DNA from: Astropecten irregularis
Taxonomy: Eukaryota; Echinodermata; Asteroidea; Paxillosida; Astropectinidae
Assembly: GCA_963971285.1 (NCBI GenBank)
Contig: OZ020262.1
Location: forward strand, 9,306,745 to 9,370,744
Reading direction: 5' to 3'
DNA length: 64,000 bases
Below, one piece after another: positions 1-64,000 of this stretch; position 1 is the stretch's first letter, and every line of letters begins with the position of its first letter. The notes beneath the pieces are model-generated. The model saw only the letters and a list, made by a program, of their open reading frames with translations, ran no database searches and was not told the origin of the DNA. The translations under genes were made by a program, and so were the position numbers.

Positions 1-193
1 TTCTTGGGTTCCCAAGAATATTTATCTCCAATTTTTCCTCTGCTCCTGCTTCTTAAATTACCTCACGGTTCAATCAGTCTTGTTTGCTTCGATGTGAGTC
101 ACTTTCAATGAATCCTCTTGATTCTGAACTGGAAATGAATTGTAATGAAATTATTGGTTGGTCAATCACTAAATCTAAGGCCCATGCTGCACC

Positions 194-330
194 AGGGGTG
201 GATTTCACCAAACTCACCGTAACTTACTCTCAATTTTCACAGGACATATATGATGCATTGCAGCCCTATGTAGGATACGATGGGTTATCCTTCCTAACTT
301 TATATCGTTGGGCTTCGTGAAATCGACCCC
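194..330. repeat. Short inverted-repeat element, GATTTCACCAA family, copy 1
   Basis: Ends GGGGTGGATTTCACCAAACTC and, inverted, GGGGTCGATTTCACGAAGCCC. The interior carries TGCAGCCCTATGTAGGATAC and GGGTTATCC, shared with copies near 13736-13867, 32466-32580 and 55278-55385. Structure fits a MITE; superfamily unknown. Confidence 0.7.
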
Positions 331-601
331 TAGCAATTTACAGGCAACCAGTTCCAGTCAATCTACACAAAGAAATAGTATTCATCTTTACGTTTTCAAA
401 TACTTTTCTTTGGGATAGGGAAAAACTACCATAAACATGACTTTAAAATAGTGTATACAAGCAAGTAAGGCATTCCTTTTTGCAGGTAGTGTGGCCGGTT
501 GCTCTCAAGTTGGCTTTGAAAATTGCTTGGTCTGGCATGGCCCTAAAGCCATCGAGGGCTTCAGATGGTGTATTTCAGCCAAGTCTTAGATCAAAGCTCG
601 G

Positions 602-850
602 GGGCCAATTTCATAGAGCTGCTTAAAGCACAACAATTTGCTTAAGCATGAAAACTCTTCCTTGATCAAACAGGATTGCCAACCAAATGTTCATGTGATG
701 TTGACTGCTTTTGACTCGTATTCGGCCATTGCTTGCTGGGCACAACATTCACAAGGAGTTTTGGCTGGCATACTGATTTTATTTACCGAGGTTTTGGCTG
801 CTTAAGCAAAATTGAATGCTTAAGCAGCTGATATCCCTGACCCCTGATAT
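602..850. repeat. Family B MITE (CCAATTTCATAGAGCTGC ends)
   Basis: About 220-260 bp, with inverted ends of the form GGGGCCAATTTCATAGAGCT and interior blocks CTTCCTTGATCAAACAGGATT, TTCATGTGATGTT and TTGGCTGGCATACTGATTT. Further copies: 14142-14403, 19577-19816, 22009-22230, 56146-56368, 57645-57880, and a partial at 37021-37160. Confidence 0.8.
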
Positions 851-1305
851 CAGCTCCGCATTCGATTAATTTCTCAACTATTCATAAAGATTCTCTAAAT
901 GATTTTTTTTATTCACTTTGAAAAGGTACGATTAATTCTTTCTGTGGAGGAATGCGGTACTTAACAGTGGAAAACATCGATATATATTGCATATTAATGT
1001 GTCGTGATTTTTTTATATTCTATTGTCAGCAATATGTACTTCGTTAGCAATCCAAGATACTTCATGTTCATATTGATCGATTTTTTTCAAAAAGACTAAT
1101 GAATATTTGTAAAACAATATCTTGTGAAAAAATTATTAATATATTGTCTTACCATTTTTGTGAAATCAAACAAAAATGCCAAATCTTTAATGAGTATAAG
1201 TTTGTATTTTTTTATGATTATCTTATTTAGTAATTCAATGATATGATGAATGACCTTTGGTAATGTGTTGAAGAATCGGAATGAAAGTAACTCGAATTCT
1301 CGAAG

Positions 1306-1662
1306 GTGCGATCATACTTTGGTAGCATACTTAAACAAAAATCTTCACAAATTTACCTTTAACTTACAGGGTATGAAGATGGTGATGGCAGAAACATACC
1401 GTTAAAAATGTTCTGCCGGAAATGCTGTATTTTATCCAGAAAGGAGTAAGGCCGATTGACCAAAAACAATTTTGATCTTCGGGAGATCAAAAATAACGGT
1501 GAAAAGATTTGAACGTGGGAATTTTTCACTGTTTTCTCAAAAAGTGCGCACCGTATGGGACTGGAAATTTCATAGATGACTGTTACTGTATCTCTCTAGA
1601 TATTTTTGCCCATGAATCTGCATTTCTTTGACAAAAACCAAAGTATGATATTACCTTTAAAC
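1306..1662. repeat. Family C MITE (ATCATACTTTGGT ends)
   Basis: About 360 bp with inverted ends AAAGGTANTATCATACTTTGGT-like and an interior carrying GGGTATGAAGATGGTG, GAAACATACCGTTAAAA, TTTATCCAGAAA, GATCTTCGGGAGATC and CACCGTATGGGACTG. Other copies: about 2665-3008, 5430-5790, 31994-32140 (partial), 33141-33535, 34327-34527, 48963-49352, 55418-55772, 63042-63408, 63593-63872, and fragments near 59128 and 59452. Confidence 0.85.
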
Positions 1663-4600
1663 ATATTCATTCTTGAAATGAAACTACATTATTATAGGCA
1701 AATTATTATTCATTAGAATAATTAGATTAAACGTAACTTATTTGTACGGGTGGCGTTTGAATAGTGAACTGCACTTGTGGCACATAGCCGTGATATTAAT
1801 TTTGGTCACAAAATAAGAGTCTTGGGGTTTAGAATGTAGAATTTGGTAAATATGGCGAAAAAGCCATCGATGAACATAGTACAATCTGACCATTATTTAG
1901 GTTTATGATAATTTTAATGCAATATGCCTTTTTATTTTCGGATTATTCAGGTTTCTATATTAGGGTATGACTTATGCATTATTTGCAAATCTATTGTTTG
2001 GGAACGTTTGGGAAGCGGTTAAAAGGCTTAATTTTCCATTTTCCTAATTTTCTACAATCGAATTAAAATGTTTTGTTCCCATATTATTCACAAAGGATAC
2101 ATATTTTCATACGTTATATTTGTATGTTTTTGTCTGTACGTTTGAATCATAGGCCTCAAATGTATTAATCTATAACCAGTATCACTTATTAATCGTGATA
2201 CATCGTGACATGGCCATTTATGATCATCTGTGTGTAATGTACGTAAATTCAGTCTAAAGATTCAGCTATTGTTATTTGGGCGATTTTGTGACTTTTTAAT
2301 GAAATGGGATTTGTTAATAATTAAATTTGAACCTATAGTATTGAATCAATGCATGTACTATAATATGTATATTTGATTCACTTATTAATTTAAATATTCA
2401 ATGAATATGCAAGGTAATGCAGATGGAGATTGATATAGAATTACTTAAAATCGTTAAATAAAGCACTTAGTTAACAGATAAAAAAATAATAATAAAGGGT
2501 GTTCAAAAATCGTCGAAAATTGGGATTTTCCTTCTTTTCCTCCTTTACTATTGCTAGATATATAAATATGAATTGAATTTATCATACTATTGAAATTCCG
2601 TTGCTTTATGATAAATATAACTGGGAGCCAGAAGTCTTCAATAGTTTTACCCAAGTTGGACGAACTTTAATTTCTAGTGACAAAAAAACAAAAACAGATC
2701 ATACTGAGGCACCGGCAACAGGACAGTGGAATGGTTCTGATATCTGACTTAACTACAAAACGCTTTGAAACATTATATTGTGGTAAAACTTTCTGGCCGG
2801 CTGATTTTGTTTCTACGATAGGCCTTTTTGACGAGTCCTTATCTCCATTTCCTTCATTGGTTTCTTGGGAAGATCAAAACACCTGTGAATTGTTTTCTCA
2901 AAAAGTGGGCACCGTATGGGACTCGAAATTTTCAAAGATGACTGTGACTGTATCTGTCTTGATGTTCTGCATTTCTTTGACACAAACCAACTGAAATTAC
3001 CTTTAGGGGCCTAACTAAAATTACGTGGCGATTGTACTTATATATACATGATAATGGTTCATGAAATCAGTTGGTTTATATGAACTGTCGTTTTGGTACG
3101 GTGAATACGTGTTCATTATCATATTCAAGATAATTGTTATACCGCGAGCGGCCAACATGCCCTTTGGGTAAAGCTGACAACCAGAAGTTGCTCATGACGT
3201 CATGGGCGAGGCCTGTATGCTTGGTTAGTTACTTAATGAATTAAACCGCTCTATTCTCTAAACTCGCCAACTTTTTAATAATTACTATATTGTTATCATT
3301 ACACGCAATATCGTGCTTTCAAGTTGCTACATTTTTTTTGTTATTCATCAGAAGTTATTTCCACGCTGAAAATGGTCACGAGAGGGCGCACTGTATGCGT
3401 TGCAATTGCTTTTGACACTGACTCGTGATCTCATTATTTTGTTTGTATGGTATTACATGTATGTCGGTAACTATTATAAATATCGAGGTGTCTGTTTGCT
3501 TTATGGTATTTGGCAATCCTGGACTTGGGAATAATTTCGTAGTAATTATGAAAAGGAAAAGATAATCATAAATTTGATTTTTACGATGTACGATATGAAG
3601 CTCCGTCTGCGGAATGTACACATGTTTTTTTTTCGTTTTGAGTAAAATGGCAATAAAAGTGAATTGAATTTGTCCTTACAATTAAAAATGGTGCTTACTG
3701 CTTATCATTGATTTGAGTTATTTGGAGTTAAAGAGGATTAGGTATTTCATACCAATATTATGAACATATGTTGATTATTTGACATCCGGGGACTTTACAA
3801 TCTGCACAACGCCCACATCCACAATCATTACCATATCTTTTGGCGGAATTGACTGTACAACAAATTTGTTCAAATTACTAGATAATTATAGACTGTCGGA
3901 TGAGGGCGCTCGCCCGTCTCGTGGTAAATCGATCTATGACGGTAACCATAGCAATGTCAATTTCTTTTAATTTGTTAACAAACACTGACAAACTGGTTGG
4001 CAATAATGGGCGGCCAAATGTTGCAAATCATTTCATTATCTTGACAGCATACCAAATTCAACATTTTTACAAACTTCACATAAAAACCATCATTGCTTGT
4101 GTTGTTTCCATTATATTTAGCAATTATGTTAGTACGTTGTTCATCTATAGGCGTGGTTGCTGTATCTGTATTCAACTGCAGTCAGTCAATTGCATTGCAT
4201 CATCTGCCATTTGATGTCATAATTACATGTACAAAGGTGTCGATTTCTTTTCATGATTGGGGGGGGGGGGGATTGGTGATTTGGTGTCCTGCGCGAGGGG
4301 GCGAAGCAGGGTATGGGAGGGGTGATACCCCCCTCCCAGCGAAGCAGGGTGTGGGAGGGGTGATACCCCCTCCCACACCAGGAGGGACATTAAAAAAAAA
4401 ACAGAGTCGGAAAGTCACATTTTACTGAGAGCATCATTTAAAAACGAAACATGCTATTTTTTTCATTATTTTGTCGGTATTAAATGACATTCAACCTCGA
4501 AATATTGGGGGGGGGGATAATACACGCCGTACCCCCACCTCAAATATTGGGGGATATATCCCCTCCATCCCCCCGGGATCGACACCCATGCTCACAGACA

Positions 4601-6185
4601 ACAGTGTTAAATCCTTATACTTCAAAAATCATTTACAAATATACAGAACAATGATGATGAACATGTCACCTTTCATTTTCCTTCATTTTATGGTGGGTTG
4701 ACCATTGAATTTTTGAGATATACTCATTCTCAGCTGACCACCCCTAAAAACAAGGTATATGGATCACTCCAGTCAAAGAAGCAATTAAAAAAAAGCATCC
4801 CTCTGCAAAGCGGCTGAAATAGACCCACTTTCTCACCCAATTGCATCACACTGGTCACAAATGGAAGCCCAGAGTCCAGTCAGGAGGTCCAGTGCTATAT
4901 TTCTTCAATCCGTCATTTTCCGATAGCTCTCAGAACTCTCTTATTTAAAATACATTGAGGAGGAAACATAAGAGAAAGTTTAACTTTCCTGATTAATCCA
5001 GAAACATTACAACCCTGCTGGCGTCGGAAGAGCCTGGAAATTGGAAAAAACGTGATTGGCCATTAATAGTGTTTGATAATATATATTTTTAACTTTCCCT
5101 ACTCTGATTGGCTAATGAATGTTACGTCGTTTTAAGCTGTTCTTATGCCAGTGTGTATTGTACTTTTTTGGTAACCATAGGGTATGATTCCCTTGCTTTT
5201 GCCTTGTGAAAATTGAAATGAATGTTACTTCCTGGAGCAATAATAATTATACTCGTCCCCATGGGTACGGTAAGTTCACTTGGATGCAGAGGCAACCATG
5301 AATGCACATATCCCATTATGATTGTGATTCGCTGTATTGCAAACTCATTCCACGCGCTGTTGCCCTTCAAAAATAAACATGAAACAACCTAGCAGAAATA
5401 AATGAAATTATTATTAGTATACTACTCAATGGTTTTTGTCAAAGAAATACAGATTCCTGGGCAAAAATATCAAGGAAGATACAGTTACAGTCATTTTTGA
5501 AAATTACAGTCCCATACGGTGCCCATTTTTTTGAGAAAACAGTGAAAAACGGCCACAGTATTTCTTATGTTTTTTTTTCTCACATTTTTTATCTTTAATA
5601 GATCAAAAATAATGTTGGTTACTGGTTTAACCTTTTTCTGGATAAATACAGCATTTCAGGCAGAACAATTGATTTGTACGGTATGTTTCTACCATCACCA
5701 TCTTCATACCCTGTAAGTTATGGGAAAATCTGTGAACATTTCTGTTTTGGTATGCTACCAAAGTATGATACCACCTTTAAATTACCTTTTTTTTTTGGGG
5801 GGGGGGTTACAGTTTTAGGCAGTTCTCCTGGATTTCACCAAGCACAATCTGAAATCATGAATCAATCTTAATTGCTAAGCAAAGTGTGATGTCATACTGC
5901 AAATCACCATGGTGATACTGACAACCCATCTGATTCGTGAAATCCAGTCCAAAAGCTTGTAAATAAACGACTATAGAATCGAAACTAAGACTGGTGAAAA
6001 ATAACCAGTCATTATTGAACAATTGTTTAATAGCTATGATTAGCTATGAACTTGACGAAAGACATGAGCCTTTTTCCTGAATGGAACATTAATTATTCTG
6101 CCCTCATCGGTTTGGCCTTTAATTACTTAATATTTCCATATTATTTCCTGGTTTCGTTTTGAAGATCACTTTGTTTTAAGCAACA

Positions 6186-6225
6186 ATGGGTAACGGACAT
6201 GGACGTCACCGCTTGGTGACTGAGG
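6186..6225 (+). CDS. Candidate alternative first coding exon of NCK
   Basis: ATG at 6186 opens 13 codons plus one base before a strong GTAAGT donor at 6226. Spliced to the NCK acceptor at 19881/19882, the spare G joins TC to make a valine codon and the reading frame continues into the normal NCK start (MGNGHGRHRLVTEV-MSDEE). The predicted N-terminus starts Met-Gly-Asn, which could be a myristoylation site, although an N-myristoylation motif usually also has Ser/Thr at position 6 and here that residue is Gly. The intron would be 13.7 kb. There is no transcript evidence here; a chance ATG plus donor cannot be excluded, and it could also be 5'UTR. Confidence 0.35.
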
Positions 6226-8243
6226 GTAAGTACATAATTTATTTTGGGGGCAATTCATAACAATTTATCATTTTTTCACGACGTCTAGTACCAATTCTCT
6301 TATTTTGTTGGACGAATTGGTAAGGGTTGTGTAAGTTGATAAGCACGGATATTCATATTTCCAGGGTATTTCCTGTGCCACTGGGAGGAACGTTAATTAA
6401 TAGGCGTGCGCCATATTGTAAACACCAATACCCATACATTTTTCATTTCAGTATTTAAGTCGACTGATTCGAGTTCCAATGAAATTACTAAAAATGTAAA
6501 ATATTTGTCTGTTTGTTTCAAAAGCCCGACTGCCTATCCATCATAAACATGTAAACAAAACTGACAGCACATGATTCTTTGTTTATAACATTGACACCAA
6601 TGTGTTGTCACGCTATTGTGCAGTACACCGTGATCACTGGCTGTGAATTGCTCGACCGTAACGGATCCAGTGATTGATTGCCAAATCAGCTAGAAAAAAA
6701 ACCCGCCCCTTTTTACTTATTTTCACTTGATTAATTTCCCTTTCTTTTCGAATCTTCTTTATTTTGTGCATGTTTTTATTTTGGTGTGGTTTAATTTCTT
6801 CGAGTTGTAAATTTTAGACTTGATGTAGTATTAGTGAAAGGGCGGTGAGTTACTTCCTTCCATCCTTTCAACTATAGGCTGTACCATGGAGGGGACTTTT
6901 CCTTCCTCCATGGCTATACCAAAACTTGTTTACAGTTGTGCATCGGCCTGGCCGCGTGTTTCGATCCTAGCCGAATTTCTTTACCGAAGGCTAAAGATTC
7001 TGCTAGGATCGAAACGTAGTCAGGCCCTCCTAACTCCAAGCATTTTTATACATTTCAGGTCATTATTTTGGCTGATGAGCAGTTTGCAGCAGTTTTTAAC
7101 TCGTAAAACTTTGATTAATGGTCTCACTAACTTAACGCATGCATGATGATATGACTTTAGGTCTTTCCTGACCTTAGCGTTAAATAAAGACCGGAAACCA
7201 TGACGTCATCCTTTCACGTTGCCGGTTAAATCACCCTCTATATAAATCCTCCCCGATGAAAATAAACACCCCTCTTAAAAACCCTTCAAAATTCCCTTTC
7301 TATAATTTAACTGTTATATTATAATTATATGTGTTGGACCGATTAATTTATTATTCAAAAAGAGTTGAAAATGATGTATTTCTGTGGATTTCTTCGTGCG
7401 CGGATTAATATAAAGCGGCCATGTAAGTGGAGTCTGCCATTTTGTTCTATGTGTACTGTGCATAACGCATGCAATCTTCACATTATTTTGTGTGCAAATT
7501 TGTACGTGATTCACTGACGTGCACAAACGTACAATCTGCATTTTTGCCAGTAAATACTCAAGTTGATATCAGTTCCCAATTGAATGAAATTTCTGCATTT
7601 CTGAAAACGAGAGAATCTGGTATTTATTTTCCACCGAAGACAACATCAGTGATATGGTACGTAGCACAGAACTATTGTTTGTTAATTTTGTTTTAAGAAA
7701 AAACAAAAGATCAATTTTTTCTTTGTGGCAAGATGACTGAGCATTGAAACGCGTATGGTATGACGTGTGAAGAAGTCATCTGGTCACCTTCTTAATTTCA
7801 TGCTAAAATCTAACAACTTGCATAGAATTTGGGGTATTTCATAATTTGTAATAAATTGTATGAATATGATTTGTATCCTTTTGTTATTTGTAAATTATTT
7901 AGGAATATGTCATGTGGATGGTTGACATAAAAAGAAAATAAACATTAAAACTGTCATTGATTTAGGCCTAGTTAGATCCGAGATGAGATCGTGTATGAAA
8001 AACCATGTAAAAACATGAATCCAAAGAGAGCTGTGCGAAGACTAATTAGCGATAAATTGTTCTATTTTTCTCAACTTAGATGAATTAGTATGCACTTGAG
8101 TATAAAAATGTAACTAGACCACATTTGCCTCTAAGGATTGTGATAAGACGGGATTCCCAAAACACATTTGATTATCTCTTTAATAAATAGCTTCTAGGCC
8201 CTACTCCTCAAAAATTATACTTTTGACTTTCAGCAAATGGCGC

Positions 8244-8384
8244 CGATTTAACTAATGCTTTGCGGTCATAGCTTAAGCCCAAATCCATCGCTGAATGGAA
8301 AATCGATCACTACTTTGTGTAACAATTTTCCGTTTAGTGATGGATTTGGGCTTTAACGATGATCACAAAGCGTTAGTGAAATCC
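8244..8384. repeat. Palindromic element
   Basis: Arms run from GATTTAACTAATGCTTTGCGG to its inverted counterpart CAAAGCGTTAGTGAAATCC, with AAGCCCAAATCCATC mirrored on both sides of a short loop. Likely a small MITE. Confidence 0.75.
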
Positions 8385-8752
8385 CCCCCCCCCCCCTCCC
8401 TCGCGGCCATAGACCGAGAGTTACATCATGAATAATCCTGAAGTCCGAACCAACACGTACACGGTTCTCGCGGACAGTTTGTTTTTAAATTTTGGAATTG
8501 CCACAAGTTCCCACAACTTCCTAAGTAGTGAACTACGGCTTTGACAGTTTGACTAAAAAAGTCTAAAAGTCTGAGACAAAGAAAAATGTAAAGTAATGCA
8601 GCATGTTTGGAGAAAAATCAAAAATTTATTTTACATTTAACTCGCTCATTTATGTTTGACCACTTTATTGGGTTGAAACAAATCTTCAAATAAAAATTCC
8701 AAACGGACAAAAATTATTGACTATTACTATTAGGCACACCACCAGTGTAGGG

Positions 8753-8828
8753 CTGGATAGCTCAGTAGGTAATTAAGTGCCTACATGTACGATATTCAGG
8801 ATATTGCTGGTTCGAATCCCGCTCCAGT
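8753..8828 (+). repeat. tRNA-like segment (SINE head or decayed tRNA)
   Basis: Acceptor-like ends GGCTGGA and TCCAGTC pair with one G-U. A-box TAGCTCAGTAGG and B-box GGTTCGAATCC are both present. The anticodon region is irregular and I cannot assign an isotype, so a tRNA-derived repeat is more likely than a working tRNA gene. Confidence 0.5.
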
Positions 8829-9359
8829 CAATTCGTTGTTTTTGTCACTTTTCAGTGATTTAAAATTCAGTGAGTTTCCCTTGTAGTTGTTTGATGGTTA
8901 TGTAATGTTGTCAGTTTGTGGTTATGACAGTGACTGTCACAGAAATACCAACCATTCATGCGGTACAATAACCAAGGATGAGGGCGTTTATTTTGGTGAC
9001 ACTAGAAATATTTTTGTTTTCATTATACCGTCATGCCATGGATTTCATTTCCTCACTGGGAGGTGGTGGTTTTGATATTGTTTGTTTGTTTGTCCGGTAC
9101 TTTTCTTCGAGCATTCACTTGGTCATTGTGGTTTGGATGTGTCATAACCACGGGCTAGTCTCCACCTCCAGTCCCTTTTAATACTAAATCCAGGCATAGT
9201 GTTGTGGTCAAGCATTCAGTGTGGCAGGTCATGTCTGGTACTCAATGTTGGTCTGGTAACAAAACTAACAGTGGTACACTACCTGATGATGTTGTCTGTG
9301 TTTACAAGTAGAGTGTATCCATCACTTTGAGCAGTTGCATGAAAGGAAATTGGACTTCA

Positions 9360-9557
9360 GAAACACCATGTAAGAATCGTTCGTACTTTTGCACTTCTAT
9401 TTCATTCGCACTTCTCGTTAGGTCTCAACGTTTCGACTAGCCTGCTCTAGTCCTCATCAGAAGACCACTAGAGCAGGCTAGTCGAAACGTTGAGACCTTA
9501 CGAGAAGTGCGAACACATTAAAAGTGCGAAAGTACGAACGATTCTTACATGGTGTTT
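9360..9557. repeat. Long near-perfect palindrome
   Basis: Arms of about 90 bp, each containing ACACCATGTAAGAATCGTTC at the outside and GTTTCGACTAGCCTGCTCT inside, flank a loop of about 15 bp. The right arm differs at a few positions. Confidence 0.9.
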
Positions 9558-10737
9558 TCGCAAACCGATCCACGTACCAATTGTCACCATGCAAAGCCTC
9601 AAATCTTTCTTGAATTTGGACTTGTTTCCGGGAATTACTCATTGCAAATGCATACAAGTGTTGTCATGGTTTCTGTTCTGCTTCAGTGGCAGTATCAGTG
9701 TTGACATTTGAGTGTATCCACCAGTTAGTTTACATTGCCATCCCAGTCTAGTATCATTCAATGCATGTAAATATTTTTTGGTTTCATTTCTATGTTATTA
9801 AATTAAAGGAAATAATTGTCACAGTATTAGACTAGGATAACACATTGATTATTGTAACATGCTGGGAGACCATATTTTCTGAAAATTTTCCAGGGCTGGA
9901 AATAAGGTTTGGTGAGGGCAAGACCAATTTTCCATTGCAAGGGGCACTTCCATTGGAAAATCATAATGTCTATGGAAACATTTGAAGGGGCACCAAGGCC
10001 AAGAACCAGTGTACTAAACACATTCCCAGATCTGGGGTAAATTTTAAGAATCTCTACGATCATAATACATAAATACGTGTATATGATTATTATAATTAAT
10101 TGAATTGAAAGGTGATTCACACAGTCACACGTGTGAATTGAATTCTAGGAATAATCCAAATTATGTTATTAATTACATTAATTCCTTTGAGGGATTTGTA
10201 TGCGTCAGGATTTACAGATGTATCTGTTTAAACTACTAAACTGACACCGACACTGGCAGTTCATTGTAATTGAATTTGTGATAGACAGGCATTTTGGGAA
10301 GTAGGGAAAGCATTTCTTGAATGACCTCATTATCCTGGTGAACCTGTACTTGGTTTTCGTTCATTTTCTCCCAAGATTTAAAGAAGCAATTGATGGAGGT
10401 AATCTGCTGAGCTGTAGGCGGGTACACAAAGACCAGGCGTACAATGTCTAGCAAAAACCACTCTGGGTTAGCTAGATTCACTTCCTTGGTTGCCCAGTGG
10501 GATAATAAAAAAGATAATAACCTACATGTCAAGGTATGGATCAACATGTATGCACTAGTAAAAATCTAAATGGTCTAGCCTAGTAAATTTTGAAGTAAGC
10601 TGACCCGGTGGGCTAGCCAGGAAATAAAGTTAGCGCAAGGCCTGCATGGTGGTCTGAGAATGCATTTGAATGACCTGGCATTGAACTTTACAGAGACATG
10701 GCTTACAGTACATGGTTGTTTTTAATTCCTTCAGGCT

Positions 10738-11028
10738 CTCTGCACTGGCACTGCTGTACATACACCGATCCGGCAGCATGAAATACCATCCACCATTACT
10801 GCGGTGTTTTCGCCTGCCTTTTGTGTAATACACACATCCGACTTGCGATTCATGTAATTGGCCCTGCGGTGTATCAGGGAACATAGACCCTGCAGTATAG
10901 AGTGCGGCGGAGTGGGAATTCTTTTGTTGCCTCTCAGTGGGCACAAAAGGCAGACGGGGACACTGCAGTAATGGCGGATGGTATGTGGTGCCGTTGGATC
11001 GGTCTATACCGCGTGCCAGTACACGCTA
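10738..11028. repeat. Inverted repeat pair with spacer
   Basis: A segment of about 85 bp containing GACCGATCC / ATACCATCC / GCCATTACTGC-like blocks and CTGCCTTTTGTG recurs inverted, with about 110 bp between the arms. The arms have diverged noticeably. Small ORFs over it are not supported. Confidence 0.65.
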
Positions 11029-11085
11029 TCAAGGTGAAAATAATATTCAGTCTTGTTGACTTTAATGTTCACTTAGGTCTCAGAA

Positions 11086-11230
11086 CAATTGACCGTTCCG
11101 GCTTTGCTCTTAAGCCCAGCCCACCTTAGCAACGCCACATGTTTTATGGCCGAGTTTGACCGAGGTAATGGACGTCAACGACTCCAATTGGTCAATGCGC
11201 ACAGTTTGATTGACAGGCTGGAAGAGTCCA
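11086..11230. repeat. Short TIR element, CCGTTCCGGC family, copy 1
   Basis: Contains GACCGTTCCGGCTTTGCTCT at one end and CAATTGGTCAATGCGCACAG with GATTGACAGGC towards the other. An inverted copy lies at 42836-42995 in ENOX intron 8. Confidence 0.7.
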
Positions 11231-12370
11231 TACAACAGGTTATCCATTAATGACGACATCTAACAGTGCAGGTAACCTTGGGCAACCTAGGTTACAATGG
11301 AAGTTAATTGGGCATAATTTATGATGAACATGTAGTTCATGTTGAGTCATGGCAATTTTGTGTCACACACATTGTGTATCCGCCGAAGTAGCCAAAGGTT
11401 AGACGTATCATACGTTGTGATTCACTCAAGCTGGTTTTTAGAGTATGAACATGTACAGTACATATGTAGCAGTGTGGCTTGCTAAGGCCTAGTTGCGTAC
11501 ATTTAGAACAATTGGTTCATAATCCGACGCAAATCAAGGTCTTTGCACTTTCTTTCCCCTTCCCCCTTCCCCCCACCCTCCTCCTCCCACCCCCTTCTCT
11601 GAACGCACTGACTTTAATACCGGTACCCCTTATGGGTTCAACTTAAATACTCGCCCGTGAATAATATCAAATTGTCAACTAATTCACGTGCTGACTCACG
11701 GCGTGGATTCACCGAGAAAGGAAATCCTACTTAACTTTGGCCCCTTGTTTGTCAATGTGAGTCATTCATCTTGAATGGTCTCCCAGCCCCAATGGTAGGA
11801 TTGGGTTTGGTAGGGGGGTGTACCGTCGAGCCGAGCGTGTACGCTGACTGTGTGTGATGATGTTGGCAAGTTGGGAAATGCTTTAATACATGTTATCTGT
11901 CAAAGAGAAACAGTAGGGGTTTCCTTGCCGCTCATTAATCTCACCGTTTCATGCATGAAGGCAGTCAAGGCACATGGGTCGAAAGTCATTACATGTAACT
12001 TGTCACTGAAACAAATACACACGTATTGGAATCTGACTGTGCGCTTGGGATACATGTAGGTTGGTCATCGCGAATGGTGTTTTTCATAAATACTAGGGGT
12101 ACCGGTAAGTACATTCGTCAAAACGAATGTTCATTAATTTGTGCAATTTTTTTTTTTTTGAAAAGGTGTAAATTATATTACGTGATTTTAAAAATTATTA
12201 ACAGAATTGTTCCCTATTTTTTGCCAAATCATTCTTGTCGTGGGATTTTAAAGTCTGGCAGATTTGTGAATATTCTGTATTATTTGAGTGGAGTGTATCT
12301 TTGTATTTGTTGCACTGTGTTTTAAAGACTAGTTGGCACGGCATTTGCTTTTACGTACATCACCTGAAAC

Positions 12371-12763
12371 TAAGGCTGCAGTTTGTATCCGGTTAACAGG
12401 TTAACCGACCGTTCAAAAGGGTACCCGGGTACATTTTCCCAGTTAGGTTAATCGAAAAGTATCTTTTTAATGGCCTCTTCTTTTTGAAACATAGACACTT
12501 CTAGAGTTCACAAAGAAAAAATGTCAATGATCTTTTGAAAATGTTTCCAGCAGGCTTATGCAAAGCAAAGGCCAAACATATTGTAATGTCTACCACTGCC
12601 AAATGTTGTGACAAAAGAATGTTGTCAACCAAGTTCCTAAAAGACCCAAACTTACTATTTCTTTGTTTTTCTTTGTTTTCTTTGTTATACGGGTAATCGT
12701 AACCGTAACCAAAAAAACTGACGGGTAACCGGTTACAAAATTATTCGTAAACTTACAGCCCTA
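12371..12763. mobile_element. hAT-type non-autonomous element with 8-bp target duplication
   Basis: Imperfect inverted ends (TAAGGCTGCAGTTTG and, inverted, TAGGGCTGTAAGTTTACG) flank 393 bp. The direct duplication CCTGAAAC occurs at 12363-12370 and 12764-12771. Eight-base duplications and TAGGGCTG-type ends fit the hAT superfamily. No transposase is visible. Confidence 0.88.
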
Positions 12764-13329
12764 CCTGAAACCATCAGTGCTGATACATGTACGAGACGGA
12801 GATGATCCAAGTGTGCATTTATCATAAGTTTAACACAGCCCATCCATTTTGTCACGTGTAGCCCTGGGTAGATCGCATGCATATCCACGAGCCAATGCAA
12901 GTTCATTGTCCGTACAGCGAGCTTGAACAAACAGTCTCGGTAACACTACCTACTCCATACTGAGGATACTTCTCCCATCTCAGCAGGTCTTTGTGTACCA
13001 ACCTTGCAGGTGGTTTATCTTGCCTCCATTGTAGACATCCCTCCATCCTTATTGGATTCTTACTCCGGCTTTTCTTCTGCCATGCCTAAAGTTCATTTCC
13101 TGTTGTCATGTACGTCCCAATCCTGTTACTCTTCACATAGTACACAAGTGTTGATCTCAGTGATATCCAAGATGAAATATTTCCTTCCCTACGTCTTTTA
13201 TGAGGAGCCCCTTTCAAGGAAATACTTCATTCATTTTCAAGTGTTTTCTAATTTTCTACTAGGCATTTAAATGGCATTTGACATTCATTACTTTGCTGTA
13301 GAGACAAGGCTGGGGTCACACAGGGGGTA

Positions 13330-13710
13330 CCGTAATTTTCAGAATATAGGCCGCGTGGATTATAAGCCGCAGCATGCCAAAATCAGGAAATTAATATTTT
13401 AAATTACTGTATTAGCCGCAATGGTTTATAAGCCGCACCTGCGCGGACAAGGCGTAGCATTTATCAGTTGCGCGGCAGCAACACAAAAGGAAAGGTTCGG
13501 CCCATGTTCTGCAGGGACAGCGAGAGGACAACTTTGATGGTTTTGACTTGCTTGGGTTCTTTTGTTGGTTAAACTAATCTATGAATACCCTAAAAGTTTG
13601 TTTTATTCTTCAGATGTTGGCATATTAGCCACCCGCAATATAAACCGCAGAGACATTTTTCAGGGTGAGAATCAACACATTAGCCGCGGGCTATGTTCCG
13701 AAAATTACGG
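13330..13710. mobile_element. TA-flanked MITE with GCCGCGG-rich ends
   Basis: Inverted ends CCGTAATTTTC-AGAATATAGGCCGCG and the matching GCGGGCTATGTTCCGAAAATTACGG are each flanked by TA (13328 and 13711). The interior has internal repeats of the TTATAAGCCGCA type. TA target use suggests a Tc1/mariner-type mobiliser. Confidence 0.85.
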
Positions 13711-13735
13711 TACACCATATCATAGTGAATTCAAG

Positions 13736-13867
13736 GCGTTGATTTCACGAAGCCTTACGATTGATCATAACACAAGTTATTAAGGATCATAACCCATCGT
13801 ATCCCACATAGGGCTGCAATCCATACGATTGATAGTAAGTTACGATGAGTTTGGTAAAATCGACTGC
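13736..13867. repeat. GATTTCACCAA-family element, copy 2
   Basis: GATTTCACGAAGCC at one end and GAGTTTGGTAAAATCGAC at the other; the interior has CCCATCGTATCCCACATAGGG and TGCAATCCAT. Inverted relative to copy 1. Confidence 0.65.
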
Positions 13868-14141
13868 AGGGTTTGAGAATCGTGATTTTAGCATGACTGC
13901 CAATCTATTCGTAGTTCTCTACTTGTTAATCTCTTCTGTAAGGCTGATTGATATTATCAAGCTGTCATGATAAAGGATCAGAATGTTATTTGCAGAGGAA
14001 ATGAGTTCAGATACCAGCTGCGTATCGCTCGAAATAATCCTAATAAGACAATTTTTTTTCTCTTTTGTAATTTATCTATCTCGTACAGTGTATTTGTCTT
14101 ATCCTGTACCCAAATATCAGTGGCTTTTCATAATAACCAGG

Positions 14142-14403
14142 GGCCAATTTCATAGAGCTGCTTCAATTTAAGCACAAAAGTTGCTTAAACATGAAAAATC
14201 TTCCTTGATCAAACAGGATTACCAACCAAATTTTCATGTGATGTTTACTGCTTTTGACTTGTATTTGGCCATTGTTTGCAGAGCATAACATTCACAAGGA
14301 GTTGTGGCTGGCATACTGATTTTATTTGTAAAACCAAGGTTTTTGGTGCTTAAGCAAATTTTTGGTGCTTAAAGCCTTAAGCTAGCGCTATGAAATTGGT
14401 CCC
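14142..14403. repeat. Family B MITE
   Basis: GGGGCCAATTTCATAGAGCT at the left and GCTATGAAATTGGTCCC at the right, with the shared ATGAAAAATCTTCCTTGATC interior. It follows CCAG, as does the copy at 19577. Confidence 0.8.
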
Positions 14404-15719
14404 TGATAATTGGTGTCCAGTTTGTGTTTTGATTTGGTAACCGATTCCGATCCACATCCTGTGCATTGTTCCATTTCTTTGTAAATTCTTCTGTGTTTGA
14501 AATTATGTCGTTATTTTGAGTAAATGAAGCGTGACGGATTTTGCGCTCTGTGAATTGAAGTATACTGTGCATGTGATGGGGACCACTCAGCAAACCTGTA
14601 ACCCTCAGTAACCCTTGATATATGTAGTCCAAGCCCGACCATTACCAAAAAAGGAGACGTTTGGTCAGGTGAAAGTGGGTCCCGAAGAGACTCGCACCCT
14701 GAAGTTGTTTCTGCGTTGTTATAATCTACATGTATCATTAATAATGGGGGTACTATCACCCCACTCAAGGAAGTAGTCCTTATAATCAGGCTGTGTCTCT
14801 CTCTGATCTCTGTAGCCTTGGTCAGAGTGGTATGACCGGTGACCCATGGATGTTTTGTGTTCACTGCGCTTGCTTAATCCTGAATGATCCTGTATCCATG
14901 ATGTGATCGGGTTTATATCAACTGGATTGTCCAGACCAGCCAGAAACAAGTAAACAACAATAGTTCTCAGGCAGATTGTTGCTGAATGGGATTATTTTAA
15001 TAGCGGTGATCCACAAGGAAGTAGTGCTGTACAGGTGTTGTAACATGGTGTTATTTAACAGTGAGTATGCATATAATGTTAAGGTAGACAGGAAGAGGAT
15101 TGATGCATGAGGTTTACTTCGTCAGTTAGGAACCTGATATGCCGTTCAGAGACATCAAGTTATAACCAGGTCCTTTTGATTAAAATAAGTCATACATGTA
15201 TCAACGAGCCCATGTTTTTCTCCACGTTTTGCGGATTTATGCTCATGGACATTAGGAGGGTGTCTTGTCAACCTGTGGTGGATGTCGGACCTAAGCATGG
15301 TGTAATTCTGTGCAGAGACTGTGGAGGATCTGTCCAATATTTGCAACATGCACAGGAATTGTTCTAGATAGCAATACGTCAACCGCACCGAGTGTTTCTA
15401 GTGTGCAGTGCACACTGTGCACCAACCACACTGAGTGTTTTTTCTAGTAAAAGGGCATACATGTACATGTACATGTACAGTATACAACGTTGGCCTCTGC
15501 TTATTGACTTGAGTTGAAGAAAACTGGTACTGCTGAATAAATAATTGACAACGGAGGTAGGGAAAAAAATAGCCAGGAAGCGGTGAGTGGCACAACAGGA
15601 AGGTATGATGGACCCGAGTGACAAGGAGGCCGACTTGGAAGTTTCACAAATACGTATGTACATGTAGTACACTGTGTAATATTAATCAGGGCCCCCATTG
15701 ACTTTCACTGATGATCAAA

Positions 15720-15875
15720 CGGGGATGAGATTTCTCAGAATAAAAATCTGTTTTGGATTTCAGATTTTTTTTCCTCACAGGCTGTGTACTGAAGTATAGG
15801 AGATTTTCAGATTTCAGACTATGTTCCCTGTTAGCTGTTTTCAGACTTTTTTTTTCTTTGGTCAATCTCATCCCT
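15720..15875. mobile_element. Family D hAT-like MITE
   Basis: Ends CGGGGATGAGATTTCTCAG and CAATCTCATCCCTG. It is flanked by GATCAAAC and GATCATAC, an 8-bp target duplication with one mismatch. The interior repeats GATTTCAGA and CAGGCTGTGTAC. Other copies: about 21834-22005 and 32195-32368. Confidence 0.85.
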
Positions 15876-16614
15876 GGATCATACATATTTCCTCTGTATA
15901 TACTGTATGCACCTTCATCGTCCAAAAAAATTAACTTCAGACTATTTAAGAAAATTTGTATGAACTTTCCTTTCATAATGCATTATTTACGAGGGGAGAA
16001 ATCTGTTGCAGTACTAAGAGAGTGTCAAGTAAAGAATGAGTTTGCATAAATTGTACAATTGCATGTTACATGCATGCATGCCTACATGCTTAATCTTATG
16101 ACCCACATGAGTGTTTACAAAAATTGTTGAACTTTTAACCCCCCAATTTTTATTTTTTTATTTCCTGGACTATATCATTACTCTTGAGATTCATGATTGA
16201 TAAAAAAAGTTGATATGGGAAGGGATTTATGGGCAATACAATATGAGTATGAATTTTCTCATCATGTACGTTGCTTTATTGTGAAAATATTTGCTCTCTG
16301 TTGAGTAAACAAGTTGTTGGAGCATATGATCTAATCTTTAACTGTGGGAGTGACAGAGCAGAAACATGCAGGTGTTTGTTCACGGTAGACTTCATTCCTG
16401 ATTACCCGAACGAAACGCGGGAGGGTCTTATTCTTCGGTCGATTGTACCGTTCATACCTCCATGATGGTACATGTTGATGATTTGAAACAATTTATGGTG
16501 GACTTTAAGTGGTGCTGGTAAAAGTCTACTTATCAGAGAGATGCTGTTGTTTTGTACCCTAATTAAAAGTTTAGAGGTCAGCACTTGGCAAGATATTATA
16601 GCAAGATAATCTTA

Positions 16615-16827
16615 GGGCCTTTTCGAAACAGAGGCTCAGGCTCTGGCTCCGACATACTGAAAATATAGGTTGTGGTTTTTCATTGAAGCTGAAGCTCTGT
16701 TTTTCCTTTTCGAACCAGAGAATCAACTTCCGAACCACAGCCAGAAGCCTCCGTTATTTTAGAATGGGCTCAGGAAATGGAGCCAGAGCTACATGTAGAA
16801 CCGGAGCCTCCGCTCCGAAAAGGCCCT
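16615..16827. repeat. Family A MITE (GGCTCC-rich ends)
   Basis: Inverted ends GGGCCTTTTCGAAACAGAGG and CCGCTCCGAAAAGGCCC. The conserved core has TGAAGCTGAAGCTCTGTTTT and GAATCAACTTCCGAACC. Further copies: 18806-18984, 29053-29324, 30946-31164, 37807-38033, 40380-40665, 42625-42715 (partial), 45441-45730, 58270-58483, 61468-61725. Confidence 0.9.
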
Positions 16828-17885
16828 TTATAATTATAGTGAAAGACAGGTGGCTTTTGAGAGAGAGACCAGAATACCAGGACTCTAGGCCTTATTCATG
16901 GCGCATCCATTTTGTCACCTTCCTTGTATACCATTCAGTAAAGATAACACCAATTCTAAAATGAAAATGGGTACCAGACTATATTGAATCCAAGCCTCGG
17001 TTTGATTGCACTGCTTTGAATGCAGGATGGATGCACCATGAATAAGGCAACATTCATGGAACATTTGTCAGGTCACAGAGCCACTGGGCCTTTGTTGTGC
17101 TCAAATGAACACCAAACCCTAGACTGGTCAACATGTCCCATAGGTTATCTTACAAGGAAGTTAAGGATCTCCTCAGCATTTCCTGCTTTAGTGTATGTGG
17201 GCCAAGGTCAAAGGTCACATACATGGGTACATGTTTAGTTTCATTACTGCTCCCGATACTAAGAAATATCCAGATCGGTTTCATCGGTTCATGGTGTTTA
17301 CTGTGTAGTGAGTGATTGAGACAAGGCACTTATGGTATGGTATGCAATGACATCATTGTCATTGCCTATACACATTATGAATATGAACCCCCCATGGCCC
17401 ACACCTGGCCATGCTGTGATGCTGCTATGCCAACTCAGCACACACCTTATCCGGGCACATGAACGATGCCTAGTCTTGATTCAAGGCGTCTGGATGGCAT
17501 CGGGCCCACAGCATGTTTCACCTCATGGAGGAAGGAAGGCAGCCTTTCTCTACAATCCAAGTGAGAAGAATCATGATGACAACTGTGCATGCATGCCATA
17601 CATGTAGTTAGTCATACAATAATATGAACATGGACACATGGTTGTTCATTTACATTTCCTTTACTTTATTATTTCCCTTTAACTTTCACTGACAAAGCAC
17701 CCTTTTGTAATACATGTAGATTATATGTACATCGGCAGACCATTTTCAACAAAAGATCTTTGTTTGATGATTACGTATTTCAAAATTTTGATTGTTCTTT
17801 GTCCTGCCTACCAATTGTCTCCAATACATTGTTGCTAACTGTTCATCAACCCAAATATTAGACCTGAAATGTTATAATGTTCAGA

Positions 17886-18345
17886 GTTAGGAGGGCCAGA
17901 CATTTGGATCCTCGCAATATATTTCTCAAAGGCTGCTTAGAGTTAGGAGGGTCTGACGTTTCGATCCTAGGAGGATCTTTCTCCAAGGCTGCTCAGAGTT
18001 TGGAGGGCATGACGTTTCAATCCTAGCAGGATCTTTCTCAAAGGCTGCTTAGAGTTTAGGAGGGCCTGATGTTTCGATTCTTGCAAGGTCTTTCTCCAAG
18101 GCTGCTTAGAGTTAGGAGGGCATGACGTTTCAATCCTAGCAGGATCTTTCTCCAAGGCTGCTTAGAGTTAGGAGGGCATGACGTTTCAATCCTAGCAGGA
18201 TCTTTCTCCAAGGCTGCTTAGAGTTAAGGAGGGCCTGATGTTTCGATTCTTGCAAGGTCTTTCTCCAAGGCTGCTTAGAGTTAGGAGGGCCTGACGTTTC
18301 GATCCTAGCAAGATCTTCTTAAAGGCTGCTTTCAGTTAATGGGAG
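17886..18345. repeat. 56-bp tandem array
   Basis: About eight units, each containing GAGTTAGGAGGGC, TGACGTTTCGATCCTAGCAG and GATCTTTCTCCAAGGCTGCT. The array ends at about 18345-18420 in a partly inverted unit (AGAAAGATCC ... CAGGCCCTCC). Related fragments occur at 6950-7040 and around 56085-56440. Confidence 0.92.
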
Positions 18346-19576
18346 GGCTTGACGTTTAAGAGAAGAGCCTTAGAGAAAGATCCTTCTATGTTCATGTAGG
18401 ATCTAACTGTCAGGCCCTCCTAGCAACAGTCTTCAGGTAAAAATGTGAAGAACCTGTATGCATACATGTACATGTAATACACTAAAGCCATCATGTACGT
18501 GATTATCATACCATCTACTGTACATGTGCATCTAGGCGTACTCCAGGAGACTTTGGACTGCCACATAATAATGCAATATGTACAGATGTACCGTCCTCTG
18601 TATCTCAAGTGGTTTTAAATTGCGTGGGTTGATGATGTGCACGCGTGGCATGCTGTGGAAATCATCCATATGCATGCATTTTGGTACTGCTAGATTATGT
18701 GCAACAAATAACATATTTACATGTGTGTAAGTGATGTACATGTACATATATATTGTATGCCACATCTAGTGCCAAGATGGCGTTAAGATGCCGTTAACTG
18801 TTGGCCATAGGGGCATTTACGAAAATGCTGAAAATATAGGTTGTTGTTTTTCACTGAAGCTGAAGCTCTGTTTTCCTGTTCAAACCAGAGAATCTACTTC
18901 AGAACTGCAGCCAAAAGCCTCTATTTTGATACCCGTTATTTCAGAATGGATTCAAGAAATGGAGCCTGAGCCTGAGCCGGTATTTATTGATTCAGGTGAA
19001 TTGTGCTATTGAATGGGATTTCACTGTGACACAGTACATGTAGTAGAGGCAATTAAGTTTTATATCATTCAGTTTGGAACTATCCCGGCGTCAGCGGTAC
19101 TTACATCAAGTTCAAAGTACATCCTTTTGGATGATGGATTGCAAAAAATTTTTGGGGAAGTTTTAGTGTGAAGATATGACGGCAAATACCGGTATCACGT
19201 CACGTCAGACCCTGATAATAACTAACTGTATGGGCACTGGGTAGTGCCAGTCATGTTACTACTTGTAGCTGATTTCTTGGAAAGGAAGTACGGGAATTCC
19301 CACATTTATTTGATCTTTGGTAGATTTGTCACACAAATATCCGGTGATGAAAAGTCATGATCAATTCAGGCCGACACTCAATACATTTTTGGTTTTTGCT
19401 TTGTTAGGACACTGATCAGCGGTGAAGAAGCATTTATAGGTAAAGTACATAGCGTGGGCTTTCATGAGTACATGTATCCGTAGGATATGCTTACATTACT
19501 GAGAGGTGTGTTTGCAATTGAGATATTTTGGCAGTAACATCGAAGGCAAGCGTGATTTGATTCAGATGTATAGGAA

Positions 19577-19816
19577 CCAGGGGCCAATTTCATAGCCATG
19601 CTTAGCACAAAAATTTGCTGACCATGACATTTCTGTCATGTCAAAGGACTCACAACCAAATTTCCATGTGTTGTGTATCACTTGTGATTGTTCTTTGGCT
19701 GTCGTTCGCTGACCATGAATATTAAATGGATTTTTTTTTATGGTGGTTTGTTTGATTGAGGAAGACATTTTGTTCTAAGCAATTTTTTGTGCTTAACAGC
19801 TCCATGAAATTGGTCC
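19577..19816. repeat. Family B MITE just upstream of the NCK exon
   Basis: Inverted ends GGGCCAATTTCATAGCCATG and AGCTCCATGAAATTGGTCC. Its right end is about 65 bp upstream of the NCK acceptor at 19881. Confidence 0.8.
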
Positions 19817-19881
19817 TAGGTACTTAGCTGATTGATGTTTATATTCTGACTCTGTTCTGCTTTTTTCTTTCTTCCATGCAG

Positions 19882-20840
19882 TCATGAGTGATGAGGAGAT
19901 TGTGTTCGTCATAGCCAAGTGGGACTACACGGCTAATCAAACTGAGGAACTCAACATCCGTAAAAATGAGCGGCTCACCCTTATCGACGACAGCAAATCC
20001 TGGTGGAAGGTGCGCAAAGCATCCGGCGATTCGGGCTATGTTCCCTCGAACTTTGTCAAGAAGGAAAAAAAGAGTTTTATGAACAAACTGCGCGATAAGA
20101 TCGTGCAGTCGCGTGACCCAAGGCAGCCGGGCATGGCCCCACTGCCTCACAGCACAGGTCACAGTCAACGGGATACCGCGGAGTCGGCAGATTTCGATCA
20201 ACTCTGCATTCCAGCAACAGTATTATATAACTACGTGGCGCAACGACCGGACGAGCTCTCACTCACAAAAGCGGAGAAACTGACTGTTTTGGAAAAATCC
20301 GGTGATGGTTGGTGGCGCGGTGAATGCGGCGGTGAATCCGGTTGGTTCCCATCAAACTATGTCATTGAAGAAGCGGACAGCTTACCGGCCAGCCAGAAGT
20401 CGAGCGTGAGCTCCAAGGGCGACGAGAACCTTCTCGGCGATGATTACATTCATACCGTCGTAGCGTTGTACAAATTCCAGGGACGCAACGACGAAGAACT
20501 CAACTTTGAGCAAGGGGAACGTTTGGATATATTGCAGAGACCCGAGGACGACCCTGAATGGTGGAAGGCTCGTAACACGAAAGGAGAAATTGGACTCGTT
20601 CCCAAAAACTATGTACAGGTGGAGAACTCTACCTCGCCAGCCCCAGCCCCAGCCACAGCCCCAGCCCCAGCCGCTGCCAATCCTGTCATCTCCAATGATA
20701 TGGGCGTGGCTGAGAACGGGAACTCATTGAGACACAAAATCTGGTTCTCTGGAACATTGAAAAGGGATGAGAGTGAAAGAACTTTGATGGAGTTGAATTG
20801 TGAAGATGGAACCTTCCTGATAAGAGAAAGTGAAACTGCG
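19882..20840 (+). CDS. NCK: NCK exon carrying three SH3 domains and the SH2 N-terminal half
   Basis: The acceptor is a pyrimidine-rich tract ending TGCAG at 19881, and the donor is GTAAGT at 20841. The exon begins with TC before the ATG at 19884, so an upstream coding exon ending in one spare base could splice in frame. The proline/alanine linker is encoded by imperfect CCAGCC repeats around 20637-20675, which makes it prone to length change. Codon use is clearly more GC-rich than the flanking introns. Confidence 0.93.
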
Positions 20841-23800
20841 GTAAGTACAAGTACAAGTCCATGTATTAAGGAAAGGTTTGCGAAGACACCATGTATAATC
20901 TCTTTTATGGATGTGTGGTTCTGAAAAGAATCGGTGAGAAGTTGAATCTCGGCGTTCCGGCCAGTGTAATCTGGCCGTCCTCAGGAGAGTGTGTGCAGTG
21001 AAGCTAGAAGTCAGTGTGTTATAAATGATACTGGATGCGAAGTCCATGTATGACTCACAACGAAGGTCAACTCTTGAGAACTTCCAACTACAAAGGTTGT
21101 CCAGTCTGGGATTTTGTTCTTAGTATGTTGGTTCATAAAGAGATGGGTTAGATTTAGATGGTTTTAGGACTATTTTAAGCCATAGTATCTTCGGAATTTC
21201 GAATTGAACGATGTTTGAACTATCTTCAATCTTGTTTATTAACAGCATCTATAGCTGTACATAATTATGTGCATTACATGTACATGTACACTACAAATCT
21301 CAACATGATTGAACACAAATTGTACACATGTACATATTGTTATAAATACACTGTGTACAATGTTATGTTCATGTTGAGACTAGTCTAATGTGTAAAGTAA
21401 CCTACACCATGCCTGGACAGACCAGTTTAGGACATGACTTCATGTAAACATACATTGCATGCACATGTATGACTAGCTAGATAGCGATATCCTTGCTGTG
21501 TCATACACACACACACACACAGCACTGACATTATAACACTATCTAGGGAATATTGTGTGCGTTCTGAATTATTCACGGCTGTATAGACAGTGCGTGTGTG
21601 CCGGGAAACCCATTTCTAACAAGTAATATCTGTCCATGTAATAACGTTCAATTGATTATTAATATTGTTCCAGTGTCCATAATTATGTTCCCTTGAACTT
21701 TGTCAAATAGGGGAAAAAAAGAAGAGTTTTATGAATACGCAGTAATATTCTGCAGTCGCGTGACCCAAGCCAGCTGAACAGCATGGCATGGCCCCCATTG
21801 CCGCATACACGTACAGTGTACTACAGGGCAGGGATGAGATTTCTCAGGTTAAAGTCTGATTTCAGACTTTTGTGTTTTGGATTTCAGACTTTTTTCCTCA
21901 CAGGCTGTGTACAAAAGTATAGGAGATTTTCAGATTTCAGACTTTTTATGCTCCCTGTCAGCTGTTTTCAGACATTTTTATCATTGGTCAATCTCATCCC
22001 TGACGGGCCAATTTCGTGGAGCTGTTAAGCACAATAAATACTGCTTAGCACAAAATGTCTTGCTCAATAAAACAAACCACTATAAAAAAAAATTCCATTT
22101 GATATTTTCATGGTCAGTGAACAACAGCCAAAGAACAATCACAAGTGATACACAAACACATGGAAATTTGGTTGTTAATCCTGTTTTTTAATTCAGACAA
22201 AAATTTCAAGTAGGGCTGTGAAATTGGCCCCAGGTTACAATCAACAGGATACCATAGCATTGCCTGCATACATGTATGGGCTTTTTTTAGAAAAATATCC
22301 CCACTAATTTATTTATGCTGAGATGATTATTTGTGTGGGTTGAGACGTGTACATGTAGTTCAAGCCATTTTGTTCATTTACAGACGTTACACGTACCAGT
22401 ATTTCCTTCTATCGCGTTAAGATTATTGGCCAGAATTTGCTCAAGATGCTAGGCTTTGACAAATTCACTCTACCATCAACGCCGTACATGTATTATCCCG
22501 TGTTATTGCAAATAATTAATTTCCTCATGCTGTGCTAGGCAGGGCATATATACGATTGATTTCCGTTTAATTTGCAGAATAAATAAACCGATGAAGAATG
22601 CTGTCATATTGCCCAGAGTCCCACAGCATATTATAATGACACAATGGGATTTTGAACACATCCTGCCCCAACCTGGTAGATAAATAACCCGCATTAGTGC
22701 ATTGCATGGGCATTGTACATTAGGCTTGGGCGATTCCAGCATTTTCGGAATCGATTCCGATTCCAAGTTGGAATCGCGATTCCAGTCGGAATCGATTCCA
22801 TTTTACGCCGGCAAAAATAACATTGAAATAAAGGCAAACTCCGGGGGTGACGTACGCACGAACGAGTACAAGTTCGTAAGAATTCAGCAAGGCAACTAAA
22901 ACCCCTCGTTTTTCAGTATTGCCGGCAACTTCTAAATGCAAAAATTACCTCATCTTGTTTTTTTTATCAGTCATACCACGCGAAGTATAGTACTAGTAGG
23001 GAATTAGTGGTCATACATCGCGAGTCGTTCAGCCGATAATTTTCTTGCCAATCTATAATTTCTGAGTAATTTTAGTTTGTGATAATCTTACAAAATCCAC
23101 ATTTTATTGGCAAGAATTTAATTTAGCCCTGAAACAACATGGCCCAAACATGGGAATAACATTTTCTTCGCCCGATGCCGCACCCAGAGGAATAATCAAT
23201 ATCCATTTATAAATTCATTACCGAACCAAACAGTTTCCGACGGCGCTGCGGGGACAACTTTCCTACCTTCCGTTTTGGTTTATTACTTCTCGAGTCAAAA
23301 CTATTCCATTGAAATAAGATTACGAAGGTGAAGTCGAGTAGGGCCTATCTACTTTTTCATCGGCAAAAATGGATCGCAGAATCGTCGACATTTTAAGCAA
23401 GAAAGTCTACGTCTTTTCTCCACATTTTCGTCACTGGCCTCGAAAGATGTTTACGTTGCGTTCCTTGGTTGGTGCCCGCGGGACGCTACACCATAATTTG
23501 GCAACCCATCAATGGAACCAGCGCGCTGGTTTTCAGGCAACCACGTGCAAGCTTGTCAGTGAATACACCGATCCAGTAGGCATGGCAACTGCCGGACAAC
23601 AACACACGCACCCAATGTATCATGATTTCCCACCACTGAAAGCACCTCTAAGGCAAAAAAAAAAAACACTGTGCATTTCCGCTCAGCCAGGGCATCGCCA
23701 GTCAGAAATATAATGAAATTACAAACACCATTTGACCATGGTTAAGAATAAAACTCGGGTTTGTAAAAGAATTGTCTTCCAAAACATAAGTAAAATCAAC

Positions 23801-26800
23801 GAAAAATGTGTATGTAGTAAAGAATTTTATCGGACAAAATGGCGGCAATTTGTCTGATCTTAAATAGTGCGTTGTGATTGGGCAATTTGTCAAGAGGCGT
23901 GGCCTACCTGATCGGTGCGCTGTCACAAAATGTTGTGTCCGATAATATTATTGGACAATGGACACAGCACACCACATGCACACGCGTACCACGTGGCCGC
24001 ATGGCCCGGCCCGTGCAGCAGCATTGCAACCAGAAAATTCCAAGATTGGTAACCGCGCCGCACCATTCAAAGCATACAAACGTGCACCAGCGAAGTACAC
24101 AGTGGCAAATTTGCAATCGGGCCGGAAGTGCAAGCGTACTTGTATGACATGTACAACGTGTGTGTTTGGTGCAGTCAAGTTGCGCTCGGTACCGTGGGTT
24201 TCGGCCGGCCTCAGAGCAGATTCGCGGTAAGAAATGTGACTTGTCACGCTGAGAAAGTCATCAACTCTGACTGAATATTCTGTAAGGTTGCCGGCACCAA
24301 ATCAACGCAAGATTCCGGAACGAACATGCACGTAGATTGAGACCAGAATCTCATGTATTTTAATACGTCGCTGCAACGATCGTTGTAGCATGTTTTATAA
24401 ACTTTTCCAACTAATCCTACAGAGCTATGCATCCATTGATCGTGCAAATTCGACAAAACAGACGGTGCCGCACGCAGTTTATAAGTTCTGTGATGTGTAA
24501 ATCAGCCAGGATTCATTTCTTGGAAGAATGCAATCGTTTCATTCATCGTTCGTTCAATAGAACGACCCAAGAATCGCTCGGCGCATTTTGGAATCGAAAC
24601 TCAAAAACACAAAATCGAAAAATTCACAGAATCGGTTCCGAAAAAAAATGGAATCGCGATTCCGATTCCAATTTTGGAATCGATTCTCATCGATTCCAGC
24701 GTGGAATCGCCCAAGCCTATTGTACATGTACATGTACATACGTGTACTACAGGCTACATGTATCTTGTTTGTTGTTGTCCCATAGAATATATTCATGGTC
24801 ATCATAATTGTACTGTAATACATGTACTACATGTGTATTTTTGTAACCTGGTCTGAATTTGGAGTTGTGGAGGTACATGTAAGAGTAGCCCCACACATAG
24901 GGCTGTGATGGCTCTTTTTTTAAATCTGTCTCTCAGCCTGGTCGCCATTCACAGCCCTACTTCAAGGCATGACTTAAACATGCAATATCCAAAGTGCAGA
25001 ATTGTCACAAACTTTCGATTTGAATATCTTCTCAAATAAAGAAGACTGGATAATTTCACTTACACTTTCGTATTCCTCAAACTTTGATTTTTCACACCAG
25101 CCCCTTAAAGTTTTCCAAAAGTGTACAATTTCCCGTGAATTTCACCGTAAAAATCCCAGGCTGTAGAATTGATTACCGACAGTGGACGTCGCCATCTTGA
25201 AAAATGACGTCATACAGGATCTCTTTTCAGGGCACCCGACGAGACATGCACATGTTAATTTTGTGACATACAAAACTGGTCCCCATTTAAACCGTTCTTG
25301 CATAGGGGATGAGCAGGGAACCAATGGAGTGATCGCCTGTCGGGTACCTAGACTTCTGACACACGAAGCATTGCTCATCATTTTTCAAGATGGCGACATC
25401 CACTGTCGGGATTCAATTCTACAGCCTGGGATTTCTCCGGTGAAATTCACGGGAAATTGTACAGTTTTGGAAAACTTTAAGGGGCTGGTGTGAAAAATCA
25501 AAGTTTGAGGAATACGAAAGTGTAAGTGAAATTATCCAGTCTTCTTTATTTGAGAAGATATTTAAATCGAAAGTTTGTGACAATTCTGCACTTTGGATAT
25601 TGCGCATTTAAGTCATGCCTTGAAGTAGGGCTGTGAATGGCGACCAGGCTGAGAAACAGATTTAAAAAAAGAGCCATCACAGCCCTATGTGTGGGGCTAA
25701 TGTAAGAGATACACTGAACATGTACATGTGTACATGTACATGTGTACATCATGCTGTACATGTTCCATGTACATGTTCATGTTAACTTCATTACATGTCT
25801 ATGCCTACATTCAGGGTTCTAGCCACGGTGGGCGGCGCTGGGCGGGCCAGCCCGGCACTGGAAATTTGCGCCCGGAACGTAGGTCTGAAAAAAACTCTGC
25901 CGCCCGGCACGAATTTCCGCAGAGTGAATAAAAGTATCAAGTGCCAATATCCTGAATTTTGATCACATTCCTGAATAAAAGTTCACTCTTTTCTGTGTTT
26001 TGAAATATGAAGCACTGATTCTCAATGTTTACAACACGATACAATTTCCAATTTTTAGCGTAGGCCTACCGTATATCTGTACATGTAGCGAACTAGGGCT
26101 CAACTTCATTTCTAGAGCCCACCACTAAAATTGGTCTGGCTAGAACCCTGCCTACATTATGTACAATGTCCAATTCATTACATGTACACTATATGTTTAT
26201 ATTACAAGTAGATTGCATAGTCATTACTCATTATCTACTGTAGTATGTGTCATCCCTTCATCTGCATCAGTGTATTGCATGTACAGTGTACATACATACG
26301 TAATTACGTAAACTGTACATTTGTAGAAAGGCCCTGCCAAATGAGGTAATTTTTACAAGCAACTTGAAGGCAACCAACTTCACCGTGTACGAAAGGAAAA
26401 CTTTGGTGCAGTAGCACAAGAATCTGGTATAAGATTCTCGCGATTCCCAAGAAAATTTTACAAATTTTATGATAATTGTTCCTTCTTTATGGTGATTGCC
26501 TGTAGATTGTTATATGCCAGAAATACACCCTTGTGTGCAGTTTGTAGAAAATGAAAGCAGAACAGAGGAGTTTATAAAAATTTTATTCCTCTTTGAGAAA
26601 GATTTTTCATGGACAGAAAACCCATTGAAAGCCTGTGTCTGGTTTCATTCCTTGATTTTCTGACATTAGAAACACTGTAATGTAATGGAAAATAGGCAAA
26701 CACAGTATCTTTTAAGTGAAGCCCTCCAAAAATATTAAATTTGTGTTCCTCTTATGCAACGAGCGATACTTTAAATAGGAGTATGTAGTGGCGAGGGCAC

Positions 26801-27590
26801 AATGAATGGATTCATTGGTATTTATTCCTTTGATGGTTCATGGTAATGAACTGTCTCCACAGGGAAGTGCAAGTGTAAAAATCTGTTGTCGTTTGTAATA
26901 TTGTACCCTCACCTCTTCCTAAAATCATAAGGCCCAAAAAAAAATTGTTGTGTTGCCCTCAAGTGGAAAAATTAAAATTTTGGGACGGTCGGTCGATTTG
27001 TTTTGTTTTGTTTTTTTGTGGGGGGGGGGGGGGGGGGGGGGCGACTTCCAAACATTTAAGAATAAATACTGTGTCGTTCATATGATACATGGTCACCAGG
27101 GCTTATAAATCAACGATCTTGGGTCGTTTTGAGGAGACACGCTTTTTACTGCTAAATCTTACATTTTCTGTCAAAAATGGTGAGTTTTTATACTTTAGGA
27201 CTCTGAGAAAAAAAAAATAAAAAATCCTGACCCAAAGCTTTGGCATTTTACGGTCGGCCGCTGGGATCAACACAACAATGTTTTTTTTTTTCGGCCTAAT
27301 GGTACAACTCCATACACATTGATTAACTTGTTCCATCTTTTCTGATCTCTCCGCAGCCCGGTGGCTACTCCGTATCGGTCAAGGCTCCGGACAAGATCAA
27401 ACATTTCAAAGTGCAGAGGTTAAATGACCAATACTGCATCGGCTCCAAGCAGTTTGAAAGCTTAGACCACCTGATCGATCACTACAAGCGAGCTCCCATC
27501 TTCAGCTGCGGCAAGACTAACTTCAAGCTTTACCTCACTAAACCCTACCGGGAGGTCTGCAATAATGGCGGGGCTCAGTACCCACCCTAA
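19884..27590 (+). CDS. NCK: NCK-type SH3-SH3-SH3-SH2 adaptor protein
   Basis: Two coding exons, 19884-20840 and 27357-27590, join in phase 0 to give 396 aa (human NCK1/2 are about 380). NCK adaptors link tyrosine-phosphorylated receptors to actin regulators (PAK, WASP/WIP) in the cytoplasm. Visible domains: SH3-1 about residues 5-59 ([18 protein letters not shown]), SH3-2 about 109-162 ([16 protein letters not shown]), SH3-3 about 190-246 ([16 protein letters not shown]), a Pro/Ala linker about 251-266, and SH2 from W287 to the end. The SH2 has FLIRES at 311-316, with R314 as the expected phosphotyrosine-binding arginine. The ATG at 19884 matches the usual NCK start just before SH3-1. The 6.5-kb intron splits the SH2 after ...SETA; the donor is GTAAGT and the acceptor CCGCAG. 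Intron and flanks are full of repeats. A possible N-terminal extension exon is listed separately. The assignment is firm from domain order and motif spacing. Confidence 0.95.
21684..22263 (+). pseudogene. Decayed partial duplicate of the NCK exon, split by two transposons
   Basis: 21684-21803 is a degraded copy of NCK exon bases about 20038-20150, around the SH3-1 end and the following linker. Shared landmarks in order are TTGAACTTTGTCAA, an A-rich stretch, GAGTTTTATGAA, CAGTCGCGTGACCCAAG and CATGGCCCC. Similarity resumes at 22231 (CAGGTTACAATCAACAGGAT) with the next exon segment, CAGGTCACAGTCAACGGGAT at about 20155. The gap is filled by a family D hAT-like MITE (about 21834-22005) and a family B MITE (about 22009-22230). 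The copy has frameshifts and a stop, so it is not coding. It lies about 840 bp downstream of its source in the same intron and orientation. Confidence 0.85.
21834..22005. mobile_element. Family D hAT-like MITE inside the NCK duplicate
   Basis: Ends CAGGGATGAGATTTCTCAG and AATCTCATCCCTG, with the same TTCAGACTTTTTATGCTCCC interior as the copy at 32195. It adjoins the family B element at 22009. Confidence 0.82.
22721..24719. mobile_element. 2.0-kb hAT-type non-autonomous transposon
   Basis: The inverted ends match exactly for 18 bp (TAGGCTTGGGCGATTCCA). The element is flanked by a perfect 8-bp duplication TTGTACAT (22713-22720 and 24720-24727). Both ends carry many subterminal GATTCC/GGAATC motifs, probably transposase-binding repeats. 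Internal ORFs reach only about 114 codons and none resembles a transposase, so it presumably relies on a partner element. It lies in the NCK SH2 intron. Confidence 0.93.
24886..25699. mobile_element. Foldback (MULE-like) element with 9-bp target duplication
   Basis: Arms of about 320 bp (24886-25208 and 25379-25699) are near-identical inverted copies starting TAGCCCCACACATAGGGC, separated by about 170 bp of spacer. A perfect 9-bp duplication ATGTAAGAG flanks it (24877-24885 and 25700-25708). Very long inverted ends plus a 9-bp duplication fit Mutator-like elements. The spacer has a short ORF that I do not recognise. Confidence 0.93.
25812..26150. mobile_element. hAT-type MITE with 8-bp target duplication
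   Basis: Inverted ends CAGGGTTCTAGCCA and TGGCTAGAACCCTG; perfect duplication CCTACATT at 25804-25811 and 26151-26158. 339 bp, no coding capacity. Confidence 0.93.
26151..27356 (+). other. End of the NCK SH2 intron, including a poly-G tract
   Basis: About 20-23 consecutive G bases lie near 27019-27041, followed by A-rich and T-rich runs. I see no exon or clear transposon ends before the acceptor at 27356. Confidence 0.6.
27357..27590 (+). CDS. NCK: NCK terminal exon, C-terminal half of the SH2 domain
   Basis: It encodes 77 residues from PGGYSVSVK through [14 protein letters not shown] and HYKRAPIF to a TAA at 27588. These match the SH2 beta-D/beta-E and BG-loop regions of NCK proteins. A 3'UTR follows; ATTAAA at 28141 is a possible poly(A) signal, but I cannot place the cleavage site. 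Confidence 0.93.
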   Translation, partial: PGGYSVSVKAPDKIKHFKVQRLNDQYCIGSKQFESLDHLIDHYKRAPIFSCGKTNFKLYLTKPYREVCNNGGAQYPP

Positions 27591-29052
27591 ACACCCTCTG
27601 GATTCTCATCAAGACGCTGGATTTGGAAAGCTTGTAATTAGCAATACACTAATACTCCCGTATAAAAAGCTTTGAAAGTGTGTACAATTGTCTATAAAAA
27701 AGAAATGGAACAAGAGTTGGTTTCGATGGATGACACGATCGATACTGTACAGAAAAATAATTATGATGAAAATAATAATTTTTTTTGAAAAGCTGAAGTA
27801 TTTTCCGAAGCAGTCCATGACCCCCCCCCACCACCACCCAAACCCAAACAGTAGGAGTATACTTTGGTTTGATTTGATAAGACAAACAAAAACTGCATAC
27901 GTCCAAGCCTGTCTTTCTGTAAATTCGCAGAAGAAAATTGTGTCTGTATTTTGAAGGAATTCGTCAATGATTCTTCCACGTGACTCAATCAGGCACCTGC
28001 TGAACCAAAAACAAAAAATGAAGTTTGATTTGCTAATGATGTTAGCCTGCGACCCTCGCTTCAAGTTGTCATCTGAGTCTTTTATTTATAACTTCCTCCT
28101 GCATTGAATACCACCTGTTCCCGATTCTTCATAGTAGATCATTAAATATGTTTAATAACCTCTGTACATGTAATGGTAACATTGTAAAGTACATAATATA
28201 TATCCATATTTAATATATCACAGATGCCATCGCATTGGCAACGATATACAATGTATTAAGTAGAAACCAAATATGATATTGAATCATTGTTATTGCAAGA
28301 AAAAAATTAATACTAGAACAAAAATCAAGTATTAAGAATTAACAGCTCGTTTAAGGACAAAAACTTGACAATGCCGGTATTTACGAGTGATCTTCGCGTA
28401 ATATTGATGTTTCTTACAATTACTTGTAGTTTCAAAACTTGGCTTGAGTTCCATATGATTTCAATAGAATTGACACAACTTCTTGCAACATTTGAACTAA
28501 ACGCTAATAAGTTAAAGACTACAATGTGTGATGCTTATTCAAGGCATGATTACAATTGCTTTGCTCTGTTCATGTAATGTACCTAACCAATATCAGATTT
28601 GGATACATATGTGTGTGTGTGTGTTAAATATTTGAAATATTTAACTTTTAAAAACCCAGGCATGAGTCTTTGATATCATTATCCCTACTCAAGTTGCCAG
28701 ATTGCCAGGTTTTTAAAAATTCCACTGGCACCTTGAAGGATGAAGTAAATCCTAGAGATTGTAAGGTGTTTTCACACAAATTTACAGTCGCTCTGTCCAC
28801 AGTGACCCCATTCTGACCCCGTTCACACGAGCTCCTCCAATTGGGGGGATCTGATCCACATTTTGCCAAATTGTAAGATCAGATCCCCCCAATTGATGGA
28901 TCGAGAGTGTAGTGGGAATGCTTACTGTTAAAAGGTGGATCAGGATCTGATCCACCTTTCTTGATCCTCTTCTGGCCGAGGTTACAGATCCCTCAATTGG
29001 AGGATCAGATCCGGCAATAGCAGATAGCAGATCACTTTGTACAGAGACAATT

Positions 29053-29324
29053 AGGGGCCTTTCTCAAGGCTCTGGCTCTGGCTCTGGCTCCAGCTCCGGC
29101 TCCAGCTCTGCCTCCGGATCCAACTTTGGCTCCATTTTGTGAATTCATTCTAAAATAAGGGGTATCAAAATAGTGGCTTCTGGCTGCGGTTCGGAAGTAG
29201 ATTCTTTGGTTTAACAAAAAAAAATAGAGCTTCAGCTTCAATGAAAAACCACAACCTATATTTCAAGCATATGAAAGACAGAGACAAAGCCAGAGCCTTA
29301 GCCGGAGCCAAGCTTTGAGAAAGG
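29053..29324. repeat. Family A MITE, CTTTCTCAAGG-end variant
   Basis: Starts AGGGGCCTTTCTCAAGGCTC with an expanded GGCTCT/GGCTCC run and ends GAGCCAAGCTTTGAGAAAGG. Core as in the other copies. Confidence 0.85.
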
Positions 29325-30498
29325 TATCACAATAGAAGACGTTCCTCCATGCATTTATTATTAACAGTGAAAGAAATGCCATTTAATGGCCAACACTTCT
29401 CCAGTTTACAAAACAGAAACTGATACAATTAGCATAATATATGTACATGTGCTCTAGGAAACCACCTCTGCTAATCCAATCCCCTTTCACTTTCTGTAGA
29501 ATGCACTTTGTACATTAGGCACACGTTTGTTTGTGAATCGTCTTGTTTTTTTGGTTTTTTTCAGTTAATTGTTTATATTTATTTGATAACTTTGTTTCAG
29601 TTGTCCCGATGAAACAAAGGAAGTATTTGTCCCGAGTACAAGGATCTGTCACTGCCTGTTATGTACATTATTTTTGTCAGCATTCCAACACCAGTGCAGA
29701 TGTGATTACCGGTATTATTGTATCATGTTTCCATGGTAAATTATGCTCGTTGCGAAATTGATTTCAATGTTTCTTTTACCAAACACCTGCTTGTCGCGTC
29801 TTGTTGAGGTTTTTCTGTTCACATCTTGGGATGTAGTGATTTCTTTTGTGAATTGATTTGTCAAAAGTTTTTAAGGATTCTTTGGTTAAATTAAGGGTGT
29901 ATCTTACTTTCCAGTCATTATTGGATGTTTGATCGCGATTTGGAGAACTAATTTGTTTTGCATTGTTCGAAGTATTAACATATATATACATGTATATATA
30001 TATTCAAAAGGTTTTATTATAGACAATGCAAATTGTGTGTGATGCAAAATTGAACCTCCGCGACATCTCTGGGTAAAAACACTGTTCTGGGTTGTGTTGG
30101 AGTTTTTCCCGCTCATTTTAGAATCACTCTTGGCTCTTTTTTTAAATGGCGAAAAAGCTGAAAGTTGACTGCAGTGACACAGACATCATTCCTTACTGGA
30201 GTTTTGGGGGTTTTTTTGCCGAACATGGAATACATTATTTTGTTGCATTGAGGCAAGCTTTGTTATTAAAACCGTGGAGGAAGGAAGGGTATCATTCTTT
30301 GTGGTTTTAGCAACTTTCCCCGAAATATTTTTTCAAAATGCAAATCAAAAAGGGTTTTTACCAGAATGGACCATGTTATCTAGCAGGTTGTGAAGATATT
30401 GCATGATGTTTTTAGTATTATTAATGGTGTCAGTGGTTTTTTTGGTACACCTGTGCTAAGATGACACACATTGCATATTGTAACACCTGTTATTCAGT

Positions 30499-30751
30499 AG
30501 ACTTGTAGACAAGTCATTAGATGTTGCAGTGATCGTCTCTGCGCTCACGCGACTCTCGCGATACTGCTACATGTATACTTTCCCGAAAGACTCCTGGCTC
30601 CTGCGAGATTAGTTAGTTTGAAGTTAGTCTGGGGAGCCGAAATCTTGCCGTGCCCAGGAGTCTCGCGAGAAAGTATGGCAGTGTCACGAGAGTGCATGAG
30701 AGCAGAGACAATAATCACCGTGACATCTAACGACTTGTGTACAAGTCTAGT
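30499..30751. repeat. Inverted-repeat element of about 250 bp
   Basis: Outer ends TAGACTTGTAGACAAGTC and GACTTGTGTACAAGTCTA. Arms of about 100 bp mirror GTCTCTGC, CTCTCGCGA and GACTCCTGG blocks. The 9-bp flanks GTTATTCAG and GTTGTTCAC match at 7 of 9 positions, which hints at a Mutator-like origin. Confidence 0.7.
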
Positions 30752-30945
30752 TGTTCACTTGATGCCACTTTGGACAATGTGTATAGGAAACAATATCATA
30801 AATCATAATCAAATCAATTTCATTTTAATCCATCCATTTGATAATAATCAAATTTGATATGAAGAAAAACTTCAGTGCTACATAAATGTTATTGTGATAT
30901 GCTATCTTGTTGGGAAAACCACCTATTAGCAACAGGCAGTTAATA

Positions 30946-31164
30946 GGGGTTTACAAAACGGAGGCTCAGGCTCGGGCTCCAGCTCTGACATCCATATGCT
31001 GCAAATATAGGTTGTGGTTTTTCATTGAAGCTGAAGCTCTGTTTTCCTTTTCAAACCAGAGAATCTACTTCCGAACCGTAGCCTATACACGTTATTTCAG
31101 AATGGATCAACGAAATGAAGCCGGAGCTCGAGACAGAGCCTGAGCCTCCGGTTTCGTAAACACC
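30946..31164. repeat. Family A MITE, GTTTACGAAACGG-end variant
   Basis: Starts GGGGTTTACAAAACGGAGGC and ends GCCTCCGGTTTCGTAAAC; core GAAGCTGAAGCTCTGTTTTC. Confidence 0.85.
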
Positions 31165-31638
31165 CGAAAGACACATCTACTGGAATGCATTCTGTAAATT
31201 ACCTCTCATCTTAGAGCGGTCATTATGTGGAGAAAAAAAATGGAATCAGTGGTTCTGCGACATTCATCTCAAGTTCCTGTAATCACTGAAGGTTCTCAGT
31301 ATTCCTTTATCTGGGACAGCCTGCCTAGTCCAATTTCACAACCAATTCCATGCCGTTTATGTTACTCATAATAGTCCATAACTCATAACGTGGTAATATT
31401 AACCAAACTTTACTGATATTGTCCCTTGCCTACATAAAGCATGGCATATCCATGTCATTGTGAGTTTTATTCCACCTTGTCAGTTTCTGAGGCCAATGAT
31501 GTATAATATTTTATAATAATGTACATGTACATCCGATGAGCACACTAATAATATTAATATAAAGTTGTTTTTACTGTGTATGTACCATACAAAGTTATCC
31601 CAATGTGAATTGTGAAATAACTGTGATTTATCGGGTTC

Positions 31639-31676
<38 letters not shown>

Positions 31677-32194
31677 CTTCCTGATACCCGTTATTAATTC
31701 TTATGACAAATTATGCTGTCAACGTTGGTTGTTGGTCTGATCGTGTATTTGACGACAAACTATCCATTTGTAATTGTAAATTTCTTACATGTAGATGCAT
31801 GAAAAAAAAAAAGCCTGGTTTTTTGATTTTTTAATAATTGTATTACTCGGTGTTTCTATAAAAACACACGCAAGATGTTAATATCTTTCAAACACATACA
31901 CGTATAATGTATTATTAGAACAAGTTGATTATCTCATGGGCACTAAGTCGAGTAGGAGACTGAAATGTGACTATACCTTCCACATGAACATTAAAGGTAA
32001 TATCATACTTTGGTTTTTATCAAAGAAATACAGATTCATGGGCAAAAATATCAAGACAGATACAGTAACAGTCATCTGTGGAAATTTCTGTCCCATACGG
32101 CGGCCACTTTTTGAGAAAACAGTGAAAAACTTTCTCAGCTCTCTCTCTATCTCTTCACCCAAAAAGAAAATGAAAACAAGTGGACGTTGAATGC

Positions 32195-32368
32195 AGGGAT
32201 GAGATTTCTCAGATTGAAGTCTGATTTCAGACTTTTTGTTTTGGATTTCAGATTTTTTTTTTCCCACAGGCTGTGTACAAAAGTATAAGAGATTTTCAGA
32301 TTTCAGTCTTTTTATGCTCCCTGTCAGCTGTTTTCAGACATTTTTATCATTGGTCAATCTCATCCCTG
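32195..32368. mobile_element. Family D hAT-like MITE
   Basis: Ends CAGGGATGAGATTTCTCAG and AATCTCATCCCTG; flanks GTTGAATG and GTTAAATG form an 8-bp duplication with one mismatch. Confidence 0.88.
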
Positions 32369-33140
32369 GTTAAATGATAATAATATTTGGTATGATTACT
32401 GATTTTTAATTGTATTAAAGCAAATTGAAAATTCTTATTATCCGGTATCCACTAAATAGGCCTATACCAGGGGTCTATTTCACCAAACTCATCGTAACTT
32501 ACTATCAATCGTAGGACTTATGACGCATTGCAGCCCCACGTAGGATACAATGGGTTATCCCTCGTAACTCGAGGTATGATCCAATATCATTTCAGATAAA
32601 ATTGTTTGCTGCCCTGTAAGGAAAATAAAATCAAAAGGGAGAATGAAAGAAACAAAAAAAGGCCCATTTCTGACAAAATCTGTCCTTCAGTATAATGTTA
32701 AAAACATGTATGTCATAGTAAAAGTAATTACAACCGTCACTCTTCTTGCTCAAGATTTGAAATGAGGATAGATTTGAATAATAATATTGTAATTATTATT
32801 GCTAGCAGCTACTAGCGTTTGCAAGCAATGTTTATTGTGTAACCGCATTGTTTGCTATGAAATAAAAAAAAATTACACATTTTAAATTAATTACACTACG
32901 TTTGAGTAAGTTTCCTTTTTTGTCATTGTGATTTCATTGGAATTTCGTTTCATTTCCATGTGAACAAAAATAGTTTCAATTTCCTGAATTTGTGAATCGA
33001 AAGCTTATTGTGGGGGGAATTCCGCATGTTCCTTTTGCAATAATGAGGTACAGTTATTGTTGATGATGACATAATTTTGAAGTTAAATTTCCTGGTATTG
33101 CGCCAATTTGTATTGCTATCACGTTTTTTCATACTGTGCT

Positions 33141-33535
33141 AAAGGTACTATTATACTTTGGTATCATACCGAAACAGAAATCGTCACAGATTTACCTATA
33201 ACTTACATGATGTAAAGGTGGTGCTGGTAGAAACATACCGTTAAAACTGTTCTGCCTGAAATGTTGTACTTATCCAGAAAAGAGTAAAAACCAATGACAA
33301 AAACAATTTTGATCTTTTAAAGATCTAAAATAACGGTGAAAAGATTTTTTTAAAGAAATACTGTGGGCGTTTTTCACTTTTTTCTCAAACATTTGACACC
33401 GTATGCCGTATGGGACTGATAATTTCACAGATGACTGTCAAGACTGTCAAGACTATCTTCCTTGATAGTTAATTTTTTTACCCATGAATCTGCATTTCTT
33501 TGACAAACTAAAGCAATGAATGATATTACCTCTAA
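33141..33535. repeat. Family C MITE
   Basis: AAAGGTACTATTATACTTTGG at the left and AATGATATTACCTCTAA at the right, with the shared GAAACATACCGTTAAAAC and CACCGTATG blocks. Confidence 0.8.
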
Positions 33536-35037
33536 GTTATAAGCATGTTGTACTTTGTACAAAAGGAACCAAATCCGATTGACTTTGCTTTGAAAATCAC
33601 CTAGTTAAATTTCTTTCTCGCGTTTGCTGGAGTAATTTTCTGATGATTGGTCCTTTTCGCCAGTGGGAATAGAGGAACTAAGCTCTTAACCATTCCTGTG
33701 TGACGATGTCGACGATGTTTTAAACATTTCTTCGAATTATTTCGAGTTTTAAAGTGATGACACACAATTGGCCACCCCTCCTTCTTTCTTGTAAGTTCTT
33801 ATATATCTAACCCCTCCCCTTCCCATTTAGCACGATCTTGTCTTCTGAATGCCCTACACATTTATTTTGGATGAATAAAATTGGATGGGACTTTTCGATG
33901 CCTCATCTCGCAAGTTCGCTCTCTTTCCTTTGAGAATTTGAACATCAAGGGCTCACGGCGTACTCTCAAGATGGACCGACGCTGACAGTTCAAATAAGCC
34001 CCAAGCCTTGACTCCTATCCTAAACGGAAAGAACATATCAGTGTCATATTATTGTCTACGACATTGTAACCGTGGTAACAGATTAGAGCCCTGTCAAGGT
34101 CAGGAAATATCTCGAGTCCGGCGCGAAATGAATCACTTTCTTAGTTGGCCGACACACAAGCTGCTGTCGGTTATCAAACAATGATGTCATCTCATCGGTA
34201 GATTTAGGGAGATTGTCAGGCGTTTCTGCAACAGCCTGAACCCCCCTCCCCTCCCCCTCCAGCCCCCTCCCCGCCTCTGTTATTTCGGGGACCCACAAGG
34301 GGTAATGAAAAATGAAGGTTTTTAAATGTAGTATCATACTTTGGTAAGAAACCAAAACAGAAATCTTCACAGATTTACTTATAACTTATAGGGTATGAAG
34401 ATGGAGGTGGTAGAAACATATCATTAAAATATTTCCGCCTGAAATGGTGCATTTATCCAGAAATTAGTGAAACAACGACCGGAAATCTGTATTTTCTTTA
34501 ATAAAAACCAAAGTATGATATTACATTTAAGCACTTTTCAAGACGGGTTCCAAAAGAAGTTTCTTATGTGTTTCATTATTTTTTGCATTTTCTGGTGGAA
34601 TCGCCCACGTGATACCGTATTCATAATTTTTTTATACCCATCAAAAGAAAACAAAGCATGCCATTGGTCAACTCAATTAGTTGACAAAGCCTGCCATTGG
34701 TCAGCTCATTAGTAGAATGATTATGACATCTAGGACTAGTGTTTTTTTTTAGCAGTTTTGTGTATGAACGGTGCATGCAGTTTGCATATGTGTGCATGGT
34801 GCTGTTCTTGTAAATAGTGTTTTTTCAATCGTATTAATAAATCAATTAATTAATTGATTCATTAATTTGGTTAATAACAATAATAGGCCTAATCATTTTT
34901 TCTGACGAGCGCCACCATGCGACGCGTGACGATCTTCATGTGGGTCTGGTATCCATTCTCACTTGACTCTTCATCACACGTTTTCCATTGACTGACTAAA
35001 TTTTGCTTTGAAGGAGATGAAACAGAAAGATATCTTG

Positions 35038-35116
35038 CTGCATTCTTGCCAGAAATGCACCGGAAACACCCTTCAAGTTTCAGAAAATACCACGGTCCCA
35101 CCATTAATTTGTGGAG
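35038..35116 (+). other. Candidate untranslated 5' exon end for ENOX
   Basis: A consensus GTAAGT donor at 35117 follows an open stretch about 1 kb upstream of the ENOX acceptor at 36121. It could be the untranslated leader exon implied by that acceptor. If any upstream frame were coding it would meet stops in the next exon, so only a leader role is plausible. Its start is unknown and the coordinate given is arbitrary. The opposite strand has a 71-codon ORF (34889-35104) with no recognised family. Confidence 0.25.
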
Positions 35117-35279
35117 GTAAGTATAAAGGCTAGAATTCCACTGAATTCCAACTTAACACTAGATTCAAGTTTATGGCATAGAGAAATAAGATGATGAAGT
35201 TCAGTCTCACTTTGACTTTCTCAGCTCATGAGCGGCTGTGTCCTGTCATTGCCTGTGACTGTGAGCCTGTGTAATTTGG

Positions 35280-35730
35280 CTGTGTCCCAATTGACTGGCT
35301 GCGACTGTGGCTGTGGCCGTGACGTCACAAATATATCAAGCCACAAGGGAAGGTGACTTCATTGTGGCCGGGCTAACATAATGGCAAGCCAAATGCCAAA
35401 TAATTTGATGAACACTATTTAATAAACACGTTTTTCGCCAATGAATAGGCCTAGGCCTACTATTTTTTTATACGAACAAACACTGCATTTCGAGAAAAAC
35501 TCTGTAGTAAACAAATTTTATCTCGATAAACTTGTGAGTTGTGTTTATCACCACCGATAAACAGTGTTTATCAAATTATTGGGTATTTGGCTTGCCATAA
35601 CCTCAGTTGTGCATATGGATTCAAATCGTCTACGTGGCCAAAAGGCGCGTCCCAATTCTACTGGCTGAATCCAGTTTGAAGACGCAGCTGCAGCCACGGC
35701 CGTAGTCAGCAGCGGCAACCAGTCAATGGG
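35280..35730. repeat. TIR element, GGCTGTGTCCCA family
   Basis: The left end GGCTGTGTCCCAATTGACTG is mirrored by CAGTCAATGGGACACAGC at the right, with GGCTGTGGCCGT / ACGGCCGTAG blocks inside. The AT-rich interior has AAACACTG and TTTATC-type short repeats. No coding capacity. Confidence 0.75.
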
Positions 35731-36121
35731 ACACAGCGCCAGCCTAAGACTGTGGAAGCATATCTGAAAAGTGAGTTTTCAAGGTATTTTGACAACACAG
35801 TACAAATTGGAGCAGGGCAGCCATTTTCTATCACCGAGCTTAGACTCAGTAATTGGGGTGCTGAACTCCCTTCTTTAATTTTGGGGGTCGTCTATGGTCG
35901 GTCTACTGCCCCAGACTCCCAGAGTTCATCATTTTGCATATGTTTTTTTTTTTTCTTACATAAGCCACGCTGTGGTGTATTGTGGTATTCAGGATGCCAC
36001 ACTTACCACAGCCTGGGAAAAACATGTGGGTAATCAGTGGTAAGCAGGTGGGTTAGGGTTGATGAAAATGTAAGCAGTCTGAAGTCACTGACAGTGAATT
36101 ATCATTGCTTTCCAATTCCAG

Positions 36122-36145
36122 ATGATTTATACGACAGAGTGCTAG
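36122..36145 (+). promoter_or_regulatory. Upstream ORF in the ENOX 5' leader
   Basis: The acceptor AATTCCAG ends at 36121 and the exon opens immediately with an ATG. It encodes seven codons (MIYTTEC) to TAG at 36143, 108 bases before the ENOX start at 36254. If this exon is the leader exon, ribosomes would meet this short ORF first. The acceptor implies at least one upstream untranslated exon. Confidence 0.5.
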
Positions 36146-36253
36146 TACAAGGAGTTCAAGGCTGTAGCATCTTAAAAGAAGGAAGACGATTGAACAGACT
36201 TCAAAGCAGACAGGGTTTCTGGGATTCCTTAGTTGGCCAAGAACTGCATCATC

Positions 36254-39200
36254 ATGGCTGGCAACTTTCCCAATCAACGCTTCCAGCTGCAGGGAAATAT
36301 ACATGAAAGGAACATGTCCATGGGTGCCGTAGGAATGAACGCTATGAATCAGCCAAGTAAGTACCTGTAGTAATAGTTGTCTTTCTAGTCTGTACCATAC
36401 TGTACGTAAGTCTGGGGTCATTAGATCGATCCAGGTAGCCCTTCCTACTGTACAAAGGTAATGAACGATCTTAAAGCTGGGTGTGGTCACAGGTCTGGGT
36501 GAGGTCACAAGGCTGGGTGGGTCACAAGGCTGGGTGGGGTCACAAGGCTGGGTGGGTCACAAGGCTGGGTGGGGTCACAAGGCTGGGTGGGGTCACAGGT
36601 TTGGGTTGGGTCATAGGGCCGGGTGGGGTCACAAGGCTGGGTGGGGTCACAAGGCTGGGTGGGGTCACAAGGTCTGGGTGGGGTCACAGGAATGGGTGGG
36701 GTCACAGAGTTGGTAGGGGGGTCATAGGGACGGGTGGGGTCACAGAGCTGGCTGGGTGAGATCATACAGCCGGGTGGGGTCACAGAGCTGGGTGGAGTCG
36801 TAGGGCTGGGTGGGGTCACAGACCTGGGTGGGGTCATTGGGCCGGGTCCTTTTCTTTATAACTGCTGATGATATTGTTTTGGTATTGATTGCAGTGGGTT
36901 TCATAGAGCCAGGATTTAACAATCAACCGCTGGAGTTTGCTGGATCACTGAGGAATGAACCAAGAGTCATTGACGGAGATAACAACATGCCCAGACATGA
37001 AGACGATGGTGAGTCCCTGTCCTGCTTAGCACAAAAATTGGCTAAGCATGAAATTTCTGTCCTAATAAAATAGGATTAACGATCAAATTCTCATTTGTTG
37101 TGTATCACTTGTCATTGTTCTTTTGCTGTTGTTCACTGACCATGAATATTTAATGGAATTTACACCTCCATTTTCTTAACTCCATGGGGAGTACACATGG
37201 GCTACCGTAAGGTGCACAGAGGCTAATCAAACCACAAAGCCATCTCTTCCCTTGCAGGTACCCATTTACACCTGGGTGAAGAGGAGCAATATGTGACAAA
37301 GCGTCTTGCCCTAGGATGCAAGCACCACTAGCCCATGGCTGGATTCGAACACACAATCTGTAGCTTGACCACAAGACCTTGAGTTCGACATGCCAGACCA
37401 CTAGGCCACAGCACCCTACTTGTTGTATTTTGTGGCATTATCCTATAAAGATTTACTACGAAGGGACAAGAATTGTATTTCTGTCTTCTTTCTCAAAAGG
37501 TAACAATGACATTCCAGGTGATATGCACATCAATATGCAGGGGAACCAGTGGGGTATGGAACCAGCTATGCCCAACTTCCCAATCGCACAAGACTTCATC
37601 AACCTGGACATCATGGGCACTGGTATGGGCCCGTACCAAATGGACGGTGGCATTCCAGAGGGGGCAAGGCATGGACCACAGAGAGTGCTAAGCGGATCAG
37701 GATTCACACTCACTTCCCCACCCGCTGGTAAATCAACGGCATAATGTTCATTTGATCTCAGCATGGAATAGCATGCATATAAATCCTTTTAATTGCTAGC
37801 TTTGAGCGTTTACGAAACGGAGGCTCAGGCTCCGTCTCAGGCTCCATTTCGTGAATCCATTCTGGAATAACGGGTATCAAAATAGAGGATTTTGGCTGCG
37901 GTTCTGAAGTAGATTAATTCTTTGGTTTGAAAAGGAAAACAGAGCTTCAGCTTCAATGAAAAACCACAAGTTATATTTTCAGCATATGGATGTCACTTAG
38001 AGCTGGGGCCTAAGCCTCCGTTTCGTAAACGCCCTATGTACGTTTCATGATCCACAGGGAGACATATAGCCCGTCCCACAAGGGAGAAACCGATTGGCTG
38101 TTGTACAATCTTCATTGGGGGTCTGCCGGCCCTCTGCACCAATGAAATGCTGCATGAGATCTTTGAAAACTTTGGAACGATTCGCAAGTTGTTACGAGTC
38201 GGGACGCGCTTCTACTGTCACATCAGATTCGTGGATGAGATCTCGGTGGACAAGGCCTTTGAAGTGTCAGGTAAGATGCTCTCTCAGAATTTTTTAATTC
38301 GCTAAGATTCTCCGCATCCATGATTGAATGATTGCTCACTTTGATAATGTATGATGTCAATTTCTTCCCGAAATCAGCATTTTATAAGTATTGCCTTCCA
38401 GTGTTATAGGAACCATCCTCATTCGGACAAGATCCAAGATGACAGCACTTTCTTTCAACTAGTGTCAAGCTGGGCCAACAAGTACTGTATCAAGGTACAG
38501 GTACAGGGACAAGGTCCTACTGATCAGCACAGGAAATGCAGAGATGGTACTCCGTCATCAGCCAAGTCTCCTACAACAACGGTCCGGGAGCTAAAGATAT
38601 AGCTCAGTCGTCAAAGTCTTCTAACAGCATAAGCAATGAGCATTGATTTGATTTGAAATGGTTTATTAACAAAGCTCAAGAGATGGATTTTACGAGTTCC
38701 AGGGTGCTCAGGGCGATACCTGCTTAAACAAACAGTCGATGACTCCAAGAAAGGATTCACAATTTCAGCACAAGTCTTTCATGTTGCTGTGATTCCCCGG
38801 GCGTACGTTTACAGGTTACCGGATCAAAGTAGACGACAACAGCGACCCGGAGCACAGCGGAGTCTTGAGGGTGGACTTCTCCGAGTCTAGAGATGACGAG
38901 GCAGATTATATGAGAAAACAGGAAGACGAGGAACGGAGAAGACGTGAACAAGCCAGACAAGCGAGGCGAGAAGAGGACAAGCTGAGACAATCTGCCCGAC
39001 ATTCAGATTCCGAGGCTCAGAAACTCACCGAGAAACTCAAAGGTAGGCTGTGTAGGCAGAGTCAGTTTACTTCATCCAAGAGATTGATGTTGACGATAAA
39101 CTATTAAATCATTAATTTTATTCACCCCGCTGACTCCAACCAGCTCGGTGGCGCTATGGCATCTGCACTAGTAAGCAGGAGGTCCCGGGTTCGAATCCCA

Positions 39201-42200
39201 CCCGAGCCAGCGCATGATATTTTCATGTGCACTCAACAAGCAGTGCTGATCCACGTCGGTGAAGGGCAAACTTTATTGCATATTATATATCTCCCAACTA
39301 AAATCATTAATATTCAAAACTCAAATCTTAAACATAAAGCTATATCGTTTCTTGTACCAATGGATTTACCATGGGTTGCTCAGGTGTCTTTACCTTAATT
39401 GATTGATTACACCTGTCATTTCATTCAATACACCTGTTTGTATCTGTCGTCAACCTACAGGTGAAGATACCTTTCCTCAAGCTGTTTCTGTACTCATCGG
39501 ATGGTTGGATCGCGGAGACTGCAAGAAACAAACGGCTAATAGTTTCTTCTCTCTTGTCCAAGCTGCATTCAGGTAAACTAGCAAGTTTGAAATATATCAA
39601 CTCAACGTCAAGAAAAGCTATCAGATTGGTTATCCAGCTGCTTGTGGATGTGTCAAATCAGAATTTTGTAGATAGATGACCTGAATTCTACCTTATCAAC
39701 AAGGGTTGAACTAGTCTAGAAGCCTTTTCACACTGTCTGCTTTTCGATCCATGTTGAAACCAACCCGGATCCGCCCCGGTTCAGCCTGGCAAGTTTTTTT
39801 AACCGGATCGTAGAGATGCAAAGTTCATACTATGTTTTTGGTGAACCGACTCAAACGACACGGTTCACAGCAAAAAATGCAGTTTGGAACCTTGAACTAC
39901 ATAAAATGTTCTCTAGTTTACCATATTTGACGTCAGAATCTTTGTAGGATTAAATATTCAAGGTGACAGTCACTGTATGAAGCAGGTTAAATTATCAGTC
40001 AATGCACTGGATGCCAGGAATTTACGGATACAGCAACTTCATCGTTACCGAAACATGAACTAGTCTGACCCGAAAGAGGCGAGTATTACAGAGGGAAGAG
40101 GTGGTGATGCTATCATTTGGTTGGTTGTTTGTACGTGAACTCTCTCCAATCATCCATCAACAGTCAAACGAGACGACTGTCCATGGAAAAACAACGTCTT
40201 GACGATCAGATCAAGGCAATGACCGAAATGGCCCGCAAACAGACCGGCGACATCTTCACGCAATGTAAGTAAAAGTCATGTATGTATTGACATTGTTCCA
40301 CGATAATGGCCGGGAATTAAGTCACCAAGATCCATTATTACGAGCACTAAAAAGAGATTTCCAACGGTATGCGACACTTAGGGGCCTTTTTCAAACCTTG
40401 GCTCCGGCTCAGGCTGCAGCTCAGGCTTCAGCTTAGGCTCTGGCTCCGGCTCCAGCTGCGGCTCTGGCTCTGGCTCTGGCTCTGGCTCAGGTTCCATTTC
40501 GTGAATCCATTCTTAAATGACGGGTATCAAAATAGAGGCTTTTGGCTGGGGTTCGGAAGTAGATTCTCTGGTTTGAACAAGAAAACAGAGCTTCAGCTTC
40601 AGTGAAAAACTACATCCTAGTTTTTCAGCATATAGACGACAGAGCCGGAGCCGGAGCCGAGGTTTGGATGAGGCACTTGGGGTTCTATCTTCCCCTGTCT
40701 GTTGAGTCCTGAGACAATTTAGGAGAGTTTGACAGGGTAAGTCAATAGGATGTTGCCATTGAATAGATGGACAGGCTATGATGACTTTCCACTCATTCTG
40801 TGGAACTATGTCACATATAATGCATAGCTTGGTAGATCCTTGTAAGCAGATCTGTGTGACGTCATGTTGCAATAGTCTCAAGACTAAACCAGTATTACAT
40901 GATGTGAACCGAAATTTATCCAAGTCCAAAGAATGTGCCATTGGGATACTGCACAGTGTGGTATTTTGAAGGATACAGGACTGTAGAGCCCAGGCACTGT
41001 AACTTTATATGGGGTTGATGGCCCAACTTGGCCCAAGCCCAAAGAATGTACCATAGGGATACTGCACAGTGTGGTATTTTGAAGGATACAGGACTGTAGA
41101 GCCCAAGCACTGTAACTTTATATGGGGCTTGATGGCCCAACTTGGTCCAAGCCCAAAGAATGTACCATAGGGATACTGCACAGTGTGGTATTTTGAAGGA
41201 TACAGGACTGTAGGGCCCAGGCACTGTAACTTTATATGGGGCTTGATAGCCCAACTTGGTCCAAGCCCAAAGAATGTACCATAGGGATACTGCACAGTGT
41301 GGTATTTTGAAGGATACAGGACTATAGGGCCCAGGCACTGTAACTTTATATGGGGTTTGATGGCCCAACTTGGTCCAGGTCCAAAGAATGTGCCATAGGG
41401 ATACTGCACAGTGTGGTATTTTGAAGGATACAGGACTGTAGAGCCCAAGCACTGTAACTTCATATGAGACTTGATGGCCCAACTTGGTCCAAGCCCAAAG
41501 AATGTACCATAGGGATACTGCACAGTGTGGTATTTTGAAGGATACAGGACTATAGGGCCCAGGCACTGTAACTTTATATGGGGTTTGATGGCCCAATTTA
41601 GACCAAGTCCAAAGAATGTGCCATAGGGATACTGCACAGTGTGGTATTTTGAAGGATACAGGACTGTAGAGCCCAAGCACTGTAACTTTATATGGGGTTG
41701 ATGGCCCAACTTGGTCCAAGCCCAAAGAATGTGCCACATGGATACTGCATAGTGAGTTATAGGAGAACACAGAACTGTATCTTCCCAGGAACTGTCGTTT
41801 TATGTTAGGGTTGATAACAGTATTAAAGAAGAACGATAGTAATGATATATTTAGATGATGATAATAATAATGGTTACTTATATAGCGCAATATCCACAGA
41901 AGTGCTCAAAGCGCTTGAAAGAAGTGAAAATGGAAATACAGTGTAATACAAAGTAGAGAACAATGTCTGCACAATATACAACAGAACAAACTACTTGTAT
42001 GCAAAATGAAAAAGATGTGACTTTAGAGTATTTAAGGTAGGAGCACAAAGTGTATCTGAATCCTTGATAAGAGGTTGTTGCACATGATACATACATTGAT
42101 ATCCCATGATCTTGATTTGCATGTAAATAATACACTAGAGGAGTTTAAACACTTTGGTTCTTTAAGATGCAAGGAACAGTAGTTCCTTGATAGCATCCTA

Positions 42201-45200
42201 GCAGCACATCAACAGAAGATGATTCATATAATCATCAGAAGCCAGCTTGATAAAGTCTTGAGGACTAGAATTTCAACAGCAGTTGGTCTTGACCTTGAAA
42301 ACCAGATGGAGTCCAACCCAAGCCACTCCAAGGTGTGGTCAGGATAGCCGACGCCCCGATGACCACTCCCTTCAGTCCTCTCCCAACATAACCGCACCCA
42401 CCCCTCCTTCTACTCAGTTTCTCTTGTTTCTTTTAATACCTGATCCATTCCATCATTAAGTGTCTTTGATCAGCCAAGTCTTTGTCCGCGCCACCAAGCA
42501 ACCATCCAGAGATCAGTTCAGCAAGGCACAAAGAAAGCACATTGAAGGATGGAAGAAGTCCGTTCAGGTAAGTCAAAGGTCACGACCCCTCAAGGAAAGG
42601 GGTCATGAGGGGTCGCTGTGGCTGCGGCGCTTGCTCTGGCTCCGGCTCCATTTCGCGAATCCATTCTGAAATGACAGGTATCAAAATAGAGGCTTTTGGC
42701 TGTGGTTCAAAGGTCACAACCTCCCAAGGAAAGGGGTCATGAGGGGTCATTGCTCTCTTAGTTCCGAGGACGATAGCATTATCATGCTTTAATTTCCTAT
42801 CCTGGATTCGATGACGGGTAGATTGAAATGCCCTATAGACCCTTCCGGCCTGTCAATCAAACTGTGCGCATTGACCAATTGGAGGACGCCTTTTAATCAG
42901 GTGACCACGAAAGCCTTGGTCAAACTCGGTCACATGCAGTATGTAAAACACACACGTGGGCGGGGCTTAAGAGCAAAGCCGGAACGGTCCAATCTCCATT
43001 GACAGCTACGTAGATTGCTCTATTTCATCTCTTTTCAAAATGAATGCTGAATATTTGGGAAAGGTACCTTGCATAGGGCCCCAGACCCCATGCTGTAAAG
43101 GTTGCAAATGTTTGAAGTTAGTTTTGAAGTGACCAACACTTCTTTCAAACCAGTGTGGCAAAAGCTTGGCGTTACCGGAGATTAGTAAACTCAGGGTAGC
43201 TGGTACCCAGCTTCTATAGTAAACTAACTCACCTAAATACAACTCTTCATCTATTGGGTCTGGGTACCAGGTAACCTGAGTGTACTAAACTGAGGTAACC
43301 CCAAAAGCTTCCATTCCGGGCATCTGACTTCAACGTAAGATCAACTTAAGCTGGGTTGGATCTTAGAAGTACAAAGACAATAGCATGCTGCTTTGTGTGT
43401 ACCGTAAACCTCTTAAAGTTAAGTCCAGACCTCAAATAGACTAATGGTTGTCCAGGGCCGGGGGGTATCAGGTCTTAGTGAGCAAGCTAATTGAAGAAAT
43501 CAGGAGAACTCGAAGGAATCCACCGTTATGAAATGAGCTGAATTTGATAAAGACTAGTTAGTACTTGGTTTGAGTTGACTCTACTACTGGTACTCTAGCA
43601 ATAACCAAGTAAATAATGCAGGTAAGTGCAATATTTTTTAGAACTTGTCTAGAAGATTGTCTTGATGGTTTGTATCCAAGAGGCTCTCCTCGAGAAGCTT
43701 CACTATTTTCATTCTTAGACAGGTGTTTCTTTTTTGCCGTCAAAGCATAGGGAACTCTTTCCTTTTATATTTGTGTCTGGCACAAGAATCTGACTTGGGC
43801 TCGTGTTTATCTTCAGTCAAACATGATTATCAAACGTCAGTCTTTTATTCCTGCATTTAGCATTTCCAGTGCAACATATGGCAAATACAAAGCTTGACAT
43901 ATAAATTTGTTAGCATAAAATCATTTTTGCAGCTGTCTACAAAAAACCCAACAAATTTAGGGCAGTTTCATGCTTTAGACACTTGCTTGACATAGGAATG
44001 TTTCTGTGTATTAAAGGAAAATGTGTACCGGCCAAATTTCCATATGATGTGCATTGCTTTGTGACCGGTACTCTGCATAATTTTTGCTGGGTGGCTCTCG
44101 TTGCAGTTTTGAACCCAGATCTTGTCTAGCAATTTATCCATACCAAGCAAGAGTATAGAATGCGGTAACAGTCTTGACGACTAGGTCTAACATCACTAAT
44201 TTTATACTGAAGTTGTATTTGCTGTTCCGCTTAAAGTCATACTTGCATGAATTGGATGTATACGTAGACTGCGCATCTCAGAGATACATACTGCCAATCC
44301 ACCTGCTATTTATCACTAATTGATTGATGTTGTCCGTTGCACCTGTAGGACCTATGTACACCCATGCAGGAGGAGCTTGGGATGACAGACAAGGGAGAGG
44401 CCGACATGGACGTATCCGATGAAGAGGAAGTCAGCGTCATCAAGATAGAGCACGCGGTCAAGAGAGAAACCGACGAAGACAACGACTCCAAGAGACCCAA
44501 GCTGGAGCTGAACCCGGTACCGACACAAGCGCCGCCTGTAGAACCTGCCGGTAAATATCAAACAGAATTGGCTAATTGACGAGCAGGTGTATGACTTCCC
44601 TGACGTTCCTGTTTATCTTTTATTGTTTGTCGTTTCATTCTATTGTCTGACAGCTGCTCCTGGTAGTATCAGCAAAGATGAGGCAGATGCTATGAGATGT
44701 CAGCTGGAAGCCTTCCGCAATGAAGTAGAGCTCTTGAAAGGAGAGAAGATACAGTATGCTGACGAGAAGGAGACCCAGATTAAGGCTCTACAACACGCTC
44801 TCCTAGGGATGCAACAGGTACTTAATACATCCTTACCTCATCATACAACCTGTCTTCGTTGGATGGGTGACTCAAGGCTACAGGAATGACCTTATCTGAC
44901 CTCTTGTCTCTGATCATAGGCTGCGAAATGTTCTGTACTACAGATTCTTCAGGCCTAGGTAGCTGCTGAGATGCTCTTTGAGGCTGCAGTGATGTCATTC
45001 TCACCTTCATCTCCGTCTGGTCAGAGGCTCGGTCATCTTCAAGGACCTCCATCCTAGTCATCATCATCATCATCATCATGTTTTCCCGTCTGCCCTATGC
45101 TCGACCTTCGGGTGTAAACCAGGTCTTGTTCGGTGTACGTTGATCAAAAAGCACCTGCTTTTGTAGGGCATCATTTTCTATGCGGCACACGTGGCCCAAA

Positions 45201-47857
45201 GTGTGTCTCTCTCACTCATTCTCAACGTTCCTCCTCCCCTTGTGCTTGAGCTCCAAGTCCAAGCTGCTTAAAATCTTCTCCCTGTCCTAGATTTGTTCAC
45301 CTCCAATGTTCGTTGGTCAGACTCTTTATTTGTTATCAGTGTGTGTCTGAAATTGATCCTCTTCTCTTTTGTAGCAACTGATGGAAGCGAAGAACAAGTT
45401 GAAGAAAGAGGACGAGAGCAAGAAGGCTGAGGTGAGACTTGGGGCCTTTCTCAAAGCTCGGCTCCGGCTACGGCTCCGGCTCCAGCTCCAGCTCCAGCTC
45501 CAGCTCCAGCTCGGGCATCGGCTCGAGCATCGGCTCCGTCTTCGTGTCTGTAAACCATATGCTGAAAATATAGGCTATGTTTTTTTTCATTGAAGCTGAA
45601 GCTCTGTTTTCTTTTTCAAACCAGAGAATCTAATTCCGAACCGCAGCCAAAAGTCTCTATTTTAGAATGGATTCATGAAATGGAGCCGGAGCCGAAGCCT
45701 GAGGCAGAGCCGAGCTTTGAGAAAGACCTTTGTATATCTAGGTGAAGTCCACATAGTATGGAGTCTGATTGCTGGTAGTTGAACGGTCAAACATTGCCCC
45801 TGATGATGGTCTTTCGGCAGTTTATTGGTATTTTTCTTTTCGACAAACCTTTCAGAAATCGGAGTCAGAGTCGGAGACAAAGGAATCTAGTAGCAGCAAA
45901 GGTGATATCACATCAACAGAAAGTACGGAGATCCTTGAAAGTGATGCCATGCTTGTTGGTGAGTACAGAGGTCTGTATGTAGTGTGCCGTACGTGAGGTC
46001 TGGTCACAGCAGTGATAACTCATATCAAACAACACTATGTAGGTCCAGAAACAAAGCAGCCCCGACTCACTGCAGTCATCAGGACGCGCCGTATTCGATG
46101 GTTTGGTCATCTTCAACGCCTGGACATGGATCACATGGATGACTGGAAACCTGCTCAAAGTCACGTGATGTCGTGTTGCTGGTAGCAACGTTTCGGCTGC
46201 TGGTACTGCTAGCCTCCATCAGGCAACTAAAGAACTGGATGCTGCGGAGTCTGTTTTATCCTGTAGGTCAAGATTTGCGTCCACAATGCCGTGATGAGCG
46301 GACTGTGGGCAGGTCACTCCAGCGGATGTCATGGCAAGAGGTTATCCAGAGGGAGACATCAACAAACGATCTCGGGTGGTCTGTAGAAGAGACAGAGGTT
46401 GCAGCACAAGACCGTGTTATTTGGAGGAATCTGTCACGTCAGGCAGCATGTGCAGTTATGCACGACGCTTTCCAGTAGTAGTAGTAGTAGTATACCGAAA
46501 TTACAGTGGAACGCCACAATAACAATCACCGCTATACCGAACATTTGGCCATACCGAACACCATCCTTGACTGCCAATTTTTGTGTACAATACATATCAA
46601 ATATTATTCTTTAACCCCTTCAGCCCGGGATTATTTTCAGCCCTGCTTGTTCCGACCTCATTATCAGCCACCGGTCACAATAGAGGTCAGCTGGCCGGCT
46701 TTGTGTGCAGGGTGCTCGGCATAAACAATGCAGGCACGCATTGGTTGAATAGCACTGCACAAAAGATCACATTCAAGGCGGACTCTAATCCGTTCACGCC
46801 CAGATGTTCGGAACTCAGAGATTGCCGTTCTCTCGAAAATGCAGATCTTTTCAAATGCAAATTATGGGGGTGAATGTACCACAATGAGCGGATCTTTGTG
46901 GACAATAAAGGTTCCAAGAACCTCTTGTTCAAGACAGTAACCCCATTCAATGCATTTCAATGGAAATAACAAAGCAATCATGAATATTCTCAGGCCATGA
47001 CGAATGGATGCTATGGATGCTCCCCGGGCTGAAGGGGTTAAATCACTATAACGAACGACCACTATAACGAACAATATCTGTGCATCCCGCCATGTTCGTT
47101 ACAGCAGCGTTTCACTGTATTAGACACAAGCTAATATTAGATATTGATTGTGCGATGGTAGTTTATCTTCTGTGCCCAAGGGCATGGAGTCAATTTGTAT
47201 TCCGTGTTTTAGTCTAACGTCTTAGTATTTGATGTTTAATTAGGTATCATCAGCACGTTCCTTCACGTCCATCCATTCGGTGCGTCAGTGGAGTATCTCT
47301 GGTCGTATCTACAACGGCTGAACTTCAACGTAGCACCTCAACAGATTGAAGGTAAGACATTAAGTTTGATCCTTCGTTATGAATTTGGTCAGGAGCCAAA
47401 TATTTGTCCACGATTAAATTTCTTTAAAATTTTCACTCTTATGTTGGGGTTAGTGTCTTTTAGCCCACCCAGATTATTTTGATTAGCTTCTACTGTTCCG
47501 AAATGAGATTTTTACTTGAAGCAAATGTTCTTGGGTCCACAAATGAAACCTTGCTAATATTGAAGAGGACATCACAACCAACTATCTAGGTGAGTTACTG
47601 TAGAAGCTAATAATTGTCTCAAAATGTTCCGGGTGGGCTAAAAGACACTAACCCCCTTATGTTTCAAAGTAGCAAGGATCGTTATCTATCATTTTATTTA
47701 TTTATTATTTTTTCTTAAAGCGTTACTGAGCAAATTCCCGAAGATGTTCAAGCAAGAGCTGTTTGGTGTTGGAGCTACGCTCGAGAAACGCTGGCAGTTC
47801 ATTGGCTACGGAACATGCATGGGACGGTCGCCTAGCAACCGCACCTCAACAACATAA
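36254..47857 (+). CDS. ENOX: ENOX (ecto-NOX disulfide-thiol exchanger) orthologue
   Basis: Fourteen exons: 36254-36356, 36895-37008, 37500-37727, 38058-38270, 38815-39042, 39461-39572, 40164-40264, 42461-42567, 44349-44550, 44654-44817, 45375-45431, 45856-45958, 47244-47351, 47721-47857. All phases join, giving 658 aa (human ENOX1 is 643). The family is described as cell-surface hydroquinone/NADH oxidases with disulfide-thiol exchange activity. Visible features: a Met/Gly-rich N-terminus; an RRM from about 164 with CTIFIGGLP (164-172) and FYCHIRF (200-206); an Arg/Glu-rich helix (RKQEDEERRRREQ); QFSKAQRKHIEGW; an acidic stretch (MDVSDEEEV); AFRNEVELLK and LLGMQQ coiled coil; and the diagnostic GIISTFLHVHPFGAS from residue 578 plus GVGATLEKRW near the C-terminus. 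The ATG has an in-frame TAG 24 bases upstream. The single gene resembles the vertebrate ENOX1/ENOX2 pair. It converges with CENPI. Confidence 0.95.
36480..36845 (+). repeat. 18-bp minisatellite in ENOX intron 1
   Basis: About 20 imperfect units of CTGGGTGGGGTCACAAGG. The unit is a multiple of three, so several frames stay open and yield Val-Thr-Arg-Leu-Gly-Gly style ORFs on + and Pro-Thr-rich ones on -. These are not genes. The plus strand is rich in clustered G runs. Confidence 0.92.
37165..37415 (-). repeat. tRNA-derived SINE in ENOX intron 2
   Basis: Read on the minus strand, a head with A-box TGGCCTAGTGG and B-box GTTCGAATCC is followed by a body containing CACATATTGCTCCTCTTCAC and GGTGTAAATGGGTACCTGC. 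A second copy lies at 52270-52625. The body resembles conserved central SINE domains found across marine invertebrates; naming the exact domain needs a library search. Confidence 0.82.
37807..38033. repeat. Family A MITE in ENOX intron 3
   Basis: Starts GCGTTTACGAAACGGAGGCT and ends GCCTCCGTTTCGTAAACGC: nearly perfect inverted ends. It ends about 25 bp before the acceptor of ENOX exon 4. Confidence 0.9.
38058..39042 (+). CDS. ENOX: ENOX exons 4-5: RRM domain and basic helix
   Basis: Exon 4 (38058-38270) carries RNP2-like TIFIGG and RNP1-like FYCHIRF, the hallmark RRM strands of ENOX proteins. Exon 5 (38815-39042) completes the RRM with GYRIKVDD and VLRVDFSESRDD, then enters the Arg/Glu-rich helix. 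Both junctions are phase 1. Intron 4 (38271-38814) has no obvious repeat and no exon I can support. Confidence 0.93.
39143..39211 (+). repeat. tRNA-like segment in ENOX intron 5
   Basis: GCTCGG pairs with CCGAGC, and B-box GGGTTCGAATCCC is perfect. The A-box region GGTGGCGCTATGG is weak and the anticodon arm does not fold cleanly. Probably a SINE head or tRNA remnant. Confidence 0.5.
40380..40665. repeat. Family A MITE with the longest GGCTC-hexamer run
   Basis: Starts AGGGGCCTTTTTCAAACC, then about 100 bp of GGCTC-type hexamers (GGCTCN, GGCTNC), then the core, and ends GAGCCGGAGCCGAGGTTTGG. CACTT lies on both sides. Confidence 0.85.
40912..41760. repeat. 114-bp satellite array in ENOX intron 7
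   Basis: About 7.4 units with a period of exactly 114 bp (phase points 41041, 41155, 41269, 41383). Unit landmarks: CCAAAGAATGTACCATAGGG, GGTATTTTGAAGGATACAGG and GCCCAACTTGGTCCAAG. Because 114 is 38 codons, stop-free frames stay open and give minus-strand ORFs of 324 and 244 codons that are artefacts. The same unit forms an array at 52815-53425. Confidence 0.95.
45441..45730. repeat. Family A MITE abutting the ENOX exon 11 donor
   Basis: GGGGCCTTTCTCAAAGCTCG starts 9 bases into intron 11 (exon ends 45431). The inverted end GAGCCGAGCTTTGAGAAAG closes it. It includes a GGCTCC/AGCTCC run and the usual core. Confidence 0.88.
46063..46500 (+). mobile_element. Non-LTR retrotransposon 3' remnant
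   Basis: A conceptual fragment RTRRIRWFGHLQRLD (about 46084-46128) and a later ORF end with SWQEVIQRE, AAQDRVIWRNL and a stop at 46476. Both resemble the C-terminal region after reverse transcriptase in LINEs (R-R-x-R-W-x-GH ... QDR-x-x-W). A (TAG)n tail follows at about 46476-46492. The fragment is interrupted by foreign sequence containing CGTTTCGGCTGCTGGTACTG around 46165-46225. Degraded and not functional. Confidence 0.75.
46504..47117. mobile_element. TA-flanked (pogo/Tc1-mariner-like) MITE carrying a nested insertion
   Basis: Inverted ends CAGTGGAACGC and GCGTTTCACTG, each next to TA (46502 and 47118). It is split by the TTAA element at 46615-47037; without it the MITE is about 190 bp. 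A related copy at about 56757-56950 lacks the insertion. Interior ATAACGAAC / TATACCGAAC motifs repeat. Confidence 0.88.
46615..47037. mobile_element. piggyBac-type MITE (TTAA target)
   Basis: Fifteen-base inverted ends CCCCTTCAGCCCGGG and CCCGGGCTGAAGGGG are each flanked by TTAA (46611-46614 and 47038-47041). The paralogous element at 56757-56950 has a single TTAA at the matching site (TTCTTAAATCACTAT), which shows the empty site. Confidence 0.92.
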
Positions 47858-48467
47858 ACACTTGCCATAAAATCAGCGGGGGAAACACTTCAGTGGTTTT
47901 GCCATGTATCTGGAAACGAGTTGCCTAGCAACCAACACCCCCTGCCATGAACGACTGCTCGCCTGAAGAATTGGCCGTCACATGGACGTAGTAGCTGCCT
48001 AGCAACATCACCATGACGATTGTGACGCCTACTGAAAGGAGGCAGTTCACTGGATGTGCCGCATGCAAGGAGGAATTCTCTATCATCTTCTACAGGACAA
48101 ATTGATGCTCGTTTGTAAATTGGAGTAAATATTGTAAGGATTACGATAAGAGTAATATCTTTGGGATTACAGGTGGTGTCTAAAGACCTTAAAGCCTCAA
48201 GTCAACATTCCTGCCGGATTTTGTTTTGTCGGCAGCCTCCAGAAGTATGCCGTCATTCTTAATGTGACGTTTCTCTTGATTTTAGGAGAAATGTCTTGAA
48301 ACCACTGAATACGGAGTAACGCAAAGACAAACGGGAATATCTAATCATGCACAGGATTCTTTTCACAGGTTGGTTGTTGTAAAATACAGGTACATGGAGT
48401 TTATTGGCCAATCAAACAAGTACAGCAAGCTGGAAAATCGCCCAACTACACAAAACAAAACTCCAAC

Positions 48468-48719
48468 CAGTGGCATATCTAGAGGGGCAGGGGCACGTGA
48501 CCCAGGCACCAATTTTTAGGGGGCGCAGACAACGCCAAGGAAAAAAAAAAGGTAGTTGTACTGTTCAAGTTATTTGAAATCTAATCCAATGAACAAACAA
48601 AGAAAGATTCCAATTTTAAAATGTCAGGTTTTTTTTTTTTCATTGGCATCAGAAGTTGGAATTAGAGGCGCGGTTTTAGCGCTTGCCCTGGGCGCCGTTT
48701 TCCCCTAGATATGCCGCTG
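48468..48719. mobile_element. hAT-like MITE, CCAGTGGCATATCTAG ends
   Basis: CCAGTGGCATATCTAGAGG at the left and CCCCTAGATATGCCGCTGG at the right. Ends of the CAGTGGC type are common in hAT elements. I could not identify a clean 8-bp duplication. Confidence 0.7.
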
Positions 48720-50276
48720 GCCACGAAAACACAATGGAGCTACATCATGGTATATATGGTTATTAGTATTGTTGTAGATAAATTCATGTTAAGCTACAGG
48801 ATATGTGATATGCATCTATCGTGACTGGAATAATCACAGCAACAACCGACCACACTCAAGACATGTTCCCTGCGTGATAACCCCTGCAGGTTAACTGGGA
48901 ACAGGTTTTGATCATCTGACGTCAACCTGCGATCAAGAAATCAATGACTGCAAATTATATAAAGGTGCTATCATACTTTGGTAAAGTTGATAGAACAAGC
49001 TATGGTCTGTTTATAATTTGATTTGTCATAAAATAAAAACAAACCTGTGAAATCTTCAGCTCAATTAATCATTAGAAACAATAGAAAACAGTGAAAAAAC
49101 GTTGTTGCACAAAAAAATTGTTACACAGAATTGCAAGGTACAGTGTAACTGTAATTGTGAGGTTTTCAGAGATCAAAAAGTCTGTTTACGGCCTTTTGTT
49201 TTACTCATTTCTGGATAAATACACCATTTCAGTCGAAAATATTTTAACGGTATGTTAGTACCATCACCATCTTTATACCCTGTATTAAAGTTATATGACT
49301 GCAAACACTTCTGTTTTGGTTTCCTACCAAAGTATGATAGTACCTTTAAGAGGCAAAATTGAACAAAATGAAGTAAAGTTGGCAAGCCCATCTCTACTGC
49401 CAAACAGCGGACCAATGGTTGATTATTGTAAGCAATTATCGCAAATCGAAATAGTGATCAAATGGCAAAATTGGTCAGTACCAGGAATCAACCGGCCGTA
49501 TGATACAACACCAGTCGTATATCATTCTTTCTTTTTTTTGAATAATTCATTCGGCATTTCATAAATATGCATGAATTCTAATTGACTCTGATGCGAATAT
49601 GACCAAAGGTCAAACCAATTTGAATACATCAGTGGATAAAATGACTTCGGTTAACATTTCTTCAATTTCACCAATGTTCCTTTCGCTTTCATCACAGTGG
49701 CGGCATTCCAGTATTTCATGTTTTTTATTACAGGATTCAGGGCAGCGTACAGGATCGGTTGTTTTATGCGAGTACGGTTAAAAATCTGAAGGACTGAGTA
49801 GTTTGAAACTGTAATTGACAGAAGAAGAATATTTTGTTAATTTTTTTCCCAACTGTTATAAGATCAGTCGCATTAAAGCAGAAATATTCATTGAAAGAGG
49901 ACAGACACACTTCTACAACTAATTTATTGAAATGGGATCCGATCCCAATTTCATGGAATCCGTTACTGCCTATTTTTGTGCTTACGGGTACTACTACGCA
50001 TGGAATCCGTAAGCAAGACTTTCGGTTAGCAAAGAACTTCTAGGGTAACTGTGATTGTTTTCTGCTAACGCGCTGTCATATGCATTCTGCAGAAATTCCT
50101 TGCTTACCATTACCAACTTCTTAAAATGACTGGAACATCAGCTGGTGTAACCCTGTGGAGCTAATTCGGTCAATCTCATCTCATCCATATCTCTTTAGGC
50201 CTTGGATGTCTCTTGTTTCAAAAGACAGAGGAAGACCGCATCCCGTACCATGGAAACGCTCGCCTCTCACTCGTTC

Positions 50277-50506
50277 TAGGGTCTTTTACGAAACCAGGCT
50301 TGTGGCTGAAGCTTGATTATATTATTTTGCTATCGCCATTTGAGGCCCACAAAATGAAATGAAGAAATTGGGCCACACGACAAAGCCGAAGAAAGGCTCC
50401 AGCTTCACCTGTTCACCATGTATCTCAAGCCCTTCATTCAGGACACAAAATGGCAGTAGCAGAATAAATCCCAAGCCTAGCCTCGAGCATCATTTCGTAA
50501 AGGCCG
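50277..50506. repeat. MITE with family A-like TTTACGAAA ends
   Basis: GGTCTTTTACGAAACCAGGC at the left and CATTTCGTAAAGGCC at the right, but the core is unrelated to family A. Roughly 230 bp. Confidence 0.6.
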
Positions 50507-51212
50507 AACAAGTGATACAAATTTCAGTTTGGGATTTTTGGGACTTTCCAACCATTTTGCGATCAGGACGTTAGCATAAAAATTAAATAGATTTATATTA
50601 TGGTGCAGATAATAACGTTTTTAAAAATGTACATATTTTGTGGTTATTTACAAATAAACACATGGAAAACACGTCGCAAAAATTTCATCTCTGATCTGTA
50701 TTAACTGAATGCACTCGTAGAGTTTTGTTACTGACTGGTATCAATATTTAGGTGACAATTTGGAGTTAACTAGCATCAAAGTGGAAGTTTCAGCAACGAA
50801 CGTCACAAACTTTGGACAAAGCTTTGAAAACAGAGACGAGGCGCAATGAGAAGTTTAGAAGGTAATTAAACTTGAAAGAACTTTGCATTTACACTGTACT
50901 AGAACAGTTTGGATCTTAGATATTTATAGATTCTCATATAGCATTATTACAAATCAAATCTAACAAAGTCTATTTTAAACTCTAACCTCCAACTTTAAAC
51001 CTTGTGCCTCTTCCAGGAACTAAGTCTACGAGCAACCTTGGCCTCGTGGGAAAGAATGTCCTCGCAGAATCCACGATAGTTTGAGAAGAGCAACGACCAT
51101 TGCTAGATGCCGCAGGCGGACAGGTACAGGCGTTAGGCAGTGTCAATATCAAGGACTGCTGGATTTAGTGAGTGCTTCTGACGTGCAGGTTGCGACTTGA
51201 ATAACCTCTTGT

Positions 51213-54200
51213 TTACCTTGGAGCCTGCTGCTGTGAAGTTGTTTGGTGGATTGCGTTGCGTTTGATGAATGTATTGATGAAGGCAACGATGCCGTCAAGT
51301 CGTTCCCTCTTCAGGAAGTCCAAGTACGTGTCTTTCTCCGAGGATCGGATCAAGCTGGGATGTACCTTCTTGCCCTCGGGTTGTGTCTGAAGTAAAAACA
51401 CGACAAAATCGACAAGGTTAAGTAGTTGGATGGGTAATGGAGAGATCGATAAAGAAGGACAGTCCATTGCTGGTTTGCTGTGGAGCAGGATACTCCTTCA
51501 AGTGCTACTCATACTGTCAAGATGCCATCGATCCGCAAAATGAGGTTTCCAACACCACAGAGTTGGTGGCATTGCCTTCCTAAGGTACCCCTTCCAGTCC
51601 TTTTATAGAACCGAAAGTCTTGTTTAAGGGACTAGTTTCTCCACATCATAGGGGTGGAGGCATTCATTGCTGCCATGCTGTGGACTAGGTACCCCTTCCA
51701 GTCCTATTTATACTGTGAAGAGACCATCAGTGTAAGGGACTGGTTTCTCCACATCATAGGGGTGGAGGCAATAACTGCTACCTTGCTGTGGACCGGGTAC
51801 CCCCTTCAAGTGGTTGAGGTGCCCCTCCCAGTCCACACATTTAAAAGATCATCAGAATTCTTGCTTCTGATGAACATCTCCACTTGCTAGATCTTGGACT
51901 CACCTCTTGCAAGAAGTTATCGGCAAAGGGTAGCATAGCCATATGTAGATGTATAGAGAATGCTTCGTTGATGTGTTTGACACCTGTTGTCTGGAGCGAT
52001 GCTAACGGGATATTGAATACTTTGGTCTTGTTAGCGTGGATGAAGGCTTTGTTTCTCCAGAGAGCGTTGCTAAGATCCAGGATGTACTGGTTCAACAGCT
52101 GAATGCCATCTCTCATGTTGCTCTGAAAGGAACGAGTTAGACAATGAATTGACCTTGTTCAAACGACATCTAGTACCCAGAGTTCTACATGACAGTTACC
52201 ATTGTTGTAGGAAAGCTTAATCCAGGTGCCTGCTTCATTTTTAGTCTGTTGTAGCTTACACTGTTCGGTATGATAATGATAATATCAATTTATTTTATTG
52301 CGCGCTTATCCGGAAACCCTACCAAGGAGCTCAACATTAAATATTATCCCTGGTCATTGGACTACATACATCCCTGAAACCATCTCAACTCCTTGGGGAG
52401 TATACATCCCCGACAGCTGTAAGCGCGTGTGCAAAGGCTAATCAAGCACAAAGCCATATCTACCCTTGTAGGTACCCATTTACACCTTGGTGAAGAGAAG
52501 CAATATGTGACAAAGCATTTTGTCCAAGGATGCAAGTCCTGGCTGGGTTTGAACCCACAATCTGTAGATTGACTACAAGATCTTGAGTACGACATGCCAG
52601 ACCACTAGGCCACGGCACCCCATAGGAATATTGTAGTCAATTTCTATTTTGATTCTAGGATAAATGTGACTCTTACCGTGAACAAGCTGTCCGAATCTTC
52701 AATGGACACCATCTTCTTCAAAGCTTGAAACTCTTCCTTGTAACTACAGAAAGAATCAAACGAAACAGAGATTTGTCATCAAAAGCCCTTATCGATATGA
52801 TGCTACCATGCTACCTTAGTCCAAAGAATGTGCCATATGGATACTGCACAGTGTGTTATTGTGAAGGACACAGGACTGTAGATCCCAGGCACTGTAGCTT
52901 TATATGGGGGCTTGATGGCTCAACTTGGTCCAGGTCCAAAGAATGTACCATAGGGATACTGCAGTGTGGTATTTGAAGGATACAGGACTGTAGAGCCCAG
53001 GCACTATAGCTTTATATGAAGCTTGATGGCCCAACTTGGTCCAAGTCCATAGAATGTGCCATAGGGATACTGTACAGTGTGGTATTATGAAGGACACATG
53101 ACTGTAGAGCCCAGGCACTGTAGCTTTATATGAAGCTTGATGGCCCAACTTGGTCCAAGTCCATAGAATGTGCCATAGGGATACTGTACAGTGTGGTATT
53201 TCGAAGGACACAGGACTGTAGAGCCCAGGCACTGTAACTTCATATGGGGGCTTGATGACCAAACTTGGTCCAAGTCCAAAGAATGTGCCATAGGGATACT
53301 GTACAGTGTGGTATTTCGAAGGACACAGGACTGTAGAGCCCAGGCACTGTAACTTTACATGGGGCTTGACAACCCAACGTGGTGAAAGTCCAAAGAATGT
53401 GCCATAGGGATACTGTACATTGCTGAACTTTGGTAGATTGCCGAAGGATCTCAGCTAGGTAGCCCACTAGGGTGAAGGTTGTGGTGCATTGAACAGGTGG
53501 ATATAACTCACTTGCAGATGATCCTACACAGTCTTGAGCAGACCATAGCATTACTGGCAAACAAAGCTCTGTAGAACGAACCCGATGACGGTACATAGAC
53601 AAACGGCACGCCATACCGTAAATGCAAGCATGACACCTGCAAACAAGATAAAAGAGAAGATCAAACTTAGAGGTGTATGGAGTCGAACCCAAGACCTTTC
53701 TACTGCGTGTCAGGTTCTTTAAACACAAGGTTACTGATAAAATTCCTGTCCTAGGTGAGCTTATAAAGTAAAGTATTCAGTATTGACTTATAAAGTGGAG
53801 CTGAACTGTAGACCGTTTCATTACTTGTCAAGCTTCCCAACCAGTAATTAACTTACACAAGTATACATCAACTGTGGATGGTACTTTCCTGCAAGCAGCA
53901 TCATAGGTCGTATAAATATCACCTATATCGGGACTCGAACCACAAACCGTCCAACTGCCAGTTAAGCACCTCAACCACTATCTGACTTACCAGTTCAAAG
54001 AACTCTAGTACATAATGCATTAAGAGTATGTGATCCTTCTCAATGAGACATGTCATCATGTGGGACTCGAACCACAAACCGTCCAACTGCCAGTTAAGCA
54101 CCTCAATCACTATCATACCTACCAGTTCAAAGACCTCCAGTACATAATGCATTAAGAGTATGTGGTCCTTCATAACGAGTCATGTCATCATGCAGGACTC

Positions 54201-57200
54201 GAACCACAAACCGTCCAACTGCCAGTTAAGCACCTCAACCACTATCCGACTTACCAGTTCAAAGAACTCCAGTACATAATGCATTAAGAGTACGTGGTCC
54301 TTCTCAATGAGTAGTGCCAAGGTGCTTATTCTATCCACGTAGGCCGTCAGTTCCTGAATGGTGTGAAGCGCCTGGAAGTTATCCACCCGCACCTCAAAGA
54401 CCGATACCCTGCAACGAGTCAGGTCAAAGGTCAAGGTTTAAAGGTCAGTGAGTCACCACTTGTAATGAATACACATGACATTTTGTAAGGATTCATGACT
54501 GCATTTAATAATTGTCTTCTCAAAATTCTTCGTTCTGAAGAGTGTACTTCACAATGTGTTTTCAACAGTAAAGTTCAAAGGTCACCCTACAGACGTGAAC
54601 AATCCTCATAAACCTGGGCCCAATATCATGGAATCCCTTAACGGCCTATTTTTGTGCTTACAGGCACTGCTACGCCTGATATCTATTTCATGGAATCCGT
54701 AAGGAAGACTTTCCGTTAGCAAAGAATTTCTACGCTAACCATATACATTCTGCAGAAATTCTGCTTAGCGTAGCGAGAAAGCAAACTCTCCCGTGAAATA
54801 ATTATGCTAAGCAAGAAAGCAAAACAAGTCTGCTTTTGTAAGCGAATATATTTTTGCTAATATGGTAATAGATTCCATGAAATTGGACCGTCAAGACATT
54901 GTTGCGTTACATCACTATCATGTACTTCCATATCCAAGGAGTAATCAAGATAACAATACTGTGTCTTGCTTATACAGATCTTCGAAGAGATGAAAGTTGA
55001 ATGAAACGGAGGAACTCCTTACTGGTTGTACGGCGGTGCATCAATGCCGGCCTGTATAGCAGAGGCCTCGTGTACGGCCTGCATACACACCATGTCCGAG
55101 TGACGTGGAAGCTCGATGGAGACGTAGTTACGAAGGAGCTCGGTCAGGCTAAAGATGACCTGACACTTGAAGAAAACGGAAGAACAGAAGAAGAGCGACC
55201 GAAGGGGCTCAAGGAGAAGGTCGTTCAACTCTGAATCAAGGTAAAAGAAAATCAACCAATCAAACGGATATCATGACCTGGGGTCGATTTCACCAAGCCC
55301 TATCATCGATCGTAACACAGGTTACGAAGGATAACCCATCGTATCTTACGTAGTACTGCAATGCATCCTCAAATCTTTCTTATACTTTATTATTACCCAA
55401 GTTAATAATCATTAAAGGTATAATACACGATTGGTAAAGGTTACAGAGCAGCACTCACACTTCTAATCCATCATGTAAATGAAATTATAAACATGTTACA
55501 ATTTGAGCCCAAACAGACATCTGAGTCACGAGAAAATAGCAATAAACCAATTCAATTTTTCTTGGGAAACATAAAGAATGGTTTTGATCTTACCCCGAGA
55601 TCAAAACTGTTTCCGGTCTTTGTTTGACTAATTTCTATATAAATACATGTACATCATTTCAGGCGGAAATATCTTAACGGTATGTTTCTACCAGCATCAT
55701 CTTCATACCCTGACGTAAATCTGTGAACATTTCTGTTTGGGTATGTTACCAATCCTGTACTGTACCTTTAACCTTAAAAAAAATTATTTTTGTTTGTATC
55801 TTGACTCACTTTGGAAGGGGTAAATTCTAAATCTTGTGATAAGTTTCAGGATGTAAGGCCGGTAATCAAGCCCATTCCATGTATGTAGGTATTTCACCAG
55901 GAAGTTCTCACACACGGGAACATCTTCCTATCGGGAGAAAAAGAATTAGACATATTTTATCCTCCTTGGTGATTAAGTCCGACAATTTGTCTGACATTTT
56001 GAGAAAAGTACTATCGTCTTATTTTGAACTCAAATTTAATACTGAGGAAAAGTTAATTTTGTTTCAGTATAATTAGACAAAGACCATTTGGATCCTAGCA
56101 GGATCTTTCTCTAAAGCAACTGATTTTTCCATCTGACCGAGGGCCACTTTCATGGAGCTGCTTAAGCACAAAATGTGTTTAAGTTGAAAAGTCTTCCTTG
56201 ATCAAACAGGATTACCAACCAAATGTTCATGTGACGTTCACTGCTTTTGACTTGTATTCTGGCATTGTTTGCTGAGCATGACATTCACAAGGAGTTTTGG
56301 TTGGCATACTGATTTTATTGACCAAGGTTTTTTTGAGCTTAAGCAGCTCTATGAAATTGGACCCCTGGACATGAAGCTAAAAAGTACCATTAGGGAAGAT
56401 CCTGCTAGGATTGAGCAGGCTCCTCTAACTCTGAGCATTACATATATCTAGTTGACCTACTGGATGGGTAGTTTGCAGCAGTTTCGACACTCGTATGAAA
56501 ACAAAAACTTACGTGAAGGAAATCAGTGAAATTGATGAGCATCTGTAAGAGACGTTCCGCTCTGGAATTGTGCCCTTCTAAGGAATGATCAAATAGCTCT
56601 ACAAAAAGAAAACAAAAGTAGGAAGAAAAATCCAACAAAATTACTTTTTTAGAACTTTGTTCTTTAGACGGCAATGAAATTAGAAGGAAAGAGATTATTG
56701 GGAATTCAAAATTTATAATAAGTTAACGAGTTTGACTTTTAACAATTCTTTAATTTGCAGTGGAACGCCACAATAACGAACACCGCTATACCGATCATTT
56801 GGCTATACCGAACATCATCCTTGGCTCCCAATTTGTGTGTACAATACATACTGAATATGGTTCTTAAATCACTATGAGAAACGACCACTATGACGGATAA
56901 TATATGTGCATCCTGCCATTTTCGTTCAATTCACTTTGAATGGGATATACTGGTAGACAGCTACCTACATTCTCTCAGCAGAATTTGTCTTTGCTTAATG
57001 GCTTATTGAGTGTGCTTAGCTGATTTAGTGTGCTTTATAGCAAATTCAGTGTGCTAAATAGCAACTAAAGTGTGCTTAACGATTTATTGCACTCAATTGG
57101 GACTTCAGTGCACACAGCAACTTTAGTCTGCTTATCAACTTAAATGTGCTTAGCGACTTTAGTGTGCTTAGCACTGATGCTATGATTCTTGCTTACCTTG

Positions 57201-58427
57201 ATGCAGGACTTGATACAGCCAGAAGCTGAGTCGTTGCACTACATGTTTCTCAGAGTGACAGCAGATTGCATGTTGAAGGTACGGTGAGTCTAGGACCGCC
57301 GCTATTTGACATGGAAGCTACAATCATCAAATAACATTCACAATTAAGAATCATATTATTGCCTCAAGTAAATTACAATTCTAATTTAATGAAATAAAAT
57401 CAAGATGTATTACCTCTAATCGGTCCATGTTCTCCAACAGATCCTCAAATGACTTGATGTGTTGGATTGGTACCCTGCCGTGACGAGTACCAGGCAGCTG
57501 GTAACCTGCATCCCCTTTGCCATCTAATGACGACAGCAACGATGGAGTCACCGTCGGGATGACGTCCATCTTCCTCCTCTTTGCACTCTAAGCGGACAGC
57601 GAAAGATTACAGATCGAGGTTAATTCTTAATAAAGATGGAGAGTCAGATTCATAAAGCTGCTAAGCACCAAAATTTGCTTAAGCATGAAAAGTCTTCCTT
57701 CATCAAACATGATTACCAACAAATTTTTTATGTGATGTTCACTGCTTTTGACTTGTATTCGGCCATTGTTTGCTGAGCATAACATTCACAATGCGTTTTG
57801 GCTGGCATACTGATTTCATTTACCAAGGTTTTTGGTGCTTAAGCAAATTTTGGTGCTTAAGAAGCTCAACGTAATTGGCCCCCGGTGTTGTATTATGCTG
57901 AACCTTGAATTCTTAGGCGTACAGCAACAATATTCTCACCACTCTGGTCTTAGTGACGGAGCTCTGTAACCGTTCCATAGCTGGATCAGGCCCCGCCCCA
58001 GGATTACGAATCCTCCCTTTCGCCTTGTACACCTCCCCGGACCACACCCTGTCAGACTGACGGAAGTACACCCTCTGGGTTGGCGGAGCCACTAAAGAGA
58101 CAAGGTTTGGGCGGTACATCTTGAAGACGGAGAGTAAACCAGTGATGTAAGGTTGCACTCCCTGCATAAACAGAAAACAAACAACATGTAGTCAAATTTC
58201 CGAGTTTGAAGTTAGTAAGTTACTGCTCGGACTAAAGAATTGATGAATTTCAAAGAAACATTCTTCAATGGGGCTCCGGCTCCATTTCGTGAATCCATTC
58301 TAAAATAATGGGTATCAAACTAGAGGCTTTTGGCTGCGGTTCAGAAGTAGATTCTCTGGTTTGAAAATGAAAACCGAGCTTCAGCTTGGTTTTCATTTTC
58401 ATATTTTCAGCATGTGGATGACAGAGA

Positions 58428-58462
<35 letters not shown>

Positions 58463-59746
58463 GCGAGCTTTGAGAAAGGCCCCTACTTTACTCACCACTC
58501 TCTTCTGCAGACTAAGAAGCCGCTGGACTCTGAAGGCTAACACGTCTTCTTTTCTCGTCAGAAGATAGAGCAGATGACAGACGTGTGGACACTAGAGGGC
58601 GACAGATACAAAATATTTTCGTCAACGCTGAGAAAAATATCATTTGACGTTTTTAACTACATTTTATAACCCATCATTCTGTGCAGTACGCAGAGGCTAC
58701 CTACCAGAGTGTCATTCTCGATGAAGTGGAACAGGATACCATACAATGCATGCAGGTCATCGAGGTCATCCAGGAGGTCATAGGTCAAAATCATCCATCT
58801 CATTAGCAGGCTCTGCGATGTACCAAAAGAATTGATATATCAATATCAATATCGATGTTGTCAACGCACAGTGTGAATATGCGAGTCGTCTGTTAATGAA
58901 TGAACAAGGTAGAGGTACCTGGATTTCATTGGATGGGGTGTTGGTGCACATCCAAGACACTGCCTTAACCACCGCATCCTTTGGAATCTTGTCCGTCGGT
59001 AACAAGCTCTTGATCAGACGAGAGTTGACCGAGTCGGCTGAGGAATTAAAAAATGTCAACCAACATGTTTACGGTAATCACTTTGAAATGAAATAAAATT
59101 GATGAGCAATCACTGTGGTATTAAACAAAGATTTCTGTTTCGGTATGCTACCAAAGTATGAAAGTAGCTCTAAGAAAGTGTCTGAATTTCTCTTGGTCAG
59201 AAGTTTCAACTATCAGTTCTACTCACGGAACTTTGAGGATGCTGCCACGTCAACGAGCTGACATATGACCTCTGCTGACAACCCTTCCGTCTTGGATGTC
59301 GTTTCAATCTTCTGAATGGCCAGCGTCAAGGCGGGATTGCTGCGAACTTTGACCTTAGCACCTTCAACGGATACAACAGTCATCCAAATATGCGGTTAAA
59401 AATGATGACAAAGTAGTAATTATGGAAATAATTCCCGGACAAGTGGTGTCTTAAAGGTAATTTCATACTGGTTTTTGTCAAAGAAATGCAGATCCATGAA
59501 CTTGAACTGATGCAAATTGAGAGATATCCTTATAAGTTGTAGTATAATCCTTCCATTCATAATGCGGCAGAATTTACTGCCAGGGCTAATGTTCTTTTGA
59601 GTTGAACCACCAGGTCCAGACTCACCACTTGTGAAGAATCGGACAGCTTCGCGGATCGAGTACGTGTCCATTTTCTCCGCAGATTTCACTTTGGTTGTGC
59701 CGCTTTGATGAATCGGTGACTTGCGTCGAGACACTGGAGTCTCCAT
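51213..59746 (-). CDS. CENPI: Centromere protein I (Mis6-like CCAN subunit)
   Basis: Sixteen coding exons in transcript order: 59746-59626, 59361-59227, 59037-58919, 58812-58705, 58591-58496, 58161-57940, 57587-57414, 57317-57197, 56598-56513, 55927-55810, 55230-55023, 54408-54255, 53636-53512, 52743-52677, 52122-51904, 51386-51213. Phases join throughout, giving 748 aa (human CENP-I is 756). CENP-I is the helical-repeat scaffold of the CENP-H/I/K/M complex in the inner kinetochore. Recognised blocks: KDAVVKAVSWMC, CPHVCHLLYLLTRKEDV, FRVQRLLSLQ, GVQPYITGLLSVFK, RVYFRQSDRVW, RLSFWLYQVL, KYLHTWNGLDYRPYILKLI, VFFKCQVIFSLTELLRNYV, DHVLLMHYVLEFFEL, GSFYRALFAS. The segment after VCSRLCRIIC is about 20 residues shorter than in human. 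The last exon ends in a Gln-rich tail. Most introns longer than about 300 bp hold recognisable repeats. Confidence 0.95.
51475..51850. repeat. About 106-bp tandem repeat in CENPI intron 15
   Basis: Three or more units share GTTTCTCCACATCATAGGGG, TGGAGGCA and GTACCCCTTCCAGTCC, with spacings of 104 and 108 bp between phase points 51585, 51689 and 51797. The first unit is degraded. Confidence 0.8.
52270..52625 (-). repeat. tRNA-derived SINE in CENPI intron 14
   Basis: On the minus strand the head has GGTGCCGTGGCCTAGTGG and GGGTTCAAACC, and the body TCACATATTGCTTCTCTTCAC and GTGTAAATGGGTACC. It extends into a tail with GCGCGCAATAAA-type sequence. Same family as 37165-37415, in sense with CENPI. 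Confidence 0.82.
52815..53425. repeat. 114-bp satellite array in CENPI intron 13
   Basis: Six units with phase points 52823, 52938, 53049, 53163, 53278 and 53392 (spacing 111-115). Same unit as the ENOX intron 7 array. Confidence 0.95.
53991..54312 (-). repeat. 132-bp tandem duplication of the CENPI exon 12 end and splice donor
   Basis: The 3' end of exon 12 (encoding EKDHVLLMHYVLEFFEL) plus donor plus about 75 bp of intron occurs three times, at exactly 132-bp spacing (exon-like ends 54255, 54123, 53991). Donors read GTAAGT, GTAGGT and GTAAGT. The intronic part carries tRNA-like boxes TAGTGGTTGAGG and GGTTCGAGTCC. Only the copy ending at 54255 adjoins the full exon and its acceptor. Confidence 0.93.
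54616..54893. repeat. MITE with CATGGAATC ends in CENPI intron 11
   Basis: GGGCCCAATATCATGGAATC at the left and GATTCCATGAAATTGGACC at the right. Related to 49938-50098 by TTTTTGTGCTTAC and CATGGAATCCGTAAG. The ends look like a variant of family B. Confidence 0.75.
56085..56440. repeat. Family B MITE nested in an inverted copy pair of the 56-bp unit
   Basis: GGATCCTAGCAGGATCTTTC at about 56090 and the inverted GAAGATCCTGCTAGGATTGA at about 56395 flank a family B element (56146-56368). Lies in CENPI intron 9. Confidence 0.78.
56757..56950. mobile_element. Empty-site copy of the TA-flanked pogo-like MITE
   Basis: Begins CAGTGGAACGCCACAATAACG and runs collinear with 46504-46614 plus 47038-47100, lacking the TTAA element. 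The right end has diverged. Confidence 0.82.
56990..57172. repeat. Degenerate short tandem repeat in CENPI intron 8
   Basis: About eight imperfect repeats of a 20-24 bp unit built on GTGTGCTTAGCGACTTTA, ending about 25 bp from the exon 8 donor at 57196. Confidence 0.8.
57645..57880. repeat. Family B MITE in CENPI intron 6
   Basis: CATAAAGCTGCTAAGCACC at the left and GCTTAAGAAGCTCAACGTAA TTGGCCCC at the right, with the standard interior. It accounts for about two thirds of the intron. Confidence 0.8.
58270..58483. repeat. Family A MITE abutting the CENPI exon 5 donor
   Basis: On the minus strand GGGGCCTTTCTCAAAGCTCG starts 12 bases into intron 5 (exon 5 ends at 58496). A GGCTCC run and the core follow. 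The far end is truncated at GGGGCTCCGGCTCCATTTCG. Confidence 0.88.
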
Positions 59747-59761
59747 GGTTACAGTGTCAAA
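59626..59761 (-). CDS. CENPI: CENPI first coding exon
   Basis: Read on the minus strand, a pyrimidine-rich acceptor ending CCGTAG precedes 15 leader bases and the ATG at 59746. Forty codons and one base follow to a GTGAGT donor. The encoded basic tail (METPVSRRKSPIHQSG) then leads into a helix start. Because the ATG exon has an acceptor, transcription begins in an upstream exon. Confidence 0.85.
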
Positions 59762-60594
59762 CTACGGAGAAGAGAAGGAGGAGGAGTTAATGTTTGTGTT
59801 TTTATTTACTGAAGTGATACATGCAGGAGGTGACAATGGGCAACACCCACTCTTTTACTTGGTACCTTGAAAATTGTTATTCCAATCATGAAATATTTTA
59901 AACTAGTTTGGTAACATCGACCCCAGCCAGTTTTTAATTAAGTAGTTTTTCTTTTTAGTGACAGTGTGGGCAGCATACAGGGTGTTGGTTATGTTGTGTA
60001 GCTAGGCTAGGTATGGCGCGCCCTATTATAACCGGATAGTTGACTACCCCACTGCCTGGCGCTGGCCTAAGCTGGGGCCTAGATATCCCGTGTCATGGAT
60101 TATGGGATGGCCTTCCCCTGGCCTTGTTTTTATTATTTTTTAGTTATTATTTTTTAGTTGACCAGTTCAGTTTCAGTTGGCTGACACTAACTGTTACAGT
60201 GTCAGTGATTTGCATACGATGATACACAGCAAATTATTGCATTTACACCACAACAGATCTGAATGAACTTTGCATCAAGACTTAGAATGCCTGTGTATTA
60301 ATAACTATTATATTAGGACAATTATTGTCGCGTTACACTGTAGGCCTAACTGAAGCTGGCTACATCACCTATGGTGTCGGAAATAGACACCTTTTGTATT
60401 CGTTACGCTCAGTATAAAAATCAAATTATTGGTAATTCCGGGCGAGAATCTACCGGCCAAATGCACATCATCGCCTCATCAAATTGAACTAAAAATGGGC
60501 TGATTATTGTTTTGACAATCTCCGATTTCATTCAGAGCGTTTCTGCACCATGCAAGATTTGAAATAAGAACAGATCGGGAAATTTTTTACTTAC

Positions 60595-60655
60595 GTTCAG
60601 TTACTTTCAAACGGATTTTGACGGCGCGAGCGAGCGCAATTGTTGTAGTAGGGCG
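60595..60655 (-). promoter_or_regulatory. Probable CENPI 5'UTR exon and promoter-proximal GC-rich patch
   Basis: On the minus strand a GTAAGTAAAA donor starts at 60594, just after a GC-rich leader-like patch (CGCTCGCTCGCGCCGTC) in otherwise AT-rich DNA. It pairs naturally with the acceptor at 59762 and would define a 0.83-kb first intron. No TATA box is evident. The transcription start is a guess, so the upper coordinate is approximate. Confidence 0.5.
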
Positions 60656-61467
60656 CCCTCAGTTGACCAAAAGTGACAAATTTTGCGTCTCTTCCGCTTT
60701 CGGCAGCTGCTGCCATCTCTATTGTTGTTTACGGTATTTTATTGTAAAACCCCTAAAAAAAAGTAAAATTGTAATACTCGACCTCAAAAGTTATCTGTAT
60801 ATTATTTCCCTACACATTTGAAGTTGAAGAAGATTACACATTTTCCCGTTTTTATACAGTTTTCTCGTTAAGTTGTTTATTGTTTGTTCTGATGCCAACT
60901 CATTGAAAACAAATCAAACAATTTGAAACTGGAATCTTAAAATTAATTTGTTAATTGGATAAGATTTCCAATAATTCGATAGTACAACTATCCCCCGCCC
61001 CTGCCTTTTTTGCGTTCCCTAAAAAGCGGCGCCCGGGGCTCGTCAGGTCCACCTTGTCCCCAACCCCCCACCCCCTAAAAAAAAATTACGCCATTAGATT
61101 TACTTTCCATGTACAGTATGATGCACTTGTACGTCTAGTTTATTTCACCTGTCTAATGCTTGACGGAAAATTGCTTTCGGCAACTTTGCACAAAATTTCA
61201 AGACAATATATCCTTCTAGAAAACAATAAACACTCTTGTCGGTTGAGCGGCTGACGTCATTATTAACAACCAATTACATGAGTTTTAATAATAGCCACAA
61301 AGGCACAGAAATCCTGGGATATCTCGAAAAAAAATTGTTTTGTTTGACGCAGCCAAAAATAATAAACCTATTCCGTGGTCAATCTTTGAAATCGGGCTAG
61401 AAAACTGATGATTTGTTTCTATGGCGACTTATATCAATATGTCTTTCAAGACAGCATGAGGTTGATG

Positions 61468-61725
61468 GGGGCGTTTACGAAACGGAGGCTCTTGGCTCAG
61501 GCTCTGTCTCCATTTTGTGAATCCATTTCTGAAATAACGGGTATCAAAATAAAGGCTTTTGGCTGCGGTTCGGAAGAAGATTCTCTGTTTTGAAAAGGAA
61601 AACGGAGTTTCAGGCATCTTCAATGAAAAACCACAAGGTATAATTTATTTTCAGCATATGGATGACAGAGCCAGAGCCGGAGCCTGAGCCTCAGTCTGAG
61701 TCTTGGCCTCTGTTTCGTAAACCTC
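61468..61725. repeat. Family A MITE just past the 278-aa ORF
   Basis: GGGGGCGTTTACGAAACGG at the left and CTCTGTTTCGTAAACCTC at the right. It lies about 25 bp beyond the ORF stop and holds an AATAAA on the minus strand. Confidence 0.88.
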
Positions 61726-61748
61726 GTGATCATAGTACGATAGTTTGT

Positions 61749-62585
61749 CTATTTTCTCTTGTTGGCGAGTGATCGTCGTAGGTATTCCCTGGCCAAGCTG
61801 CGTTTGGTCTCACGAAGTACAAGATAATTCCTCTTACTGGATCCAGGCTCCTCGATTCTCACCGTACTCGTGCACCCCTCTGACCAGGATATGGTCACCC
61901 TCTTACGCCAGGGTTTGGACACCTGCTTGGGTTGCTGTCTGTAAGTAGGGGGAAGTGTTGGAAGAAGTCTTGGTAGGGAAGGCTGTGTTGATGGTGGAGT
62001 GGATGATGTAGATTGTGCCATCGATGTCTGACGGCTGAGGCTTCCTTGGCCTTCCTCTGGCGGTGTAGTGACATGTGACGTAGGAGAGTCAGGTCGGCTC
62101 CTTACCTCTCGAGTTCTGACCACCGGTAGTTTGATCCGGACTCTCTTCGAGGTCCTGGAAACGGAATTGGAGCTCACGGTCTTAGAATCGTAATTGCTGG
62201 ACAAAGTCAGGCCATGTTCTTGAGGTTGTATCTTGGTGTGATGGGTAACCGTCCGGAAGACGTCGCTCAACCCACCACGCCCCGTGCTGGATATATCTCT
62301 GGGCCGAAGCTTGGTACTCCCAGGTACTTGAAGGAGGGATGACCCAGCTACATCACCACCAAGATCCAATTCAGCTGATTCACTCTTTGAATCTCCTACG
62401 TCATATTTTACCATGGGAACTGCGTTTTGGATGGATGCCATTTGAGATTTAGCACTAGTCAGCTTGTTGTACAAATAGTCCTCTCGTGGCCTCGTGTGAT
62501 TAGGCTCAGTAAATAGTACTGAACGCTCCTGGCGTTTCATCCCGTTGTCATACCGACTGACTGCTCCGTACTCCCCGTACCACAT
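61749..62585 (-). CDS. Uncharacterised basic protein, 278 aa, single exon
   Basis: This is the longest uninterrupted non-repeat ORF outside the named genes. An in-frame TGA lies shortly upstream of the ATG, so the start is well defined. The N-terminus is tyrosine-rich (MWYGEYGAVSRY). The middle is Ser/Thr-rich and looks disordered, with a Pro/Ser/Thr stretch (STPPSTQPSLPRLLPTLPPT). The C-terminus is strongly basic (KPWRKRVTISW; REYLRRSLANKRK). I recognise no domain, signal peptide or membrane segment. It lies in tandem upstream of CENPI, whose first exon starts about 1.1 kb past its stop. A family A MITE begins about 25 bp after the stop, and an AATAAA within that MITE (about 61643-61650, minus) could serve as a poly(A) signal. 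It could be a complete gene or the last exon of a longer one. Confidence 0.6.
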   Translation of the reverse strand: MWYGEYGAVSRYDNGMKRQERSVLFTEPNHTRPREDYLYNKLTSAKSQMASIQNAVPMVKYDVGDSKSESAELDLGGDVAGSSLLQVPGSTKLRPRDISSTGRGGLSDVFRTVTHHTKIQPQEHGLTLSSNYDSKTVSSNSVSRTSKRVRIKLPVVRTREVRSRPDSPTSHVTTPPEEGQGSLSRQTSMAQSTSSTPPSTQPSLPRLLPTLPPTYRQQPKQVSKPWRKRVTISWSEGCTSTVRIEEPGSSKRNYLVLRETKRSLAREYLRRSLANKRK

Positions 62586-64000
62586 AGCAGAATAAGTTGG
62601 TCGCGTCGAAAATCATAAATTCATCGTTTTTTTCGCCCATAAAGTTAACGAGTTGCCATAGGAATGGATCATTAGTGCACACGCACTTCCCTGGTGCATA
62701 ATTATCAAGCCAGTGTTACATAAAAAAACGTTTTCAATAGAAACCGTTTAAAAACCGTTTCAATAAAAACCGTTTCCCGAAGACATTGTCCAATACTCGC
62801 TCTCCGTTGTCAACTCATGCTGGGTGAGAATGATTCATGTATCCTATCGAAACAAATCACAATAATATTATGAAACCAAATTAGTTTATGTGGACACGTC
62901 AATGTAATTTAATGGACTTTGAGCTCATTACAGACCATAATAATATAGCAACATCAAACTCATGCAGCTCATTACAACCAGTACAGCAGTACTTGAAATC
63001 AATTTAACTCGATTGAATATCATGTAACATTGCATCTAATTAAAGGTAGTATCATACTTTGGTTTTTGTCAAGGAAGTACAGATTCATGGGCAAAAATAT
63101 CAAGGAAGATACAATAACAGTCATCTGTAAAAATTCCCAGTCCCATACGGTGCCCACTTTTTGAGAAAACAGTGAAAAACGCCTACAGTATTTCTTAAGT
63201 CTGTTCTCTTTTATATTTGATCTTTTAAAAGATCAAAAAGATTTTCGGTCGTTGTTTTACTAATTTCTGGATAAATACACCATTTCAGGCGGAAAAAAAT
63301 TCAACGGTGTGTTTCTACCAGCACCGTCTTCATATACCCTGAAAGTTATACGTTAATCTGTGAAGATTACTGTTTTGGTTTCTTACCAATGTACGATACT
63401 TCCTTTAAAGCAAAGCACACATAGTGAGATCATGGGAAAAACAGCACATGACAGCATGTCCAACATTCAGTAACTTGTTATGAACACACACAATTAATTT
63501 TTCATCATTTGTTTTATAAAAAAGATTCAAGCAAGCGATTCGGAGGTCCCTATTATAACCATTAGTTCCAAGTTAGCGTTGGATTTTTGGAAAATGTATC
63601 ATTGATTGGTAAAGGTCACAGAGCAGCACTCGCCGATACTGAAAACCCGACTCAATTTTTCTTCATAAAACATACAGAATGGTTTGATCTTACCCCGAGA
63701 TCAAAACGGTTTTCGGTCTTTGTTTTACTAATTTCAGGATAAATACACCATTCAGGCGGAAATATTTTAACGGTATGTTTCTACCAGCACCATCTTCATA
63801 CCCTGAAAGTTATATGTAAATCTGTGAACATTTCTGTTTGGGTATGTTACCAATCCTGTGCTGTACCTTTAACGGTATGTTTCTACCAGCACCATCTTCA
63901 TACCCTGAAAGTTATAGGTAAATCTGTGAACATTTCTGTTTGGGTATGTTACCAATCATGTACTGTATACCCTTTACATCCCGAGCAGTCCTAAGCTAAA
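62586..64000. other. Right flank with clustered family C MITEs
   Basis: Family C copies at 63042-63408 and 63593-63872, then a direct duplication of the last 102 bp or so (63770-63872 repeated at 63871-63972). Nothing coding is seen. The window ends inside this cluster. Confidence 0.75.

Follow-up and report, generated by a model that had tools for sequence, protein, structure and literature searches.

The window, that is, the whole 64,000-nucleotide stretch of Astropecten irregularis DNA analysed here, carries on its minus strand a CENPI gene, for which we set the exon boundaries by hand (Table 1). The predicted protein belongs to the CENP-I family, with a match to Pfam PF07778 at E 1.3e-110 (371 bits against a cut-off of 23), and it matches the Centromere protein I entry in the PDB at E 1.2e-114. 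This model bears out the gene name and the exon number 12 given in the preliminary description. The 15 exons other than exon 12 measure 67–222 nt, and the shortest intron is 96 nt.

Table 1. Features at the CENPI exon 12/13 region (window coordinates; a slash inside a motif marks the exon/intron boundary)
Feature	Position	Strand	Basis and remarks
CENPI gene model, 16 coding exons, 748 aa	51213..59746	-	hand-set boundaries: GT/AG, phase, homology
CENPI exon 12, 154 nt; last 57 nt (54311-54255) are the first, authentic repeat copy	54255..54408	-	acceptor TTGCAG/G; donor 1 CTG/GTAAGT (54255/54254); phases fit
Boundary-spanning array, 132-bp unit, 2.9 copies	53929..54311	-	TRF: score 661, 90% matches; spacing 132/132
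Unit 1 intron part: donor 1 GTAAGT at 54254, tRNA-like piece, in-frame TGA 54182-54180	54180..54254	-	sequence
Unit 2: exon copy 54179-54123, donor 2, tRNA-like piece, TGT replacing TGA	54048..54179	-	donor CTG/GTAGGT (54123/54122); most diverged copy
Unit 3: exon copy 54047-53991, donor 3, tRNA-like piece; lacks the unit's last 13 nt	53929..54047	-	donor CTG/GTAAGT (53991/53990); 2 unique changes per 119 nt
Second B-box-like motif (GGTTCGANTCC), same intron, outside the array	53679..53689	-	pattern scan
CENPI exon 13; acceptor scores best below the array	53512..53636	-	acceptor score 15.6 (10.3 when left out of the matrix, which derives from CENPI's own acceptors)

The end of exon 12 is repeated in tandem together with its splice donor, and this initial observation is confirmed. 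In transcription order, the first bases of the units are 54311, 54179 and 54047, and each unit consists of the last 57 nt of the exon followed by an intron part of 75 nt (units 1 and 2) or 62 nt (unit 3), the latter shorter because the similarity ends at about 53929. The 132-bp spacing between three copies was found by both TRF and a second repeat finder, so that the earlier count of three exact copies holds for the spacing, but not for the third unit, which is incomplete. All three units contain a donor. The part of exon 12 upstream of the repeated 57 nt, and the acceptor of that exon, are present in one copy; exon 12 extends only above unit 1 in the gene model, which places the true boundary at the edge of the array and the duplicates within the intron. 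A blastn self-search of the locus recovered the exon-side repeats at E 1.8e-27 and 1.4e-22, and chance is therefore excluded. The exon parts differ at 5 (copies 1 and 2), 3 (copies 1 and 3) and 6 (copies 2 and 3) of 57 positions, and the 62 common intron positions at 6, 2 and 5, respectively. A genome search placed the array at this single site in the assembly, and no copies of at least 30 nt at 80% or more were detected by BLAST within 3 kb of 15 of the 16 CENPI exons.

At the unit join, where the intron runs into exon sequence beginning 57 nt ahead of the donor, sits a 13-nt stretch, CATGATGACATGW. A 15-mer scan of the window identified no source for it: the extended join 15-mer has one exact match, which is the join between units 2 and 3, and with up to three mismatches it has 10 matches against 5.8 expected, the joins accounting for two of the 10.

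The three donors and the single acceptor at 53636 lie where they had been placed at the outset. The donors score 11.5, 8.2 and 11.5 in the order 1 to 3, the top three among 62 GT sites in the stretch. Similarly, the exon 13 acceptor ranks first among the 42 AG sites scanned from 54250 to 53636, followed by two sites, scoring 7.9 (53888) and 5.2 (53851), that lie farther down the intron than the array. With donor 1, the alignment to the PDB Centromere protein I shows no gap at the exon 12/13 junction, whereas extension to donor 2 or 3 would give an exon of 286 or 418 nt, beyond the range of the other exons. Of the three isoforms that we built, the one using donor 1 encodes 748 aa, and those using donors 2 and 3 encode 578 aa each and include the TGA of unit 1. 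That codon had been read correctly, as had its TGT counterpart in unit 2, from where the frame into unit 3 is open. The TGA lies 57 nt (donor 2) or 189 nt (donor 3) before the next junction, with four junctions downstream. The 50–55 nt rule applies to nonsense-mediated decay (NMD), and it follows from the sequence that messages made with donor 2 or 3 are predicted to carry a premature stop in an NMD-type position, in agreement with what had been proposed for the use of a distal donor. For comparison, 25 random codons contain at least one stop with a probability of 70%.

The closest known kind of structure is the amphioxus mirage, a tandem duplication of an exon/intron boundary described for Adh3, the globins BflGb6 and BflGb9, TnC and PGBD5 (PMC3087553, PMC3902484). 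As for the CENPI array, the cases set out in these reports are tandem repeats that span the boundary and have splice signals in their units, with unit lengths of an order similar to 132 bp (150–160 and 157 bp in the globins, 60 and 108 bp in PGBD5, and 10–72 bp in Adh3); in BflGb9, the 157-bp unit is a duplicate of an exon 3' boundary (PMC3087553). The RT-PCR reported for the amphioxus globins suggests that regular splicing is undisturbed (PMC3087553). The same is described for amphioxus exon-boundary copies, yet their signals could act as cryptic sites (PMC3087553, PMC3902484), and the repeated splice signals could yield alternative, possibly aberrant, transcripts (PMC3087553). The present case differs in that the host is an echinoderm and the gene is CENPI. 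An amphioxus host had been considered at first, mirages being known there, and GFP searches, run without a positive-control genome, were empty. The mitochondrial contig points to an echinoderm: of four genetic codes compared, code 9 alone makes COX1 read STNHKDIGT. Minus-strand frames identified by eye as ND1 and ND2, and the 16S gene located by primer cores, are oriented opposite to COX1, an arrangement that PMC3308324 gives for starfish in contrast to sea urchins. As brittle stars are grouped with starfish by gene order in that paper, a starfish is likely on this evidence rather than proven.

We favor, with a probability of roughly 0.75, the reading that the array is such a mirage, a minisatellite-like tandem duplication over the boundary at the 3' end of CENPI exon 12 that is near-neutral, with donor 1 mainly used and NMD clearing the leakage. 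A first duplication would have joined the intron to the exon position 57 nt upstream of the donor, leaving the 13-nt stretch at the join, and unequal exchange would then have given the third unit, a history suggested by the join that the units have in common. The spliceosome would mainly pick donor 1, the only one of the three that gives full-length CENP-I, since the exon it marks off has a normal length. The other two donors are intact and are probably used at low frequency; the resulting messages would meet the stop after 24 extra codons and be removed by NMD, and the array would therefore be nearly neutral.

The divergence among the copies looks neutral, with no trace of selection for a switch, though the changes are few. 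Per 119 nt, 8 changes are unique to copy 2, and two each to copies 1 and 3. The four unique changes in the exon part of copy 2 alter three amino acids; among the 171 possible single changes in this piece, 129 are missense, 34 silent and 8 create a stop. At the donor positions of copies 2 and 3, one change in 18 is found, against about 0.8 expected from their unique changes by hand arithmetic. Both unique exon changes in copy 3 are silent, a direction that fits constraint and speaks against the mirage reading, but two changes prove nothing.

A second boundary-spanning array in the genome, of the acceptor type, consists of seven 82-bp copies before an exon of DDX23/PRP28. Finding both a donor-type and an acceptor-type array in this genome suggests that mirages are not confined to amphioxus, where they were described, but extend to echinoderms. 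The loci sampled comprised 30 of 106 Helicase_C matches, all 22 AAA matches, all 11 globin matches, and CENPI exons 12 and 13 (L027 and L028), 65 in total; 10 on small, bacterial-looking contigs (those above C30) were dropped, leaving 55, of which 53 are non-CENPI. Loci L001–L004, L016–L026, L029 and L030, and the ABC_tran loci, lay outside the sample. With TRF, at periods of at least 20 near the matched exons, six rows at four loci were obtained (L027 and L028, i.e., CENPI, and L042 and L048). One of the 53 non-CENPI loci has a boundary-spanning array by TRF, a proportion to be read with the non-independence of the loci in mind, globin loci overlapping one another. In addition, a number of matches fall in long open frames that have no exon end nearby, and only the best candidates were scored. 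A BLAST test for copies of at least 30 nt at 80% or more gave hits at exon 12 of CENPI and at five globin loci, where the hits spanned all or most of the matched exons within a globin gene cluster; L048, with an exon part of only about 9 nt, was missed by this test and caught by TRF. Two points weaken the mirage reading: its precedents come from amphioxus rather than echinoderms, and the 53 loci make up a small, non-independent sample.

Among the other readings, we consider it unlikely that the array, while regulating nothing now, is raw material from which leakage could become an in-frame insertion of 44 or 88 residues if the stop were lost. No stop interrupts the frame running from unit 2 into unit 3 even now, and mirage repeats have been proposed as an origin of new exons and introns (PMC3087553), but the stop in unit 1 is present and the insertion would interrupt a stretch that aligns gap-free to the PDB Centromere protein I. 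It is very unlikely that the array acts as a copy-number-tunable brake on CENP-I through donor competition and TGA-dependent decay, with unit number or the SR/hnRNP balance setting the dosage of the kinetochore scaffold, and that boundary-spanning minisatellites, such as those at the CENPI donor and the DDX23/PRP28 acceptor, commonly cause splice-site competition in sea-star genomes and have been overlooked as its source.

The preliminary description had proposed a possible decay switch. In this reading, the balance of splicing factors would shift use from donor 1 to donors 2 and 3, so that the TGA-containing messages are destroyed and CENP-I is lowered when wanted. The predicted stop is in an NMD position, the donor strengths are equal or nearly so, and SRSF1 and hnRNP A1 act oppositely on rival donors in work cited in PMC5585400. 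Nevertheless, we regard such a switch as highly improbable, and the proposal finds no support: copies 2 and 3 are without sign of constraint, on few changes that look neutral, a stop was about 70% likely by chance, regular splicing in amphioxus is reported to go undisturbed by such copies, and the similar acceptor array in another gene of this genome suggests a mutational habit. Among the papers searched, none contained CENP-I, alternative splicing, nonsense-mediated decay and kinetochore as terms side by side.

We give hardly any credence to an in-frame cassette exon drawn from the array, e.g., 54086-53991 (96 nt) or 54101-53991 (111 nt). Inclusion of such an exon, coding for 32 or 37 residues, respectively, would give the protein a second version of the exon 12 end. 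Both candidates are open in phase 0 and are bounded downstream by the strong donor 3, and the intron remaining upstream of them (168 or 153 nt) is longer than the shortest in the gene. Their acceptors, however, score -0.4 and -0.7, under 14 of the 15 CENPI acceptors (the exception being exon 2 at -4.1), AG sites at the edges of the exon copies or inside them score -4.0 to -10.0, the upstream part of exon 12 and its acceptor are unduplicated, and the insertion would split the stretch aligned gap-free to the PDB protein. An assembly artefact is equally hard to credit, prone as tandem repeats are to misassembly, since the copies differ at 5–11 of 119 sites and the array occupies just 383 bp of a 14.56-Mb contig, at one place only in the assembly.

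Intron 4 of DOK7 (PMC5585400) offers a comparison for donor choice, as its rival donors likewise have a common acceptor and one of them gives the full protein. In the DOK7 case as described there, two sites are 11 nt apart, regulation has been tested, and the full product arises via the intron-proximal site. In CENPI, by contrast, three sites are spaced 132 nt apart in near-identical surroundings, and the full-length product is predicted to require the intron-distal donor. SRSF1 favors the intron-proximal of two rival donors, and SRSF1 and hnRNP A1 have opposite effects on competing donors, according to work cited in the same report. The SRSF1-favored site would here be donor 3, equal in score to donor 1, and the strongest computed U1 pairing is found at donor 2 (-10.7 vs -9.1 kcal/mol); these two observations run counter to the mirage reading. 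The intron gain by tandem genomic duplication described in potato RdRp (PMC4974935) also ties an intragenic duplication to splice signals, but in CENPI the donor of an existing intron was copied and nothing shows a new intron. In tandem exon duplication with mutually exclusive exons (PMC9013439), exon sequence is repeated as it is in CENPI, where the exon end alone was copied, without the acceptor of exon 12. The CENPI array amounts to a natural experiment with duplicated splice sites, three near-identical donors 132 nt apart of which the intron-distal one would be needed for the full-length product, and its interest lies in what it could reveal about the influence of position alone on the choice among donors and about the efficiency with which NMD conceals leakage.

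The intron part of the units had been called tRNA-like. Motifs resembling the A-box and B-box consensus are present, but the likeness is weaker than claimed: ARAGORN detected no gene and Rfam gave nothing at E<=1. We also considered a recent SINE copy as the source of the piece and rejected it, as a search that skips common words gave no close copies outside the array. The A-box 20-mer, with up to two mismatches, occurs at six places in the genome, three in the array and three elsewhere, compared with none for the reversed control. From one of the outside places (L024) the alignment continues through the B box with a score of 31, above the maximum of 27 in 1000 shuffled queries, a test that flatters the match because the three places were chosen by the 20-mer; the other two score 26 and 25. 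The intron of the array holds a further B-box-like motif (Table 1).

The 132-bp tandem array at the end of CENPI exon 12 is best classed as a mirage, a known kind of minisatellite-like repeat that spans an exon/intron boundary and was described in amphioxus (PMC3087553, PMC3902484). All three of the defining features of amphioxus mirages tested here were found in the CENPI array; PMC3902484 also adds a PGBD5 mirage with repeats of 60 and 108 bp. Among the matches listed in searches of open-licence literature, no title named an echinoderm mirage, either for minisatellites and tandem copies at exon edges or for exon duplication in sea stars and echinoderms, and as far as these searches reach the array represents a mirage in a new animal group.

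The CENPI model is a prediction in which some exon ends are uncertain, for example at exon 2, which has a weak acceptor (score -4.1). The predicted protein matches the Pfam CENP-I family (PF07778) with 371 bits against a cut-off of 23, and the human chains listed in PDB as Centromere protein I with an E-value of 1.2e-114. In the whole assembly (475.7 Mb in 168 contigs), a probe of exons 12 and 13 matched four places, namely the two exons and two repeat copies; a second CENPI gene was not seen, and donor 1, the 5' splice site of the first unit, must therefore work well enough.

Coordinates of the features discussed (window positions unless a locus, L, or contig, C, of the assembly is named)
Feature	Position	Strand	Remarks
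CENPI, 16 coding exons, 748 aa	59746-51213	minus	Manually set boundaries, guided by GT/AG signals, phase and homology
CENPI exon 12	54408-54255	minus	
Donor 1	54255/54254	minus	Unit 1
Donor 2	54123/54122	minus	Unit 2
Donor 3	53991/53990	minus	Unit 3
114-bp array	40919-41754		
114-bp array	52818-53419		CENPI intron 13
L048 array, 7 x 82 bp	L048:941-1517, C19 near 383935		Acceptor and first bases of a DDX23/PRP28 exon in every unit
L042 array, 13.6 x 91 bp	L042:188-1430, C22		Stops some 75 nt short of an exon in a helicase-like gene

Tandem repeat finders run on the window place the exact 132-bp period from 54311 down to 53929. A full repeat unit takes in the final 57 nt of exon 12 plus 75 nt from the start of intron 12; unit 3 keeps 62 nt of the intron part, where the similarity ends, and the 13 nt absent from it (CATGATGACATGW) are the same that join units 1/2 and 2/3. 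No source of this join was found in the window. The simplest history would be a single duplication joined through a short filler, followed by unequal exchange. The copies differ pairwise by 4-9%, a divergence that argues against both an assembly slip and a recent event. Unique changes over the 119 nt that they share number eight in copy 2 and two each in copies 1 and 3, and at one further site each copy has a different base. The exon changes of copy 2 replace I by V, E by M and F by V, while the two of copy 3 are silent; of the 18 positions that make up the donors in copies 2 and 3, one is changed, where a hand calculation from the unique changes of these copies predicts about 0.8. Nothing in this pattern, as far as such small numbers can be read, calls for a function of the copies.

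The preliminary description of three competing donors and one acceptor holds for the main part of the layout. Donors 1, 2 and 3 (CTG/GTAAGT, CTG/GTAGGT and CTG/GTAAGT) score 11.5, 8.2 and 11.5 with a matrix built from the other 14 CENPI donors, and rank first to third among the 62 GT sites of the stretch; the next site reaches 6.1. The nine bases of donor 2 also serve as the exon 4 donor, and computed pairing with the 5' end of U1 gives -9.1, -10.7 and -9.1 kcal/mol. The best of the 42 AG sites between 54250 and 53636 is the exon 13 acceptor, scoring 15.6 when itself in the matrix and 10.3 when left out, followed by two sites in the intron below the array (7.9 at 53888 and 5.2 at 53851). Within the units, AG sites of intron sequence reach up to 1.1, and those inside or at the edges of exon copies 2 and 3 range from -4.0 to -10.0. 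Beyond the earlier account, there is a weak possibility of a cassette exon: of the sites in intron sequence, AG 54086 (-0.4) or AG 54101 (-0.7), paired with donor 3, would give open in-frame exons of 96 and 111 nt, respectively, with acceptors that both score below 14 of the 15 in CENPI.

Gene identity and the outcome of using each donor are likewise as first stated. Donor 1 yields the 748-aa protein, with a junction free of gaps against PDB Centromere protein I. Donors 2 and 3 add 132 and 264 nt, both in frame, and either product continues for 24 codons past the 554 that reach the end of exon 12, 578 in total, before a TGA at 54182-54180; unit 2 carries TGT where unit 1 has this TGA. Downstream of the stop lie four exon junctions, and the distance to the first of them is 57 nt with donor 2 and 189 nt with donor 3; under the usual 50-55 nt rule both messages are predicted NMD substrates. 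The further proposal of a decay switch is possible but draws support from nothing beyond the layout. The few changes in the copies call for no function, and at least one stop is expected within 25 in-frame codons with a probability of 0.70, so that finding one here does not point to design.

Exon definition favours donor 1, since the resulting exon 12 (154 nt) falls within the 67-222 nt range of the other 15 model exons, and the 286- and 418-nt forms from donors 2 and 3 fall outside it. Work cited in PMC5585400 indicates that SRSF1 prefers the intron-proximal of two competing donors, which would count against donor 1. The expected outcome would be low leakage to donors 2 and 3, cleared by NMD. 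A 132-nt unit with a stop fits, by analogy, the view argued in PMC2809761 that NMD shelters new introns that are spliced imperfectly and that stop-free 3n introns are selected against.

Among the 55 fetched chromosomal loci on which TRF was run, 53 of them non-CENPI, one further coding-boundary array was found (L048, 7.0 x 82 bp). Its exon is assigned to DDX23/PRP28 by PDB 4nho (E 1.2e-24), and the acceptor, located from its AG and from homology, lies in a sequence, CTTGTAG/TATAATGC, present in 7/7 units; since 82 is not divisible by 3, use of most of the upstream acceptors would cause a frameshift. CENPI intron 13 itself holds a 114-bp array, 92 nt from exon 13. Since minisatellites recur near exons in this genome, a boundary-crossing one can be explained without any special cause. 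Closely similar 114-bp units form two arrays 11 kb apart, and in the intron 13 array the minus strand has a long open frame (52900-53454) that is probably meaningless. B-box-like motifs (GGTTCGANTCC) occur also at 53679-53689, 8809 and 39188; CENPI intron 12 holds four of the window's six, a clustering that suggests remnants of tRNA-derived repeats.

The mitochondrial contig (16,335 bp) encodes a COX1 that is correct only under the echinoderm code among four codes compared. ND1 and ND2, with frames read by eye, and 16S, placed by its primer cores, lie on the strand opposite COX1. This arrangement is the same as the starfish inversion described in PMC3308324 and marks the genome as that of a sea-star-type echinoderm. 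A partial COX1 copy with seven TGA codons (L004, C25:9951047-9952018) on a 14.4-Mb contig is probably mitochondrial DNA copied into the nucleus. Small contigs including C131, C47, C48, C57 and C71 have COX1, AAA and ABC matches in long stop-free open frames and look bacterial, and the assembly seems to include associated bacteria. Nine globin matches, several 91-98% alike, cluster within 15 kb (C8:31230311-31244811) and represent recent tandem globin genes.
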